Below, piece after piece: positions 1-64,000 of a stretch of DNA of 64,000 bases. The position numbers were made by a program, and so were the translations under genes. The stretch is from Pseudomonas sp. GD03919 (GTDB taxonomy: Bacteria > Pseudomonadota > Gammaproteobacteria > Pseudomonadales > Pseudomonadaceae). The stretch spans positions 1,178,001-1,242,000 of the forward strand of contig NZ_CP104582.1 of the NCBI RefSeq assembly GCF_029814935.1, read 5' to 3'. How positions within the stretch are numbered: the stretch's first letter is position 1; each line of letters opens with the position of its first letter. Below the pieces are notes generated by a model, which was not told the origin of the DNA, made no database searches, and was given only the letters and a program-made list of their open reading frames with translations.

Positions 1-1
1 C

Positions 2-1129
2 AACGTCGGCACCACCATCTTCACGCGGATGTCCCAGCTCGCGCTGGAGACTGGTGCGATCAATCTGTCCCAGGGCTTCCCGGATTTCGACGGGCCACAG
101 GCACTGCGCGAAGCCGTGGCGCGCCACGTCATGCAAGGGCGCAACCAGTATTGCCCGATGACCGGCCTGCCCGCGTTACGGCAGCAGGTGGCGGCCAAGC
201 TCGCCCGCAGCTACGGCGTGCAGCGCGATGCCGATAGCGAGATCACCATCACGCCGGGGGCCACCGAGGCGATCTTCTGCGCGGTGCAGGCGCTGATTCA
301 TCCGGGGGATGAAGCCATCGTCCTCGACCCTTGTTACGACAGTTACGAGCCGTCGGTGGAGCTGGCCGGTGGACGTTGCGTGCATGTGCCGCTGGCATTG
401 CCGGACTTCGCTGTCGATTGGCAGCGTCTGGCTGATGCCATCACGCCGCGTACCCGACTGATCTTTCTCAACTCGCCACACAACCCGAGCGGTGCGTTGT
501 TGACCCGTGTCGATCTGGACAGGCTGGCCGAACTGATTCGTGGCCGCGATATCCATGTGATCAGCGATGAGGTCTACGAGCACCTGATCTTCGATGGCCA
601 ACGCCATGCCAGCGTGCTGGCCCACGAGGAGCTGTATCAGCGCGCCTTCGTGGTCAGCTCCTTCGGCAAGACCTATCACGTCACCGGCTGGAAGACCGGC
701 TATGTGGTGGCGCCACCGGCATTGACCGCCGAGCTGCGCAAGATTCACCAGTACGTCAACTTTTGCGGGGTGACGCCGTTGCAGTTCGCCCTGGCCGAGT
801 TCATGGCCGCCTGCCCCGAGCATGTAGAGGAATTGCCGGCGTTCTACCAGGCCAAGCGCGACCTGTTCTGCGACCTGCTGGCCGACTCGCGCTTCACCTT
901 CAGCCGCGCGCCGGGCACTTATTTTCAGCTGGCCGACTATTCGGCGATTCGCCCCGATCTGGACGATGTGGCCATGGCCGAGTGGCTGACCCGCGAGCAC
1001 GGTGTGGCGGCGATTCCGGTATCGGTGTTCTATCAGTCGGCACCCAAGGACATGCGCCTGGTGCGTTTCTGCTTCGCCAAGCGTGAAGAAACCCTGCGCC
1101 AGGCCGCCGAGAAACTATGCGCGGTGTGA
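2..1129 (+). CDS. PLP-dependent class I/II aminotransferase (methionine aminotransferase type), 5' end outside window
   Basis: This fold-type I aminotransferase moves an amino group between an amino acid and a 2-oxo acid in the cytoplasm. The open frame already runs at base 2 (NVGTTIFTRM...), so the start codon lies before the window and the Met at 29 is internal. Visible family features are LSQGFPDF near the N-terminus, SPHNPSG, ISDEVYEHL with the cofactor-binding Asp, the Schiff-base Lys in SSFGKTYHVTGWKTGY, and a C-terminal RLVRFCFAK with the carboxylate-binding Arg. The sequence is closest to the YbdL/methionine aminotransferase group, which accepts Met, His and Phe. The omega-amidase gene follows after 61 bases; such pairs recycle keto-glutaramate and support methionine salvage. 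The family is sure, the exact substrate is inferred. Confidence 0.9.
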   Translation, partial: NVGTTIFTRMSQLALETGAINLSQGFPDFDGPQALREAVARHVMQGRNQYCPMTGLPALRQQVAAKLARSYGVQRDADSEITITPGATEAIFCAVQALIHPGDEAIVLDPCYDSYEPSVELAGGRCVHVPLALPDFAVDWQRLADAITPRTRLIFLNSPHNPSGALLTRVDLDRLAELIRGRDIHVISDEVYEHLIFDGQRHASVLAHEELYQRAFVVSSFGKTYHVTGWKTGYVVAPPALTAELRKIHQYVNFCGVTPLQFALAEFMAACPEHVEELPAFYQAKRDLFCDLLADSRFTFSRAPGTYFQLADYSAIRPDLDDVAMAEWLTREHGVAAIPVSVFYQSAPKDMRLVRFCFAKREETLRQAAEKLCAV

Positions 1130-1190
1130 GGGGCGGGCAGGGTCAGCCCGCCTGCAACGCGTTGACGATTACGGCAAACGAGGTACTGCG

Positions 1191-1973
1191 ATGAGCGATA
1201 AACCCGATATCGAACTGGCGCTGATCCAGACCAGCCTGGCCTGGCAGGATCCGGCCGCCAATCGCGAGCATTTCCAGAAACTGCTGGAGCAGGCGCGCGG
1301 TGCCGATCTGGTGATCCTGCCGGAGATGTTCAGCACCGGTTTTTCCATGGAGTCGGCCGCATTGGCCGAGCCCGAGAATGGCCCGACCACCCACTGGTTG
1401 CGTGAGCAGGCGCAGCGTATCGAGGCGGAGATCTGCGGCAGCCTGATCATCCAGGCGGCCGATGGCAGCTACCGCAATCGCCTGCTCTGGGCACGCCCGA
1501 ATGGCTCGCTGGCGCATTACGACAAGCGCCACCTGTTTCGCATGGCCGGTGAGCACAAGCATTACAGCGCCGGTAGCGAGCAGGTCGTGCTGGAGCTCAA
1601 GGGCTGGCGCGTGCGCCCGCTGATTTGCTACGACCTGCGCTTCCCGGTTTGGAGTCGCGATGCGGGTGGCACCGATCTACTGCTGTATACCGCCAACTGG
1701 CCGGGGGCGCGTCGCCACCACTGGAACCGCCTGCTGCCAGCGCGGGCCATCGAGAACCTGTGCTATGTCGCGGCTGTGAACCGTGTCGGCGAGGACGGCA
1801 AGGGCCACGCCTACACTGGCGATTCTCAGGTGCTGGACTTCCAGGGCGAGGCGTTAATGGCGGCAGGCGAGGGGGATGGTGTGTTCCGCGCTCGCCTGTC
1901 GAGCGAGGCACTGGCTGCTTACCGCGAGCGCTTCCCTGCACATCTGGACGCCGATGCCTTCACCTTGAACTGA
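1191..1973 (+). CDS. Carbon-nitrogen hydrolase, omega-amidase (YafV/Nit2 type)
   Basis: This 260-residue nitrilase-superfamily hydrolase probably cleaves 2-oxoglutaramate or 2-oxosuccinamate to the oxo acid and ammonia. The catalytic triad is visible as Glu45 (LPEMF), Lys112 (YDKRHLF) and Cys146 (LICYDLRFP). The ATG at 1191 was chosen because MSDKPDIELALIQ begins the conserved fold at once; longer in-frame extensions reach back into the aminotransferase gene and read as low-complexity sequence. It lies just behind an aminotransferase that would produce the keto-amides this enzyme destroys, so the two probably form one operon. Family and active site are clear; the substrate is inferred from family and neighbour. 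Confidence 0.88.
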   Translation: MSDKPDIELALIQTSLAWQDPAANREHFQKLLEQARGADLVILPEMFSTGFSMESAALAEPENGPTTHWLREQAQRIEAEICGSLIIQAADGSYRNRLLWARPNGSLAHYDKRHLFRMAGEHKHYSAGSEQVVLELKGWRVRPLICYDLRFPVWSRDAGGTDLLLYTANWPGARRHHWNRLLPARAIENLCYVAAVNRVGEDGKGHAYTGDSQVLDFQGEALMAAGEGDGVFRARLSSEALAAYRERFPAHLDADAFTLN

Positions 1974-1990
1974 TCAGGAGCTAGACGAAC

Positions 1991-2446
1991 ATGGACGTAC
2001 AACAGAGCAATCCCTTCCAGCCACCGCAAGCCGATCTGCAACAGGCCACTACCACTCAGGCGCCGCTCTACAGCATCGCCGGTGTCGGCCTAGCCACCTT
2101 CATCGGTACGCCGCTGGCTGGCGCCTGGCTGCTGGCGCATAACCTGCAACTGCTCGGCAAGGCGGATCGAGTGGCGATGGTCTTGGGCATTTCCGTCTTC
2201 CTGCTGGTGGTTACCTCGGTCCTGGCTTTCGTCTTGCCGGAGGAGGTGCCCGCCATGCCGTTCGCCATTGCACAGTTGATGGCGATGATCATGTTTGCCA
2301 AGAGCCTCATGGAAGCCGATCTCAAGCAGCATGCCGAGGCCGGTGGTGCATTTCTGTCCAACTGGCGGGCGGCGGGTATCGGTCTGATGTTCACCCTCGG
2401 CCTGGCCGCGCTGATGTTCGCGGTGCTGATGATTTTCGATGTCTGA
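1991..2446 (+). CDS. Small hydrophobic membrane protein, function unknown
   Basis: The gene encodes 151 residues. A polar, proline- and glutamine-rich N-terminus (NPFQPPQADLQQ) is followed by about four hydrophobic segments near residues 28-50, 58-80, 84-102 and 125-148. An AGGAG-like site (tcaggagct) sits 8-13 bases before the ATG. It follows the omega-amidase by 17 bases and may share its transcript. The layout resembles small inner-membrane proteins of unknown function; I do not recognise a specific family and no function is proposed. Confidence 0.7.
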   Translation: MDVQQSNPFQPPQADLQQATTTQAPLYSIAGVGLATFIGTPLAGAWLLAHNLQLLGKADRVAMVLGISVFLLVVTSVLAFVLPEEVPAMPFAIAQLMAMIMFAKSLMEADLKQHAEAGGAFLSNWRAAGIGLMFTLGLAALMFAVLMIFDV

Positions 2447-2504
2447 GTGTATGTGCCCGGATTTCATCCGAGCTACGGACACAAGTACATGCAAAGCGGC
2501 TTTT

Positions 2505-2579
2505 CGTAGGAGCCCCGCCTCGGGGCGAAGCTTTTCGAGCCAGCGCCGCCGGTATTCGCGGCGGGGCGCCGCTCCTACA
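2505..2579. repeat. GTAGGAGC...GCTCCTAC palindromic repeat, with flanking REP-like pieces
   Basis: The unit starts GTAGGAGCCCCGCCTCGGGG and ends GGCGGGGCGCCGCTCCTAC, with AAGCTTTTCG in the middle. Short arms of the motif CGGATTTCATCCG occur on either side, near 2458-2472 and 2618-2632. Near-identical units lie at 25078-25152 and inside the small mobile element at 61848-61993. The 241-base gap between the membrane protein gene and leuA holds only these repeats and the leuA terminator. Confidence 0.85.
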
Positions 2580-2646
2580 GGATGCCCGAAACGCTACTGA
2601 TGTTTGCGATAGCCTTTCCGGATTTCATCCGGGCTGCGCATACAAA

Positions 2647-2669
2647 AACGCCGGGCATTGCCCGGCGTT
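2647..2669 (-). terminator. Rho-independent terminator of leuA
   Basis: Read on the minus strand, a ten-base stem AACGCCGGGC/GCCCGGCGTT with a three-base loop is followed at once by a T run. It begins about 19 bases after the leuA stop codon. Confidence 0.85.
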
Positions 2670-2687
2670 GTGCGTTCGGCTCAGGGC

Positions 2688-4358
2688 TCAGGCCGCTTGT
2701 GACTCGGCCTGGCTCAGGGCGCGGTTCAGGGCGCTGAACAGGGCGCGGAAGCTGGCGGTGGTGAGGTTCTCGTCGATGCCGATGCCGTGCAGGGCGCGAC
2801 CACCGTTGACGCGCAGCTCGATGTAGGCTGCTGCCTTGGCATTGGTGCCGGCACCGATGGCGTGCTCGCTGTAGTCCATCACCTCGACGGCAACCGGCAG
2901 GGCTGCCGCCAGGGCTTCCAACGGGCCTTTGCCGATGCCGTGCCAGTGGTGTTTTTCAGCACCTTCGATGACCTCGATATCCACAGCGCTGGTGCCGTTC
3001 TCTTCCTGCAGGCGATGGCCTTTCAGGGCATAGGGGCTACGTGCCTGCAAGTACTCGGTCTCGAGCAGCTTGTAAATTTGAGCGGCGGTCATTTCCAGGC
3101 CGAGGCGGTCGGTTTCACGCTGCACCACCTGGCTGAACTCGATCTGCATGCGGCGCGGCAGGCTGATGCCGTATTCCTGTTCGAGCAGGAAGGTGATGCC
3201 GCCCTTGCCGGACTGGCTGTTGACGCGAATCACTGCCTCGTAGTCGCGGCCAATGTCGGCCGGGTCGATCGGCAGGTACGGCACTTCCCACAGCGCATCG
3301 TCCTTCTGCTGGGCGAAGCCCTTGCGGATGGCATCCTGGTGCGAGCCGGAGAATGCGGTGTGTACCAGGTCGCCGACGTACGGGTGGCGCGGGTGTACCG
3401 GAATCTGGTTGCAGTCCTCGACCACCTTGCGTACGGCATCGATGTCGGAGAAGTCCAGCTCCGGGTCAACGCCTTGGGTGTAGAGGTTCAGCGCCAAGGT
3501 CACCAGGCAGACGTTGCCGGTGCGCTCGCCGTTGCCGAACAGGCAGCCTTCGACGCGATCGGCGCCGGCCATGACGGCCAGCTCGGAGGCGGCGACGCCG
3601 GTGCCACGGTCGTTGTGGGTGTGTACGCTGATCAGCACGCTGTCGCGGCGGTCGACGTGGCGGCCGAACCACTCGATCTGGTCGGCGTAGTTGTTCGGCG
3701 TGGCGCACTCGATGGTAGCCGGCAGGTTGAGGATCAGCTTGTTCGCCGGGGTCGGCTGGAACACGTCGATCACTGCGTTGCACACCTCGACGGCGAAGTC
3801 GATTTCGGTGCTGCTGAACACTTCCGGCGAATACTCGAAGCCCCACTGAGTTTCCGGCGCAGCATCGGCCAGGCGCTTGATGGTGGTACCGGCAGCCACG
3901 GCGATGGCTTTGACACCGGCCTTGTCCTGGTTGAAGACAATCTTGCGGAAGCTCGGCGCACAGGCGTTGTAGTAGTGGACGATGGCCTTCTTGGCGCCTT
4001 TCAGCGACTCGAAGGTGCGCTCGATAAGGTCGTCACGGGCCTGGGTCAGCACCTGGATGGTCACGTCGTCGGGGATGTGGCCGCCTTCGATCAGCTCGCG
4101 GACGAAGTCGAAGTCGGTCTGCGAGGCGGACGGGAAGCCCACTTCGATTTCCTTCAGGCCCACGGCCACCAGGCATTTGAAGAAGCGCATCTTCTTCTCG
4201 GCATCCATCGGCTCGATCAGCGACTGGTTACCGTCGCGCAGGTCGGTGGACAGCCAGATCGGCGCCTTGTCGATGATCTTGTCCGGCCAGGTGCGGTCCG
4301 GAATCTGGATGGGGGTGAAGGGGCGGTACTTCTTGGATGGGTCTTTGAGCATGCTCAT
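2688..4358 (-). CDS. leuA: 2-isopropylmalate synthase
   Basis: LeuA condenses acetyl-CoA with 3-methyl-2-oxobutanoate, the first committed step of leucine synthesis. The 556-residue protein has the DRE-TIM lyase signature ([11 protein letters not shown], residues about 37-47), the metal-binding [10 protein letters not shown], the FGNGERTGN loop, and a C-terminal regulatory domain from about residue 430 that in this family binds leucine for feedback inhibition. The length and the N-terminus [14 protein letters not shown] match the long LeuA form of pseudomonads. The start at 4358 has an AGGA about nine bases upstream. The gene stands alone, with a terminator behind it and a probable leader peptide 88 bases before it. 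Confidence 0.96.
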
Positions 4359-4434
4359 GAATCAATCCTGAAAGCGAGGGCCGCTATGGGCCGTGCTGAA
4401 AAAATAAAAACAGAGGAAAGGTGCGGAATTCGGG

Positions 4435-4508
4435 GTCAGCAGACCCTAGCGCAGTCGTTGGGAGACCAGGCACAGGTTGGCGTGTTGCCGGAGGATGATG
4501 AGGGTCTG
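4435..4508 (-). promoter_or_regulatory. Possible leuA attenuator with competing pairings
   Basis: On the minus strand, CAGACCCT (4508-4501, inside the leader peptide codons) is perfectly complementary to AGGGTCTG (4447-4440), which overlaps the leader stop codon. The same GGGTC can instead pair with GACCC directly downstream (GGGTC-TGCT-GACCC). Further on is a U-rich stretch (tttttatttttt, about 4401-4412). Mutually exclusive pairings around a leader peptide suggest ribosome-controlled regulation. The U run is over 20 bases from the short hairpin, so it is not a canonical intrinsic terminator. Nothing else recognisable was found in the 228 bases from the leader to the mscS gene. Confidence 0.4.
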
Positions 4509-4520
4509 CGAGATATTCAT
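4446..4520 (-). CDS. Probable leu leader peptide (24 residues)
   Basis: On the minus strand an ATG at 4520 opens a 24-codon frame ending with TAG at 4446-4448. It reads MNISQTLIILRQ... and contains five Leu, three Ile and one Val, with the Leu/Ile codons grouped in TLIIL, NLCLV and QRLR. The stop codon lies inside a segment (GGGTCTG) complementary to the early leader codons. The position just upstream of leuA and the composition fit an attenuation leader, but the Leu codons are not in one uninterrupted run as in the enteric leader. It could be a chance short frame. Confidence 0.5.
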   Translation of the reverse strand: MNISQTLIILRQHANLCLVSQRLR

Positions 4521-4723
4521 GAAGCCAACCCTAACCATTGAGGAAAAAGCTGGCAAGCATGTTGGAAAAATTGGTGAAAAAAAGCGGATGGGTTGGTTTG
4601 GCGATTTTTTGTTGCTGCTTTTTTCGCTTATTCACATTTTCATTGCGTAGTGCTGGCGTGCTTGTGAAGGCGGTTGTGAGCCATCCTGCTGGCGGTGTTC
4701 ATCGCCACAAGCTGGCTCCTGAA

Positions 4724-4744
4724 AGCGGGAATCGGTTTCCCGCT
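4724..4744 (-). terminator. Weak hairpin behind the mscS-type gene
   Basis: Read on the minus strand, AGCGGGAA and TTCCCGCT pair as an eight-base stem four bases beyond the stop codon. Only a short T run (TTTC) overlaps and follows the stem, so termination here may be weak. Confidence 0.45.
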
Positions 4745-4748
4745 GGCG

Positions 4749-5999
4749 TCAAGGGGCTGGCTGCAGCATCGGACGCAGTTCGCGCATGTCTGCACCGCTC
4801 GGATGCTGGAACACGCGCAGGCCGAACTCGGGGAGGATGGCCAGCAGGTGGTCGAAGATGTCGGACTGGATACCTTCGTAGGCATTCCAGGCGATGGTGT
4901 TGGTGAAGCAGTAGATTTCCAGCGGCAGGCCGTCGGCGGTCGGGCTGAGCTGGCGTACCAGCAGGGTCATGTTCTGGTGGATGTTGGGGTTGTGACGCAG
5001 GTAGTGCTCGACATAGGCGCGGAAGCTGCCGATGTTGGTGATACGGCGCGTGTTGACCGGGTCCTTGCCGTACTCGGCCAGCCTGGCGTTCCAGTCCTGC
5101 AGCTCCTGATCCTTACGATCCAGGTATTCGTCGAGCAGCATGAAGCGGCGCAGGCGGGCGATTTCCTCGTCGCTGAGGAAGTGCACGCTGGTCAGGTCGA
5201 GATACAGCGCGCGCTTGATCCGGCGCCCGCCGGATTCCTGCATGCCGCGCCAGTTCTTGAACGGGTCGCTGATGAAGCGCTTGGTCGGGATGGTGGTAAT
5301 GGTCTTGTCCCAGTTCTGCACCTTGACCGTGTGCAGGGCGATATCGATCACGTCGCCGTCAGCGTTGAGCTGGGGCATTTCCACCCAGTCACCGACGCGG
5401 ATGATGTCGCTGGAGGAAATCTGCACGCTGGCCACCAGTGACAGCAGGGTGTCCTGGAAGATCAACATCAGCACGGCGGCCATGGCGCCGAGGCCGGACA
5501 GCAGGATCAGCGGCGAGCGGTCGATCAGCGCCGCCACCATGAGGATCGCGGCAATGGCGAAGATGGCGATCTTGATCACCTGCAGGTAGCCCTTGATCGG
5601 CTTCAGGTGCGCATTGGGCCGGCGCTGATAGAGCGTGTTGAGAATGTCCAGCAGGGCGCCGATGGCCAAGGCGATGGTCAGCACGATGAAGGCGCCGCAG
5701 ACGTTCTGCGTGACCGTTACCACGGCTTCGGGCATGCCCGGCACCACGGCTACACCGGAGGACAGCACCAGCGCCGGGACGATGTGCGACAGGCGCTTGA
5801 TGATGCCGCTTTCCTTGATCTGGCCATGGCGACCCAGGGTGGTCGCGCCGACCACGCGGTAGATGGCGCGCACCAGGATACGTTTGACGATCCAGTTCGA
5901 CAGCCAGGCGGCGACGATCAGGGCAAAGGTGGCGGTGAGGGTGAGCAGTTCAGGCTGTTCGTTCAGCCAACCCATCCAGGTATCGAACTCATTCGGCAT
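4749..5999 (-). CDS. Mechanosensitive ion channel, MscS family (YbdG-like)
   Basis: This inner-membrane protein belongs to the MscS superfamily, whose members open under membrane tension and release solutes during osmotic downshock. Hydrophobic helices lie in roughly the first 170 residues. They are followed by the pore-lining region and MscS beta domain (GLGAMAAVLMLIFQDTLLSLVASVQI; DIIRVGDWVEMP; TVKVQNWDKTITTIPT) and a long cytoplasmic alpha/beta region. A start at 5999 gives 416 residues, close to E. coli YbdG, and has GGAG six bases upstream. A start at 6050 is also open but has no ribosome site and lies in an inverted repeat (ggccaaaatggcc). Family assignment is firm; conductance is not predictable from sequence. 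Confidence 0.88.
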   Translation of the reverse strand: MPNEFDTWMGWLNEQPELLTLTATFALIVAAWLSNWIVKRILVRAIYRVVGATTLGRHGQIKESGIIKRLSHIVPALVLSSGVAVVPGMPEAVVTVTQNVCGAFIVLTIALAIGALLDILNTLYQRRPNAHLKPIKGYLQVIKIAIFAIAAILMVAALIDRSPLILLSGLGAMAAVLMLIFQDTLLSLVASVQISSSDIIRVGDWVEMPQLNADGDVIDIALHTVKVQNWDKTITTIPTKRFISDPFKNWRGMQESGGRRIKRALYLDLTSVHFLSDEEIARLRRFMLLDEYLDRKDQELQDWNARLAEYGKDPVNTRRITNIGSFRAYVEHYLRHNPNIHQNMTLLVRQLSPTADGLPLEIYCFTNTIAWNAYEGIQSDIFDHLLAILPEFGLRVFQHPSGADMRELRPMLQPAP

Positions 6000-6118
6000 T
6001 TCCGGCTCCGAAGCAGGCAGGAGGAAAGACCGACGCTTAAAGCCGGCCATTTTGGCCGCCGTACCCTAACAAAAATACGTCAGCAACCCAAACCGCAGGT
6101 ATTGCAGGCTGCGTAGGT

Positions 6119-7024
6119 TCAGGGCTTGAACGCACCGATGAAGATCGCCGGGTCAACCCGTGCGTCGTTGAGGCTGACGTTCCAGTGCAGGTGCGGGCCG
6201 GTCGCGCGCCCGGTGGCGCCGACCTTGCCGACATGGCCGCCACGGGCGATCTCGTCGCCGAGCTGCACGTCGATCTCGGAGAGGTGGCAGAACATGCTGA
6301 TCAGCCCCTGGCCGTGATCGAGAAATACCGTCTTGCCGTTGAAGAAGTAGTCGCCGATGAGGATGACCTTGCCGGCGGCTGGTGCCTTGATCGGCGTGCC
6401 ACGATTGGCGGCGAAATCCAGGCCCGAATGCGGGTTGCGTTCCTCGCCATTGAAGAAGCGCCGCAAGCCGAAGGGGCTGGACAGCGGGCCGTTGACTGGC
6501 CGGTCGAACAGCAGGTTGCTTGGCTGGCGTGGGCTGAACTGCTGGTAGGCGCGGGTCTGCTCGGCCAGTTCGCGCTCGATACGTTTGAGGTTCTCGGCGT
6601 TGGGGGTGACCTGCTGCTGATTCTTGATGGTGATGCGCTGCTCGGCGTAGTGCTTGGCACCGACCTGGAAATTCAGCTTCTGGCCGCCCTCGACCTCTAT
6701 CTGCTGAGTGCCCGGCTTGACGCTGAGTGGAATGCCGACGATGGCGATCCAGCGCTTGCTGTCCTCATGCACGGTCAGCACCGGCTTGCCCTGATAGCGC
6801 ACCTTGGGCGCCTGCGCCGGGTTGCCCAGGTCGACCACCGCCACGCCACCCGGCACCGGCTTGTTCAACAGGCGGGTGATAAAGCCTTCGGCGTGGGCGG
6901 GCAGGGCCAGGCACAGAGCCAGGACGAACAGACACAACTTGTGTAGGAGCGAGCTCTGCTCGCGAAAAGAGGGGCTGAAAAAGCTTCGCGAGCAGAGCTC
7001 GCTCCTACGCAGAGATGCTGGCAT
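6119..7024 (-). CDS. Periplasmic M23 family metallopeptidase (LytM-like)
   Basis: The 301-residue protein has a hydrophobic signal segment (LCLFVLALCLALPAHA, about residues 30-45), an N-terminal beta domain, and a C-terminal LytM/M23 domain. The zinc and catalytic residues are visible in NPHSGLDFAANRGTP, in SMFCHL and in the HxH of GPHLHWNV, so it is probably an active peptidoglycan endopeptidase. The ATG at 7024 is four bases beyond the xseA stop, so the genes are probably co-transcribed. Unusually, residues about 6-27 are encoded by a perfect 24-bp inverted repeat of the GTAGGAGC family, giving an abnormally long n-region before the signal peptide. An internal start is possible but no strong ribosome site was seen. 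Confidence 0.88.
   Translation of the reverse strand: MPASLRRSELCSRSFFSPSFREQSSLLHKLCLFVLALCLALPAHAEGFITRLLNKPVPGGVAVVDLGNPAQAPKVRYQGKPVLTVHEDSKRWIAIVGIPLSVKPGTQQIEVEGGQKLNFQVGAKHYAEQRITIKNQQQVTPNAENLKRIERELAEQTRAYQQFSPRQPSNLLFDRPVNGPLSSPFGLRRFFNGEERNPHSGLDFAANRGTPIKAPAAGKVILIGDYFFNGKTVFLDHGQGLISMFCHLSEIDVQLGDEIARGGHVGKVGATGRATGPHLHWNVSLNDARVDPAIFIGAFKP
6943..7008. repeat. Perfect 24-bp inverted repeat (GTAGGAGC family) inside the M23 peptidase coding sequence
   Basis: The arms 6943-6966 and 6985-7008 are exact reverse complements starting GTAGGAGCGAGCTCTGCTCG, with an 18-base loop. The repeat is read through in frame as part of the leader region of the peptidase. A CTGGCATTA beside it (7018-7026) matches one end of the small mobile element at 11342-11498. 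Confidence 0.9.
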
Positions 7025-7028
7025 TAGT

Positions 7029-8408
7029 TCAATCCAGTAGCGACAAGGTCGCCGGTTGTATGTGGTTGTCCTCGATGCGCACGTCTAGTTCACCTTCGCC
7101 CAGGCGTGCCTTGAGACGCTGGCCGGGCTGGGTTTGCGCGGCGCTGCGCACCGCCTGGCCGCGCTCGTCGAGGAGGATGCTGTAGCCTCGACCGAGGGTG
7201 GCCAAGGGGCTGACGATCTGCAGTTGCGCAGCCAGGGCACCCAGTTGCTGGCGCTGGCTGCGGAGCTGGCTGTGCATGGCGCGCGGCAGGCGCGTGGCCA
7301 GGCCATCGAGGCGCTGGCGCAACAGAGCCAGGCTGCGCCCCGGATGCTGCGCGGCGAGGCGTGCGTCGAGGCGGGCCAGGCGTTCGCGTTGATTGGCCAG
7401 TTGCTGGTTGAAGGCGCGGCGCAGGCGCATGTCCAGGTCATCCAGGCGCTGGGCCTGCTGGCGCAGGCGTTCGCCGGGGTGGCGCAGGCGTCGGCTGGCG
7501 CCTTCCAGGCGCAGGCGTTCGCGGGCTAGACGGCCCTGCATGTGCAGCGCCAGGCGCCGTTGCAGGTTGTGCAGGCGCTGCACCAGCTCGCTGCTGTCCG
7601 GGGCCAGCAGTTCGGCGGCGGCCGAGGGCGTCGGCGCGCGCACGTCGGCGACGAAGTCGGCGATGGATACATCGGTCTCATGGCCCACGGCGCTGACGAT
7701 GGGCGTGACACAGGCGGCCACGGCGCGGGCCACGGCCTCCTCGTTGAAGCACCAGAGATCTTCCAGCGAACCGCCGCCACGGGCCAGGATCAGTGCGTCG
7801 TAACCCTGCGCATCGGCGCGCTGCAGGGCGCGGACGATCTGCGCCGTGGCCTCGCGGCCCTGTACGGCGGTGGGGATCAGGTTCAACTCCACCTGCGGCG
7901 CGCGGCGGCGGAACACGCTGATGATGTCGCGGATCACTGCGCCGGTGGGCGAGGTGACGATGCCGATGCGCTTGGGATGAGCGGGCAGGGCAATCTTGCG
8001 TTCGGTAGAGAACAGACCTTCGGCGCCGAGCTTTTCCTTGAGTGCCTCGAAGGCCAGGCGCAGGGCGCCGTCACCGGCTGGCTCGACGGCATCGAGAATC
8101 AACTGGTAGTCGCCGCGGCCCTCGAACAGCGAAACCTTGCCGCGCACCTTCACCGCCAGGCCATCACGCAGGGCCTGGCGCACGCGTGCGGCGTTCTGCC
8201 GGAACAACGCGCAGCGCACCTGGGCCTGGCTGTCTTTCAGGGTGAAATAGATGTGGCCGGACGCCGGGCGGGCGAGGTTGGAGATTTCTCCCTCGACCCA
8301 GATGCCGGCGAACACGTCCTCCAGCAGCAGGCGGGCGCGGTTATTCAGTTGGCTGACGCTGAGCACCTCGCGGTCGAGGTTCAGGCGGGCAAAAGGGTCA
8401 TTGATCAT
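7029..8408 (-). CDS. xseA: Exodeoxyribonuclease VII large subunit
   Basis: XseA is the catalytic and DNA-binding large subunit of exonuclease VII, which degrades single-stranded DNA to oligonucleotides in both directions together with XseB. The 459-residue protein has the N-terminal OB-fold (LSVSQLNNRARLLLED, EGEISNLARPASGHIYFTLKD), the central catalytic domain (GIVTSPTGAVIRDI; LILARGGGSLEDLWCFNEE; VSAVGHETDVSIADFVADVRAPTPSAAAELL) and a long coiled-coil C-terminal half rich in Arg, Gln and Leu. Its length matches the family. It precedes the M23 peptidase gene with a four-base gap. The small subunit gene is not in this window. Confidence 0.96.
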   Translation of the reverse strand: MINDPFARLNLDREVLSVSQLNNRARLLLEDVFAGIWVEGEISNLARPASGHIYFTLKDSQAQVRCALFRQNAARVRQALRDGLAVKVRGKVSLFEGRGDYQLILDAVEPAGDGALRLAFEALKEKLGAEGLFSTERKIALPAHPKRIGIVTSPTGAVIRDIISVFRRRAPQVELNLIPTAVQGREATAQIVRALQRADAQGYDALILARGGGSLEDLWCFNEEAVARAVAACVTPIVSAVGHETDVSIADFVADVRAPTPSAAAELLAPDSSELVQRLHNLQRRLALHMQGRLARERLRLEGASRRLRHPGERLRQQAQRLDDLDMRLRRAFNQQLANQRERLARLDARLAAQHPGRSLALLRQRLDGLATRLPRAMHSQLRSQRQQLGALAAQLQIVSPLATLGRGYSILLDERGQAVRSAAQTQPGQRLKARLGEGELDVRIEDNHIQPATLSLLD

Positions 8409-8435
8409 GGGGCGGCATGATAAGCGCAGAGGCGC

Positions 8436-9314
8436 TCAACTGTCTTCGAGCAGACGCCCGAGCAGCCAGGCTGCCACCGGGCCAAGTTCACGCTGGCGCG
8501 ACCAGATGGCGTCCACCGTGACCCGCCGTGGCCAGCCATTGCAGGGCAGCTCATGCAGGCCGCCAAAGCCGTAGGCATCGACCAGTTGCCTGGGCAGTTC
8601 GGCCCAGCCGAAGCCCAGGCGGGCCATCTCCAGCAGCATCAGGTAGTCCGGCGCGGCCCAGCAGCGTCCGCCGCTGCCGGGCAACTCGTCCGTGTTCGCA
8701 TCGACATGGGCAACGCTGCTCAGGCGCAGCAGACGCCAGCGCGACAAGTCGTCCTGGCGCACTCGTGGCAGCTTGCTCAGCGGATGATCCTTGGCCACGA
8801 ACAGGCCGAACTCGCTGCTCATTTCCAGGCGGGCGTGGGCGATATGCGGTGGATAGGCCGCTTGCGCGGCGAGCAGTCCCAGCTGCGCGCGGCCCTGGGT
8901 GATCAGGTCGAGCACATCGGCCTGTTCGGCGATCAGGCTTTCGAACTGCAGATCGGGGAAGCGCTGATCCAGTTCCTGCAGGCGAACTTCGTATTGTTTC
9001 GGCTGGTAGGCGTCGGACAGTGCCAGGGTCAGTCGCGCCTCCTGGCCTCTGGCCAAGCCTGCGGCGTGTCGCGCCAGGCGGTCGCTGGCGCAGAGCACTT
9101 CTTCAGCGTGGGCCAGCAGGCTGGCACCGGCTTCGGTCAGCTGCAGCTTACGTGGGCCGCGTTCGAACAATGCCACGCCCAGATCGATCTCCAGGCGCGC
9201 GACGGCCTCGCTGATGGTCGACTGGCTTTTGCCCAGGCGCCGCGCTGCAGCGCTGAGCGAGCCGCTGCTGGCGGCTTGGGCGAAGGCCTGGAGGGATTCG
9301 GGGGAAATATTCAT
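8436..9314 (-). CDS. LysR family transcriptional regulator
   Basis: A winged helix-turn-helix lies near residues 1-60 (LQAFAQAASSGSLSAAARRLGKSQSTISEAVARLE) and a LysR substrate-binding domain follows, as usual for this roughly 290-residue family. I chose the Met at 9314 because it begins MNISPESLQAF, where LysR proteins normally start; an upstream Met at 9383 would add 23 unrelated residues. The gene is divergent from the PACE efflux gene at 9403, with about 90 bases between them. LysR regulators often control a divergent neighbour, so it is a plausible regulator of that pump, but this is inference. Confidence 0.88.
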   Translation of the reverse strand: MNISPESLQAFAQAASSGSLSAAARRLGKSQSTISEAVARLEIDLGVALFERGPRKLQLTEAGASLLAHAEEVLCASDRLARHAAGLARGQEARLTLALSDAYQPKQYEVRLQELDQRFPDLQFESLIAEQADVLDLITQGRAQLGLLAAQAAYPPHIAHARLEMSSEFGLFVAKDHPLSKLPRVRQDDLSRWRLLRLSSVAHVDANTDELPGSGGRCWAAPDYLMLLEMARLGFGWAELPRQLVDAYGFGGLHELPCNGWPRRVTVDAIWSRQRELGPVAAWLLGRLLEDS

Positions 9315-9402
9315 ATCGGTTTTGCCGATGGCAGCTGCCTTTGGATTGGCTGATATTCCGATGATCATAGCGCTCGTTGTCACCTATCACGAGATTTGTT
9401 TC

Positions 9403-9870
9403 ATGACTCACCCCCTGCCGCGCTCCCTGCGTGAGCGCATCGGTCACGCCCTGGCCTTCGAAGGTATTGCCGTGCTTATCTGCGCACCGGCCATGGCCTG
9501 GTTCATGGACAAGCCACTGCTGCACCTGGGTGTGCTGACCCTGATGTTCTCAACCGTGGCGATGCTGTGGAACATGCTGTTCAACTACCTGTTCGACCGC
9601 GCACAGAGTCGTCTGGGCTTCGAGCGCGGCCTGTGGGCGCGGGTCAGTCATGCGCTGCTGTTCGAGGTGGGCCTGATCGTCGCACTGGTGCCATTGGCTG
9701 CCTGGTGGCTGTCGATTGGCCTGCTCGAGGCGCTGCTGCTGGATATCGTGCTGATTCTGTTTTTTCTGCCCTACACCCTGGCGTTCAACTGGATCTATGA
9801 CCTGTTGCGTGCGCGTTGGCTGGCCCAACGTCAGGCGCAGCTGGACGATGCGGTCTGTCGAGGGGCTTGA
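9403..9870 (+). CDS. PACE family multidrug/biocide efflux transporter (AceI-like)
   Basis: This 155-residue inner-membrane protein has the two tandem bacterial transmembrane pair domains of the PACE family, about residues 8-72 and 80-144. Each carries the pattern R-(I/V)-x-H-A-L-x-F-E (RIGHALAFEG and RVSHALLFEV) and a FNYLFD or FNWIYD motif. Members export chlorhexidine, acriflavine and possibly short diamines using the proton gradient. The start at 9403 (MTHPLPRSLRERIGHAL) is where the family begins; the frame is open further upstream. A LysR regulator is divergent on the left. Confidence 0.9.
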   Translation: MTHPLPRSLRERIGHALAFEGIAVLICAPAMAWFMDKPLLHLGVLTLMFSTVAMLWNMLFNYLFDRAQSRLGFERGLWARVSHALLFEVGLIVALVPLAAWWLSIGLLEALLLDIVLILFFLPYTLAFNWIYDLLRARWLAQRQAQLDDAVCRGA

Positions 9871-9924
9871 TTGGCTGGCCGCAGCGGCTAAGCTGCCGCC
9901 CTTTCCCTATCAGCTCCGAGCACC

Positions 9925-10479
9925 ATGACCGCGCAACTGATCCTCGTCCCGCAGATATCCACGCTTCCTGCACATGAGCAAAAGGCCCAGGCCATGCTGC
10001 GCTGGCTGGTCAAGCGGGAGATCGTCGCGGCGCTGCCGACCACCTGTGGGCAGGGCGGCAACGGCATGGCCTATGCCATCGGGCCAGGCGCCCGGCATAT
10101 TGCCCAACGTCCCGAGTTGCTGCCTTATGGGCAGCCGCACAATGGTTTGGAGATCATCACCAAACGCTGCATTTATGTGCCGACCCGCGACTTTCTCGAA
10201 GAGGCGGGCTGTGCCGAATGCCGCAGGGAGGTGGGCGTACCGCTGTTCGACAGCCTTGAGCTGTGGTGGCCAGGGGAAACCGACAACTTCACCTGCCCGG
10301 AATGCGGGCATGAAGATGACATCAACGGCTTCCTGTTCCTGCAGCCATGCGGCTTTTCCAACCTGGGTTTCATCTTCAACGGCTGGGCCGAGGCAGGTCT
10401 GCACCAGGCGTTCGTCGAAGAATTCGGCGAACGCCTGGGCTTTGCCGTGAGGCAGGTGCGGGTCGACGATCCGGCTTGA
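9925..10479 (+). CDS. Conserved protein with two CxxC pairs, function unknown
   Basis: The product is 184 residues, soluble, with no signal peptide. Two CxxC pairs, Cys96/Cys99 (CAEC) and Cys124/Cys127 (CPEC), look like a zinc ribbon. The C-terminal part (GFSNLGFIFNGWAEAGLHQAFVEEF) is well structured. Similar Pseudomonas proteins are sometimes labelled sugar ABC transporter ATPase, but no Walker motif is present, so I do not accept that name. It follows the PACE gene by 54 bases on the same strand. The function is unknown. Confidence 0.75.
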   Translation: MTAQLILVPQISTLPAHEQKAQAMLRWLVKREIVAALPTTCGQGGNGMAYAIGPGARHIAQRPELLPYGQPHNGLEIITKRCIYVPTRDFLEEAGCAECRREVGVPLFDSLELWWPGETDNFTCPECGHEDDINGFLFLQPCGFSNLGFIFNGWAEAGLHQAFVEEFGERLGFAVRQVRVDDPA

Positions 10480-10586
10480 GCGGTTTTCAGCCGATTGTGG
10501 GAGGGGCTTTAGCCGCGACTTCATATGGTTTCAGTTGCCGCTGAATCGCCTCCCACAGGCGCTCAGCAGTTGCCATCGGGATTGGC

Positions 10587-12855
10587 TCAAAACTTGACGC
10601 TGGCCGACAGGCGCATTTCGCGTGGCTCGCCCACGGCAACGCGTAGATTGCCGCCGCTGGAGGAGTAGTAACACTCGTCGAACAGGTTGCGTACGTTCAG
10701 TTGCAGGCGGGTCTTTTCGCCGAGTAGCTGGCTGTCCCAACTGATGAAGGCATCGGCCACCGTGTAGCTGTCCAGCCAGAATGTGTTGGCGTTGTCGCCG
10801 GCACGCTCACCGACGTAACGGGCGCCGCCACCCAGTCGCCACTGACCCAACTCCTGGGGCAGATGCAGATGATGGACGAGGTAGAGACTGCCGACATTGC
10901 GTGCGGCGTTGACCAGCTCGTTGCCTTCGTTGCTCGGGTCATCGAGGATTTCCGTATCGGTGTAGGCATAGCTGCCAAGCAGCTCCCAGCGCTCGCTCAG
11001 GCGGCCACTGATATCCAGTTCCACGCCGCGCGAACCGACCTTGCCTGCTGCTTCCGATACGGAGTTGTTGGTGACCACGACGTTTTTCTTCTCGATATCG
11101 AACAGCGCCAGGCTGGCGCCGATGCCCTGAGGCAGATCGAGTTTCACGCCCAGCTCATAGCTGCGGCCCTCTTCGGGATCGAATGCCTGGCCAGTATTGG
11201 TATCCGAGGCATTGGGCACGAAGGAGCGGCTGTAATTGCCATAGAACGCCACCTGCTCGTTCAACTGGAAGACCAGGCCGCTGAAGGGCAGGAAGGTAGT
11301 GTCGCTGCGGTCGGTGGTGCGGGTATAGGCGGCCCCATGGCTAATGCTGATCAGATAAGTTCGTCACCACCCCCTCCTACTTGCAGTAGAGGGGCGTTTT
11401 TCGTAGGAGCCAGCTTGCTGGCGATGCTTTTTATGGCGGATCGCCGGCAAGCCGGCTCCTACAAAGATCGAGTGCAACGGCTTAACTGACTGGCATTAGC
11501 CCCATGGCCCTGTTCGACGAACTGCTCGAAACGCTGATAACGACCGCCAAGCACCACGATCCACTGGTCGTTCAGGTGCCAGTTGTCCTTCGCGTAGAGC
11601 GAGCGTGAATGCAGCTCGTCGCTGCGATCACTCTGCGCCGCGTTGAGTGCGGAAGGTGCGGCGAGGTTGCCGTATACCGGGTTGTAGATATTAAAGCCAC
11701 CCACTGCCGGGCCGCGCCAGGTGTCGCCACGGAAGTTGTCGACTCGCTCGGTGTCGGCACCGATCAGCAGGTCATGACGCTGGCCGAACAGGTTGGAGTT
11801 GCCGATCCAGTCCCAGGCCAGGTATTGGGTCTGGTTGTCATGCGTGCTGCCATCGGAGCGGCGGCTCATTGCGCCCGTGCTGGCATTGAGCGTGTTCGGC
11901 CGTGCTTCGGCATAGTCGTAGCGCTCGTTGTTCCAGCCGTAGGTAAGGCGGGTCGACCAGTCGTCGCTGAGCTGATATTCGGCGGTGGCAGTGAGCAATT
12001 CGTCGATGCCCTCTGCCTTCGACCAGCTCTCGCCGAAGCGGTCGTTGTAGGACACATTGGCTGGCTTGCCATTGACGATCACCGTGCCGCGATCCACCAG
12101 CGTGCTGTATTCCTTGTATTCATAGGCGATGTTGAGGCGTAGGCGTTCGCCTTCCTAGCTCAGCGAGGGGGCAATCAGGCTGTTTTCCTTGGTGCCGAAG
12201 TTGCGCCAGTAGTCCTCGTTCTGCCGCTCGGCGATCAGGCGAAAGGCCAGGCCACTGTCGGCAATCGGACCGGTCACGTCGACTGCCAGGCTGCCACCGC
12301 CGAAGCTGGAGTTGTCCGCGCTCAGTCGCGTGCCCCATTGGTACTGCGGCTTCTTGCTGATCACGTTGATCAGGCCGCCCGGCTCCAGTGCGCCATACAG
12401 CAATGAGGCGGCCCCTTGAGCACTTCCACGCGTTCGGTGGTGGCGCTGAAGTTGCGCGACAGGCTGGAGCGGATGCCGTCTCGCAAAATTGAACCATCGG
12501 CGTTGCTACCGAAGCCGCGCTTGATGAAGCCGTCCTGGGTACCGGCCAGGGTGTTGCTCTGGGTTATGCCACTGACGAACTTCATCGCATCGTCCAGCGA
12601 CTTGACCTGAAAGTCTTCGAGGGTCTGGGGTGTCACCACCAGTACCGACTGTGCTTCATCCCTGAGTTCCACGGAAGATTTGCTCGCCGAGCTGGCGCGT
12701 CTGGCCTGATAGCCGTCATCTTCCTGAGTAGGCCTGGCCACCACTTCCTGGCTGGGCAGCTGCAACTCTTGAGCGAGTGGTTGGCTGGCGGGCAGCAGGC
12801 AAAGGGTCAGCAGGACGGCGCATGGGCTGCCCAGGCAAGAGCGGGTGAAGTTCAT
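10587..12855 (-). pseudogene. TonB-dependent siderophore receptor, broken by frameshift, nonsense codon and element insertion
   Basis: The intact gene would encode an outer-membrane ferric-siderophore receptor: signal peptide, plug domain (DEAQSVLVVTPQTLEDF; GFIKRGFG; TERVEVLKG), a beta-barrel, and a C-terminal Phe (SASVKF). Three lesions are visible. One base is missing near 12408-12411, where KGPASLLYGALEPGG should read but the frame shifts. A TAG at 12155-12157 replaces what is probably Trp. A 157-bp element with a 10-bp target duplication is inserted at 11342-11498. Removing the element and one duplication restores the frame exactly (EQGHGAAYTRTTDRSDTTF). A Fur-box-like site lies upstream. 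It cannot make a full receptor as written. Confidence 0.93.
11342..11498. mobile_element. 157-bp MITE-like element, copy 1, inserted in the siderophore receptor gene
   Basis: The ends are imperfect inverted repeats: TAATGCTGATCAGATAAG on the left and, reverse-complemented, TAATGCCAGTCAGTTAAG on the right. Perfect 10-bp direct repeats GCCCCATGGC flank it at 11332-11341 and 11499-11508. The interior holds a GTAGGAGCC...GGCTCCTAC palindrome (about 11403-11462) and no coding sequence, so it must be moved in trans. The ends resemble those I remember for IS4-group elements (TAATGCCGATCAGTTAAG). A second copy is at 61848-61993. Confidence 0.88.
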
Positions 12856-12878
12856 TTGGTACTCGAGTGCAGGTGTTT

Positions 12879-12902
12879 TTGAGAATCATTATTTTATTGT
12901 TT
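12879..12902 (-). promoter_or_regulatory. Probable Fur box upstream of the siderophore receptor pseudogene
   Basis: The AT-rich stretch reads AATAAAATAATGATTCTCAA on the minus strand, about 26 bases before the receptor ATG. It resembles the Fur consensus GATAATGATAATCATTATC, best in its first half. This fits iron-repressed siderophore receptors. Confidence 0.55.
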
Positions 12903-12935
12903 TCAATACAGGCCTGCCTAGGGATGCACTTTGCA

Positions 12936-14469
<1,534 letters not shown>

Positions 14470-14490
14470 TTCGCCACACTGTTATGAATA

Positions 14491-14514
14491 ACGGGGCTGT
14501 TCGATCAGCCCCGT
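14491..14514 (+). terminator. Hairpin between guaB and guaA
   Basis: ACGGGGCTG and CAGCCCCGT form a nine-base stem with a six-base loop. Only GTCATTT follows, so it may stabilise or attenuate the transcript rather than end it. Confidence 0.5.
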
Positions 14515-14544
14515 GTCATTTGTGAACACCTACGAGAGACGGCC

Positions 14545-16122
14545 ATGGCCCACGATATTCACGCCCACCGCATCCTCATTCTGGACTTCGGTTCCCAGTA
14601 CACCCAGCTGATCGCGCGCCGTGTGCGCGAGATCGGTGTCTATTGCGAACTGCACCCCTGGGACATGAGCGACGAAGATATCCGCGCCTTCGCTCCGCGC
14701 GGCATCATCCTCGCCGGTGGTCCGGAGTCGGTGCACGAAGCCAATAGCCCGCGCGCACCGCAAGCGGTGTTCGACCTGAATGTGCCGGTATTGGGCATCT
14801 GCTACGGCATGCAGACCATGGCCGAGCAGCTTGGCGGCAAGGTGGAAGGTTCCGACCTGCGTGAATTCGGTTATGCCCGTGTCGACGTGGTCGGCAAGAG
14901 CCAACTGCTGGCCGGCATCGAAGACCATGTCGATGCCGACGGCGTGCTCGGTCTCGACGTATGGATGAGCCACGGCGACAAGGTCACCCGCCTGCCGGAA
15001 GGCTTCAGCATCCTGGCCAGTACCCCGAGCTGCCCGATCGCCGCCATGTGCGACGACACCCGCCATTACTACGGCGTGCAGTTCCATCCGGAAGTGACCC
15101 ACACCAAGCAGGGCGGTCGCATCCTTTCGCGCTTCGTGCTGGAAATCGCTGGCTGCGAAGCCCTGTGGACGCCGGCCAACATCGTCGAAGACGCCATCGC
15201 CGCCGTGCGCGCTCAGGTTGGCGACGCCAACGTCCTGCTCGGCCTGTCCGGCGGTGTGGACTCCTCGGTGGTCGCGGCGCTGCTGCACAAGGCCATCGGC
15301 GATCAACTGACCTGCGTCTTCGTCGACAACGGCCTGCTGCGCTTGCACGAAGGTGATCAGGTGATGGCCATGTTCGCCGAGAACATGGGCGTCAAGGTGA
15401 TCCGCGCCAATGCCGAAGAGCAGTTTCTGTCCAACCTGGCCGGCGAAGCTGACCCGGAGAAGAAGCGCAAGATTATCGGTCGCACTTTCATCGACGTGTT
15501 CGATGCCGAGGCCAGCAAGCTGGACAACATCCAGTTCCTCGCCCAGGGCACCATCTACCCGGACGTGATCGAGTCGGCTGGCGCCAAGAGCGGCAAGGCC
15601 CACGTGATCAAGTCGCACCATAACGTGGGCGGCCTGCCGGAGGAGATGAACCTCAAGCTGGTCGAGCCGCTGCGTGAGCTGTTCAAGGACGAAGTGCGCA
15701 AGATCGGCCTGGAGCTGGGCCTGCCTTACGACATGGTCTACCGCCACCCGTTCCCGGGCCCGGGCCTGGGCGTGCGCATTCTCGGCGAAGTGAAGAAGGA
15801 ATACGCCGACATCCTGCGTCGCGCCGACCACATCTTCATCGAAGAGCTGCGCAAGGCCGACTGGTACCACAAGACCAGCCAGGCGTTCGTGGTGTTCCAG
15901 CCGGTGAAATCGGTGGGCGTGGTCGGTGACGGCCGTCGCTACGCCTGGGTCGTTGCCCTGCGCGCCGTGGAAACCGTGGACTTCATGACCGCGCGTTGGG
16001 CACACCTGCCCTACGAGCTGTTGGAGACCGTCAGCGGCCGCATCATCAACGAAATCGAAGGCATCTCCCGCGTCACCTACGACGTGTCGAGCAAGCCGCC
16101 TGCCACCATCGAGTGGGAATGA
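14545..16122 (+). CDS. guaA: GMP synthase (glutamine-hydrolysing)
   Basis: GuaA aminates XMP to GMP using glutamine and ATP. The 525-residue protein has an N-terminal class I glutamine amidotransferase domain ([18 protein letters not shown]; nucleophile Cys in GICYGMQTM, about residue 86; His/Glu in [10 protein letters not shown]). The ATP-pyrophosphatase domain follows (P-loop [18 protein letters not shown], about residue 231), then the C-terminal dimerisation domain ending PPATIEWE. All family landmarks are intact. It lies directly downstream of guaB, as in most proteobacteria. Confidence 0.98.
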
Positions 16123-16141
16123 TCCCCGGCGTTGTATGAAG

Positions 16142-16164
16142 AAACCGGCTTAGGCCGGTTTTTT
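16142..16164 (+). terminator. Rho-independent terminator after guaA
   Basis: AACCGGC and GCCGGTT form a stem with a four-base loop, followed by six T residues counting the end of the stem. It lies about 20 bases beyond the guaA stop. Confidence 0.85.
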
Positions 16165-16279
16165 CATGCCTGCAGATCGGTGCTGCGGCAACCCGTCTCT
16201 GTTTGCGGACTCGTTTTTCAAGTGATGAAAATGAGAAGATACCGCAAATGAGTATGGCTACAGATTGCCGAGGATGAAA

Positions 16280-17650
16280 ATGTCGTTTACCCGCAGACAA
16301 GTGCTCGCCGGCCTGGCTGGCCTCGGTGTTGCCGGCCTGGGCGCCGGTGGCGTGCGTTACTGGCTGGGGCGCCCGGAAAATGTGGCGACTCACGACTATG
16401 AGCTGATCGCCGCGCCGCTTGATCTGGAGCTGGTGCCGGGGCAGGTGACGCCGGCCTGGGCTTATGGCGGGCAGGCGCCGGGTGTCGAATTGCGCTGTCG
16501 TCAGGGCGAGCGTCTGCGGGTGCGCTTCATCAATAAACTGGATGTGCAGAGCACCATTCACTGGCATGGCATTCGTCTGCCGCTGGAAATGGACGGTGTG
16601 CCTTACGTTTCCCAGGCGCCAGTGTTGCCGGGCGAGTATTTTGACTATGACTTCATCTGCCACGATGCCGGCAGCTTCTGGTATCACCCGCATACCACCA
16701 GTGCCGAGCAGTTGGGGCGCGGCCTGGTCGGGCCGTTGATTGTCGAGGAGCGTGAGCCGAGCGGCTTTGGCCATGAGCGCACGTTGAGTCTTAAGACTTG
16801 GCACATCGACGAGCAGGGCGCCTTCACCGAGTTTCTGGTACCGCGTCAGGCGGCGCGTGAGGGTACGCGTGGGCGCTTGACTACCATCAACGGTGAACCC
16901 AACCCGACTCTCGACTTGCCGGCAGGGCAGGTGGTGCGTCTGCGTCTGATCAATGTCGACAACACCGTGACCTATCGGCTCAATTTGCCGGGTGGAGAGG
17001 CGCGCATCTATGCGCTGGACGGTAATCCGGTGCAGCCGCGCCCCTTGGGCAAGGAATACTGGCTGGGGCCGGGCATGCGCGTCGATCTGGCGCTGAGGGT
17101 ACCGGCAGTCGGTGAAGCCTTGTCGCTGCGCAATGGGCCGCTGCGTCTGGCGACGCTCAAGGGTGTAGCCACTGGCGAAACGGCGGGAAGCTGGCCGCCG
17201 CCCCTGCCGGCCAACCCGATTGCCGAGCCGGATCTGGCGCGCGCCGAAACGCTGCGTTTCAACTTCGAGTGGGCGGCGATGCTGTCCGGTAACGTCGAGC
17301 GTGGCGGCAGTTACAAGTATTGGCAGATCAATGGCCAGGCCTGGGATATCAATGACAAAACCTGTGCCGAGCGCCCGATTGCCACGCTGAAGAAGGATGG
17401 CCACTACATCTTCGTGCTCCGCAACATGGCGCAGTACCAGCACCCGATTCACCTGCACGGCATGACTTTCAAGGTGCTGAGCTCGGACCGACGCAAGATC
17501 ATTCCCTACTTCACCGACACCTACCTGTTGGGCAAGAATGAGACGGCGCGCATCGCCTTCGTCGCCGATAATCCCGGTGTGTGGATGTTCCACTGCCACG
17601 TCATCGACCATATGGAAACGGGGCTGATGGCGGCCATCGAAGTGGTGTAG
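16280..17650 (+). CDS. cumA: Periplasmic multicopper oxidase with Tat signal (CumA-like)
   Basis: This laccase-type enzyme oxidises metal ions or phenolics and reduces oxygen to water. The N-terminus MSFTRRQVLAGLAGLGVAG is a twin-arginine signal, so it should be exported folded. All four copper-binding segments are visible: TIHWHGIRLP, FWYHPHTTSAEQLG, HPIHLHGMTF and FHCHVIDHMETGLM. The start at 16280 is preferred because GAGGA lies six bases upstream; ATG 16274 is also possible. The placement between guaA and tadA, the length (456 residues) and the signal fit CumA of Pseudomonas, which was first linked to manganese oxidation. The symbol is by resemblance and the true substrate is unknown. Confidence 0.85.
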   Translation: MSFTRRQVLAGLAGLGVAGLGAGGVRYWLGRPENVATHDYELIAAPLDLELVPGQVTPAWAYGGQAPGVELRCRQGERLRVRFINKLDVQSTIHWHGIRLPLEMDGVPYVSQAPVLPGEYFDYDFICHDAGSFWYHPHTTSAEQLGRGLVGPLIVEEREPSGFGHERTLSLKTWHIDEQGAFTEFLVPRQAAREGTRGRLTTINGEPNPTLDLPAGQVVRLRLINVDNTVTYRLNLPGGEARIYALDGNPVQPRPLGKEYWLGPGMRVDLALRVPAVGEALSLRNGPLRLATLKGVATGETAGSWPPPLPANPIAEPDLARAETLRFNFEWAAMLSGNVERGGSYKYWQINGQAWDINDKTCAERPIATLKKDGHYIFVLRNMAQYQHPIHLHGMTFKVLSSDRRKIIPYFTDTYLLGKNETARIAFVADNPGVWMFHCHVIDHMETGLMAAIEVV

Positions 17651-17691
17651 GGTAGGCGCCGTTTTTCGCCGGCACCCTATGGATTGTTGCA

Positions 17692-18168
17692 ATGAAACGA
17701 CCGCAGATCATCGACCGCTCGCGTGACGAGCACTTCATGCGCCTGGCGCTGGCGCAGGCGCATCTGGGGGCTGAGCAGGGCGAGGTGCCGGTCGGTGCCG
17801 TGCTGGTGCAGGACGGTGAGGTGGTGGGGCAGGGGTTCAACTGCCCGATTCTGCGTCATGACCCCAGCGCCCATGCCGAGATGGTGGCGATCCGTGCGGC
17901 GGCGCAAAGCGTGCAGAACTATCGACTGCCCGGCAGCACCCTGTACGTCACCCTGGAACCCTGCAGCATGTGTGCAGGTTTGATCGTGCATGCGCGGGTC
18001 GCCCGCGTGGTGTTCGCCGCCAGCGAGCCGCGTGCGGGGGTGGCGATCAGTCAGGGGCAGTTCTTCGATCAGGCTTTTCTCAACCACCGCGTGCAGGTGG
18101 AAGGGGGCTTGCTGGCCGAAGAGAGCGGGGCGCTGTTGAAAGCGTTCTTCAAGGCTCGGCGCGCCTGA
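17692..18168 (+). CDS. tadA: tRNA-specific adenosine deaminase
   Basis: TadA deaminates adenosine 34 to inosine in the wobble position of tRNA-Arg(ACG). The 158-residue protein carries the zinc-dependent deaminase motifs HAEMVAIRAA (zinc His and catalytic Glu, about residues 63-65) and LEPCSMCAG (PCxxC, about residues 93-96), plus the typical N-terminus DEHFMRLALAQAHLG and the GEVPVGAVLV strand. It lies 41 bases after the multicopper oxidase gene. The gene is essential in most bacteria studied. Confidence 0.95.
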   Translation: MKRPQIIDRSRDEHFMRLALAQAHLGAEQGEVPVGAVLVQDGEVVGQGFNCPILRHDPSAHAEMVAIRAAAQSVQNYRLPGSTLYVTLEPCSMCAGLIVHARVARVVFAASEPRAGVAISQGQFFDQAFLNHRVQVEGGLLAEESGALLKAFFKARRA

Positions 18169-18173
18169 GTGAT

Positions 18174-19839
<1,666 letters not shown>

Positions 19840-19896
19840 TTAGGCTAGAATGCACGGCCTCCAAGTACACACTCTTGCCCAGAGGCTGTTCCGACG

Positions 19897-22800
19897 ATGT
19901 TGATTCTGCGCGGCGCTCCCGCCCTTTCCGCTTTCCGCCATGGCAAATTGCTCGAGCAACTGACCAGCAAGGTGCCGGCCGTGACCGGGCTGTACGCCGA
20001 GTTCGCGCATTTTGCCGATGTCACCGGCGTACTCGACGCCGATGAGGAGCAAGTGCTGGCCCGCCTGCTCAAGTACGGCCCGAGCGTGCCGGTGCAGGAG
20101 CCCAGCGGCAAGCTGTTCCTGACCATTCCGCGTTTCGGCACCATTTCGCCCTGGTCGAGCAAGGCCAGCGACATTGCCCGCAACTGCGGCCTGGCCAAGG
20201 TTCAGCGCCTGGAACGTGGTATCGCCTATTACGTCAGCGGCGAACTGAGCGAAGCCGACAGCACTGCCGTCGCCAGCCTGCTGCACGACCGCATGACCCA
20301 GCTTGTTCTGAATGCCCTCGAGGACGCCGCCGCGCTGTTCAGTCATGCCGAGCCCAAGCCGCTGACCGCCGTGGACGTGCTCGGCGGTGGCCGCGCCGCG
20401 CTGGAACAGGCCAACCTGGATCTGGGCCTGGCCCTGGCCGAGGACGAAATCGACTACCTGGTGAAGAGCTTCAATGACCTGGGGCGCAATCCGCACGACA
20501 TCGAACTGATGATGTTTGCCCAGGCCAACTCCGAGCACTGCCGCCACAAGATCTTCAATGCCAGCTGGGACATCGACGGCGAGAGCCAGGACAAGTCGCT
20601 GTTCGGCATGATCAAGAACACCTACCAGATGCACAACGAAGGTGTGCTGTCCGCATACAAGGACAACGCCTCGGTGATCAAAGGCCACACCGCCGGGCGT
20701 TTCTTCCCCAACCCGGAAACTCGCCAGTACGGCGCGGTGCAGGAGCCGGTACACATTCTGATGAAGGTCGAGACGCACAACCACCCGACCGCCATCGCCC
20801 CGTTCCCTGGCGCGGCCACCGGCTCCGGTGGTGAGATTCGTGACGAAGGCGCGACCGGCCGTGGTGCCAAGCCGAAGGCCGGCCTGACCGGTTTCTCGGT
20901 CTCCAACCTGAATATCCCCGATTTCCTCCAGCCCTGGGAAAAGCCCTACGGCAAGCCCGAGCGCATCGTCAGCGCGCTGGACATCATGATCGAAGGCCCG
21001 CTGGGCGCCGCCGCGTTCAACAACGAGTTCGGTCGCCCGGCACTTAATGGCTACTTCCGTACCTTCGAGCAGGCTGTCAGCAGCCCCCGCGGTGAGGAAG
21101 TGCGTGGCTACCACAAGCCGATCATGCTCGCCGGCGGTCTCGGCAACATCCGCGAGAACCACGTACAGAAGGGCGAGATTTCCGTCGGTGCCAAACTGAT
21201 CGTGCTCGGTGGCCCGGCCATGCTCATCGGCCTGGGCGGCGGCGCTGCTTCGTCGATGGCCACCGGTGCCAGCTCGGCCGATCTGGATTTTGCCTCGGTG
21301 CAGCGCGAGAACCCGGAAATGGAACGCCGTTGCCAGGAGGTCATCGACCGCTGCTGGCAGTTGGGCGAGGCCAATCCGATCAAGTTCATCCACGACGTCG
21401 GCGCCGGTGGTATCTCCAATGCCCTGCCGGAGCTGATCAACGACGGTGGTCGCGGTGGCCGTTTCGAGCTGCGTAACGTGCCCAACGATGAACCGGGTAT
21501 GGCTCCGCACGAAATCTGGTGCAACGAGTCGCAGGAGCGTTACGTGCTGTCCGTCGATGCGGCCGACTTCGAGCGCTTCCAAGCCATCTGCGAACGCGAG
21601 CGTTGCCCCTTCGCCGTGGTCGGCGAGGCCACTGCAGAGCCGCACCTGACCGTCACCGACAGCCACTTCAGCAACACCCCGGTGGACATGCCGCTGGAAG
21701 TGCTGCTGGGCAAACCGCCGCGCATGCACCGTAGTGTCAGCCGCGAAGCCGAGCGGGGTGATGATTTCAGCGCCGCCAGCGTCGATATCGAAGAAGCCCT
21801 GGGTCGTGTGCTGCATCACCCGGCCGTGGCCAGCAAGAGCTTCCTGATCACCATCGGCGACCGCACCATTACCGGTCTGGTTGCTCGCGACCAGATGGTC
21901 GGCCCGTGGCAGGTACCGGTGGCCGATTGCGCCGTGACCGCCACCAGCTTTGACGTCTACACCGGCGAAGCCATGGCCATGGGCGAGCGCACGCCGCTGG
22001 CGCTGCTCGACGCACCGGCCTCCGGCCGCATGGCGGTGGGTGAGACCATTACCAACCTGGCCGCTGCACGCATCGAGAAAATCTCCGACATCAAACTGTC
22101 GGCCAACTGGATGGCCGCTGCCGGCCACCCCGGAGAAGACGCCCGCCTCTATGACACCGTCAAGGCAGTCGGCATGGAGCTGTGCCCGGCACTGGGCATC
22201 ACCATTCCGGTGGGCAAGGACTCCATGTCCATGAAAACCCGCTGGCAGGACGAAGGCGTCGACAAGAGCGTGACTTCGCCGCTGTCGCTGGTGATCACCG
22301 GTTTTGCTCCGGTGCAGGACATCCGCCAGACCCTGACTCCGCAACTGCGTATGGACAAGGGCGAGACCGACCTGATTCTGATCGACCTCGGTCGCGGCCA
22401 GAACCGCATGGGCGCCTCGATCCTGGCGCAGGTCTATGCGCAGATCGGCCAGCAGGTGCCGGACCTCGACGACGCCGAAGACCTCAAGGCCTTCTTCGCC
22501 GTGATCCAGGGCCTGAATGCCGACGGCCACCTGCTGGCTTACCACGACCGTTCCGACGGCGGTCTGCTGACCACCGTGCTGGAAATGGCCTTCGCTGGTC
22601 ATTGCGGTCTGTCGCTGAACCTCGACGCGCTGGCTGATGACAGCTCCGAGCTTCCAGCCGTGCTGTTCAACGAAGAGCTGGGTGCGGTGATCCAGGTACG
22701 CCAGGACGCCACGCCAGAAGTGCTGGCGCAGTTCAGCGCTGCCGGTCTGGACGACTGCGTGGCCGTGATCGGTCAGGCCGTGAACAACAGCGACGTCAGC

Positions 22801-23793
22801 ATCAGCTTCAATGGCGAGCCGGTGTTCGCTGGTGATCGTCGTCTGCTGCAGCGTCAGTGGGCCGAGACCAGCTATCGCATCCAGCGTCTGCGCGACAACG
22901 CCCAGGGGGCCGATCAGGAATTCGACCTGCTACTGGAAGAAGACAACCCCGGCCTTTCGGTCAAGCTCGGCTTCGACGTCAATCAGGACATTGCTGCGCC
23001 CTACATCAAGAAGGGCGTGCGTCCGCAAGTGGCGATCCTGCGCGAGCAGGGCGTCAATGGCCAGGTGGAAATGGCCGCCGCGTTCGACCGCGCCGGCTTC
23101 TCCGCCATCGACGTGCACATGAGCGATATCCTCGCCGGCCGCGTCAGCCTTGAAGAGTTCAAAGGTCTGGTGGCATGCGGCGGTTTCTCCTACGGCGACG
23201 TGCTCGGCGCCGGTGAAGGCTGGGCCAAGTCGGTGCTGTTCAACGCTCGCGCCCGCGATGCCTTCCAGGGTTTCTTCGAGCGGCGCGACAGCTTCGCCCT
23301 CGGCGTGTGCAACGGCTGCCAGATGATGAGCAACCTGCACGAGCTGATCCCGGGTACCGAGTTCTGGCCGCACTTCGTGCGCAACCGCTCCGAGCAGTTC
23401 GAAGCGCGCGTGGCCATGGTGCAGATTCAGGAGTCGGCGTCGATCTTCCTGCAGGGCATGGCCGGTTCGCGCATGCCGATCGCCATCGCTCACGGCGAGG
23501 GTCATGCCGAGTTCGAGAGCGAGGAGGCGCTGCTGGAGGCGGATCTGTCCGGCACCGTGGCCCTGCGCTACGTCGATAACCACGGCAAGGTCACTGAAGC
23601 CTACCCGGCCAACCCCAACGGTTCGCCGCGTGGCATTACCGGCCTGACCAGCCGCGACGGCCGCGTGACCATCATGATGCCGCACCCGGAGCGGGTATTT
23701 CGCGCCGTACAGAACTCCTGGCGCCCGGACGAGTGGCAGGAAGACGGCGGCTGGATGCGCATGTTCCGCAACGCCCGAGTGTGGGTGGACTAA
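19897..23793 (+). CDS. purL: Phosphoribosylformylglycinamidine synthase (large single-chain form)
   Basis: PurL converts FGAR to FGAM with glutamine and ATP, step four of purine synthesis. The 1298-residue protein is the fused proteobacterial form. It has the N-terminal PurS-like domain, the two AIRS/FGAM synthase halves ([74 protein letters not shown]), and a C-terminal class I glutamine amidotransferase with the nucleophile in [12 protein letters not shown] and the His/Glu pair in [10 protein letters not shown]. No breaks were seen. A TAGAAT -10-like box lies at 19846-19851. It is divergent from mltF. Confidence 0.98.
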
Positions 23794-23818
23794 AAGCGGT
23801 CGCGTAGCGGCCCTCTGC

Positions 23819-24211
23819 TAACCCTCTCCCGCTTGCGGGGCGAAGAGGCGCGCTTTGGAAGCACTGCTTCCTGCGCCGATGAGCGCCTGATCGCGAAGCG
23901 ATCAGGCCGGGGCGCGGAGCGGGGTGCCCGAAGGGCGGGAGAGGGAAAGCGGCCGCGCACCAGTCTTCTGACGACCCTCTCCCATTTATGGGGCGAAGAG
24001 GCGCGCTTTGGAAGCACTGCTTCCTGCGCCGATGAGCGCCTGATCGCGAAGCGATCAAGCCGGGGCGCGGAGCGGGGTGCCCGAAGGGCGGGAGAGGGCA
24101 AAAGCGGCCGCGCTCCGATCCAGCTTGAGCTGGCACCGGTGTATAGCGAACGCCGAACCCTCTCCCCAGCCCTCTCCACTAGGCGTGCCCCCAATAAATG
24201 GGAGAGGGAGC
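23819..24211. repeat. Two tandem copies of a roughly 153-bp repeat plus a partial third
   Basis: The unit begins accctctccc, continues through GGGGCGAAGAGGCGCGCTTTGG and a run containing GATCGCGAAGCGATC (a palindrome), and closes with GGGCGGGAGAGGG. Equivalent points are 23841 and 23994, a period of 153. Differences are few (gcttgc versus atttat near the start). A shorter ACCCTCTCCCC...GGGAGAGGG hairpin follows at 24157-24209. These 507 bases between purL and the CDGSH gene contain no convincing gene; open frames across them are repeat-encoded. Confidence 0.9.
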
Positions 24212-24300
24212 CGATCGTGGAGCGCGTAACCCGGATGCAATCCGGGATAACCGTTGCCACACCGTCACCCGGATTTCATCCAGGCTACACAGGCCCAGCC

Positions 24301-24570
24301 ATGGCCGATGATCCTCTCCCCATCCTCCCCGAAGTTCGCCTAGTCAGGCCTGGCGAAACTCATCATCTATGCCGCTGCGGGCATTCGCCCGACATGCCGA
24401 ACTGCACACCCGACTGCGTCCAGTCTCTGATTCTGCAGCCCGAGCGCGAGCAGCGTCTGCTGCTATGCCGCTGTAGCCGATCCGCAAACCTGCCCTACTG
24501 CGATGGCAGTCACAGCCCGCCGACCACCGGTCTGGCCGACAAATGGCGGCGCTTTTTCAGCGGTCGCTGA
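24301..24570 (+). CDS. CDGSH-type iron-sulfur protein with an altered first cluster motif
   Basis: The 89-residue product has two cysteine motifs. The second, residues 56-71 (CRCSRSANLPYCDGSH), is a perfect CDGSH signature (Cys56, Cys58, Cys67, His71) that binds a [2Fe-2S] cluster. The first, residues 24-39 (CRCGHSPDMPNCTPDC), keeps the CxCx2Sx3PxC spacing but has TPDC in place of DGSH, so Cys39 stands where the cluster His would be. Bacterial CDGSH proteins serve in electron transfer or iron and redox sensing; no specific role is known here. The start at 24301 (MADDPLPILPEV) excludes an upstream extension that is only repeat sequence. Confidence 0.82.
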   Translation: MADDPLPILPEVRLVRPGETHHLCRCGHSPDMPNCTPDCVQSLILQPEREQRLLLCRCSRSANLPYCDGSHSPPTTGLADKWRRFFSGR

Positions 24571-24726
24571 GAACGCCACGCCCTTTGCCTGAGTCGAAAG
24601 CAACGAATCGTTTTAATGCTGCGTATGGATTTGTGCGGGCGATCTCAAGACAACTTCATGGCGCAATGACATCATATTGGCGTCATGGCTTGTCTGTTGT
24701 TCGGTTGCCCATCTGCGGAGAACTTG

Positions 24727-25044
24727 ATGTACAAACTGTGTTTTTACGTGCCGGAAGCCTATCTGGAGCCGGTGAAAAAGGCGGTGTTCGCAGCCGGCGG
24801 CGGGCGCATCGGGCGGTACGACAACTGCTGCTGGCAGGTGTTGGGCCAAGGTCAGTTCCGCGCTCTGGAAGGTAGCCAGCCGTTTATCGGTCAGGTTGGC
24901 AGCGTCGAGCAGGTTGCCGAGTGGAAGGTGGAAATGGTCGTTGCCGACGAGTTGATCCACGATGCCGTGAAGGCACTGAAGAAGAGTCATCCTTACGAAA
25001 CACCGGCCTTCGATGTCTGGCGCTTGTCCGATCTGCAGTTCTGA
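24727..25044 (+). CDS. YqfO/NIF3-like small protein
   Basis: The 105-residue soluble protein reads MYKLCFYVPEAYLEPVKKAVFAAGGG... with GRIGRYDNCCWQVLGQGQFR and KKSHPYETPAFDVW. These match the CutA-like YqfO domain that is inserted in some NIF3 proteins and occurs alone in Pseudomonas. A metal-linked role has been suggested for the family, but its biochemical function is not established. The start at 24727 was chosen over an upstream in-frame codon because family members begin MYKL. It stands alone between repeat regions. Confidence 0.82.
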   Translation: MYKLCFYVPEAYLEPVKKAVFAAGGGRIGRYDNCCWQVLGQGQFRALEGSQPFIGQVGSVEQVAEWKVEMVVADELIHDAVKALKKSHPYETPAFDVWRLSDLQF

Positions 25045-25077
25045 ATCACCTCAGCTAAGGCCTGCAACGCAGCCCTT

Positions 25078-25152
25078 CGTAGGAGCCCCGCCTCGGGGCG
25101 AAGCTTTTCGCCTCAGCGCGGCACGGGTTCGCGGCGGGGCGCCGCTCCTACA
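25078..25152. repeat. GTAGGAGC...GCTCCTAC palindromic repeat
   Basis: The unit starts GTAGGAGCCCCGCCTCGGGG and ends GCGGCGGGGCGCCGCTCCTAC. It is nearly identical to the copy at 2505-2579 and lies between the convergent yqfO-like and L,D-transpeptidase genes. Confidence 0.88.
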
Positions 25153-25179
25153 GGTTCAACGGGCGATTCAGTGTCTGGC

Positions 25180-25683
25180 TCAGGGCCTGATTTCGATCAG
25201 CGTCCCATCCTTGACCAGGCTCCATACCTCGCGCATGTCGTCGTTCTTCATGGCGATGCAGCCCTCGGTCCAGTCCAGGGTGTGGAAGAACCACTCCGGA
25301 TATTCCTCATCCAGTGGCGTGCCGTGAATCATGATCATGCTGCCCGGCGGCACCCCGGCTTCCTTGGCGCGAGCCAGATCGCGTGCGTTGGGGTAGGAGA
25401 TATGCAGCGACATTTGGTACTTATCGCTCGGCTTGCGCCAATCGATCCAGTAGAAGCCTTCCGGTGTGCGCAGGTCGCCTTCGCGCTGTTTGGCACCATT
25501 GGGCTGCTTGCCCAGGGAAATACGGTACGACTTGATGGTTTCGCCACGCTGCTGCAGATGCAGTTTGCGCTCGGATTTGAGCACCAGCACCTTGTCCACG
25601 GTCTGCTGGCTGGTCGCAGGCGTGGTGCTGGCCAGGGCGTTGAAGCTGAGAGTCAGGCAAAGCAGGGGCAACAACCAGCGCAT
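25180..25683 (-). CDS. L,D-transpeptidase (YkuD domain), exported
   Basis: The protein has a signal peptide (MRWLLPLLCLTLSFNALAS) and a YkuD catalytic domain with His120 (MIMIHGTPLDEE) and the nucleophile Cys142 in HTLDWTEGCIAMKNDDM. Such enzymes make 3-3 peptidoglycan cross-links or attach proteins to murein in the periplasm. The start at 25683 gives 167 residues and puts the signal at the N-terminus; a TTG at 25698 would add only five residues. It lies 18 bases downstream of the NudC-like gene on the same strand and may share its transcript. Confidence 0.9.
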   Translation of the reverse strand: MRWLLPLLCLTLSFNALASTTPATSQQTVDKVLVLKSERKLHLQQRGETIKSYRISLGKQPNGAKQREGDLRTPEGFYWIDWRKPSDKYQMSLHISYPNARDLARAKEAGVPPGSMIMIHGTPLDEEYPEWFFHTLDWTEGCIAMKNDDMREVWSLVKDGTLIEIRP

Positions 25684-25701
25684 CGGGAACGTCCGCAAGG
25701 G

Positions 25702-26256
25702 TCAACGGGGTGTGTAGTGGGCACGCAGCGCTTCGAGTGGCTCATTGCGTAGCGGAAAGAGATTCTGCCGACGGTCGGCGAAGAAGCATTCTAAGGTACG
25801 GCCTATGGTCGGGAAAGCCAGCTCTGACCAAGGGATTTCGCTCTCTGCAAACAATCGCACCTCCAGGCTTTCCTCGCCGACGGCAAAATCCAGGTCGACC
25901 AGTTCGGCGCGAAACAGCATGTACACCTGGCTGATGTGCGGCAGATCGAAGAAGGTATAGAGGCTCAGGTCGCGTACGCGGGCGCAGGCTTCTTCGAGGG
26001 TCTCACGGGCGGCGGCCTGTTCGGTTGTTTCGCCGTTTTCCATGAAGCCGGCCGGCAACGTCCAGTAGCCGCGGCGCGGCTCGATGGCGCGGCGGCACAG
26101 CAGCACCTGGTCGCCCCACACAGGCAGGCAGCCGGCAACGATACGCGGATTTTCGTAATGCACGGTGGCGCAGTGGCCGCAGACATGGCGCATGCGATTG
26201 TCGCCCGCGGGGATCATGCGGGTGACCGGGTTGCCGCACTGGCTGCAGAATTTCAT
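25702..26256 (-). CDS. Nudix hydrolase with zinc ribbon (NudC-like)
   Basis: The 184-residue enzyme has an N-terminal zinc ribbon (Cys4, Cys7, Cys26, Cys29) and a Nudix box starting at Gly70 (GFMENGETTEQAAARETLEEA). The usual Gly after the EE pair is replaced in EEACA, as in many related proteins. It is a pyrophosphohydrolase acting on a nucleoside-diphosphate compound such as NADH or ADP-ribose. It is shorter than E. coli NudC (257 residues) and lacks its N-terminal domain. An AGGAA ribosome site lies eight bases before the ATG at 26256. It is divergent from the second Nudix gene. Confidence 0.88.
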   Translation of the reverse strand: MKFCSQCGNPVTRMIPAGDNRMRHVCGHCATVHYENPRIVAGCLPVWGDQVLLCRRAIEPRRGYWTLPAGFMENGETTEQAAARETLEEACARVRDLSLYTFFDLPHISQVYMLFRAELVDLDFAVGEESLEVRLFAESEIPWSELAFPTIGRTLECFFADRRQNLFPLRNEPLEALRAHYTPR

Positions 26257-26399
26257 GCCCGTTCCTCTTTTTCTGGCGTTATCTTGGCCGGCTGAGAGGT
26301 GGCCGGCAAGCCCGCTATTGCGGCCGGCCTGTCCTGTCGTCGGGGTTGGGCGGCCGCGTGCTTTCATGCCATGATGCCTGGCAAAACAAGACTCCGAGT

Positions 26400-27011
26400 A
26401 TGCCCATGCTGGACGAGTTGCTCCATCGTGTGCGCGGTTACAGTCCGCGCCCTCTGGAGACCGAGCGCAGCTTCCCCGAAGCGGCGGTGCTGGTCCCGAT
26501 TACCCGCAGTGACGAACCTGAGCTGGTGCTGACCCTGCGCGCCAGCGGTTTGTCGACCCACAGTGGCGAGGTTGCCTTTCCCGGTGGCCGGCGTGACCCG
26601 GAAGACCGCGATCTGGTGGACACCGCACTGCGCGAGGCCGAGGAGGAAATTGGCCTGCCACCTGGTTTGGTCGAGATGGTTGGGCCGCTCAGCAGCCTGG
26701 TGTCGCGCCACGGCATTCAGGTCACGCCCTACGTCGGGCTGGTGCCGGATTACGTCGAGTACAAGCCCAACGACGCTGAGATCGCCTCGGTATTCTCGGT
26801 GCCGCTGGAGTTCTTCCGCAGCGACCCGCGCGAAGTCACCCACCGTATCGACTACTTAGGGCAGAGCTGGTACGTGCCGTCCTACACCTATGGCGAGTAC
26901 CGCATCTGGGGCCTGACCGCGATCATGGTGGTGGAGTTGGTCAACCTGATCTTCGACGATGCGCAGATCGCTCTGCACCAGCCCCCCGAACACTTCATAC
27001 ACCTGCGCTGA
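26400..27011 (+). CDS. CoA pyrophosphatase, Nudix family (NudL/YeaB type)
   Basis: The 203-residue protein has the UPF0035/CoA-diphosphatase pattern LVLTLRASGLSTHSGEVAFPGG running into the Nudix box GGRRDPEDRDLVDTALREAEEEIGL. Such enzymes split CoA and oxidised CoA into phosphopantetheine and 3',5'-ADP. ATGs at 26400 and 26406 are both possible. It is followed 21 bases later by the gamma carbonic anhydrase gene, and the set of 26400-28956 looks co-directional and closely packed. Confidence 0.9.
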   Translation: MPMLDELLHRVRGYSPRPLETERSFPEAAVLVPITRSDEPELVLTLRASGLSTHSGEVAFPGGRRDPEDRDLVDTALREAEEEIGLPPGLVEMVGPLSSLVSRHGIQVTPYVGLVPDYVEYKPNDAEIASVFSVPLEFFRSDPREVTHRIDYLGQSWYVPSYTYGEYRIWGLTAIMVVELVNLIFDDAQIALHQPPEHFIHLR

Positions 27012-27032
27012 TAGCGCCGAGGACTGACAAGC

Positions 27033-27560
27033 ATGAAATACCGCCTGGGAAGCTCCCGTGTCGACGCCCATCCCGAGAGCTGGGTCGCACCAAGCGCCGA
27101 CCTGATCGGCAAGGTTCGCCTGGAGGCCGGCGCCAGTGTCTGGTTCGGCGCCGTGTTGCGCGGCGACAACGAACTGATCCATATCGGCGAGAACAGCAAC
27201 GTGCAGGACGGTAGCGTCATGCACACCGACATGGGCTTTCCGCTTACGCTGGGCAAGGGCGTCACCGTCGGCCACAACGTGATGATGCACGGCTGCAGCG
27301 TGGACGATTACAGCCTGATCGGCATCAACTCGGTGATCCTCAACGGCGCCAAGATCGGCAAGTACTGCATCATCGGCGCCAACAGCCTGATTCCCGAAGG
27401 CAAGGTGATTCCCGACGGCAGCCTGGTCATGGGCAGCCCGGGCAAGGTGGTGCGCGAGCTCACCGAGCCGCAGAAGAAGATGCTGGAGGCCAGCGCCGCG
27501 CATTACGTTCATAATGCGCAGCGCTATTCCCGTGAGCTGGTGCCTGATGACGATGAGTGA
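27033..27560 (+). CDS. Gamma carbonic anhydrase family protein (YrdA-like)
   Basis: The 175-residue protein is a left-handed beta-helix of hexapeptide repeats ([55 protein letters not shown]). The three zinc His residues of the Cam/YrdA family are visible in VMHTD, VGHNV and MMHGC. Members bind zinc, but many lack measurable carbonic anhydrase activity, so hydration of CO2 is possible rather than certain. Its last 14 bases overlap the start of the DUF1289 gene, which implies translational coupling. Confidence 0.92.
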
Positions 27561-27753
27561 TGTACAAAAACCGGTGCGCTCACCCTGTGTGCATGTCTGC
27601 GCGCTGGATGAGCAGGATATCTGCATCGGCTGTCAGCGTACCGCCGCCGAAATCACCCGCTGGGGCCGCATGGGCAATGCCGAGCGCCGCGAGGTACTGC
27701 AACGCTGCCTGGAGCGCGCCCGCGCTTCCGGTCTTTTACTGACTCCGTCCTGA
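27547..27753 (+). CDS. DUF1289 family small protein
   Basis: The 68-residue protein has the family pattern [21 protein letters not shown]...EITRW, with four cysteines arranged as for a small zinc or Fe-S knuckle. Its function is unknown. The first Met could be at 27547 or 27553; either overlaps the upstream gene. It lies 21 bases before purT. Confidence 0.85.
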
Positions 27754-27774
27754 TTCACTGTTCGAGGAACACTC

Positions 27775-28956
27775 ATGCCCCGTATTGGAACCCCTCTGTC
27801 GTCTTCTGCGACCCGTGTGCTGCTGTGTGGCTGCGGCGAACTCGGCAAGGAAGTGGTGATCGAGCTGCAGCGCCTGGGCTGTGAGGTCATCGGTGTTGAT
27901 CGTTATGCCAATGCGCCGGCCATGCAGGTGGCGCACCGCAGCCACGTCATCGACATGCTCGATGGTGCAGCCCTGCGTGCAGTGATCGAAAAGGAACAGC
28001 CGCACTACATCGTGCCCGAGATCGAGGCGATCGCCACGGCCACGCTGGTCGAGCTGGAAACCGAAGGCTTCAACGTGGTGCCGACCGCACGTGCCGCACA
28101 GCTGACCATGAACCGCGAAGGCATTCGTCGTCTGGCGGCCGAGGAGCTGGGCCTGCCCACCTCGCCGTACCATTTCTCCGACACCTTCGAGGACTACGCC
28201 GCGGCGGTGAAATCCGTCGGCTACCCCTGCGTGGTCAAGCCGATCATGAGCTCTTCCGGCAAAGGCCAGAGCGTCCTGAAAAGCGACGCCGACCTGCAGC
28301 GCGCCTGGGACTACGCTCAGGAAGGCGGCCGCGCCGGCAAGGGGCGGGTGATCGTCGAGGGGTTCATCGATTTCGACTACGAAATCACCCTGCTTACCGT
28401 GCGTCATGTCGGTGGTACCAGCTTCTGCGCCCCGATTGGCCACCGCCAGGAGAACGGTGACTACCAGGAGTCCTGGCAGCCGCAACCGATGAGCCCGAAG
28501 GCGCTGGCCGAATCCGAGCGCGTGGCGCTGGCAGTGACCGAGGCACTCGGTGGCCGTGGCCTGTTCGGTGTCGAGCTGTTCGTCAAGGGCGATCAGGTGT
28601 GGTTCAGCGAAGTTTCGCCGCGCCCGCACGACACCGGTCTGGTGACGCTGATTTCCCAGGAATTGTCCGAGTTCGCCCTGCATGCCCGCGCCATTCTCGG
28701 TCTGCCAATTCCGGCAATCCGCCAGATGGGCCCGTCGGCGTCGGCGGTGATTCTGGTGGAGGGCAATTCGCAGCAGGCCAGCTTCGCCAACCTCGGCGCC
28801 GCGCTGAGCGAGCAAGACACGGCGCTGCGCCTGTTCGGCAAACCCGAAGTCAAGGGCCAGCGCCGCATGGGCGTGGCGCTGGCACGTGACGAATCCATCG
28901 AGGCTGCACGTGCCAAGGCGCTGCGCAGCGCGCAAGCGGTTCGCGTCCAGCTGTGA
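27775..28956 (+). CDS. purT: Formate-dependent phosphoribosylglycinamide formyltransferase
   Basis: PurT makes FGAR from GAR using formate and ATP, an alternative to PurN in step three of purine synthesis. The 393-residue ATP-grasp enzyme has the N-terminal nucleotide-like fold ([21 protein letters not shown]), the ATP-grasp core ([34 protein letters not shown]), and [13 protein letters not shown], which carries metal-binding residues. Length and motifs are normal. The SGNH hydrolase gene overlaps its last four bases. Confidence 0.96.
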
Positions 28957-29687
28957 GTCGGCATGCGCTGTGGTGGCTGGCAACTGTGCCATTGCTGCCA
29001 CTGGCGCTGCCTCTGGCCCTGAACACCCGGCGCACCGCCTTGCGCCTGCCGGTTGCGCAGGGCGAGCCGAGCGGTGTCGCCGCTGCGCATCTTCCGGGTG
29101 AGCCGCTGCACCTGCTGTTGATCGGTGAGTCGACCGTGGCAGGCGTTGGGGTCACCCACTTCGATCAATCGCTGGCAAGTTGCCTGGCCGCCGCCCTGGC
29201 TGAGCGCCTGGGGCGACCGGTGCGCTGGCGCGCCTGTGGCGAAAATGGCATCACCGCGCCTGAGGCCCATGAACGCCTGTTACCGCAGGCATTGATGGAG
29301 CCCGCGGACCTGGCGCTGCTGGTGTTCGGCGTCAATGACACCACCCACCTGACACCGAGCAAGCGTTGGCTGCAGTCACTGGCCGGGATGGCCGCTGCGC
29401 TGGGCGGACGTGGCTGTCGCGTGGCGTTCAGCGCTGTGCCGCCGTTGCAGCATTTTAGCGCCTTGCCCTGGTTGCTGCGGCAGTTGATGGGCTGGCGGGC
29501 CAGCTTGCTGGATTGTGAGTTGCAGCGCCTGGCGCAACGTCTGGGCGCATTGCATTGCCAGTTGGATATACCGTTCGAGCCGGCCTATCTCGCCGAGGAT
29601 GGTTATCACCCCTCGGCATTGGGCTATCGATGCTGGGCCGATGGCCTGGCCGAGCGCCTTACTCCGGTGCTGTCGGGCTCGGTTTGA
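28953..29687 (+). CDS. SGNH/GDSL hydrolase, membrane-anchored or exported
   Basis: The 244-residue protein starts with GTG at 28953, overlapping the purT stop (GTGA), so translation is probably coupled. A hydrophobic N-terminus ([18 protein letters not shown]) acts as signal or anchor. The blocks of an SGNH esterase are visible: Ser in [12 protein letters not shown], Gly in WRACGENG, Asn in [10 protein letters not shown], and the Asp/His pair region in [11 protein letters not shown]. It may be a lipase- or esterase-type enzyme facing the periplasm. Its 3' end overlaps the convergent CorC gene by 29 bases. Confidence 0.85.
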
Positions 29688-30945
29688 CTTTCCCCGCCTG
29701 CCACACGCGTACGCTTTTCACCCGGTTTTCCGCCGCCTGGAGAATCTCCAGGCGATAGGGGCCGATCTTCAGGCAGACGCTGCTGTCCGGGATGGTCTCC
29801 AGGGCTTCGGTGATCAGGCCGTTGAGGGTCTTGGGGCCGTCGCTGGGCAGATGCCAGCCGAGGGTCTTGTTCACTTCGCGAATGTAGGCGGCGCCGTCGA
29901 TGATCAGGGTGCCGTCTTCCTGCGGGTGGATATCGGGGCTGCGCAGGCTGTCCTGGTTGCTGAAGTCGCCGACGATCTCTTCGAGAATATCTTCCAGAGT
30001 GACGATGCCGATCACCTCGCCATATTCGTCAACGACAATGCCGATGCGCCGCTTGTGCTTCTGGAAGTTGATCAGCTGGGTCGCCAGGGGCGTGTTTTCC
30101 GGGATGAAATAAGGCTCGTTGCAGGCTGCCAGCAACGACTCCTTGGTCAACTGGTTGTGGCTCAGCAGGCGGGCGATCTGGCGCATGTGCACCACGCCTT
30201 CGATCTGATTGATGTCGCCACGAAACACCGGCAGGCGCGTGTGCGGGGTGGTGCGCAGCTGGTCGACGATGCTCTCCAGGTCGTCGTCCAGGTCGATGCC
30301 GGCCACCTCGTTGCGCGGGATCATGATGTCGTCCACCGTCACCCGTTCGAGGTCGAGGATGCTCAGCAGCATGCTCTGGCGGTTCGTCGGCAGTTCTGAG
30401 CCGGACTCACGCACCACGCTGCGCAGCTCCTCGGTAGACAGGCTGTCGCTGGCGCGCTGTGACGGATCGACGCCGAACAGACGCAGCAGGCCACTGCTGA
30501 TCGCGCTGGTCAGCCACACCACCGGGTAGAGCACGCGCAGCAGCAGGCTGAGCACGCGACTGGCGGGGAAGGCCACCAGTTCCGGGCGTAGGGCGGCCAG
30601 GGTCTTGGGCGTGATCTCGCCGAAGATCAGTACGATGATGGTCAGGCCTGCGGTGGCGATGGCGATACCGGCCTCACCCCACATGTCCACCGCCAGCACT
30701 GTGGCGATGGAGGCGGCGAGGATGTTGACCACGTTGTTGCCGACCAGAATGGTGCCGAGCAGGCGATCCGGACGGTCAAGCAGGCGGGTGACGCGCTTGG
30801 CGCCGCTGTGTCCTTCTTTGGCCAGGTGCTTGAGCCGATAGCGATTGAGGCTGAGCAGGCCGGTCTCGGAGCTGGAGAAGAACGCCGAGCAGAGGATGAG
30901 GAAAAACAACAGGCCGAGCAGGTAGCTCGAATGTATGTCGTCCAT
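29659..30945 (-). CDS. HlyC/CorC (CNNM) family protein: DUF21, CBS pair and CorC domain
   Basis: The 428-residue inner-membrane protein has the DUF21 transmembrane domain (about residues 5-180, with FFSSSETGLLSLNRYRL and VLIFGEITPKTLAALRPE). A CBS pair follows (about residues 200-320: VTVDDIMIPRNEVAGID; HTRLPVFRGDINQIEGVVHMR; GIVVDEYGEVIGIVTLEDILEEIVGD), then a C-terminal CorC_HlyC domain. Family members handle magnesium or cobalt export or resistance. A close homologue is often adjacent to ffh and a CcsA-like gene in Pseudomonas, as here. It lies ten bases after the CcsA-like gene and is probably co-transcribed. Confidence 0.92.
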   Translation of the reverse strand: MDDIHSSYLLGLLFFLILCSAFFSSSETGLLSLNRYRLKHLAKEGHSGAKRVTRLLDRPDRLLGTILVGNNVVNILAASIATVLAVDMWGEAGIAIATAGLTIIVLIFGEITPKTLAALRPELVAFPASRVLSLLLRVLYPVVWLTSAISSGLLRLFGVDPSQRASDSLSTEELRSVVRESGSELPTNRQSMLLSILDLERVTVDDIMIPRNEVAGIDLDDDLESIVDQLRTTPHTRLPVFRGDINQIEGVVHMRQIARLLSHNQLTKESLLAACNEPYFIPENTPLATQLINFQKHKRRIGIVVDEYGEVIGIVTLEDILEEIVGDFSNQDSLRSPDIHPQEDGTLIIDGAAYIREVNKTLGWHLPSDGPKTLNGLITEALETIPDSSVCLKIGPYRLEILQAAENRVKSVRVWQAGKVKPSPTAPE

Positions 30946-30955
30946 GACGTCTGCC

Positions 30956-31756
30956 TCAGATGTGCAGGATGAATTCGCGTACCAGCTTGCTGCCGAAATA
31001 GGCCAGCATCAGCAGACAGAACCCGGCGAGGGTCCAGCGAATGGCCTTGTGCCCGCGCCAGCCGAGCTGGTGGCGCCCCCACAGCAGCACAGCGAAAACC
31101 ACCCAGGCGAAGCAGGACAGGAAGGTCTTGTGCGCCAGGTGCTGAGCGAACAGATCATCGATGTACAGCGCGCCGGACAGCAGCGACAGCGACAGCAGCA
31201 GCCAGCCGGCGAAGAGAAAGCCGAACAGCAGGCTTTCCATGGTTTGCAGGGGTGGAAAGTTGCGGATCAGCCCGGACGGGTGCTTGTGCTTGAGCTGATG
31301 GTCCTGCAACAGCAGCAGGATCGACTGGAACACGGCGATGGTGAGCATGCCGTAAGCCATGATCGAGAACAGGATGTGGGCGAGGATGCCGGGGTGCTCG
31401 TTGATCGGGTTGATGGTGCCACTGGGCATGAATTCGGCCGCCAGCACGGTCAGTGTGCCGAGCGGGAACAGCAATAGCAGCAGGTTTTCCACCGGGATGC
31501 GCAAGCAGGCCAGCAGAATCAGGCCGATAACCGCCCAGGCAATCAGGCTGGCTGCGTTGAAGAAGTCCAGGTTGAGGCCGTGTACGTCATACAGCTGGTA
31601 GAACAGGCTGATGCCGTGCAGGCACAAGGCGAGCACACCTAGCGACGCCAGCAGGCGTTTGTCGGGGATGCTGCGCTGCGTCAGACGCAGGCCTTGGTAA
31701 GCGGCGGCGCCGGCATAGAGGAGGGCGGCGGCGAGACTGGGCAACAGAGGGTGCAT
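30956..31756 (-). CDS. CcsA/HemX-like inner membrane protein (YpjD type)
   Basis: The 266-residue protein has about eight membrane segments and the cytochrome c assembly protein (CcsA) fold with conserved His residues, including those near LNEHPGILAHILFSIMAYG and AQHLAHKTFLSCFAWVVFAVLLWGRHQLGWRG. It lacks the full WWD motif of true haem handlers, so it is a YpjD/HemX-like relative with an uncertain role. The ATG at 31756 (MHPLLPSLAAALLYAG) is preferred to the Met at 31798, which adds polar residues. It is divergent from ffh. Confidence 0.82.
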   Translation of the reverse strand: MHPLLPSLAAALLYAGAAAYQGLRLTQRSIPDKRLLASLGVLALCLHGISLFYQLYDVHGLNLDFFNAASLIAWAVIGLILLACLRIPVENLLLLLFPLGTLTVLAAEFMPSGTINPINEHPGILAHILFSIMAYGMLTIAVFQSILLLLQDHQLKHKHPSGLIRNFPPLQTMESLLFGFLFAGWLLLSLSLLSGALYIDDLFAQHLAHKTFLSCFAWVVFAVLLWGRHQLGWRGHKAIRWTLAGFCLLMLAYFGSKLVREFILHI

Positions 31757-31830
31757 AAATCCGTGTAAGGCGAGCCCGAAAGGCGCTGAGTGTGGCACAG
31801 AAGGGCGTCAGCACGAAAGACCGCCGGCGG

Positions 31831-31859
31831 TGTCGGCAGCTCGGCGACTTCGCTATAAT
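31831..31859 (+). promoter_or_regulatory. Likely ffh promoter
   Basis: A perfect TATAAT -10 lies at 31854-31859, with a weak TGTCGG -35 at 31831-31836 and 17 bases between. The ffh start is 55 bases downstream. Confidence 0.5.
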
Positions 31860-31913
31860 CCGCCGCCTGTCGCACACCCGGCGCGCCGGGTCGCACCTAT
31901 CAAAGGAACGCGC

Positions 31914-33293
31914 ATGTTCGAAAATCTTACCGATCGCCTGTCCCAGACGCTGCGTAATGTCACGGGCAAGGCCAAGCTGACCGAAGACAACATCAAGGAT
32001 ACGCTGCGCGAAGTGCGCATGGCCCTGCTCGAGGCCGACGTGGCTCTGCCGGTGGTCAAGGACTTCGTCGGCAAGGTCAAGGATCGCGCCGTTGGTACCG
32101 AAGTCTCCAAGAGCCTGACGCCGGGCCAGGCCTTCGTGAAGATCGTTCGCGCCGAGCTGGAAGAGCTGATGGGCGCGGCCAACGAGGATCTGGCGCTGAA
32201 CGCCGCGCCGCCCGCCGTGGTGCTGATGGCCGGCCTGCAGGGCGCGGGCAAGACCACCACCGCCGGCAAACTGGCCAAGTTCCTCAAGGAGCGCAAGAAG
32301 AAGTCGGTGCTGTTGGTGTCGGTCGACGTCTACCGTCCGGCGGCAATCAAACAGTTGGAAACCCTGGCGGGCGACCTCGGGGTGACTTTCTTCCCCTCCG
32401 ATGCCAGTCAGAAGCCGGTGGATATCGCCAACGCAGCGATCCGCGAAGCCAAGCTGAAGTTCATCGACGTGGTCATCCTCGATACCGCCGGTCGCCTGGC
32501 CATTGATGCCGAGATGATGGCCGAGATCCAGGCGCTGCACGCAGCCGTCAAACCGGTCGAAACGCTGTTCGTGGTCGACGCCATGACCGGCCAGGACGCC
32601 GCCAACACCGCCAAGGCGTTCGGCGAGGCGTTGCCGCTGACTGGTGTGGTGCTGACCAAGGTCGACGGTGACGCCCGTGGTGGCGCTGCCTTGTCCGTCC
32701 GTCATATCACCGGCAAGCCGATCAAGTTCATCGGTATGGGCGAGAAGAGCGACGCGCTCGAGCCCTTCCATCCGGATCGTATCGCCTCGCGCATCCTCGG
32801 CATGGGTGATGTGCTCAGCCTGATCGAACAGGCCGAGCAGACCCTTGATCGCGAGAAGGCCGAGAAACTCACCAAGAAGCTGAAGAAGGGCAAGGGCTTC
32901 GATCTCGAAGACTTCCGTGATCAGCTGCAGCAGATGAAAAACATGGGCGGCCTCGGCGGTCTGATGGACAAGCTGCCGTCCATCGGTGGCGTTAATCTGT
33001 CGCAGATGGGCAATGCTCAAGGTGCGGCGGAGAAGCAGTTCAAGCAGATGGAGGCGATCATCAACTCGATGACGCCGGCCGAGCGCCGCGATCCGGACAT
33101 CATCAGTGGCTCGCGCAAGCGCCGCATCGCTATGGGTTCCGGTACCCAGGTGCAGGACATCGGTCGCTTGATCAAGCAGCACAAGCAGATGCAGAAGATG
33201 ATGAAGAAATTCACCGCCAAGGGCGGTATGGCCAAGATGATGCGCGGCATGGGCGGCATGCTTCCGGGTGGCGGCGGAATGCCGAAATTCTGA
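31914..33293 (+). CDS. ffh: Signal recognition particle protein Ffh
   Basis: Ffh binds signal sequences emerging from the ribosome and, with 4.5S RNA and FtsY, delivers them to the membrane. The 459-residue protein has the N-terminal helical domain, the GTPase G domain (GLQGAGKTTTAGKLAKFL; DTAGRLAIDAEMM; LTKVDGDARGGAAL), and a methionine-rich M domain at the C-terminus (MQKMMKKFTAKGGMAKMMRGMGGMLPGG), all intact. A good ribosome site (AAAGGAA) precedes the ATG at 31914. The 4.5S RNA gene is not in this window. Confidence 0.98.
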   Translation: MFENLTDRLSQTLRNVTGKAKLTEDNIKDTLREVRMALLEADVALPVVKDFVGKVKDRAVGTEVSKSLTPGQAFVKIVRAELEELMGAANEDLALNAAPPAVVLMAGLQGAGKTTTAGKLAKFLKERKKKSVLLVSVDVYRPAAIKQLETLAGDLGVTFFPSDASQKPVDIANAAIREAKLKFIDVVILDTAGRLAIDAEMMAEIQALHAAVKPVETLFVVDAMTGQDAANTAKAFGEALPLTGVVLTKVDGDARGGAALSVRHITGKPIKFIGMGEKSDALEPFHPDRIASRILGMGDVLSLIEQAEQTLDREKAEKLTKKLKKGKGFDLEDFRDQLQQMKNMGGLGGLMDKLPSIGGVNLSQMGNAQGAAEKQFKQMEAIINSMTPAERRDPDIISGSRKRRIAMGSGTQVQDIGRLIKQHKQMQKMMKKFTAKGGMAKMMRGMGGMLPGGGGMPKF

Positions 33294-33332
33294 GGCCTGT
33301 ACGCCGGCCGATGGTCGTCCGGAAAAAGAGAT

Positions 33333-33360
33333 TTGCAAACCGCCGCATAATCCTTAAAAT
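33333..33360 (+). promoter_or_regulatory. Promoter of the rpsP operon
   Basis: TTGCAA (33333-33338) and TAAAAT (33355-33360) are spaced by 16 bases. The leader then contains a GGCCTTTCGGGCC hairpin before rpsP. Confidence 0.6.
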
Positions 33361-33434
33361 ATGCGGCCTTTCGGGCCTAGGCCCATTTTTGATGTGTGCC
33401 TCAAGTTAGCACCGACTACAGGAACGATGTTCTC

Positions 33435-33686
33435 ATGGTAACTATTCGTCTCGCTCGTGGCGGCTCCAAAAAGCGCCCCTTCTACCACCTGACCGTGACC
33501 AACAGCCGCAATGCGCGCGACGGTCGCTTCGTAGAGCGTATCGGTTTCTTCAACCCGATCGCCGCGGGTGCTGAAGTCAAGCTGTCCGTCAATCAAGAGC
33601 GTGCTGCCTACTGGCTGAGCCAGGGCGCGCAGCCGTCTGAGCGCGTTGCTCAGCTGCTCAAGGAAGCTGCCAAGGCTGCTGCCTAA
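33435..33686 (+). CDS. rpsP: 30S ribosomal protein S16
   Basis: S16 is a small-subunit ribosomal protein that helps assemble the 5' domain of 16S rRNA. The 83-residue sequence [20 protein letters not shown] with [14 protein letters not shown] is typical. It is first in the rpsP-rimM-trmD-rplS operon. The next gene starts eight bases after its stop. Confidence 0.97.
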
Positions 33687-33694
33687 GCATCTTT

Positions 33695-34231
33695 ATGAGT
33701 ACGACGCCGGCCGTCGCCGAGGATTTGATCGTTCTCGGCAAGATTGTTTCGGTGCACGGCGTCAAGGGTGAAGTGAAGGTGTACTCCTTTACCGATCCCA
33801 TCGATAACGTGCTCGATTACCAAAACTGGACACTCAAACGTGACGGTGAGGTAAAGAAAGTGGAGCTGGCCAGCGGCCGCCTGCAAGGCAAGGTGCTGGT
33901 AGCCAAACTGAAAGGTCTAGATGATCGCGAAATTGCGCGTACCTACGCCGGTTTCGAGATCTGCGTGCCGCGTAGCGAGCTGCCGGACCTGGAAGATGGC
34001 GAGTTCTACTGGTACCAGTTGCAGGGCTTGAAGGTCATCGATCAGGCGGGGCAGTTGCTCGGTGTGGTCGACCATCTGTTCGAGACCGGTGCCAACGATG
34101 TGATGGTGGTCAAGGCATGCGCAGGCAGCCTGGATGATCGCGAGCGTTTGCTGCCCTACACGGATCAGTGCGTGCTCTCGATCGATCTGGTAGCTGGCGA
34201 GATGCGGGTCGACTGGGATGCGGATTTCTAA
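33695..34231 (+). CDS. rimM: Ribosome maturation factor RimM
   Basis: RimM binds S19 and assists 30S head maturation. The 178-residue protein has the N-terminal RimM beta-barrel ([25 protein letters not shown]) and the C-terminal PRC barrel ([41 protein letters not shown]). It lies between rpsP and trmD, with a five-base gap to trmD. Confidence 0.96.
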
Positions 34232-34236
34232 GGCTC

Positions 34237-34980
34237 ATGCGTGTAGAAGTCATCACCCTGTTCCCGGAAATGTTTGCCGCCATCGGCGAGTACGGCATCA
34301 CCAGTCGAGCGGTCAAGCAGGAGCTTCTCAAGCTCAATTGCTGGAACCCGCGAGACTACACGACTGATCGTCACCATACGGTGGATGACCGCCCTTTCGG
34401 CGGTGGTCCGGGAATGGTGATGAAAATCAAGCCTCTCGAGGATGCCTTGGCCAGTGCCAAGCAAGCCGCGGGAGAGACGGCGAAGGTGATCTACCTGTCG
34501 CCGCAGGGCCGTAGCCTGAATCAGGCGGCGGTCCGCGAGCTGGCGCAGGAGGATGCACTGATCCTGATTGCTGGTCGTTATGAAGGCATCGACGAGCGTT
34601 TCATTGAGGCGCATGTCGATGAGGAATGGTCGATTGGCGACTACGTCCTGTCCGGCGGTGAGCTGCCGGCCATGGTGCTGATCGATGCGGTGACGCGCCT
34701 TTTGCCTGGTGCATTGGGTCATGCCGATTCGGCCGAGGAGGACTCCTTTACGGATGGCCTGCTCGACTGCCCGCACTACACCCGCCCGGAGGTGTATGCG
34801 GATAAACGTGTTCCCGAGGTGTTGCTTAGTGGCAACCACGAACACATCCGGCGCTGGCGTTTGCAGCAGTCCCTTGGTCGGACCTGGGAACGTCGCGCTG
34901 ATCTTCTGGATAGCCGCTCGCTTTCTGGAGAAGAGAAAAAGCTGCTGGAGGAATACATCCGCCAGCGGGACGATAGTTAA
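34237..34980 (+). CDS. trmD: tRNA (guanine-N1-)-methyltransferase
   Basis: TrmD methylates G37 next to the anticodon of tRNAs reading CUN, CCN and CGG, preventing +1 frameshifts. The 247-residue protein has the SPOUT trefoil-knot motifs [24 protein letters not shown] and [12 protein letters not shown], and the catalytic Asp region [15 protein letters not shown]. The ATG at 34237 ([13 protein letters not shown]) is the family start; the frame is open further upstream inside rimM. Confidence 0.97.
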
Positions 34981-35022
34981 CGTATCGATGATGGGCCGGG
35001 AGGCTTGTCTTAGGAGCGCAGC

Positions 35023-35373
35023 ATGACCAACAAGATTATCCAGATGCTCGAAGCCGAGCAGATGAACAAAGAAATCCCGACTTTCGCCCCTGGCGACACC
35101 GTAGTCGTACAAGTGAAAGTAAAGGAAGGCGACCGTCAGCGTCTGCAGGCCTTCGAAGGCGTGGTTATCGCCAAGCGTAACCGCGGCCTGAACAGCGCCT
35201 TCACCGTGCGCAAGATCTCCAGCGGCGTTGGCGTTGAGCGTACCTTCCAGACCTACAGCCCGCTGGTTGACAGCCTGGCAGTCAAGCGTCGTGGTGACGT
35301 GCGCAAAGCCAAGCTGTACTACCTCCGCGATCTGTCCGGCAAAGCCGCACGCATCAAGGAAAAGCTGTCCTAA
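35023..35373 (+). CDS. rplS: 50S ribosomal protein L19
   Basis: L19 lies at the 30S-50S interface. The 116-residue protein with [35 protein letters not shown] and the C-terminal [25 protein letters not shown] is typical. A GGAG site lies about eight bases before the ATG. It closes the rpsP operon and is followed by a strong terminator. Confidence 0.97.
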
Positions 35374-35389
35374 GTTCGGACGCTTCTCC

Positions 35390-35420
35390 GACAAAGGCAG
35401 CCTAAGGGCTGCTTTTGTCG
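35390..35420 (+). terminator. Terminator of the rpsP-rplS operon
   Basis: GACAAAGGCAGCC pairs with GGGCTGCTTTTGTC across a short TAA loop, with an internal T run. The hairpin begins 17 bases after the rplS stop. Confidence 0.8.
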
Positions 35421-35439
35421 TTTCTGGCTTGCAGTGATC

Positions 35440-35868
35440 ATGAGTGGCATTGAGATGACCCCGAGAGAGCAAGAGATCCAGCGACGCATCGCACTGTCGG
35501 AAACCCGTGTGACCAAGGCGGTGTTTCCACCGACCACCAATCATCACAACACCCTCTTCGGCGGCACCGCGCTGGCCTGGATGGACGAAGTGTCGTTCAT
35601 CGCTGCTACGCGGTTCTGCCGTCTGCCGTTGGTCACCGTTTCCAGCGATCGCATCGATTTCAAGCACGCGATACCGGCGGGCTCCATCGTCGAGTTGGTT
35701 GGGCGGGTAATCAAGGTCGGCAATACCAGCCTCAAGGTGGAGGTTGAGGTGTTCGTCGAGGGGCTGTATCAGGAAGGGCGCGAGCGGGCGATCAGCGGTA
35801 GTTTCAGCTTCGTCGCCGTCGATGATCAGCAGAAGCCAGTGCCGGTATTGCCGGGATTCGCTAGCTAG
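35440..35868 (+). CDS. Acyl-CoA thioesterase (hotdog fold, YciA type)
   Basis: The 142-residue enzyme hydrolyses acyl-CoA to free acid and CoA. The signature TNHHNTLFGGTALAWMDEVSFIAATRF with the catalytic Asp is present, followed by DRIDFKHAIPAGSIVELVGRV. The start is uncertain: GTG 35434, ATG 35440 and ATG 35455 (MTPREQEIQ) are all in frame, and 35455 would match many relatives. It lies between the rplS terminator and xerD. Confidence 0.88.
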   Translation: MSGIEMTPREQEIQRRIALSETRVTKAVFPPTTNHHNTLFGGTALAWMDEVSFIAATRFCRLPLVTVSSDRIDFKHAIPAGSIVELVGRVIKVGNTSLKVEVEVFVEGLYQEGRERAISGSFSFVAVDDQQKPVPVLPGFAS

Positions 35869-35974
35869 CCATTTGCCGGCCTTGGGCAAGGGCCGCTGAT
35901 CGTCGGCCTGGTCTGCTGGTGCGTCGGGTGTTGGCTGTGGAACACTTGCCTACCCTGTAATTGAAGGTCAATCG

Positions 35975-36871
35975 ATGCCTGCGCTGACTCACCCTCTGAT
36001 CGAGCGCTTCCTCGAAGCCCTATGGTTGGAAAAAGGGCTTTCCGCCCATACTCAGGCCGCCTATCGCAGTGATCTGGAGCACTTCAATGGCTGGCTCGCT
36101 GGGCGTGGCCTGGCGCTGCAGCATATCGGCCGCGACGCCATTCTCGATCACCTGGCCTGGCGTCTCGAGCAGGGCTATCAGGCGCGCTCCACGGCGCGCT
36201 TTCTCTCCGGTGTGCGCGGCTTCTACCGTTTCCTGCTGCGTGAAGCACTGATCAGCGAAGACCCGACCTTGCAGGTCGAGCTGCCGCAGATCGGCCGGCC
36301 ACTGCCCAAGTCACTGTCCGAAGCGGATGTCGAGGCGTTGCTGCAGGCGCCGGACCTGGATGACCCCATCGGCCTGCGTGATCGCGCCATGCTCGAGGTG
36401 CTCTACGCCTGCGGTTTGCGTGTCAGCGAGCTGGTCGGTCTGACGCTGGAGCAGGTCAATCTGCGTCAGGGCGTACTGCGGGTGTTCGGTAAAGGCAGCA
36501 AGGAGCGTCTTGTACCGTTGGGTGAAGAGGCTATTGCCTGGATCGAGCGCTACATACGCGAGGCGCGTCCGCTGTTGCTGGGCGGCAAACCCAGCGATGT
36601 GCTGTTTCCCAGCTTGCGTGGCGAGCAGATGACTCGGCAGACCTTCTGGCATCGCATCAAGCATCAGGCCCAGGTCGCTGGCATCAGCAAGGCGTTGTCG
36701 CCGCACACATTGCGCCACGCCTTCGCCACGCATCTGCTCAATCACGGCGCCGATCTGCGGGTGGTGCAGATGTTGCTGGGGCACAGTGACCTGTCCACCA
36801 CGCAGATCTACACCCATATCGCACGTGCCCGTTTGCAGGAGCTGCATGCGCAACACCACCCGCGTGGCTGA
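35975..36871 (+). CDS. xerD: Site-specific tyrosine recombinase XerD
   Basis: XerD, with XerC, resolves chromosome dimers at dif under FtsK control. The 298-residue protein has the N-terminal SAM-like core-binding domain (HPLIERFLEALWLEKGLSAHTQAAYRSDLEHF). The catalytic residues are all visible: Arg in YACGLRVSELVGL, Lys in GKGSKERLVPLG, HxxR in HTLRHAFATHLL, His in LLGHSDLSTTQ and Tyr in IYTHIARARL. Length and gene order before dsbC are typical. Confidence 0.96.
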   Translation: MPALTHPLIERFLEALWLEKGLSAHTQAAYRSDLEHFNGWLAGRGLALQHIGRDAILDHLAWRLEQGYQARSTARFLSGVRGFYRFLLREALISEDPTLQVELPQIGRPLPKSLSEADVEALLQAPDLDDPIGLRDRAMLEVLYACGLRVSELVGLTLEQVNLRQGVLRVFGKGSKERLVPLGEEAIAWIERYIREARPLLLGGKPSDVLFPSLRGEQMTRQTFWHRIKHQAQVAGISKALSPHTLRHAFATHLLNHGADLRVVQMLLGHSDLSTTQIYTHIARARLQELHAQHHPRG

Positions 36872-36990
36872 TGCGCTGGCGGAATGGGGGGCCGTTGGCT
36901 GCGCCATCTGCTAGCTGGTCGGCTGTCCGGTGTTGCATCTGTGGTAGGCTGTTGCGATCTTCAACGGTCCGTCGTTCGACAGGAGTATTC

Positions 36991-37716
36991 ATGTCCCTGA
37001 CCCGTATTTCCCTGGCTCTGGCACTTGTGCTGGGCAGTAGCGCCGCCCTGGCTGCCGATCCTGATCAGGCCATTCGCCAGTCGCTCAAGTCGCTCGACGC
37101 CAATTTGCCGATCGAGGCGATTGCCGAAAGCCCGTTGCCGGGTATCTATCAGGTGCAGCTGGAGGGCGGCCGTCAGCTCTATACCAGTGCCGATGGTCAG
37201 TTCCTGATCCAGGGTTATCTGTTTCAGGTCAAGGACGGTAAGGCCGTCAACCTGACCGAGCTCGAAGAAAGCCGCGCGGTGGCCAAGCAGATCAATGCCA
37301 TTCCGGCCAAGGAAATGGTGGTGTTCGCGCCGAAGGCGCCGAAGACCCATATCACCGTGTTCACCGATACCGACTGCGGCTACTGCCAGAAGCTGCACAG
37401 TGAAGTGCCCGAGCTCAACCGTCTGGGCGTCGAAGTGCGTTATGTCGCCTTCCCGCGCCAGGGCCTGAACAGCCCGGCGGCCAAGGAGCTGGTCAATGTC
37501 TGGTGCGCCAAGGATCAGCAGGAGGCGATGAACCGCGCCAAGACCCGCCAGAGCGTAGCCGATGCCTCCTGTGACAACCCGGTGGCCAAGCAGTACCAGC
37601 TCGGCCAGATGATTGGGGTCAATGGTACGCCGGCTATCGTGCTGGCCAACGGCAAGATGATTCCGGGCTATCAGCCGGCGCCGCAGTTGGCCAAAATTGC
37701 GCTGGAGTCGAACTAA
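36991..37716 (+). CDS. dsbC: Thiol:disulfide interchange protein DsbC
   Basis: DsbC is the periplasmic disulfide isomerase kept reduced by DsbD. The 241-residue precursor has a signal peptide (SLTRISLALALVLGSSAALA), an N-terminal dimerisation domain and a thioredoxin-like domain with the redox motif CGYC in FTDTDCGYCQKLHSE, plus a second Cys pair (WCAK and ASCDNP) and the cis-Pro in GVNGTPAIV. A GGAG site precedes the ATG. The stop codon touches the hairpin repeat that follows. Confidence 0.96.
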   Translation: MSLTRISLALALVLGSSAALAADPDQAIRQSLKSLDANLPIEAIAESPLPGIYQVQLEGGRQLYTSADGQFLIQGYLFQVKDGKAVNLTELEESRAVAKQINAIPAKEMVVFAPKAPKTHITVFTDTDCGYCQKLHSEVPELNRLGVEVRYVAFPRQGLNSPAAKELVNVWCAKDQQEAMNRAKTRQSVADASCDNPVAKQYQLGQMIGVNGTPAIVLANGKMIPGYQPAPQLAKIALESN

Positions 37717-37970
37717 GAACCTGTCCACGAGCTGCTGTGCGTCGGCTCTGCTGCGTTAAAAACAGGCCCGGAAAGCCGCTTGCGGCTAACGCACCTCAGT
37801 GCGGCCCGAAAGGGTGAGCGAAGCGAGTAATGCTCATTTACACCTCGTAAACTGCGCTTCCTTGCCTGTTTGACTCGCTGGCGCTCGCCCTTCGGGCCAG
37901 CCTTCGGCTGTTACTCCCGCTGGTCGTTGCGCCTTGCATAGCTCTAGCTCGCGAGCTCGTGATCAGGTTC
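37717..37970. repeat. 254-bp hairpin repeat element, copy A
   Basis: The ends are 15/17 matching inverted repeats, GAACCTGTCCACGAGCT and, reverse-complemented, GAACCTGATCACGAGCT. The interior has GCTGCGTTAAAAACAGGC, then CTCATTTACACCTCGTAAAC, then GCCTGTTT, which pairs with AAACAGGC. A shorter relative is at 48355-48482. It starts exactly one base after the dsbC stop. The 362 bases to hom contain only this element and the hairpins listed next. Confidence 0.8.
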
Positions 37971-37996
37971 TGTGAGCGGTGGATTGACTAACAAAC

Positions 37997-38051
37997 AGCC
38001 GCTTCGTAAGGTGCGGCTCTTTATCTGCGGCCGGAGCATGCTCCGGCCGTT
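37997..38051 (+). terminator. Hairpins upstream of hom
   Basis: AGCCGC and GCGGCT (37997-38018) form a hairpin followed by CTTTAT, and CGGCCGGAGC/GCTCCGGCCG (38030-38050) forms a second, strong hairpin. They may end dsbC transcription or structure the hom leader. Confidence 0.5.
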
Positions 38052-38078
38052 TCGTGCAGTGCTGATGGGGAATTGAGT

Positions 38079-39383
38079 GTGAAGCCGGTCAAAGTGGGCA
38101 TCTGTGGGTTGGGCACCGTCGGTGGCGGTACGTTGAATGTACTCAAGCGCAATGCTGAGGAGATTACTCGGCGCGCCGGTCGCGGCATCGAGATTGCCCA
38201 GATCGCCATTCGCTCGCCCAAGCCGCAGTACGACACCACCGGCATTGCCATGACCAGCGACGTGTTCGAGCTGGTCAACAACCCCGAGATCGATATCGTC
38301 ATCGAGCTGATCGGCGGTTACACCCTGGCCAAGGAGCTGGTGCTCAAGGCCATCGACAACGGCAAGCATGTGGTCACCGCCAACAAGGCGTTGATCGCCG
38401 TACACGGCAACGAGATCTTCGCCAAGGCGCGCGAGAAGGGCGTGATCGTCGCTTTCGAAGCGGCTGTGGCTGGCGGTATTCCGGTGATCAAGGCGATCCG
38501 CGAGGGGCTTGCGGCCAACCGCATCAACTGGCTGGCCGGCATCATCAACGGCACCGGCAACTTCATCCTCACCGAGATGCGCGAGAAGGGTCGTGCCTTC
38601 GAGGACGTGCTCAAGGAAGCGCAGGCGCTGGGTTATGCCGAAGCTGATCCGACTTTCGACGTCGAAGGCATCGATGCCGCGCACAAGCTGACCATTCTCG
38701 CATCCATCGCTTTCGGCATCCCGTTGCAGTTCGACAAGGCCTACACCGAAGGCATTACCAAGCTGACCACAGCCGACGTGAACTATGCCGAGGCGTTGGG
38801 CTATCGCATCAAGCACCTGGGTGTCGCTCGCCGCACCGATGCAGGCATCGAGCTGCGCGTGCACCCGACGCTGATTCCGGCCGATCGCCTGATCGCCAAC
38901 GTCAACGGCGTGATGAACGCGGTGATGGTCAATGGCGATGCCGTCGGCAGCACCCTGTACTACGGCGCGGGCGCCGGCATGGAGCCGACCGCTTCGGCAG
39001 TGGTGGCTGATCTGGTAGATGTGGTGCGTGCACTTACTACCGATCCGACCAACCGCGTGCCGCACCTGGCCTTCCAGCCGGATTCGCTCTCCGATCACCC
39101 GATCCTGCCCATTGCCGAGTGCGAGAGCGCCTACTACCTGCGCATCCAGGCCAAGGATCATCCTGGCGTGCTGGCCCAGGTGGCGAGCATTCTCTCCGAG
39201 CGCGGCATCAATATCGAGTCGATCATGCAGAAGGAAGCCGAGGAGCAGGACGGCCTGGTACCGATGATCCTGGTCACCCACCGTGTGGTCGAGGCGCGTA
39301 TCATCGAGGCCATCGCCGCCATGGAAGCGCTGGATGGCGTGACCTCGCCTGTCATGCGCCTGCGCGTCGAACAGCTCAACTAA
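38079..39383 (+). CDS. hom: Homoserine dehydrogenase
   Basis: Hom reduces aspartate semialdehyde to homoserine with NAD(P)H for threonine and methionine synthesis. The 434-residue protein has the Rossmann motif VGICGLGTVGGG, the catalytic Lys/Glu region (NGTGNFILTEM; GYAEADPTFDVEGIDAAHKL), and a C-terminal ACT domain (AKDHPGVLAQVASILSERGINIESIMQ) for threonine feedback. GTG 38079 is preferred: it has GGGG eight bases upstream and the length matches the family; TTG 38073 would be too close. It is followed after 57 bases by thrC. Confidence 0.96.
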   Translation: MKPVKVGICGLGTVGGGTLNVLKRNAEEITRRAGRGIEIAQIAIRSPKPQYDTTGIAMTSDVFELVNNPEIDIVIELIGGYTLAKELVLKAIDNGKHVVTANKALIAVHGNEIFAKAREKGVIVAFEAAVAGGIPVIKAIREGLAANRINWLAGIINGTGNFILTEMREKGRAFEDVLKEAQALGYAEADPTFDVEGIDAAHKLTILASIAFGIPLQFDKAYTEGITKLTTADVNYAEALGYRIKHLGVARRTDAGIELRVHPTLIPADRLIANVNGVMNAVMVNGDAVGSTLYYGAGAGMEPTASAVVADLVDVVRALTTDPTNRVPHLAFQPDSLSDHPILPIAECESAYYLRIQAKDHPGVLAQVASILSERGINIESIMQKEAEEQDGLVPMILVTHRVVEARIIEAIAAMEALDGVTSPVMRLRVEQLN

Positions 39384-39440
39384 TCCCGTGTCCACCCGCA
39401 GGCGCAGGCCTGCGGGTGCAGTCGAACGAAGGTTTATCCC

Positions 39441-40850
39441 ATGCGCTATATCAGTACCCGCGGCCAGGCGCCGGCCCTGAATTTCGAAGACGTGCTGCTG
39501 GCTGGCCTAGCCAGTGATGGCGGCCTCTACGTGCCGGAGAATCTGCCGCGCTTCACCGTCGAGGAGATCGCTTCCTGGGCCGGCCTGCCGTACCACGAGC
39601 TGGCCTTCCGGGTGATGCGCCCGTTCGTTGCCGGCTCCATCGCTGATGCCGACTTCAAAAAGATTCTCGAAGAGACCTACGGTGTGTTCGAGCACAACGC
39701 CGTGGCGCCGCTGCGGCAGCTCAATGGCAATGAGTGGGTGCTGGAGCTGTTCCACGGCCCGACCCTGGCGTTCAAGGACTTTGCCCTGCAACTGCTCGGC
39801 CGCCTGCTTGATCACGTACTGGCCAAGCGCGGTGAGCGCGTGGTGATCATGGGGGCTACCTCCGGCGACACCGGTTCGGCGGCCATCGAAGGCTGCAAGG
39901 CCTGCGACAACGTCGACATCTTCATCATGCACCCGCACAAACGCGTGTCCGAGGTGCAGCGCCGGCAGATGACCACCATCCTCGGCGAGAACATCCACAA
40001 CATTGCCATCGAAGGCAACTTCGACGACTGCCAGGAGATGGTCAAGGCCAGCTTCGCCGACCAGGGCTTCCTCAAGGGCACCCGGCTGGTGGCGGTCAAC
40101 TCGATCAACTGGGCGCGGATCATGGCCCAGATCGTCTACTACTTCCACGCTGCGCTGCAGCTCGGCGCACCGGCGCGTTCCATCGCCTTCTCGGTGCCGA
40201 CCGGCAACTTCGGTGACATCTTCGCCGGCTACCTGGCGCGCAACATGGGCCTGCCGGTCAGCCAACTGATCGTCGCCACCAACCGCAACGATATCCTGCA
40301 CCGCTTCATGAGCGGCAATCAGTATGTGAAAGAAACCCTGCACCCAACCCTGTCGCCGTCGATGGACATCATGGTCTCGTCCAACTTCGAGCGCCTGCTG
40401 TTCGACCTGCATGGGCGTAATGGTGCGGCTATCGCCGGCTTGATGGATACTTTCAAGCAAGGTGGTGGCTTCAGTGTCGAGGAAGATCGCTGGAGCGAGG
40501 CGCGCAAGCTGTTCGATTCGCTGGCGGTGAATGACGAGCAGACCTGCGAGACCATCACTGAGGTGTACAGGGAGTGTGGCGAGCTGCTCGACCCCCACAC
40601 CGCCATCGGTGTGCGCGCCGCGCGTGAGTGCCGCCGCAGTCTGGCGACGCCCATGGTGGTGCTGGGTACCGCGCATCCGGTCAAATTCCCCGAGGCGGTG
40701 GAAAAGGCCGGTATCGACGCCGTGCCGGCGCTGCCGGCGCACCTGGCCGATCTGTTCCAGCGCGAGGAGCGCTGCACCGTACTGGCCAATGACCTGAAGA
40801 CCGTGCAGCAGTTCGTCGCGGCTCACGGCAATCGCGGCAAGCCGCTCTGA
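39441..40850 (+). CDS. thrC: Threonine synthase
   Basis: ThrC converts O-phosphohomoserine to threonine with PLP. The 469-residue protein is of the long bacterial type, with the Schiff-base Lys in GPTLAFKDFALQLLG and the phosphate-binding GATSGDTGSAAIEG. SVPTGNFGDIFAGYLA and ATNRNDILHRFM are also typical. It follows hom and ends just before a perfect terminator, behind which a group II intron has entered. Confidence 0.97.
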   Translation: MRYISTRGQAPALNFEDVLLAGLASDGGLYVPENLPRFTVEEIASWAGLPYHELAFRVMRPFVAGSIADADFKKILEETYGVFEHNAVAPLRQLNGNEWVLELFHGPTLAFKDFALQLLGRLLDHVLAKRGERVVIMGATSGDTGSAAIEGCKACDNVDIFIMHPHKRVSEVQRRQMTTILGENIHNIAIEGNFDDCQEMVKASFADQGFLKGTRLVAVNSINWARIMAQIVYYFHAALQLGAPARSIAFSVPTGNFGDIFAGYLARNMGLPVSQLIVATNRNDILHRFMSGNQYVKETLHPTLSPSMDIMVSSNFERLLFDLHGRNGAAIAGLMDTFKQGGGFSVEEDRWSEARKLFDSLAVNDEQTCETITEVYRECGELLDPHTAIGVRAARECRRSLATPMVVLGTAHPVKFPEAVEKAGIDAVPALPAHLADLFQREERCTVLANDLKTVQQFVAAHGNRGKPL

Positions 40851-40873
40851 TGGCGATTGGTGTTGCACGCATG

Positions 40874-40900
40874 AACCCGCCCTGATACGGCGGGTTTTTT
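40874..40900 (+). terminator. Terminator of hom-thrC
   Basis: AACCCGCC and GGCGGGTT pair across a seven-base loop, followed by a T run ending at 40900. The group II intron begins two bases later. Confidence 0.9.
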
Positions 40901-40901
40901 A

Positions 40902-42736
40902 GTGCGCCCGGCACGGGCGCACTCCTGGAGGTGCAAGTCCTCCCGTGAGCTGGCCACAGCGAACGGAGCGAAGCGCAACTGCGGAAGGGCGACCGACCGT
41001 GGGGAGGAAGCGTGGAGCGTAAACCGTGAGCCGATGAACAAGAATCGGATACGAGGCACTGCCAAGCAGGGCGAGCGGGCTAGAAGCCGCGAAGCTCTTG
41101 TGGCCAAGGCGAGGTGGTGTAAATCCGGCGGTTGTGCGGTGAAGGAGTGTGTTCTTACCCGGGGAGATCTCGCCTCATGCCTGAAAGGGCGACGTGGAAG
41201 CACGGAGCGAGAAGTCAGCAGAAGCCATAGTAGCTGCTTGGTCAGGGCGAAGGGCTGAACGAGAAGGAGCGTCAAACGCCTTGTCGATGAGCGCTGTAAC
41301 GCATCAGATGCCCGCGCCAGCGGGGCGGGTCGCGGAACGGGAAGGTGAAGCCTTACCGAATGCGATCAGCGATGAAACAGGGCTCCCGCGGCGAGAACCG
41401 GAGGGCGCAGGGCGAAGCCTGCTTGAGCAGGCGTTCGCACGAGAGAATATGCAGCGGGCATGGAAGCGCGTGAAGTCCAACAAGGGATCGGCAGGTGTGG
41501 ACGGGCTGGATATTGCCCAGACTGCCGAACACCTGCGATGGGTGTGGCCGGAGCTTCGCCAGCAACTGCTGAGCGGCTCCTACCAACCACAACCCGTTCG
41601 TCGGGTAGGCATCCCGAAACCGGACGGCAGTGAGCGGGAACTGGGTATCCCCACCGTCACCGACCGTCTGATTCAACAGGCACTGCTGCAAGTGCTGCAA
41701 CCTCTGATTGATCCCACCTTCAGCGAGCACAGCCACGGCTTCCGCCCGGGCCGCCGGGCCCACGATGCGGTGTTGGCTGCGCAACGCTATGCCCAACAGG
41801 GCCGCCACATCGTGGTGGATGTCGACCTATCGAAGTTCTTCGACCGGGTTAACCACGACATCCTGATCGACCGCCTGAAGAGGCGCATAAACGATCCTGG
41901 AGTCATCCGGCTGGTTCGTGCGTACCTGAACGCGGGCATCATGGACGGCGGTGTGGTCATGGATCGGCATGAGGGCACGCCGCAAGGCGGGCCGCTCTCG
42001 CCGTTGCTGGCCAACGTTCTGCTGGACGAGGTGGATAAAGAGCTGGAACGTCGGGGGCACTGCTTCGCCCGTTACGCTGATGACTGCAACGTTTACGTTC
42101 GCAGTGAGAAGGCGGGAGAACGGGTGATGCGCCTGCTACGCCGGTGTTACAACAAACTGCGCTTGGTGATCAACGAATCCAAAAGTGCAGTCGCCAGCGT
42201 GTTCGGTCGCCAGTTCCTCGGTTATGCCCTGTGGCAGACGAGGGAGGGAGAGGTCCGACGCGCGGTATCAACGAAGGCGTTACAGGCGTTCAAGCTCCGG
42301 ATCAGGCAACTGACCCGGGGGTCAGGTGGTCGCAGCATGGCACAGGTGGTGGAGAAGCTCCGCAGTTACCTGCTCGGCTGGAAAGGGTACTTCAGGCTGG
42401 CACAAACGCCACGCATCTGGCGATCACTGGATGAGTGGATACGTCGCCGCCTGAGAATGCTCCACCTCCGGCACTGGCGACGGGGCAAGACGATCTACCG
42501 GGAGCTGATCCGCTTAGGCGCGAGTTCCTGGGTTGCGGAATCCGTGGCGGCGCTGAGCCGTCGCTGGTGGCATAACAGTCGATCTGCCATCCATAATGTG
42601 CTGACCATTGCCTACTTCGATCGGTTGGGAGTGCCGAGACTCTCGTGAAACCTCAACTTCTCGAACCGCCCGGTGCGGACCCGCATGCCGGGTGGTGTGG
42701 GAGGGGCGGAACTTATTGGTTCCCCCCTATCCCGAT
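40902..42736 (+). mobile_element. Group II intron (class C-like), inserted after the thrC terminator
   Basis: The 5' end GTGCGCCCGGCACGGGCGCA begins at 40902. The 3' part contains a recognisable domain V (ACCGCCCGG ... CCGGGTGGT with inner TGCGG ... CGCA, about 42664-42698) and a domain VI-like stem, ending CTATCCCGAT at 42736. The 1835-bp unit encodes one maturase. Insertion immediately 3' of an intrinsic terminator is the hallmark of bacterial class C introns, and the maturase lacks an endonuclease domain, which agrees. The exact ends are set by motif, not by comparison with an empty site. Confidence 0.85.
41287..42648 (+). CDS. ltrA: Group II intron-encoded reverse transcriptase/maturase
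   Basis: The 453-residue protein both helps its intron splice and copies it at a new site. The reverse transcriptase blocks are visible: GIPKPDGSERELGIPTVTDRLIQQ, HGFRPGRRAHDAV, DVDLSKFFDRVNHD, GTPQGGPLSPLLANVLLDEVD and the catalytic YADD of RYADDCNVYV. The maturase X domain follows (RRLRMLHLRHWRRGKTIYREL...). No HNH endonuclease (paired CxxC with His) is present at the C-terminus. The start is uncertain; a GTG at 41194 would extend it by 31 residues. Confidence 0.93.
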   Translation: MSAVTHQMPAPAGRVAEREGEALPNAISDETGLPRREPEGAGRSLLEQAFARENMQRAWKRVKSNKGSAGVDGLDIAQTAEHLRWVWPELRQQLLSGSYQPQPVRRVGIPKPDGSERELGIPTVTDRLIQQALLQVLQPLIDPTFSEHSHGFRPGRRAHDAVLAAQRYAQQGRHIVVDVDLSKFFDRVNHDILIDRLKRRINDPGVIRLVRAYLNAGIMDGGVVMDRHEGTPQGGPLSPLLANVLLDEVDKELERRGHCFARYADDCNVYVRSEKAGERVMRLLRRCYNKLRLVINESKSAVASVFGRQFLGYALWQTREGEVRRAVSTKALQAFKLRIRQLTRGSGGRSMAQVVEKLRSYLLGWKGYFRLAQTPRIWRSLDEWIRRRLRMLHLRHWRRGKTIYRELIRLGASSWVAESVAALSRRWWHNSRSAIHNVLTIAYFDRLGVPRLS

Positions 42737-42901
42737 TTGTGTGCATTTGTGGGTTAGGTGAGCGCTATGTGTTGGCCTGGTGATTCTTTCCCGACAATCA
42801 TTCAGGTCATTTTTTCCACGTTTCCTGTCCGAAATCTGTCTGTTTTCTATGGGAGGGCTGCCCTCTAATAAGCGCCGTAGACGCTTTTGATGGAGACAGC
42901 G

Positions 42902-43486
42902 ATGGGGCACTGGGAAGGCAGCATCAAGGTCACGAATGACGTTCGGCATGTCTCTCTGCGGTGGCTCGAGCGCATCGATCCGCAGGCAGCTGCTGCCATT
43001 GTCAGTCTGATCGACTGCACCGTCGAAGACGATGGAGTCCTGGGTTTTACGCAGGCGATGAGCGCCGGGCAGGCCCGTGAATTCTGTGTTGGCTTGCAGG
43101 CAGCCATTGATCGAGGCTGCGGCCATGCGCTGCTGGGCGAGAGCGTGGATGGCCCGGCGTGCTTTGTGATGATGACGCGTAGCGCCATGCCAAACTGCCG
43201 GCACCTCGCTGAGTTAACCAAGGGTGTGGTGCATCCGCACATGCGCGGTCATGGCTTGATACCGCAGCTCTTTCACGAAATCGTCCTGCGTGCTCGGCAG
43301 CTAGGCATCGAACGGTTGACCCTGGACGTCCGGGAAAACACTCGCGCACACAAGCTGTGGGGCCGTATGGGCTTCGTTTCGTTCGGTGTGCTGGAGGATT
43401 ACGCGCGTGTCGGCGAGACCAGCCACCGCGGTCACTACATGACTCAGCGGGTCTCAGACCTAGCCGCACGCCTCGCTCTGGACTGA
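42902..43486 (+). CDS. GNAT family N-acetyltransferase
   Basis: The 194-residue protein has the acetyl-CoA-binding motif A as GVVHPHMRGHGLIPQLFHEIVLRA, then LTLDVRENTRAHKLWGRMGFVSFG, the usual end of the GNAT fold. It would transfer an acyl group to an amine. GGAG lies seven bases before the ATG at 42902, which decides the start over ATG 42890. It is first in a run of five same-strand genes with short gaps (30 bases to the next). In that setting it could acetylate the pathway product or protect the cell from it. The substrate is unknown. The 165 bases between the intron and this gene show nothing recognisable. Confidence 0.85.
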   Translation: MGHWEGSIKVTNDVRHVSLRWLERIDPQAAAAIVSLIDCTVEDDGVLGFTQAMSAGQAREFCVGLQAAIDRGCGHALLGESVDGPACFVMMTRSAMPNCRHLAELTKGVVHPHMRGHGLIPQLFHEIVLRARQLGIERLTLDVRENTRAHKLWGRMGFVSFGVLEDYARVGETSHRGHYMTQRVSDLAARLALD

Positions 43487-43516
43487 CCCCGTAGTCATTT
43501 GACAAGGAGATAAACC

Positions 43517-44242
43517 ATGACCATGCCCCAGGAGCAGTTCAAGCGCGCTCTGCAAGACACCTTGCACCAGCACTTGACCATTTCTCACCCAATCTTTCTC
43601 GAGTTGCTCGACCCTCAGACGAAGAATCTTGACCTGTTGCGCAAGGTCGCCACGCAGGGTTATCAACTGACCAAGTATTTCCTGACCTATGTCGAACACT
43701 TGTTTTTCTACTGTCCGTCGCCCACCTACAAGCGTGCGCTGCTGATCAACTGCTATGAAGAGGAAACCGGTCGCCTGTCTCGTACCGACAACCACGTCAC
43801 TCTGATGCAGAACTTCATTCGCGCCCTCGGCGTCAGTGATGCGCAGCGCGATGCGGAAACTCCGCTCCCGGCCACCCAGCGGCTGATCGATTATCGTCTC
43901 GAGGCCGTGCGCGATCCGGCGCGTTATCACATCGGAGCGGCAGCGGTGATGATCGCCAGCGAGGGACAGAATCTGGAAACCGTTGCCGGCGATGCCCGCC
44001 ATGAGCTGCTGGGCAGGGCCTATGGGCTGACCGAGGAGGACTTGCTGTTTTTCTCGGTCCACCAGAAAGAGGACGTTGGTCACGTCAATCAGGGCTTGGG
44101 GCTGGTCAGCGAAATCTGTACTTCCGAGCAGATGCAGCATGAAGCACTGCAGGCCGTGGATCTCACCTGCCGGATGTTCTACGGCATGTACGAAGACATG
44201 TACCGCCATTACTGCAAGGCTCGTGTCGTCGTACCCGCCTGA
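43517..44242 (+). CDS. Haem-oxygenase-like diiron oxidase/oxygenase (TenA/PqqC/CADD superfamily)
   Basis: The 241-residue all-helical protein carries the full iron-ligand pattern of the HDO group. There is a Glu in NCYEEETG (residues 81-83) with His93, then Glu149 (MIASEGQN), then His182, Asp186 and His189 in VHQKEDVGH (H-x3-D-x2-H). Known members oxidise amino or fatty acids with oxygen to make alkenes, N-oxides or nitriles, or cleave C-C bonds (UndA, BesC, SznF, FlcE, CADD). PqqC and TenA share the fold but lack this iron set. A GGAG site precedes the ATG. It sits between a GNAT and an MFS gene, as expected in a natural-product cassette. Its substrate cannot be read from sequence. Confidence 0.85.
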   Translation: MTMPQEQFKRALQDTLHQHLTISHPIFLELLDPQTKNLDLLRKVATQGYQLTKYFLTYVEHLFFYCPSPTYKRALLINCYEEETGRLSRTDNHVTLMQNFIRALGVSDAQRDAETPLPATQRLIDYRLEAVRDPARYHIGAAAVMIASEGQNLETVAGDARHELLGRAYGLTEEDLLFFSVHQKEDVGHVNQGLGLVSEICTSEQMQHEALQAVDLTCRMFYGMYEDMYRHYCKARVVVPA

Positions 44243-44280
44243 TGCCAGCTCGCTGGCATATCTCATTGCGAGGAAAAACC

Positions 44281-45501
44281 ATGTCCAGACAACATAGCTC
44301 TGCCTTGGTGGCGGGTGTGCTCGCCGTTGGTTTTCTGGTGATGTTTCTGTCCAGTGCCATCAAGGGCCTTTACCAGGTGTACTTTGTCGATCTGGCGGCG
44401 CATTTCGGGGGTGGCCGTTCCGGTTTGGCTCTGGGGGGGACATTGTTTGTCCTGACCATTGGCCTCGCTTCGCCTCTGGTGGGAGGGTTGAGCGATAGGG
44501 TCGGGCCGTTGTGGACGGTGGTTGCCGGCAGTTTCTGTGGTGGCCTGGCATTACTGGGAGTCAGTCTGTTCGATCACAGTCTTACCCTGTTCATCCTGCT
44601 CTACGGTTTGCTTGGAGCCTTTGCCTTGGCGGCGATGACCTACGTGCCTATGGGTATCCTGGTGGATCGCATGGTCGGTGAGAAGTCCAAGGCCTTTGCT
44701 TTTGCCGTGGTTACCAACGGTACCGCCATCGGTTTCATCGTGCTGTCGCCACTATGGATCTGGTTGGAGCAATGGGTGTCCTGGCAGAGCCTGTTCAGTG
44801 TGATCGGCCTGATCTTCCTGCTGCCGCTGAGTGCAGCGCTGTTCTGGGTGGCCCGCCGCGTACCATTGGCTGCGCCAGCATCCGGTGTGGAGGGCAAGGT
44901 CTCGCTGAGATTTCTCCTGGGTGACCCGCGGTTCTTCGTGTTGGCGCTGAGCTTTGCCAGTTGCGGTGCGACCATGGCGTTCATCGACGTGCATTTGGTG
45001 CCTTACTGGCAGGGGCAGGAAGTGGTGCCATCGATACAGGCCAGCAGCTTGAGCCTGCTCGGTGTATTGGAGCTGATCAGTGGTCTGTTGGCCGGTTGGT
45101 TGGCGACACGTTTCAACAAGGGAGCCTTGCTGGCGGCGTTCTATCTACTGCGTTGTGCTGCTGTGGCGCTGTTGCTGGTGCAGCCGAGCACGCTTTCGGT
45201 GTACCTGTTCGCGATCATCTTCGGCGCCAGTTATCTGGGTACCGTGGTACTGACCTCGGCCTTTTGCTTCGACCTCTATGGGAGTGCGATCAAGGGCAAG
45301 GTATTCGGTGCGCTTTTCCTGGTGCATCAATTGGGCGCCATGGCCGTGACCCAGCTCGGTGCCATGGACTACGACCGCCACCAGAGCTATCAGATGACGG
45401 CACTGGTGCTCACTCTGGTGACCCTGCTGGCCGCTGGGCTGTCGCTGACTTTGCTGCCCTGGGGGCGGAGTGCGGCTGCTCGAGAGCTGGTCAGGAGTTG
45501 A
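44281..45501 (+). CDS. MFS transporter, 12 transmembrane segments
   Basis: The 406-residue membrane protein has two six-helix halves and the MFS motif A-like loop GGLSDRVGPLWTVVAGS between helices 2 and 3. It probably exports a small molecule using the proton gradient, or imports one. The start at 44281 (MSRQHSSALVAGVL) places the first helix right after a short polar tail, with GAGGA seven to eleven bases upstream. It lies 38 bases behind the diiron enzyme gene and 43 bases before the MetZ-like gene, so I infer that it moves the cassette product or precursor. Confidence 0.9.
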   Translation: MSRQHSSALVAGVLAVGFLVMFLSSAIKGLYQVYFVDLAAHFGGGRSGLALGGTLFVLTIGLASPLVGGLSDRVGPLWTVVAGSFCGGLALLGVSLFDHSLTLFILLYGLLGAFALAAMTYVPMGILVDRMVGEKSKAFAFAVVTNGTAIGFIVLSPLWIWLEQWVSWQSLFSVIGLIFLLPLSAALFWVARRVPLAAPASGVEGKVSLRFLLGDPRFFVLALSFASCGATMAFIDVHLVPYWQGQEVVPSIQASSLSLLGVLELISGLLAGWLATRFNKGALLAAFYLLRCAAVALLLVQPSTLSVYLFAIIFGASYLGTVVLTSAFCFDLYGSAIKGKVFGALFLVHQLGAMAVTQLGAMDYDRHQSYQMTALVLTLVTLLAAGLSLTLLPWGRSAAARELVRS

Positions 45502-45544
45502 AGCGTTTGATCACTTCACATCATCAGCAGAGGATGAGGAATTC

Positions 45545-46789
45545 ATGGATCACGATACGCCACACTCTCGCGATTTCGATGCCAGTGCGGCTCTGCATGT
45601 CGGCCGGGGAGAGGACTTTTCCGATACCTTCTGTGAGCCTTTGGCGATGACGTCCGCTTATACCTTCGCTTCGGCTCGTGATGCTTGGGAAAAGTTCACT
45701 GGCCAGCAGCCAGGCAATGTCTACAGCCGTTTTACCAATCCCACTGTGCGTGCCTTCGAGCGGCGTATCGCATCGCTCGAAGGGGCCGAAGATGCGGCAG
45801 CCTTCGCCTCCGGTATGGGGGCGATAGCCGGTCTTTGCCAGGCGCTGTTGAGCCAGGGCGAGAACATTGTCTGCAGCCGTGATGTGTTCGGTACAACCTT
45901 GAGTGCTTTGCGCAACTACATGGGCCGGTTTGGTGTCGAGGTGCGCCTGGTTGAGCTGACCGATCTGGATGCCTGGCAGCGCAATATCGATAGCAGGACG
46001 CGTCTGGTGCTGCTGGAGTCGCCGTCCAATCCGGTGCTGAAGATCGCTGACATCGGCGAAATCAGCCGCATCGCCCATGCCAAGGGGGCCTTGCTGGCGG
46101 TGGACAACACGATGCTCACCCCGGTTTTTCAGAGCCCGCACTGCCTGGGGGCGGATATGGTGGTGCATTCTGCCGGCAAATACATCGACGGTCAGGGGCG
46201 GGCGCTGGCAGGGGTGGTTACCGGCAGCGCCGCCCTGATCAGTGAGTTGCGTGGAGTACTGCGTACCCTGGGCATCTCGTGTAGTCCTTTCAATGCCTGG
46301 CTGCTGCTCAAGAGCCTGGAAACCCTCGAGGTACGCATGCAGCGTGTGGCCAGCAGCGCCTTGGAGTTGGCGCAGTGGCTGCGTGAGCAAGCTCTGGTGG
46401 AGGCGGTTTACTACAGCGGCCTGACCGAGCATCCGCAACATGCGTTGGCCTGTCGTCAACAGCGCGGCCATGGCGGCCTGCTCAGCTTTCGCATGAGTGG
46501 AGGGCAAGCGGCTGCCTGGCAGTGGATCGATGCGCTGCAACTGGTAGCGCGTTGTACCAATATCGGCGATACACGGAGCATGGTCACTCATCCGGCTACC
46601 ACCACGCATTGCCGCTTGACCTGGGAGGAGCGTCAAAGCGCTGGAATTCCCGATGGCCTGGTGAGACTGTCCGTAGGGCTTGAACGTCTTGATGACCTGC
46701 GTTGCGATCTGGCTCGGGCCTTCGCCGAAGTCGAGCATGGTCGGCGCCACTCTTCGTTGAGTGCGCTGTACCGGGGGCTGGCCTCTTGA
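45545..46789 (+). CDS. MetZ-like PLP-dependent enzyme (Cys/Met metabolism family)
   Basis: The 414-residue protein belongs to the cystathionine gamma-synthase superfamily and looks closest to O-succinylhomoserine sulfhydrylase (MetZ). It has YSRFTNPTVRAFE (Tyr60, Arg62), FASGMGAI, LESPSNP, the cofactor Asp187 (VDNTM) and the Schiff-base Lys212 in HSAGKYIDGQGR. The usual residue before this Lys is Thr (SATK), here Gly. It could perform gamma-replacement or elimination on a homoserine ester. The normal housekeeping MetZ would lie elsewhere, so this is probably a dedicated paralogue within the cassette. The last codons overlap the next gene. Confidence 0.88.
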   Translation: MDHDTPHSRDFDASAALHVGRGEDFSDTFCEPLAMTSAYTFASARDAWEKFTGQQPGNVYSRFTNPTVRAFERRIASLEGAEDAAAFASGMGAIAGLCQALLSQGENIVCSRDVFGTTLSALRNYMGRFGVEVRLVELTDLDAWQRNIDSRTRLVLLESPSNPVLKIADIGEISRIAHAKGALLAVDNTMLTPVFQSPHCLGADMVVHSAGKYIDGQGRALAGVVTGSAALISELRGVLRTLGISCSPFNAWLLLKSLETLEVRMQRVASSALELAQWLREQALVEAVYYSGLTEHPQHALACRQQRGHGGLLSFRMSGGQAAAWQWIDALQLVARCTNIGDTRSMVTHPATTTHCRLTWEERQSAGIPDGLVRLSVGLERLDDLRCDLARAFAEVEHGRRHSSLSALYRGLAS

Positions 46790-47010
46790 GCCAGGGGGCG
46801 TTGGTGTCGCTGAGCATCGGCGGGGTGATCTTGCTCTTGCAGGGGCTGGCATTGCTGGTTCTTGCGGGTGAAGGCTGGCGGCTGCCACGGGGGCTGTGGT
46901 GCTGGCTGCTACCGCTGACCGTCGTGTTGCTCTATCTGGTCGATCTGGCCCCGTTGTCCCAGGTGCTGCTACATCTGCAAAGTGATCTGCCGATGTTCTC
47001 CTGTTTTTAG
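46786..47010 (+). CDS. Small membrane protein coupled to the MetZ-like gene
   Basis: A TTG at 46786 overlaps the stop of the upstream gene (TTGA) and opens a 74-residue frame with a GGGGG ribosome-site-like run nine bases upstream. Two hydrophobic segments are visible (about residues 10-28 and 36-55). I recognise no family. The overlap suggests translational coupling, so it may belong to the cassette. GTG 46804 is another possible start. Chance coding is not excluded. The 121 bases from here to the GlxA-type gene show nothing recognisable. Confidence 0.5.
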   Translation: MSQGALVSLSIGGVILLLQGLALLVLAGEGWRLPRGLWCWLLPLTVVLLYLVDLAPLSQVLLHLQSDLPMFSCF

Positions 47011-47131
47011 AGGCATGATGATCCGTTCACGAGGGGTTCAAAAAACTGCCTCGATCTAGGCTTTCTGCTGCATCGCGCAGCGAGCGCACCGGTACGCCAG
47101 CAGCGTGGGGCGGTAGCCCCCCGATTGTGTT

Positions 47132-48097
47132 TCAGAGGGTTGCGGCTGATTTTCGATACTGCAGGGGAGGCAGAGGCATTTCCTTGCTCCAGGCCAGGCG
47201 AAAGGCTTGGCTGCTGCTGAAACCGCAACGTTCGGCGAGGGACTCGATAGGGATGCGCTGTTGCTCCAGCAACTGCTTGGCATGTTCCACTCGTAATTTG
47301 CGCAGGTATGCCTGAAGGGTTATGCCGGTGTTCTGGCGAAACAGCCGTGCCAGGTGGCGGTAGCTCAGGTTGAAGCGGCGGGCGACGTCCTCCATGGCAA
47401 GCGAGCTGGCAAACTGTTGCTCAAGATAGCTCTGTACCTCATGAATCAGTGGGTGGATGTGGTTGCGGGTCAGGTCGCGCATGCTCAACTGTGGATCATT
47501 GCCGGCGCGGCGGCGGTAGATCACCAGTTCCTGGGCCACGCGCCCGGCCTCGCTGCGGCCGAGCCGTTGGCTGATCACGTGCAGTGCCAGATCGATACCG
47601 GTGGAAACCCCGGCGGAGGTGTAGAGGTTGCCGTCTTGCACGAACAGATGGTTGCTCAGCACCTCCGCGAGGGGAAAGTGCTGCTGTAGCTGTTCCGCGT
47701 AACGGTGGTGGGTCGTGCAGCGGCGACCGTCGAGCAGGCCGGCTTGGCCGAGCAGAAAGGCGCCTGTGCAGATTGAACAGATCGCCAGGTCAGGCGTGTG
47801 GCTGGCGATTCGTTGCAGCCAGTGCGCGACTTGCTGCAGGATGCTTTGCTCGGCAGGGATTTGGGGTAATTTGTGGCCAATGACGAACAACAGGTCGCCA
47901 GCTTCGAGGCTTTCTGGCAGTGGCTCCAGCCCGGTCACACTGATGTTCTGGAAGCACTCGATCTGCGTTATCGGCCCGATGCAGCGGACGCATAACGGCG
48001 CCATGTCCAGTTCAAAACAGGTTGATATGGTTTGCAGCGGGCCTGCAAGATCGAGCAGATGAGTGTGGGGCAGTAGCAGGAACCAGACATTGCGCAT
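47132..48097 (-). CDS. GlxA-type AraC-family regulator (DJ-1/PfpI domain plus HTH)
   Basis: The 321-residue protein has an N-terminal DJ-1/PfpI-like ligand domain (about residues 1-185; VWFLLLPHTHLLDLAGPLQ, with Cys in AICSICTGAFLLGQAG and His in CTTHHRYAEQL) and a C-terminal double helix-turn-helix AraC domain (about residues 220-315; SSLAMEDVARRFNLSYRHLARLF; GFSSSQAFRLAWSKE). Relatives sense small amines or amino acids (GbdR, CdhR, ArgR of Pseudomonas). It is transcribed towards the cassette from the other side and is the most likely regulator of it. The ligand is unknown. Confidence 0.9.
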   Translation of the reverse strand: MRNVWFLLLPHTHLLDLAGPLQTISTCFELDMAPLCVRCIGPITQIECFQNISVTGLEPLPESLEAGDLLFVIGHKLPQIPAEQSILQQVAHWLQRIASHTPDLAICSICTGAFLLGQAGLLDGRRCTTHHRYAEQLQQHFPLAEVLSNHLFVQDGNLYTSAGVSTGIDLALHVISQRLGRSEAGRVAQELVIYRRRAGNDPQLSMRDLTRNHIHPLIHEVQSYLEQQFASSLAMEDVARRFNLSYRHLARLFRQNTGITLQAYLRKLRVEHAKQLLEQQRIPIESLAERCGFSSSQAFRLAWSKEMPLPPLQYRKSAATL

Positions 48098-48354
48098 CGG
48101 TACTTCCTTGTCGGCAATAATAAAGTGCAGGGCAGGGTGTTACCACTTTCTGCGGTCAACAGGACGGTATTCTTAAAGCATGAAACGGGCCAGGGTTTGC
48201 AAAAAAGGCTTGCTCTGCCATAGCTCCGACGGTCGCTCAGCACTCCGGTATGAGTTCGTTCAGGCTGGCTGGAGTCGGTGAGCGATTTTGCAGCATGCGA
48301 CGTTACACTCAGGGAAGTTCGCTGCGTTGGTGAAGCCGACGCCCAGATCAAACT

Positions 48355-48482
48355 GTGTGAAAACTACTGCGCTCGGCCATGCTGCGTTAAAAAACGGCTC
48401 AAAGTGCTCATTTACAACTCGTAAACCGCGCTTTTTCGCCGTTTTTTGCCTTGCCTGACCTGCGCTCGCTACGTTTTCACGC
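48355..48482. repeat. Hairpin repeat element, copy B
   Basis: The ends GTGTGAAAACTACTGCGCTC and, reverse-complemented, GCGTGAAAACGTAGCGAGCG are related inverted repeats. The interior GCTGCGTTAAAAAACGGC ... CTCATTTACAACTCGTAAAC ... GCCGTTTTTT matches copy A at 37717-37970 but with a compensated stem (ACGGC/GCCGT instead of CAGGC/GCCTG). The 421 bases between the GlxA-type gene and the next gene hold this repeat and nothing else I recognise. Confidence 0.75.
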
Positions 48483-48518
48483 GGTCTGCAAGTGGCTCGG
48501 GTTTCGTTTGTGGCTGGC

Positions 48519-48773
48519 TCAGAGCGCGAAGATCAGCGCCAGGAGCGCCATCAGGACGATCAGTATCAGCCAGGCCAGGGCGTTGAGGCGACTGGCGCGC
48601 ACAACGGCTGGGCCGCGCATGTGTACGGGTGGATCGTCCTCCAGGTACTGATCGATGCGGCGTTCGGCTTCCTTCTGGTCGTTTGCCAGGTATTCGCTCA
48701 GCAGATCGATGGCTGCCTGGCGCTGCTTGGCATGCAGCAGTTGGCGTACGGCCGGGGGGAGTTCGTCAAGCAT
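48519..48773 (-). CDS. Small protein with C-terminal membrane anchor, function unknown
   Basis: The 84-residue protein starts MLDELPPAVRQLLHAKQRQAA, has a charged middle (NDQKEAERRIDQYLEDDPP) and ends with one hydrophobic helix (ALAWLILIVLMALLALIFAL), so it is probably tail-anchored in the inner membrane. AGGAT lies eight bases before the ATG at 48773, which supports this start; a GTG at 48839 would add 22 residues. The upstream side was separated from its original neighbour by the IS66 insertion. The family is not recognised with certainty. Confidence 0.7.
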   Translation of the reverse strand: MLDELPPAVRQLLHAKQRQAAIDLLSEYLANDQKEAERRIDQYLEDDPPVHMRGPAVVRASRLNALAWLILIVLMALLALIFAL

Positions 48774-48898
48774 GCGGCCGATCCTCTTGATCAGGTGAGC
48801 GTCAGTCAGTCCGTGCTGGTGGCGACTGTTGGTCGGCACCTGATGTCGTCACAGTGGCGTAACCGCTCCATAAACCCCGTCCTGGCGGACGGGTTTTT

Positions 48899-50440
48899 TC
48901 AGGAAGCAGAGGCAGAAGCTGGCGAGCAGTTCCACGGCAGCAGCGCTTCGTAATCCTCGACACTACTGGCGGTCGGCAGGCGTTCAAGGATGTGGCGCAA
49001 CCAGGCGTAAGGCTCTTGCCCGTTGGCTTTGGCAGTTTCGATCAGGCTGTAGATCTGCGCGCTGGCCGTGGCACCCTTGGGCGTGTCGCTGAACAGCCAG
49101 TTCTTGCGGCCGATGACGAAGGGACGGATGGCGTTCTCGGCGCGGTTGTTGTCGATCGGTAGATGCCCGCCTTCGATGTAGCGCACCAGCCTGCTCCAGT
49201 TGCTGGCCAAGTAGTTTACCGCCTTGCCCAGGGCCGTCTGCCCAGCGACCTGCGGCTGGGTTTTGTCCAGCCAGGCCTTGAGTTGGTCGATCAGGGGCTG
49301 GCTGCGTTGCTGGCGGACGTCGAGGCGTTCGCTATGGTCAGCGTCCTTCAGGTCACGCTCGATGCCGTAGAGCTTGTTGATCAGGCTCAGCGCCACGTCG
49401 GCACGCCCAGTCTTGCCCTTGGGCTGCACCTTTTGGGCTTCGACGAACTTGCGTCGCGCATGCGCCCAGCAGCCCAGCCGTTCGATGCCGTCGCGTGCAG
49501 CCACGGCGTTGTAGCCGGCGTAGTCGTCGGTCATCAGGTAGCCGCGGTAGCCATCGAGCAGGCGTAGCGGCACCTCCTGCGCGCGGCTGGCTGTGTAGTC
49601 GAAAAGGATCACCGGCTTGTCCGGCGGCCCACCGCTTTGCACCCACATCCAGGATTGTGCCGAGGGGTCGCGCCCCGGTTCATGCAGCACCTGTAAGCGC
49701 GTTTCGTCGCAGTGCAGCACGGGGTATTCGAACAGTTTGTCGCGCATCAGGTTGAGCAGCGGTTGCAGTTGCTCGCCACTTTGGATCACCCAACGCGCCA
49801 GGGTCTGGCGTGGGATGTCGACGCCGTGGCGGCTGAGCATCTTTTCGAAGCGGTACAGCGGGATGCCGTCGGCGTACTTGGTGGTCAGCAGCATCGCCAG
49901 CACGCTGGGGCTGGCCAGGCTCTTCTCGATCAGTTGGGCCGGCTTGTCGGCGGTGACCGGCGCGGTTTCACAGGCCTTGCAGGCATAGGTCTTGCGGATG
50001 TGGCGGATGACCCGCACCTGCATCGGGATGATCTCCAGCTGCTCGCTGGTCTCCTCGCCGATCACCTGCTTGCAGGCACCGCAGGCGCAGGTGCGCTCAT
50101 GCTCGGGCAGCTCATGGATGACCTCCATACGCGGCAGGTTGGCCGGCAGCGGTTTGCGCTTGCCACGACGCTTGACCGGGACAACGACTTCTTCGGCTTC
50201 GGCTTCGGCTTCGGCTTCGCTTGGCGCAGCGGCCGCTTCGATCAGCTCTTCGGCCTCGTTGAACATGGCCAACTGCGGCGAGTCGGCATCTTCAGGGCTG
50301 CGCTCGGACTTGGGCGAGAACAGCTTGTGGCGCAGCAAGGCGACTTGTTCCTGGAGTTGCGCCACCTTTCCCTGAGCCAACAGCAGCATCTGCTTGAGCA
50401 GGACGGGATCGTCGGGAAGGTTGTCGGCGCCAAATTTCAT
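48899..50440 (-). CDS. tnpC: IS66 family transposase TnpC
   Basis: The 513-residue protein has the IS66 layout. An N-terminal leucine-zipper-like coiled coil comes first ([23 protein letters not shown]), then an acidic [10 protein letters not shown] stretch, a zinc-finger segment ([23 protein letters not shown]), and the DDE transposase core ([56 protein letters not shown]). The C-terminal IS66_C domain is present. It appears intact, so the element may still move. Confidence 0.96.
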
Positions 50441-50459
50441 GGCGCCGGATTATACCGGC

Positions 50460-50819
50460 TCAGGCCACGTAACGCGGCGTCAGAACCTGATGCGGACGGT
50501 TACGCCACAGGTCGATACCGTCGAGCAGCCAGTTCAGCTCGTCGACCGTCAGTTCGATGGCTTCGTCACCCGCATCGGGTTTGGTCTTGAAACGCTCAGC
50601 TTCCAGTCGCTTGAGCCACAGGCAGAAGCCATTGCGCTCCCAGTAGAGAATCTTGACCTGACTGCGGGTGCGATTGAGGAACGCGAACAGCACCGGGTTG
50701 AACACCTCCACCTTGATGTCCAGCTCGACCAGCGCGGCCAGTCCGTTGATGGATTTGCGGAAGTCGACGGGCTTTGGGTAGAGATAGACCTTCTGCACTT
50801 GGGCGTCGGGACGCATCAT
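50460..50819 (-). CDS. tnpB: IS66 accessory protein TnpB
   Basis: The 119-residue protein has the IS66 Orf2 pattern VYLYPKPVDFRKSINGLAALVE and LYWERNGFCLWLKRLEAERF. It is needed with TnpC for transposition in studied IS66 elements. It lies 19 bases upstream of tnpC on the same strand. The name refers to the IS66 accessory gene, not to the RNA-guided nuclease of IS200/IS605. Confidence 0.94.
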   Translation of the reverse strand: MMRPDAQVQKVYLYPKPVDFRKSINGLAALVELDIKVEVFNPVLFAFLNRTRSQVKILYWERNGFCLWLKRLEAERFKTKPDAGDEAIELTVDELNWLLDGIDLWRNRPHQVLTPRYVA

Positions 50820-50910
50820 GACGGAACTCCACGGGAAAATAGGGAGCCCAGCATCCGGGATACGGAGAGGTCAGTTGAAGATGGGGTCTATGGAGCGCAT
50901 ACACAGTGGC

Positions 50911-51143
50911 AAGCTGGCAGTCATGGAGATGCTGCAGTTACCTTTAATAAGCCCTCGTAGTCGAGATATTGGCAAGGCGCCAGTTGACCATCGCCACTGC
51001 ATGTCTGCGCTGCCGGTATCGAACGGTGCTTGCAGCGCTTGCGCAGGGCACGCAAGAATTGCCGGAGAGGGCAATAGCCTCCTGTCGCGAATAAGGGTTA
51101 TGCAAACGAATACCGATATTGGCTGGCGTAGTTGTGGCGTTAC
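50911..51143. other. Intergenic stretch between IS66 and the rhomboid gene, nothing recognised
   Basis: No gene with family features was found here. A frame on the plus strand continues across the IS end, but its sequence resembles no protein I know and it has no ribosome site. Together with the non-coding IS end, this gap is about 324 bases. Confidence 0.4.
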
Positions 51144-51743
51144 ATGGGAGGTATCCATCTCGATCCTTTGCATGACGGCAGGCGGCGTAGCATCGTGAGG
51201 CGAGGCTGGCTGGTCGAGTTGCGTCCGCTGCTGTTGATCAGTGGCGCGCTGCTGCTGGTGCAACTGGTCAATGCTTCGCTCGGTGGCGCCTTGAACGTCT
51301 GGGGGCTGGTGCCCCGGCATATCGAGGCGCTGCCTGGCATTCTCCTCGCGCCCTGGCTGCACGGCAGTTGGGCGCATTTGCTGAGTAACCTCAGTGGACT
51401 ACTGGTGCTCGGTAGCCTGGTGTTGTTGCGTTCGCGTAGAGACTTCTATTTGTCCAGCGCCTTCATCATTGTCGGTAGCGGTGTGTTGGTCTGGTTGTTC
51501 GGACGCACTGGTCTGCACGTTGGAGCCAGTGGCTGGCTTTTTGGCTTCTGGGGATTGCTGTTGGCGCGAGCCTGGTTCGAACGCAGCCTGCTCGACCTGT
51601 TGCTGGCTGTGCTGGTTTTTTGCCTTTATGGCGGCTGGTTTTTCGGTCTGTTGCCGCGTGCCGATGTCTCCTTTGAGTACCACCTGGCGGGTGCGTTTTG
51701 TGGCGTGTTATATGCCGCGCTGAGTCGCCGACAATATCGTTGA
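51144..51743 (+). CDS. Rhomboid family intramembrane serine protease
   Basis: The 199-residue membrane protein has about six hydrophobic helices and the rhomboid catalytic pair: Ser129 in GLHVGASGWLFGFWG (GxSG) and His180 in SFEYHLAGAFCGVLYA. The oxyanion-region HLLSN (His78, Asn82) is also present. It would cut transmembrane helices of client proteins. It is smaller than GlpG and lacks its cytoplasmic domain. The start is uncertain because no strong ribosome site is seen; GTG 51195 is another candidate. The next 254 bases to yaeQ contain nothing I can support. Confidence 0.85.
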   Translation: MGGIHLDPLHDGRRRSIVRRGWLVELRPLLLISGALLLVQLVNASLGGALNVWGLVPRHIEALPGILLAPWLHGSWAHLLSNLSGLLVLGSLVLLRSRRDFYLSSAFIIVGSGVLVWLFGRTGLHVGASGWLFGFWGLLLARAWFERSLLDLLLAVLVFCLYGGWFFGLLPRADVSFEYHLAGAFCGVLYAALSRRQYR

Positions 51744-51997
51744 ATGGACTGCAGCCGGCTCGGTGAGTAACTGGTGTGATTGCCTGGTTGGCCTGTGCCG
51801 AAGTAGCGATGCGCGCGACGGGGCAGGTGGTGTGAGGGTGGGGCGGGTTATGGCCTGAGCTCTTGCAGATAGAGCATCCTGTCGTGCCGGGCATCAGGGC
51901 GGCTCAAGTGGCTGACGATGCGCTTGTGTCCGGTCGGGCGGCGGAAGAGGTTTCGCGGTAGACTTGGCGACTTTCCCGACCAGCCAAGAAGCCCGCC

Positions 51998-52537
51998 ATG
52001 GCCCTGCCATCGACCACGTACAAGATCGAACTGAACCTCACCGACATGGACCGCAGCGTCTATGAAAACCTGCGTTTCACCGTCGCGCGTCACCCGTCCG
52101 AAACCGAAGAGCGCCTGGCCGCGCGGTTGATCGCCTATGCGCTGTTCTATCACGAGCAACTGGCGTTCGGCCGCGGTCTGTCGGATGTCGACGAGCCGGC
52201 GCTGTGGGAAAAGAGCCTGGATGATCGCGTGCTGCACTGGATCGAAGTGGGGCAGCCGGATAGCGAGCGCATTACCTGGTGCTCGCGGCGTACCGAAAAA
52301 TTCAGCCTGGTGGCCTACGGTAACCTGCGCGTGTGGCAAACCAAGTGCCTCGATCCCGTACGCAGCCTGAAGAATATCAACGTGGTCGCCCTGGGCCAGG
52401 AAGCATTGGCCGACCTGGCGCTGGACATGCCGCGCTCGCTGAACTGGAGCGTGATGATCAGCGATGGCGAGCTGTTCGTCACCGACGAGCGCGGTCAGCA
52501 TGAGATCCCCATCGAGTGGCTCGCTGGCCAGCGTTGA
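51998..52537 (+). CDS. yaeQ: YaeQ family protein
   Basis: The 179-residue protein matches the YaeQ family, a PD-(D/E)xK nuclease-like fold of unknown function, through MALPSTTYKIELNLTDMDR, RHPSETEERLAARLIAYALFY, FGRGLSDVDEPALWEK and WIEVGQPD. E. coli YaeQ was once proposed to compensate for loss of RfaH, which is not well supported. It stands before recJ on the same strand. Confidence 0.92.
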   Translation: MALPSTTYKIELNLTDMDRSVYENLRFTVARHPSETEERLAARLIAYALFYHEQLAFGRGLSDVDEPALWEKSLDDRVLHWIEVGQPDSERITWCSRRTEKFSLVAYGNLRVWQTKCLDPVRSLKNINVVALGQEALADLALDMPRSLNWSVMISDGELFVTDERGQHEIPIEWLAGQR

Positions 52538-52577
52538 GCCTGATGCGTGGCGTCGTCCACCCTACGAAACTGCCGTT

Positions 52578-52680
52578 CCCTCTCCCCTCGGGGAGAGGGC
52601 TAGGGAGAGGGGGATTTCGGTGGCTCGATGCTGCTGGATGGCCCCTCTCACCCGACCCCCCTCCCGCGAGAGGGGAGAAA
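52578..52680. repeat. CCCTCTCCCC-type hairpin repeats before recJ
   Basis: CCCTCTCCCCTCGGGGAGAGGG (22 bases, a perfect hairpin at 52578-52599) is followed by a second CCTCTCAC...GCGAGAGGGG hairpin. The same CCCTCTCCC theme appears in the repeat block at 23819-24211. Confidence 0.7.
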
Positions 52681-52712
52681 CCGTCCCATCTTGAAAAAGC
52701 GACACCTCGCCC

Positions 52713-54422
52713 ATGCGTATCGAAGCCCGTCCCCTACCTGCACAACTGCCCGACCTGGGCAACTTGCCGCCGCTGCTGACCCGTCTCTACGCCGCCCGTG
52801 GCGTGCAGTCCGCCGAGGAGCTGGACAAGGGGTTGGCGCGGCTGATCCCATATCAGCAGCTCAAGGGCATCGATGCGGCTGTCGAGTTGCTGGTCGAGGC
52901 GCTGGCGCAGCGCCAGCGCATCCTGATCGTCGGCGACTTCGATGCCGACGGCGCCACCGCCAGTACGGTTGGCGTGCTGGGCCTGCGCCTGCTCGGCGCC
53001 GCGCATGTCGATTACCTGGTACCCAACCGTTTCGAGTACGGTTACGGCCTGACCCCGGAAATCGTCGCCGTGGCGCTGCAGCGCCAGCCCGACCTGCTGC
53101 TGACCGTGGACAACGGCATCTCCAGCGTCGACGGCGTGACGGCGGCCAAGGCGGCGGGGCTCAAGGTGCTGGTTACCGACCACCACCTGCCAGGGCCGGA
53201 ATTGCCGGCGGCCGATGCCATCGTCAACCCCAACCAGCCGGGCTGCGACTTCCCCAGCAAGGCCATGGCCGGTGTCGGGGTGATGTTCTACGTGCTGCTG
53301 GCGCTGCGTGCGCGACTACGTGAAAGCGGTTGGTTCGCCAGCCGTGCCGAGCCGAACCTGGGCGAGTTGCTCGACCTGGTAGCACTGGGCAGCGTCGCCG
53401 ACGTGGTACCGCTCGATGCCAACAACCGCATCCTGGTGCATCAGGGGTTGGCGCGCATTCGTGCCGGGCGGGCGCGGCCTGGCCTGCGGGCGATTCTCGA
53501 AGTGGCCGGGCGCGATCATCGGCGTATCACCTCCACCGATCTCGGTTTCATCCTCGGCCCACGCCTGAACGCAGCAGGGCGCCTGGACGATATGAGCCTG
53601 GGCATCGAATGCCTGCTCTGCGACGACGAGGCGCTGGCCCGCGACATGGCGGTACAGCTCGACCAGCTCAATCAGGACCGCAAGGCCATCGAGCAGGGCA
53701 TGCAGCGCGAGGCGCTGGCCCAGCTCAAGGATCTGCCTGTGGCGGACATGCCATTCGGTCTGTGCCTGTTCGAGCCGGACTGGCACCAGGGCGTGATCGG
53801 CATTCTCGCTTCGCGCCTGAAGGAGCGCTATCACCGCCCGGCTATCGCCTTTGCCGATGCCGGTGACGGCCTGCTCAAGGGCTCGGCGCGTTCGGTGCCG
53901 GGGCTGCATATTCGTGATGCGCTGGATGCCGTGGCGGCCAAGCATCCGGGGCTGATCAGCAAGTTCGGCGGGCATGCCATGGCTGCCGGGCTGTCGCTGC
54001 CGCAAGCCAACTTCGGTGCCTTCGCTGCGGCCTTCGACGCCGAGGTGCGGCGTCAGCTTAGTGAAGACGATCTGACTGGGCGGTTGCTGTCCGATGGTCA
54101 GCTCGATGCCACCGAGTTCCACCTGGAACTGGCCCGTGCCCTGCGCAATGCCGGCCCCTGGGGCCAGCATTTTCCCGAACCGCTATTCCATGGCGTGTTC
54201 CAGATCGTGGCTCAGCGCATCGTCGGCGAGCGCCATCTGAAGCTGGTGCTCAAGACCGAGTGCGGCAGCGTGCAACTCGACGGCATCGCCTTCAACATCG
54301 ACCGTGAGGTCTGGCCCAACCCGACGCTGCGCTGGGCTGAAGTGGCCTACAAACTCGACCTCAACGAGTTTCGCGGTAATGAGACGGTGCAGCTGATGGT
54401 GGCGCATATCGCCCCGCGCTAA
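52713..54422 (+). CDS. recJ: Single-stranded-DNA-specific exonuclease RecJ
   Basis: RecJ degrades single-stranded DNA 5' to 3' in recombination (RecF pathway) and repair. The 569-residue protein has the DHH-family motifs: ILIVGDFDADGATAS, LLLTVDNGISS, VTDHHLPG and LVALGSVADVVPL, then the DHHA1 domain (ISKFGGHAMAAGLSL) and a C-terminal OB-fold. Length and motifs are normal. The stop codon abuts a short gene remnant on the opposite strand. Confidence 0.96.
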   Translation: MRIEARPLPAQLPDLGNLPPLLTRLYAARGVQSAEELDKGLARLIPYQQLKGIDAAVELLVEALAQRQRILIVGDFDADGATASTVGVLGLRLLGAAHVDYLVPNRFEYGYGLTPEIVAVALQRQPDLLLTVDNGISSVDGVTAAKAAGLKVLVTDHHLPGPELPAADAIVNPNQPGCDFPSKAMAGVGVMFYVLLALRARLRESGWFASRAEPNLGELLDLVALGSVADVVPLDANNRILVHQGLARIRAGRARPGLRAILEVAGRDHRRITSTDLGFILGPRLNAAGRLDDMSLGIECLLCDDEALARDMAVQLDQLNQDRKAIEQGMQREALAQLKDLPVADMPFGLCLFEPDWHQGVIGILASRLKERYHRPAIAFADAGDGLLKGSARSVPGLHIRDALDAVAAKHPGLISKFGGHAMAAGLSLPQANFGAFAAAFDAEVRRQLSEDDLTGRLLSDGQLDATEFHLELARALRNAGPWGQHFPEPLFHGVFQIVAQRIVGERHLKLVLKTECGSVQLDGIAFNIDREVWPNPTLRWAEVAYKLDLNEFRGNETVQLMVAHIAPR

Positions 54423-54535
54423 GGCGCAAGGCGAGCCAGCGCCGCCTTGATCACCGACGGCTTGGCCTCGCTGAAAGCCGCCTGCATCCAGGGCAATAGG
54501 CGATAGTGCAACTGCCGAAATCGTTCGACGCTGGG
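54419..54535 (-). pseudogene. Possible remnant of a DapA-family lyase/synthase, C-terminal fragment only
   Basis: On the minus strand a short frame ends with TAG at 54419-54421, overlapping the recJ stop, and its last residues read QLHYRLLPWMQAAFSEAKPS followed by VIKAALARLAP. This resembles the C-terminal helix of dihydrodipicolinate synthase-type proteins (LLPLMxxxFxExNPxxVKAAL). An in-frame TGA precedes it by 39 codons and no start is seen, so it would be a dead fragment. The likeness is from memory and may be chance. Confidence 0.35.
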
Positions 54536-54653
54536 CGTAGGTGATGGTGCGGGCTGTCAAGCGCCCCGGCGGTAATATCTGGAAGCATTCAGTCGGCTGC
54601 CGGGCAAACGTCCGAGGCCTACACTCGGCGAGATTTCCTCAGGAGGATGCGCG

Positions 54654-55394
54654 ATGAATACCCGTGGCTTGCTCGATCAACTGCTCAAATCCGGTCAGCA
54701 GATGCTGCAACAGAAAGGTGCTGGTGGTGCCTCATCCGGGCTGGGTGGTGCGCTGGGTGGCCTGCTTGGCGGCGCTGCCAGCAAGGGCAAGGGGGGCGGC
54801 AGCGATCTCGGCTCGATGCTCAAGGGCGCCGGTGGCGGTGCAGCGCTGGCCATGCTGTTGGGCAACAAGCGGGTACGCAAGGTCGGTGGCAAGGTGGCGG
54901 TGTATGGCGGTCTGGCTGCACTGGGCGTGCTGGCTTACAAGGCCTACGGCAACTGGCAGGCGCAGCAAGCCCTGCAGGGTGGCGCGCAGCCGGTCGAGCC
55001 GCAAACCCTGGATCGCTTGCCGGCGCCGCAAGTCGAACAGCACAGCCGCGCCATTCTCAAGGCATTGGTGGCGGCAGCCAAGGCCGATGGGCATGTCGAT
55101 GAACGTGAGCGGCAGCTGATCGAAGAAGAACTGGGCAAGCTGGCGCAGGACGCCGAGTTGCAGAGCTGGCTGCACACCGAGCTGAACAAGCCGCTGGATC
55201 CGGCCGACGTCGCGCGTGCTGCCAGCACGCCGGAAATGGCCGCAGAGATGTACCTGGCCAGCGTGCTGATGGTCGATGAGGAGCACTTCATGGAGCGCGC
55301 CTACCTCGAGGAGCTGGCGCGTCAACTGAAGCTGCCACTGGCACTGAAGAGCGAGCTGGAGGCTCAGGTGCGCGCACTCCCGGCTGGCGTCTGA
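54654..55394 (+). CDS. TerB/DUF533-type membrane-anchored protein (YebE-like)
   Basis: The 246-residue protein begins MNTRGLLDQLLKSGQQMLQQ, has a Gly-rich segment (residues 23-62), a hydrophobic helix near residues 62-100 and a C-terminal TerB-like helical domain from about 125 (ILKALVAAAKADGHVDERERQLIEEEL; TPEMAAEMYLASVLMVDEEHFMERAYLEELARQL). An AGGAGG site lies seven to nine bases before the ATG. The E. coli relative YebE is envelope-stress linked, but the role here is unknown. The gene stands alone between recJ and the convergent SulP gene. Confidence 0.88.
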   Translation: MNTRGLLDQLLKSGQQMLQQKGAGGASSGLGGALGGLLGGAASKGKGGGSDLGSMLKGAGGGAALAMLLGNKRVRKVGGKVAVYGGLAALGVLAYKAYGNWQAQQALQGGAQPVEPQTLDRLPAPQVEQHSRAILKALVAAAKADGHVDERERQLIEEELGKLAQDAELQSWLHTELNKPLDPADVARAASTPEMAAEMYLASVLMVDEEHFMERAYLEELARQLKLPLALKSELEAQVRALPAGV

Positions 55395-55408
55395 GCCGTG
55401 TTCTCGTT

Positions 55409-57181
55409 TCAGTCTGCATGCCGGGCATGACCCGGCATCGCCTCAGCCCCATGATCGTTCAGGTAGGCATCGACCGCTGCGCCAACGGTCGGTTGCAGGT
55501 GCCGTGCCTGACCGTCGTGCAGTAGGCCGAAGCGCCGTAGCTTGTCCTTGAGCGGCCCCTTCACCTCGGCGAAGTGCAGTTCGATGCCGGCCTCGGCGAG
55601 CATGCGCTCCAGCTCGCCGAGCATATCGGCAGAGGTTACGTCGATGCTGGTAACCGGCTCGGCCGCGATCACCACGCGGCGTACCGGTGCCGGAGCGCTT
55701 TCCAGCGCCTGCAGCAGGCATTGCTGAAACAGCTCGGCATTGGCGAAGAACAGCGGTGCGTCCCAGCGAAACAGCAACAGGCCGGGGATCTGTCGGGCAT
55801 CGGGGTGTCGCTTGATGTCATGGTAGCCACGGATGCCCTCCACCTGGCCGAGAACGGTGTAGTACGGGCGCCAGCCGTCCCAGAGAAATTCGATCACCGC
55901 CAGCACCACGGCAATGCCGATGCCGGGGATCACGCCGAAGGTCACCACGCCGGCGAAGCAGGCCATCGACAGCCAGAACTCCCATTGCTGCACGCGGAAG
56001 ATGCGCAGCAGATCGCTGACCACGAACAGGCCGATAACGGCGGCAATCACCACCGCAGCCAAGGCACTGGTGGGCAGGTATTGCATCAGATCTGGGGCCA
56101 GTACTAGCAGTAGAGCGACACTCAGGGCGCCGACCACGCCGGCGATCTGGGTCTTGGCACCTGCTGCTTCGGCCACCGGTGTGCGTGACGCGCTGCTGCT
56201 GATGGGAAAGCCCTGGAACAAGCCGCCGGCCAGATTTGCCGCACCCAGGGCGACCAGCTCCTGATTGGGGTCTACCGGGCGTCCGGTACGGGCTGCGTAG
56301 GTGCGCGACAGCACGCTGGTGTCGGCGAACGCGACCAGGGCAACGGCGATACCACCCAGCACTACGCTGGCCAGATCGACACCGCTGAGACAGGGCAGGG
56401 TGAAGCTGGGTAGCCCCTGGGGCAGTTCGCCGAGCACCTGCACGCCCTGGCTATCGAGATCGAACAGAGCGACCGCCAGGGTTGCCAGGGTCACGGCGAT
56501 GAGGATGCCGGGCAATTGCCGGAAGCGGCTCAGCAGCAAGATCAAGGTCAGGGTGCCGACGCCGACGAGCAGGCTGTAGAGATGAACCTGGCCCTCGCTC
56601 AGCGCGCTGACGATGGCCTGGATATCACTGAGCGAACCCTGGCTGTCGATGGAGAAACCGAACAACTTGGGCGTCTGGCTAATCAGCACGCTCAGCGCGA
56701 TACCGTTCATGTAGCCATAGCGGATGGGCTTGGACAGCAGTTCGGTGATGAAGCCCAGGCGCAGCAATCCGGCAATCAGGCAGGTGAGGCCGGCCACTAT
56801 GGCCATCATGCTGGCCAGCGTCACCGCACGCATCGGATCGCCGCCGGAGAGCGGCAGCACCACGGCGAGAATCAGTGCCGCCAGGGCCGAGTCCGGGCCG
56901 AGCACGAGAATCCGGCTGGGGCCGAACAGCGCGTAGGCCAGCAGCGGCACGATGGTCGCGTACAGACCATAGATGCCCGGCACGCCGGACGCCTCGGCAT
57001 AGGCAATGCCCACCGGCACCAGCATGGTGGTCAGCACCAGGCCGGCGGCAATGTCCTTCGGCAGCCAGGCCAGGCGATAGTCCCTGAGCGTTTGCAGCCC
57101 CGGAAGCCAGCGCAGCCAGCCGCGCTGTCGCGATAAGCGGGGAAGGGGCTTGTGTGGCGTGCTGGCTGGCGCTGGTGGCAT
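55409..57181 (-). CDS. SulP family inorganic anion transporter with STAS domain
   Basis: The 590-residue inner-membrane protein has the SulP membrane domain (about residues 20-440; GLVLTTMLVPVGIAYAEASGVPGIYGLYA; GLFQGFPISSSASRTPVAEAAGAKTQ) and a C-terminal STAS domain (about residues 455-570; VEGIRGYHDIKRHPDARQIPGLLLFRWDAPLFFANAE). Members carry sulfate, bicarbonate or other anions with protons or sodium. The ion cannot be told from the sequence. It converges with the TerB-type gene and diverges from the GMC gene. Confidence 0.92.
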   Translation of the reverse strand: MPPAPASTPHKPLPRLSRQRGWLRWLPGLQTLRDYRLAWLPKDIAAGLVLTTMLVPVGIAYAEASGVPGIYGLYATIVPLLAYALFGPSRILVLGPDSALAALILAVVLPLSGGDPMRAVTLASMMAIVAGLTCLIAGLLRLGFITELLSKPIRYGYMNGIALSVLISQTPKLFGFSIDSQGSLSDIQAIVSALSEGQVHLYSLLVGVGTLTLILLLSRFRQLPGILIAVTLATLAVALFDLDSQGVQVLGELPQGLPSFTLPCLSGVDLASVVLGGIAVALVAFADTSVLSRTYAARTGRPVDPNQELVALGAANLAGGLFQGFPISSSASRTPVAEAAGAKTQIAGVVGALSVALLLVLAPDLMQYLPTSALAAVVIAAVIGLFVVSDLLRIFRVQQWEFWLSMACFAGVVTFGVIPGIGIAVVLAVIEFLWDGWRPYYTVLGQVEGIRGYHDIKRHPDARQIPGLLLFRWDAPLFFANAELFQQCLLQALESAPAPVRRVVIAAEPVTSIDVTSADMLGELERMLAEAGIELHFAEVKGPLKDKLRRFGLLHDGQARHLQPTVGAAVDAYLNDHGAEAMPGHARHAD

Positions 57182-57360
57182 CGCGGGTGGGCTCTGGCAG
57201 GATTACGTGCAAGTAAAGCGCAGAGCGCAGGTGCTTCACCATAGCTGCCAGGCGATGAAGGCGCATTCAGCATGCGCATCAGACCAAAAGACCATTCATC
57301 CCGGCCCCCGGGTTGTTTTAGGCTGAAGACCAACGACAATAACGACACGCGAGGATGCCC

Positions 57361-59005
57361 ATGTCGCAAGCGCCCCTGGATGCCTATGACTACCTGATCG
57401 TCGGTGCCGGTCCGGCCGGCTGTCTGTTGGCCAATCGGCTGTCTGCCGACCCGGGCGTCAGCGTGTTGCTGGTCGAGGCGGGCGGGCGCGACAACTACCC
57501 CTGGATCCACATTCCGGTCGGCTACCTGTACTGCATCGGTAACCCGCGTACCGACTGGTGCTACAGCACCGAGGCCGACCCCGGCCTGCATGGGCGCAGC
57601 CTCAAGTATCCGCGTGCTCGGCGGCAGCTCCTCGATCAACGGCATGATCTACATGCGCGGTCAGGCTGCCGACTACGACAGCTGGGCAGCGGCGGGCAAT
57701 GCCGGCTGGGCCTGGCGCGATGTGCTGCCGCTGTTCAAGCGCTCGGAGCATCACTTTGCCGGTGCGAGCCAATGGCACGGTGGCGACGGCGAGTGGCGGG
57801 TCGAGCGCCAGCGTTTGTCCTGGGAGATTCTCGAAGCCTTCCGTGAGGCGGCGGCGCAGAGCGGTATCGCCAGCATCGATGACTTCAATGGCGGTGACAA
57901 CGAAGGCTGCAGCTACTTTCAGGTCAACCAGAAGCGCGGTGTGCGCTGGAATGCCTCCAAGGCCTTTCTGCGTGATATCCGCCAGCGCCCCAATCTGCAG
58001 GTGCTGACCGGCGCCGAGGCCGAACGGCTGGAGCTGGCTGACGGTCGTGTCCGTGCACTGCATCTGCGTTGGCAAGGGCAGGCACTGCGCATTGCGGCGC
58101 GCCGCGAGATTCTGCTTTGCGCCGGCGCCATCGGCTCGCCGGCCTTGCTGCAACGCTCCGGCATCGGCCCGCGGCCGCTGCTGGAGAAACTGGGGATCGG
58201 TGTCAGGCACGAGCTGTCCGGTGTTGGCGAGAATCTGCAGGATCACCTGCAGCTGCGCCTGATCTACCGCATCAGTGGTGTGAAGACGCTCAACCGCATT
58301 GCCGCTACGTCCTGGGGCAAGCTGGGCATGGCCCTGGAATACCTGCTCAAGCGCAGCGGGCCGCTGTCGATGGCGCCAAGCCAGTTAGGCGCTTTCGCCA
58401 AATCCGATCCTGAGCAGGCGCGCGCCAACCTGCAATACCACGTACAGCCGCTGTCACTGGAGCGCTTTGGTGAGCCCTTGCATGACTTCCCGGCCTTTAC
58501 CGCATCGGTATGCAACCTGCGCCCGACCAGCCGCGGCAGCGTTCAGATTGCCTCCGTCGATGCCAGCGTAGCCCCGCTGATACGGCCAAACTACCTCAGT
58601 GACGAACGCGATCTACAGGTGGCGGCCGATGCGATTCGCCTGACCCGGCGCATCGTTGCCGCGCCGGCACTGGCTCGTTACCAACCGCAGGAATACAAGC
58701 CTGGCCCGGACTATCGCAGTGAAGAAGACCTGCAGCGCGCGGCGGGCGAGATTGGCACCACCATCTTCCATCCGGTGGGTACCTGTGCTATGGGCCAGGG
58801 CCGTGATGCCGTCGTGGATGCCCGTCTGCGTGTGCATGGCGTCGCCGGGCTGCGCGTGGTCGATGCCTCGATCATGCCGAGCATCGTCTCGGGCAATACC
58901 TGCTCGCCGGTGTTGATGATCGCGGAGAAGGCCGCGCAGATGATCAAGGAGGACGCGCAGTCTCGGGTGGTGGCTGCCTCGCTGCGCGAACTCGAACCCG
59001 TTTGA
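57361..59005 (+). pseudogene. GMC family FAD-dependent oxidoreductase, frameshifted near codon 84
   Basis: The product resembles choline or alcohol dehydrogenases of the GMC family. It has the FAD site YDYLIVGAGPAGCLLANRLS, the GMC signature GGSSSINGMIYMRGQ, and the catalytic His in TTIFHPVGTCAMG with Asn in SGNTCSPVLMIAEKAA. The first 84 or so codons are in one frame (GRSLKYPR) and the rest in another (VLGGSSSING). The junction near 57611-57616 reads CCGCGTGCTCGGC where CCG CG- GGC -G- GTG CTC GGC is expected, so about 8 bases are missing, possibly lost between short CGCG repeats. Elsewhere the gene is intact, so a recent mutation or a sequencing error is likely. Start 57361 has AGGA upstream. 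Confidence 0.88.
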
Positions 59006-59141
59006 GCTCGCATGCTGGCGAACCTCTCGGTGCCGTTGATCCAGAGATCGCTGATTGATCAGCCCGAACGGGCTGCCAGGCTGTAGCAGCTCGGGTATAA
59101 TCACCGGCTTTTCCGTCCGATTTGCCGCGAGCGCCACTACC

Positions 59142-60237
59142 ATGGAAATCAATCCGATCCTCAACGCCATCAAGGACCTGTCCGAACGCACCCAGTCAAT
59201 TCGGGGGTATCTTTGACTACGATCACAAGCATGATCGCCTGGTCGAAGTAAACCGCGAGCTGGAGGACGCCAGCGTCTGGAACAAACCCGAGTACGCGCA
59301 AGCGCTGGGCCGTGAGCGCGCCATGCTGGCGCAGATCGTCGAAACCATCGATGACCTCACCGGTAGTCTGGCCGATTCCAGGGATCTGCTGGAAATGGCC
59401 GCCGAAGAAAACGACGAAGGTGCGGTGAACGATATCGTCGCCGAAGTCGAGCGCCTGCGCGAAATCCTCGAGAAACTGGAATTCCGCCGCATGTTCAGCG
59501 GCGAGATGGATGCCAACAACTGCTACCTGGACATCCAGGCCGGCTCCGGCGGCACCGAGGCTCAGGACTGGGCCAACATCCTCCTGCGCATGTACCTGCG
59601 CTGGGCCGACAAGCGCGGCTTCACTGCCGAGATCGTCGAGCTGTCCGAGGGGGAGGTCGCCGGGATCAAGGGCGCTACCGTGCACATCAAGGGCGAATAC
59701 GCCTTCGGCTGGCTGCGTACCGAGAGCGGCGTGCACCGCCTGGTGCGCAAGAGCCCGTTCGACTCCGGCGCGCGTCGTCACACCTCGTTCTCGGCGGTGT
59801 TCGTGTCCCCCGAGATCGACGACAAGGTGGAGATCGAGATCAACCCGTCCGATCTGCGTATCGACACTTACCGCTCCAGCGGTGCCGGTGGTCAGCACGT
59901 CAACACCACCGACTCGGCGGTACGCATTACCCACGTGCCGACCAACACCGTGGTGGCCTGCCAGAACGAACGTTCCCAGCACGCTAACAAGGACACCGCC
60001 ATGAAAATGCTGCGGGCCAAGTTGTACGAACTGGAGATGCAGAAGCGCAACGCCGCCTCGCAGGCGCTGGAAGACAGCAAGTCGGATATCGGCTGGGGGC
60101 ACCAGATTCGCTCCTACGTGCTCGACGACTCGCGCATCAAGGACCTGCGCACCGGCGTCGAGCGCAGTGACTGCCAGAAGGTACTCGACGGTGACCTCGA
60201 CGGTTATCTCGAAGCCAGCCTCAAGCAGGGCCTGTAA
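59142..60237 (+). CDS. prfB: Peptide chain release factor 2, with programmed +1 frameshift
   Basis: RF2 ends translation at UGA and UAA. The first 24 codons from ATG 59142 run to an in-frame TGA (59214-59216). The autoregulatory site CGGGGGTATCTTTGAC (59202-59217) has the SD-like G run, the slippery CTT and the TGA-C context, and the ribosome skips T59214 to continue with GAC at 59215. The full protein is then 364 residues. SPF (in [13 protein letters not shown]), which recognises the stop codon, and the GGQ of [17 protein letters not shown], which hydrolyses the ester bond, are present. When RF2 is scarce the shift is favoured, so RF2 limits its own synthesis. lysS follows after 80 bases. 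Confidence 0.98.
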
Positions 60238-60317
60238 GCCCAGTAACTTATCCGCAGGCACCGCTCATGCGGCGCCTGCTCAAATTTTGTACGATACGCC
60301 AGGCAGATAAAGCGACC

Positions 60318-61820
60318 ATGAGCGACCAACAACTCGACCACAACGAACTGCAACAGGAAGAAAACAAGCTGATTGCCCAGCGCAAGGAAAAGCTTGCTGC
60401 CGTCCGTGAGCAGGGCATTGCCTTCCCCAATGATTTCCGCCGCGACAGCCTGTGCGCCGACCTGCAGAAACAGTACGAGGGCAAGAGCAAGGAAGAGCTG
60501 GAGGCCGCTGCCATCCCGGTGAAGATCGCCGGGCGCATCATGCTCAACCGTGGTGCCTTCATGGTGCTGCAGGACACCTCCGGTCGTCTGCAGGTCTACG
60601 TCGACCGCAAGGGCCTGCCTGCCGAGACCCTTGAAGCGATCAAGACCTGGGACCTGGGTGACATCATCGCTGCCGAAGGTACCCTGGCACGTTCCGGCAA
60701 GGGTGACCTGTACGTGCACATGACCAATGTGCGCCTGCTGACCAAGTCGCTGCGCCCGCTGCCGGACAAGCACCACGGCCTGACCGACACCGAGCAGCGC
60801 TACCGCCAGCGCTACGTCGACCTGATTGTCAACGAGGAAACCCGCCACACCTTCCGCGTACGTTCGCAGGTGATCGCGCACATCCGCCGCTTCCTCAATG
60901 ATCGTGGTTTCCTCGAAGTGGAAACCCCGATGCTGCAGACCATCCCCGGTGGTGCCGCGGCCAAGCCGTTCGAGACGCACCACAATGCGCTGGACATGGC
61001 CATGTTCCTGCGTATCGCCCCGGAGTTGTACCTCAAGCGTCTGGTAGTCGGTGGCTTCGAAAAAGTGTTCGAGATCAACCGCAACTTCCGTAACGAAGGC
61101 GTCTCGACCCGGCACAACCCCGAGTTCACCATGCTCGAGTTCTACCAGGCCTATGCCGACTACCGCGACAACATGGACCTGACCGAGGAGCTGTTCCGTG
61201 AACTAGCCCTGGCCGTGCTGGGCACCACTGACGTGCCCTACGGCGACAAGGTGTTCCACTTCGGCGAGCCGTTCGTGCGCCTGTCGGTGTACGACTCGAT
61301 CCTCAAGTACAACCCGGATATCAGCGAAGCCGACCTGAACGACGTCGACAAGGCCCGCGCCATCGCCAAGAAGGCCGGCGCCAAGGTGCTCGGCCACGAA
61401 GGTCTGGGCAAGCTGCAGGTGATGATTTTCGAGGAGCTGGTGGAGAGCAAGCTGGAGCAGCCGCACTTCATCACCGAGTATCCGTTCGAGGTCTCGCCGC
61501 TGGCCCGTCGCAACGACCAGAACCCCAACGTCACCGACCGCTTTGAGCTGTTCATCGGTGGCCGCGAGATCGCCAACGCCTATTCCGAGCTCAATGACGC
61601 CGAAGACCAGGCCGAGCGCTTCCTCGCCCAGGTGGCCGAGAAGGACGCCGGTGACGACGAGGCCATGCACTACGATGCCGACTTCGTCCGCGCACTGGAG
61701 TACGGCATGCCGCCCACCGCCGGTGAAGGCATCGGCATCGACCGCCTGGTGATGCTGCTGACCAACTCGCCGTCGATCCGCGACGTCATCCTGTTCCCGC
61801 ATATGCGTCCGCAGGCCTGA
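60318..61820 (+). CDS. lysS: Lysyl-tRNA synthetase (class II)
   Basis: LysS charges tRNA-Lys. The 500-residue protein has an N-terminal OB-fold anticodon-binding domain ([29 protein letters not shown]) and a class II catalytic core: motif 1 ([16 protein letters not shown]), motif 2 ([29 protein letters not shown]) and motif 3 ([30 protein letters not shown]). The ATG at 60318 ([11 protein letters not shown]) is the family start. It lies downstream of prfB, the common order in proteobacteria. Its terminator is split by a small mobile element. Confidence 0.98.
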
Positions 61821-61831
61821 CGGCAATACGG

Positions 61832-62011
61832 AAAGCCGCCCTCGGGCTAATGTCTGTCAGTTAAGCGTCGAAGCTGCCAATGGGTAGGAGCGGCGCCCCG
61901 CCGCGAACCAGGGCGATACGCGATTGAAAAGCTTCGCCCCGGGGCGGGGCTCCTACGAAAGACCGCTTTGGCAAGCTTATCTGATCGGCATTGGCCCTCG
62001 GGCGGCTTTTT
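61832..62011 (+). terminator. lysS terminator, split by the small mobile element
   Basis: The left arm AAAGCCGCCCTCGGGC (61832-61847) and the right arm GGGCGGCTTTTT (62000-62011) are separated by the element and one copy of the 10-bp duplication. Without them the sequence would be AAAGCCGCC-CTCG-GGCGGCTTT plus a T run, a textbook intrinsic terminator 12 bases beyond lysS. As written the hairpin cannot fold locally. Confidence 0.88.
61848..61993. mobile_element. 146-bp MITE-like element, copy 2, inserted in the lysS terminator
   Basis: The ends are TAATGTCTGTCAGTTAAG and, reverse-complemented, CAATGCCGATCAGATAAG, matching copy 1 (11342-11498) in opposite orientation. Perfect 10-bp direct repeats GCCCTCGGGC flank it at 61838-61847 and 61994-62003. 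The core is a GTAGGAGCGGCGCC...GGGGCTCCTAC palindrome like those at 2505 and 25078. No coding capacity. Confidence 0.88.
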
Positions 62012-62142
62012 GCTGTCTGTGACTCCCGCATTCGGGGTGATTTCTGCGGGTGGCGGGCTGGCGAGCGAAACGGAGCCTTTTGGTTGCCTGTCCAACCCAT
62101 TACTCTCCTTGCCACAACCAGAGCGTAGAGGAACGATCCACC

Positions 62143-62856
62143 GTGAGCTCCGTACCTGCGTCCCCGAAAGCCTCCCATGCCGCCAATACCGTTGCCGAAA
62201 GCGTTCAGTACCAGGGCCGCAAGGCCAGTCGTCAGGGCAGCGAGCAGCGCCGTCAGGCGATTCTCGATGCCGCCATGCGCATCGTCGTGCGTGAGGGCGT
62301 GCGCGCCGTGCGCCATCGTGCGGTAGCCGCCGAGGCGCAGGTGCCGCTGTCGGCCACGACCTACTACTTCAAGGATATCGATGACCTGATCACCGATACC
62401 TTCGCCCAGTTCGTCGAGCGTAGCGCCGCGCAGATGGCGGCGTTCTGGGCCAGCACCCAGGGGGCGCTGGAGGAGATGGTCGGTCGCCTGGATGGCAGCG
62501 AGCAGGCGCGCCGGCAGTTGGCCGAGGAGATTGCCGAACTGGCGGTGCAGTACGTGCAGCGCCAACTGCGTGAGCGCTGCGATCACCTGATCGCTGAGCA
62601 GGCGTTCCAGCAGGAGGCGTTGCTCAATCCGCGTCTGCGCGAACTGGTGCGGGCCCACCGGCAGATTCTGCAGCAGGGCGTGACGCACTTCTTCGAGGTG
62701 TTGGGCTCGCGTCAACCCGAGCAGGATGCCGTGCTGTTGACGGCCACCATCATGCAGATGGAGTATCAGGTGCTGCTGGACGGTGTCGAAAATCTGGACA
62801 GTCAGGCAATGCTGGCCATTCTTAAACGTTACATGAATCTGGTTCTGGGGCTGTAA
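62143..62856 (+). CDS. TetR family transcriptional regulator
   Basis: The 237-residue protein has a TetR DNA-binding domain at about residues 35-85 (RRQAILDAAMRIVVREGVRAVRHRAVAAEAQVPLSATTYYFKD), with the typical TTYYFKD recognition helix, and a helical ligand domain. GTG 62143 is chosen because AGAGGA lies ten bases upstream. It follows lysS, now with a disrupted terminator between them, so read-through from prfB-lysS is possible. It is closely followed (42 bases) by the lipoprotein gene. Target and ligand are unknown. Confidence 0.88.
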   Translation: MSSVPASPKASHAANTVAESVQYQGRKASRQGSEQRRQAILDAAMRIVVREGVRAVRHRAVAAEAQVPLSATTYYFKDIDDLITDTFAQFVERSAAQMAAFWASTQGALEEMVGRLDGSEQARRQLAEEIAELAVQYVQRQLRERCDHLIAEQAFQQEALLNPRLRELVRAHRQILQQGVTHFFEVLGSRQPEQDAVLLTATIMQMEYQVLLDGVENLDSQAMLAILKRYMNLVLGL

Positions 62857-62898
62857 GCGTCGATCATCGGATCGAACGGCCTGCACAAGGAGAGCGTA

Positions 62899-63450
62899 AT
62901 GAAAGCCTGGCGCGTATTGGTCGCCCTGTCCTTCCTGCTGTTGAGTGGCTGTCTGGTTACCTTCAAGGACCCGATCCCGGCCAACGAGGCCGCGCCCATG
63001 CCACTGCTGGGTGAGTGGACCCGCCAGGATGAATGGGGTGATCAGCTCTATCTGGAGATCACCCGTGCCGGCTCCAACCTTTATCAGGCGCGTATCTATG
63101 AGGGCAGTCTCGACAACGAAGGCAGTGTCGAGACCTTCGGCTTTACCGTCGCCCACCATGGCCGGCGCTGGTACCTCTCGGCGGGTTTGCCGAAAAGCCT
63201 GGGGGGCAACTTCGCCATTGCCGGCTTCGAGCTGACCCGTGGCAACGAGCTGGTGCTGTATAACCTGGATACCGAGCGCATCCTGCAGGACATGAACAAG
63301 GGCCTGCTGGAGGGGCAGACCGTGGCCATGCCCGAAGCTGATGGTGCACTGATCACCAGCCCGCTGGACAAGGTGTTCGCCTACCTCGACGACCCGGCCA
63401 ACGCCGATCTGTTCGTCGAAGTCGCGCGTTACCAGCGAGTGGCCGAATAG
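62899..63450 (+). CDS. Predicted lipoprotein, function unknown
   Basis: The 183-residue precursor has a lipoprotein signal (MKAWRVLVALSFLLLSGC, lipobox LLSGC with Cys18) and a mature region beginning LVTFKDPIPANEAAPMPLLGEW. The residue after Cys is Leu, not Asp, so outer-membrane sorting is expected by the Lol rule of E. coli. AAGGAGAG lies eight bases upstream. It sits between the TetR and QEGLA genes. No domain is recognised. Confidence 0.82.
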   Translation: MKAWRVLVALSFLLLSGCLVTFKDPIPANEAAPMPLLGEWTRQDEWGDQLYLEITRAGSNLYQARIYEGSLDNEGSVETFGFTVAHHGRRWYLSAGLPKSLGGNFAIAGFELTRGNELVLYNLDTERILQDMNKGLLEGQTVAMPEADGALITSPLDKVFAYLDDPANADLFVEVARYQRVAE

Positions 63451-63458
63451 GAATTGCA

Positions 63459-64000
63459 ATGAACAGCCAGCAAAAACTGGACGACTATCAACTCTGCATT
63501 CGCGCGCTAAGCGACCGTATCGTCGAGGCGCAGACCCCCATCCGCGTGCTCGATGCGGTGAAGTGGGACGACGGCATCCGCGATGGCTTTCTCAAGGCCA
63601 AGGGCAAGCAGCCGCCGGCGGTGGACCGCGACTACTACCTGGGCCGACCGCTGGCCTTCGATGCCGCGGCGAAGAAGCTGGAATTCCAGAACATCGAGCG
63701 CGACATTACCCGTCAGCTCGGTCAGTTCAACCCGGTCGGGCAGATCATGCGGCGCATGTGCAAGGAATACCGCATGGTCATCCGCATGCTCGAAGCGCGC
63801 GGCACCGAGGACTTCGGCCTGATCAGCCAGGAGCTCTACGGCGCGGCTTCCGATGCCTTCCACGCCGGTGACCCGACCCTGGCCGATCTTGGCCTGATGC
63901 TTTCGGACTACCTCAACAACATCGCCGCACGCGGTGATCTGGAGGATGAGGCCAAGAACCTTGACGCCAGTGATGCCGTCAACATTCTGCAGCAGCGTCT
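63459..64000 (+). CDS. DUF1704 / QEGLA-motif protein, N-terminal part (runs out of the window)
   Basis: The frame from ATG 63459 is open to the last base. The first 180 residues (MNSQQKLDDYQLCIRALSDR; LDAVKWDDGIRDGFLKAKGKQPP; DRDYYLGRPLAFD; SQELYGAASDAFHAGDPTLADLG) resemble the family called flavohaemoglobin expression-modulating QEGLA motif protein, whose metallopeptidase-like motif would lie beyond the window. It starts eight bases after the lipoprotein gene, so they are probably one operon. The assignment rests on the N-terminal half only. Confidence 0.72.
   Translation, partial: MNSQQKLDDYQLCIRALSDRIVEAQTPIRVLDAVKWDDGIRDGFLKAKGKQPPAVDRDYYLGRPLAFDAAAKKLEFQNIERDITRQLGQFNPVGQIMRRMCKEYRMVIRMLEARGTEDFGLISQELYGAASDAFHAGDPTLADLGLMLSDYLNNIAARGDLEDEAKNLDASDAVNILQQR

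Follow-up and report, generated by a model that had tools for sequence, protein, structure and literature searches.

CADD and NePabS, the self-sacrificing p-aminobenzoate synthases (Tyr27 and Lys152 being the sacrificial residues of CADD), are HDO-family enzymes found in a folate context, and BesC of the beta-ethynylserine pathway is an amino-acid HDO that works with a Cys/Met-family PLP enzyme, BesB. Aminocarboxypropyl transfer is characteristic of the staphylopine and nicotianamine metallophore pathways (that is, of CntL and nicotianamine synthase, NAS), gamma-replacement on homoserine esters of the fungal enzymes LolC and Fub7, for which we know of no HDO or GNAT partner, and SbnA belongs to staphyloferrin B synthesis. 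According to a 2026 review, HDO enzymes with an established reaction number about a dozen (PMC13108848).

In the window (that is, the whole 64,000-nucleotide stretch of Pseudomonas sp. GD03919 DNA that was analysed), the six genes that an earlier note had proposed (GNAT, HDO, MFS, MetZ-like enzyme, small membrane protein and GlxA-type regulator) are confirmed, all with open frames in place:

~40905..42736, + strand: group II intron, outside the cassette, 3' of the thrC terminator (RT/maturase 41194-42648)
42826..42847, + strand: putative operator upstream of the operon (TGTCCG box and a second TGTC box)
42902..43486, + strand: GNAT acetyltransferase, tabtoxin-resistance-like (PF00583; with the HDO in 41/42 loci)
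43517..44242, + strand: HDO-type dimetal oxidase/oxygenase (PF14518, 70.5 bits, cut-off 28.9)
44281..45501, + strand: MFS transporter, presumed exporter (PF07690)
45545..46789, + strand: MetZ-like fold-type I PLP enzyme, inferred 3-amino-3-carboxypropyl transferase (PF01053, 407 bits)
46804..47010, + strand: small membrane protein, without a Pfam match
47132..48097, - strand: GlxA-type regulator, DJ-1/PfpI then AraC helix-turn-helix (PF01965, PF12833, PF00165)
48859..50901, - strand: IS66 element, outside the cassette (transposase 48899-50440)

The gaps between the GNAT, HDO, MFS and PLP genes measure 30, 38 and 43 bases, in agreement with the approximately 30-45 bases claimed. The small membrane ORF, previously described as overlapping the PLP gene, need not do so: its start, read by eye, is most likely the GTG at 46804, 14 bases after the PLP gene, which is favoured because a similar short ORF in a second Pseudomonas (L102) has this start. 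By eye, L102, L004 and L005 show short ORFs of this kind in the corresponding position, and BLAST matched the protein only in L102 (E=4e-4) and in identical copies. The block does lie between a group II intron and an IS66 element, as the note had said, yet both are later insertions: the same thrC site carries the cassette but neither element in both P. indoloxydans (L003) and P. mendocina EF27 (L021), which rejects carriage of the cassette by either of them. One relative (G012) has only ~50 bases from thrC to the next conserved small gene; together with the state of L003 and L021, this indicates that the block was acquired and was not brought by the two elements. No match to the window was found downstream of thrC in another relative (G008, locus L064), which tells neither for nor against an empty site there, and the HDO was not found in the plasmid records of the collection searched.

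The check for co-conservation that the note had called for found the five genes together (that is, colinear GNAT-HDO-MFS-PLP plus the regulator) in 26 of the 42 loci encoding this HDO subfamily, and the GNAT-HDO pair in 41, so that chance neighbours can be rejected. These counts are based on tblastn and profile searches rather than on ORF picking, by which antisense ORFs are often picked in G+C-rich loci; as the GNAT profile includes fusion proteins and matches HDO frames as well, GNAT counts were taken from tblastn, and fusions from frame checks and Pfam. Where the partner is of the PLP type (29 loci), an MFS gene is present in 28 and a GlxA-type regulator gene in 26. Mirror-tree comparison over 25 loci gave correlations from 0.87 to 0.97, which, without a species-tree control, are weak evidence; the near copies of the window, L003 and L021, were left out of these correlations, of the PLP tree and of the residue counts. 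The loci are spread over distant bacteria, at least Pseudomonadota, Actinomycetota, Bacteroidota, a myxobacterium and a cyanobacterial MAG, and a hydrolase gene occurs in 12 relatives. Full-text searches found no paper describing the gene set, as judged by titles and the starts of abstracts among the matches listed.

The relatives show that the PLP gene is swapped for other families of aminocarboxyalkyl-transferring enzymes. Across the 42 loci the HDO is accompanied by a MetZ-like enzyme in 29, a NAS-like enzyme in nine and an SbnA-like enzyme in one (L030), and no locus has two of these partners (MetZ-like with NAS-like in 0/42); three loci (L033, L039, L040) have no partner within the flank, and in these a NAS-like gene lies elsewhere in the genome. 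All nine NAS-like genes exceed the PF03059 cut-off of 27.1 (51.8 to 69.8 bits), and their closest solved relative is thermonicotianamine synthase, which uses glutamate. The SbnA-like enzyme adjoins the GNAT and scores 320 bits, under its equivalog cut-off of 350, and no SbnB was seen among those L030 neighbours that were scanned. All three families join an aminocarboxyalkyl group to a nucleophile, which for nicotianamine synthase and SbnA is an amine. The NAS-type relatives share a transfer family with the staphylopine and nicotianamine metallophores, and some also have MFS or ABC transporter genes, but the neighbours scanned include no opine dehydrogenase, HDO and GNAT standing there instead, and the NAS-like member of L037 scores 22.8 against the CntL cut-off of 350. 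An azetidine synthase function for these relatives is not favoured, as their family matches are to PF03059, whereas AzeJ and VioH, the azetidine-2-carboxylate synthases, are described in PMC11794875 as MT1-type (motifs FY, PFNxxGN and RxxYYxxC), with AzeJ in a different methyltransferase family.

The pathway genes are also fused in several combinations: GNAT to PLP enzyme in L035, NAS to GNAT in L041, L042 and L043, and GNAT to HDO in L027, L028, L033 and L040 as well as in the database proteins P0065, P0090, P0092 and P0107, while L038 has HDO, NAS and GNAT domains in a single open frame of 744 residues. Fusion of the GNAT with each biosynthetic enzyme hints that it may carry out a pathway step. 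In both Streptomyces loci a MetA-like homoserine acyltransferase gene lies between the PLP gene and the GNAT, and the loci of some relatives contain carrier proteins, ligases and NRPS modules.

For the MetZ-like enzyme itself, the family scores fall short of MetZ: 475.2 bits on TIGR01325 (cut-off 510.05), on which a separate, true MetZ in the same genome reaches 646.4, and 504 bits on the nearest family model, PRK08133 (cut-off 522). The cassette enzymes form one clade beside housekeeping MetZ (27 rows, support 0.99; only 0.68 when widened to L035), and residue 211, before the catalytic K212, is G or A in 28/28 of them and T in 9/9 MetZ, a clade-specific difference that alone is no proof of a changed reaction. 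Given its own clade and the separate MetZ, we reject a housekeeping MetZ duplicate, and the objection that a housekeeping orthologue could account for the gene fails for this enzyme. Among the 11 genomes checked of a set of 12 (all but L029), three have no separate MetZ above the cut-off, and the cassette enzyme could therefore serve methionine synthesis there too.

For MetZ and its relatives the nucleophile is mostly sulfur, which counts against the amine transfer proposed below. A rival reading makes the product a sulfur amino acid, the PLP enzyme having kept a sulfhydrylase-type reaction on sulfide or a small thiol and the HDO oxidising the thioether. Such an outcome would fit both MetZ being the nearest family and the 55% identity of the enzyme to the MetZ of its own genome, but we consider it unlikely, given that MetZ is already present, that the enzymes form a separate clade which differs from MetZ next to the catalytic lysine, and that the gene is replaced by NAS-like and SbnA-like enzymes, neither of which is, to our knowledge, a thiol alkylator. 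Since NAS and SbnA join amines, an amine nucleophile is likelier than sulfide. Our inference for the MetZ-like enzyme is aminocarboxypropyl transfer, probably with formation of a C-N bond; it shares its family and this proposed reaction type with LolC and Fub7.

The Haem_oxygenas_2 domain and a 3-His/3-carboxylate ligand set (E82, H93, E149, H182, D186 and H189, without variation in sets of 41 and 26 sequences) place the cassette oxidase in the HDO superfamily, the equivalence of the ligands being drawn from an alignment to CADD. Its chemistry cannot be predicted from sequence. A CADD-type p-aminobenzoate synthase is rejected because the sacrificial columns are not kept: Tyr is absent from columns 27 and 28, and Lys from column 160, in 26/26 HDO sequences, and the enzyme, encoded in this operon instead of a folate context, scores 82.4 bits on TIGR04305 (cut-off 200). 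Column 159, beside the aligned lysine column, is Lys in 2/26 sequences. Relatives are often annotated PqqC or TenA, functions that we likewise reject, these names coming from source annotations only. Although the pairing of an amino-acid HDO with a Cys/Met-family PLP enzyme recalls BesC and BesB, BesC is only a weak match (E=0.05), and the cassette genes of the window include no halogenase and no ATP-grasp ligase. Several HDOs (for example, SznF and AetD) are omitted from the VIA-align rows, an omission that excludes none of them.

A GNAT profile built from 23 relatives finds as its best PDB match the tabtoxin resistance protein (1ghe, E=1.4e-19), with which the protective role suggested earlier for the GNAT is consistent. 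The regulator has a DJ-1/PfpI domain followed by an AraC helix-turn-helix, all three Pfam matches being above cut-off, and among NCBIfam models it comes closest to FtrA and to GbdR, whose name refers to choline metabolism. Convergent with the operon in the window, it is divergent and shares a promoter region with the operon in 12 of the 26 five-gene loci. Of 21 upstream regions of cassettes, 13 contain TGTC[CT]G, against no more than 6 in 200 shuffles, and eight lack it (L006, L007, L008 and L012 were left out of the count); it occurs in 0/8 of the regulator-less loci examined (of 16). This common motif fits control of the operon by the GlxA-type protein.

GlxA-type regulators often control catabolism, and the cassette could be read as a catabolic or detoxification unit in which the MFS protein imports an amino-acid analogue, the GNAT inactivates it, the HDO and PLP enzyme degrade it and the GlxA-type protein senses it. 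The FtrA and GbdR models, the resemblance of the GNAT to a tabtoxin resistance protein and the existence of gamma-lyases among Cys/Met-family enzymes all suit such a unit; the MetA-like, NAS-like and SbnA-like enzymes, carrier proteins, ligases and NRPS modules of relatives are biosynthetic, and we hold catabolism to be distinctly improbable. The note's proposal of an amino-acid- or sulfur-derived small molecule stands as regards biosynthesis, which the NAS-like and SbnA-like swap, the MetA-like gene and the NRPS genes support, with 'sulfur-derived' weakened.

In our view the cassette very probably makes, and sends out of the cell, a small amino-acid compound of an unusual kind. The substrate of the MetZ-like enzyme would be an O-acyl-L-homoserine, probably the O-succinylhomoserine of methionine biosynthesis, from which the enzyme would move the 3-amino-3-carboxypropyl unit onto a nucleophile; the likeliest acceptor is an amino acid, through its amine. 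The HDO would use O2 to oxidise the acceptor or the conjugate; the GNAT may acetylate an amine for protection or self-resistance; export of the product would fall to the MFS protein; and the GlxA-type protein may sense a precursor or the product and turn on the operon from the TGTCC-type site. As product we would expect a non-proteinogenic amino acid of small size that acts as an antimetabolite or a metal chelator. We put this scheme as a whole (aminocarboxypropyl transfer, HDO oxidation, GNAT, MFS export and GlxA-type control), jointly with the cassette being a horizontally acquired, self-contained biosynthetic and export unit, at a probability of roughly 0.6. The small membrane protein and the relatives' hydrolase have as yet no place in it.

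A variant following SbnA/SbnB-like logic would make a glutamate conjugate the intermediate, from which the HDO would release 2,4-diaminobutyrate or, in the SbnA-like locus, 2,3-diaminopropionate by oxidative cleavage, a diamino acid that the GNAT would then acetylate. The SbnA-like partner of L030, at 320 bits against a cut-off of 350, and the glutamate-using closest solved relative of the NAS-like partners would agree with it. The route would be costly, as a common aminotransferase suffices to make diaminobutyrate, and we know of no HDO that releases a diamino acid by oxidative cleavage of a conjugate; we regard it as very improbable.

Returning to transfer onto an amine followed by oxidation, we give even odds to the broader proposal that a constant HDO-GNAT pair, with any one of three unrelated enzymes joining aminocarboxyalkyl groups to amines, builds an undescribed family of natural products, in which the MetZ-like enzymes would be bacterial C-N-forming aminocarboxypropyl transferases, with the HDO carrying out a new oxidation of the conjugate. 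The cassette would then be a small, complete and transferable pathway of few genes whose variable slot indicates the type of bond formed ahead of the HDO step or following it, and it could lead to a new amino-acid antimetabolite or metallophore, a new C-N-forming PLP enzyme and new diiron chemistry. If this is true, genes named PqqC or TenA, and the MetZ-like genes adjoining them, would be something other than their names say.

The genes of the cassette, which the earlier note had proposed to act as one unit, cooperate. The block and the insertions that flank it in the window are:

40905-42736, + strand, group II intron
42902-43486, + strand, acetyltransferase (GNAT)
43517-44242, + strand, PF14518 dimetal oxidase/oxygenase (HDO)
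44281-45501, + strand, transporter (MFS)
45545-46789, + strand, MetZ-like PLP enzyme
46804-47010, + strand, small membrane protein
47132-48097, - strand, GlxA-type regulator (DJ-1/PfpI and AraC-type DNA-binding domains)
48859-50901, - strand, IS66 element

A single scan of species genomes found this HDO subfamily encoded at 42 loci (L-numbers), in which gene presence was scored by tblastn with the window proteins as queries and by profile searches. GNAT is found at 41 of the 42 (the exception being L039) and the PLP enzyme at 29, and these PLP-type loci carry MFS in 28 cases and the regulator in 26. The complete five-gene set occurs at 26/42 loci, invariably in the order GNAT–HDO–MFS–PLP, and extends beyond Pseudomonas to Burkholderiales, Iodobacter, Bacterioplanes, Marinobacter, Methylobacter, Aliivibrio and Acinetobacter; it is also complete at three further loci (L102, L103 and L104). 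The regulator of the 26 loci lies upstream and divergent (12), downstream and convergent (12) or downstream on the same strand (2). A dienelactone-hydrolase-family hydrolase (PF01738 in L005, with a signal-like N-terminus by eye) accompanies 12 of the 29 PLP-type loci and is absent from the window cassette. The Aliivibrio cassette has a phytanoyl-CoA-dioxygenase-like gene between hydrolase and regulator (L032:12209-13117), possibly an extra tailoring step.

Judged by its sequence, the cassette PLP enzyme is distinct from housekeeping MetZ: against the MetZ model (cut-off 510) the genome's own MetZ scores 646 bits versus 475 for the cassette enzyme, and a separate MetZ exceeds the cut-off in 8 of 11 other cassette genomes (none does in the remaining 3). 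FastTree, run on 28 cassette PLP enzymes, 9 MetZ and 6 other paralogues, places the cassette enzymes in a clade of their own (27 rows including Streptomyces, support 0.99; 28 rows with L035, 0.68) and the MetZ rows in another (1.00). Directly before the catalytic lysine, 25 of the 28 cassette enzymes have G and 3 have A; 9/9 MetZ have T, and 6/6 other paralogues T or S.

The position of the PLP gene is exchangeable. Nine loci have a nicotianamine-synthase-like (NAS-like, PF03059) gene instead, all nine above cut-off (51.8 to 69.8 bits), and the two occur together at none of the 42 loci; the nearest solved relative of the L037 protein is thermonicotianamine synthase (E=2.8e-21), followed by CntL (6e-5). 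Four loci have neither gene inside the flank. At L040, where an NRPS module lies upstream of HDO, a NAS-like gene lies some 67 kb off, on a contig of equal size (464,523 bases); the L033 genome has one on a different contig; L039 shares a MAG with L037, whose copy is the sole NAS-like match of that genome; and at L030, in whose whole genome no NAS-like gene was found, an SbnA-like enzyme (320 bits, cut-off 350) adjoins GNAT. Both Streptomyces loci carry, between PLP gene and GNAT, a gene for a MetA-like homoserine acyltransferase (family shown for L029). Larger related clusters (L041, L043 and L033) place a KAS III-like enzyme and an AMP-ligase around the HDO/GNAT/NAS core, to which L041 adds a small carrier-like protein, an amidohydrolase and an ABC transporter.

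GNAT also occurs as a fusion with the PLP enzyme (L035), with the NAS-like protein (L041, L042 and L043) or with HDO (L027, L028, L033, L040 and database proteins P0065, by eye only, P0090, P0092 and P0107), its part falling under the Pfam cut-off in L027, L033, L040, L041, L042 and P0090. A cyanobacterial MAG (L038) has a single 744-residue open frame with no internal stop that combines three domains, HDO, NAS-like and GNAT, each scoring above its cut-off; reading frames and stop absence were verified at all fusion loci. The three slot families have one type of reaction in common: an aminocarboxyalkyl group, donated by O-acylhomoserine, SAM or O-phosphoserine, is passed to a nucleophile. That three families occupy one slot, each beside or fused to the same GNAT, points to one shared task.

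A profile of 23 GNATs matches tabtoxin resistance protein best (E=1.4e-19; second match 4.6e-7). Upstream of GNAT, TGTC[CT]G occurs in 13/21 regions (200 shuffles: mean 2.1, maximum 6), a count inflated by relatedness, and, as a rough control, in 0/8 regulator-less loci examined of 16. Five regions (L011, L012, L016, L034 and L044; L011/L012 are near-duplicates) have paired TGTC boxes whose spacing, 21 or 22 bases, would suit an AraC-type dimer. Where the regulator is missing, DJ-1/PfpI proteins akin to the GlxA sensor domain occur on their own (L022:8726-9316 and L035:8710-9282), so this domain may also function independently.

The cassette does lie between a group II intron and an IS66 element, as noted earlier, yet both are secondary. 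At 99.7 to 99.9% identity, window 42737-48858 recurs in P. indoloxydans (L003) and P. mendocina EF27 (L021), where the cassette sits behind thrC at the same site and both elements are absent; in a near relative (G012) only about 50 bases separate thrC from the next conserved small gene. The cassette therefore arrived as one block by acquisition, and the intron and IS66 inserted later. The intron immediately follows the thrC terminator's T-run, a location typical of class C introns, to which it may belong. This HDO is rare, occurring in 8/398 genomes of the genus and 2/398 sampled from the phylum (window's genome counted in both), and in 3/399 of the order reached via L030 (its start genome counted). 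P. indoloxydans carries a second, distinct cassette (L004, HDO identity 74%). The window's genome has a second HDO-type protein (L001, G000:C1:1339567-1340070, minus strand; 227-aa frame, PF14518 E=9e-30) adjoining AMP-ligase-like and short-chain-dehydrogenase-like genes (both by eye or weak BLAST).

The literature search, with most subscription journals outside its reach, found no paper on the gene set among the matches listed, in line with the earlier note, which knew of no characterised pathway containing it; none of the matches listed combined 'heme oxygenase-like' with 'nicotianamine synthase', and the main text of an HDO review (PMC13108848) mentions neither homoserine, nicotianamine nor acetyltransferase. 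HDO-containing clusters are a known kind, of which this combination of genes, with its interchangeable transferase, looks like a novel version. From the exchangeable slot we infer aminocarboxypropyl transfer by the PLP enzyme, which would join O-acylhomoserine and an amine acceptor into an N-(3-amino-3-carboxypropyl) compound; HDO would oxidize this compound or the acceptor, GNAT would acetylate the compound, MFS would export the product and the GlxA-type regulator would control the cassette.
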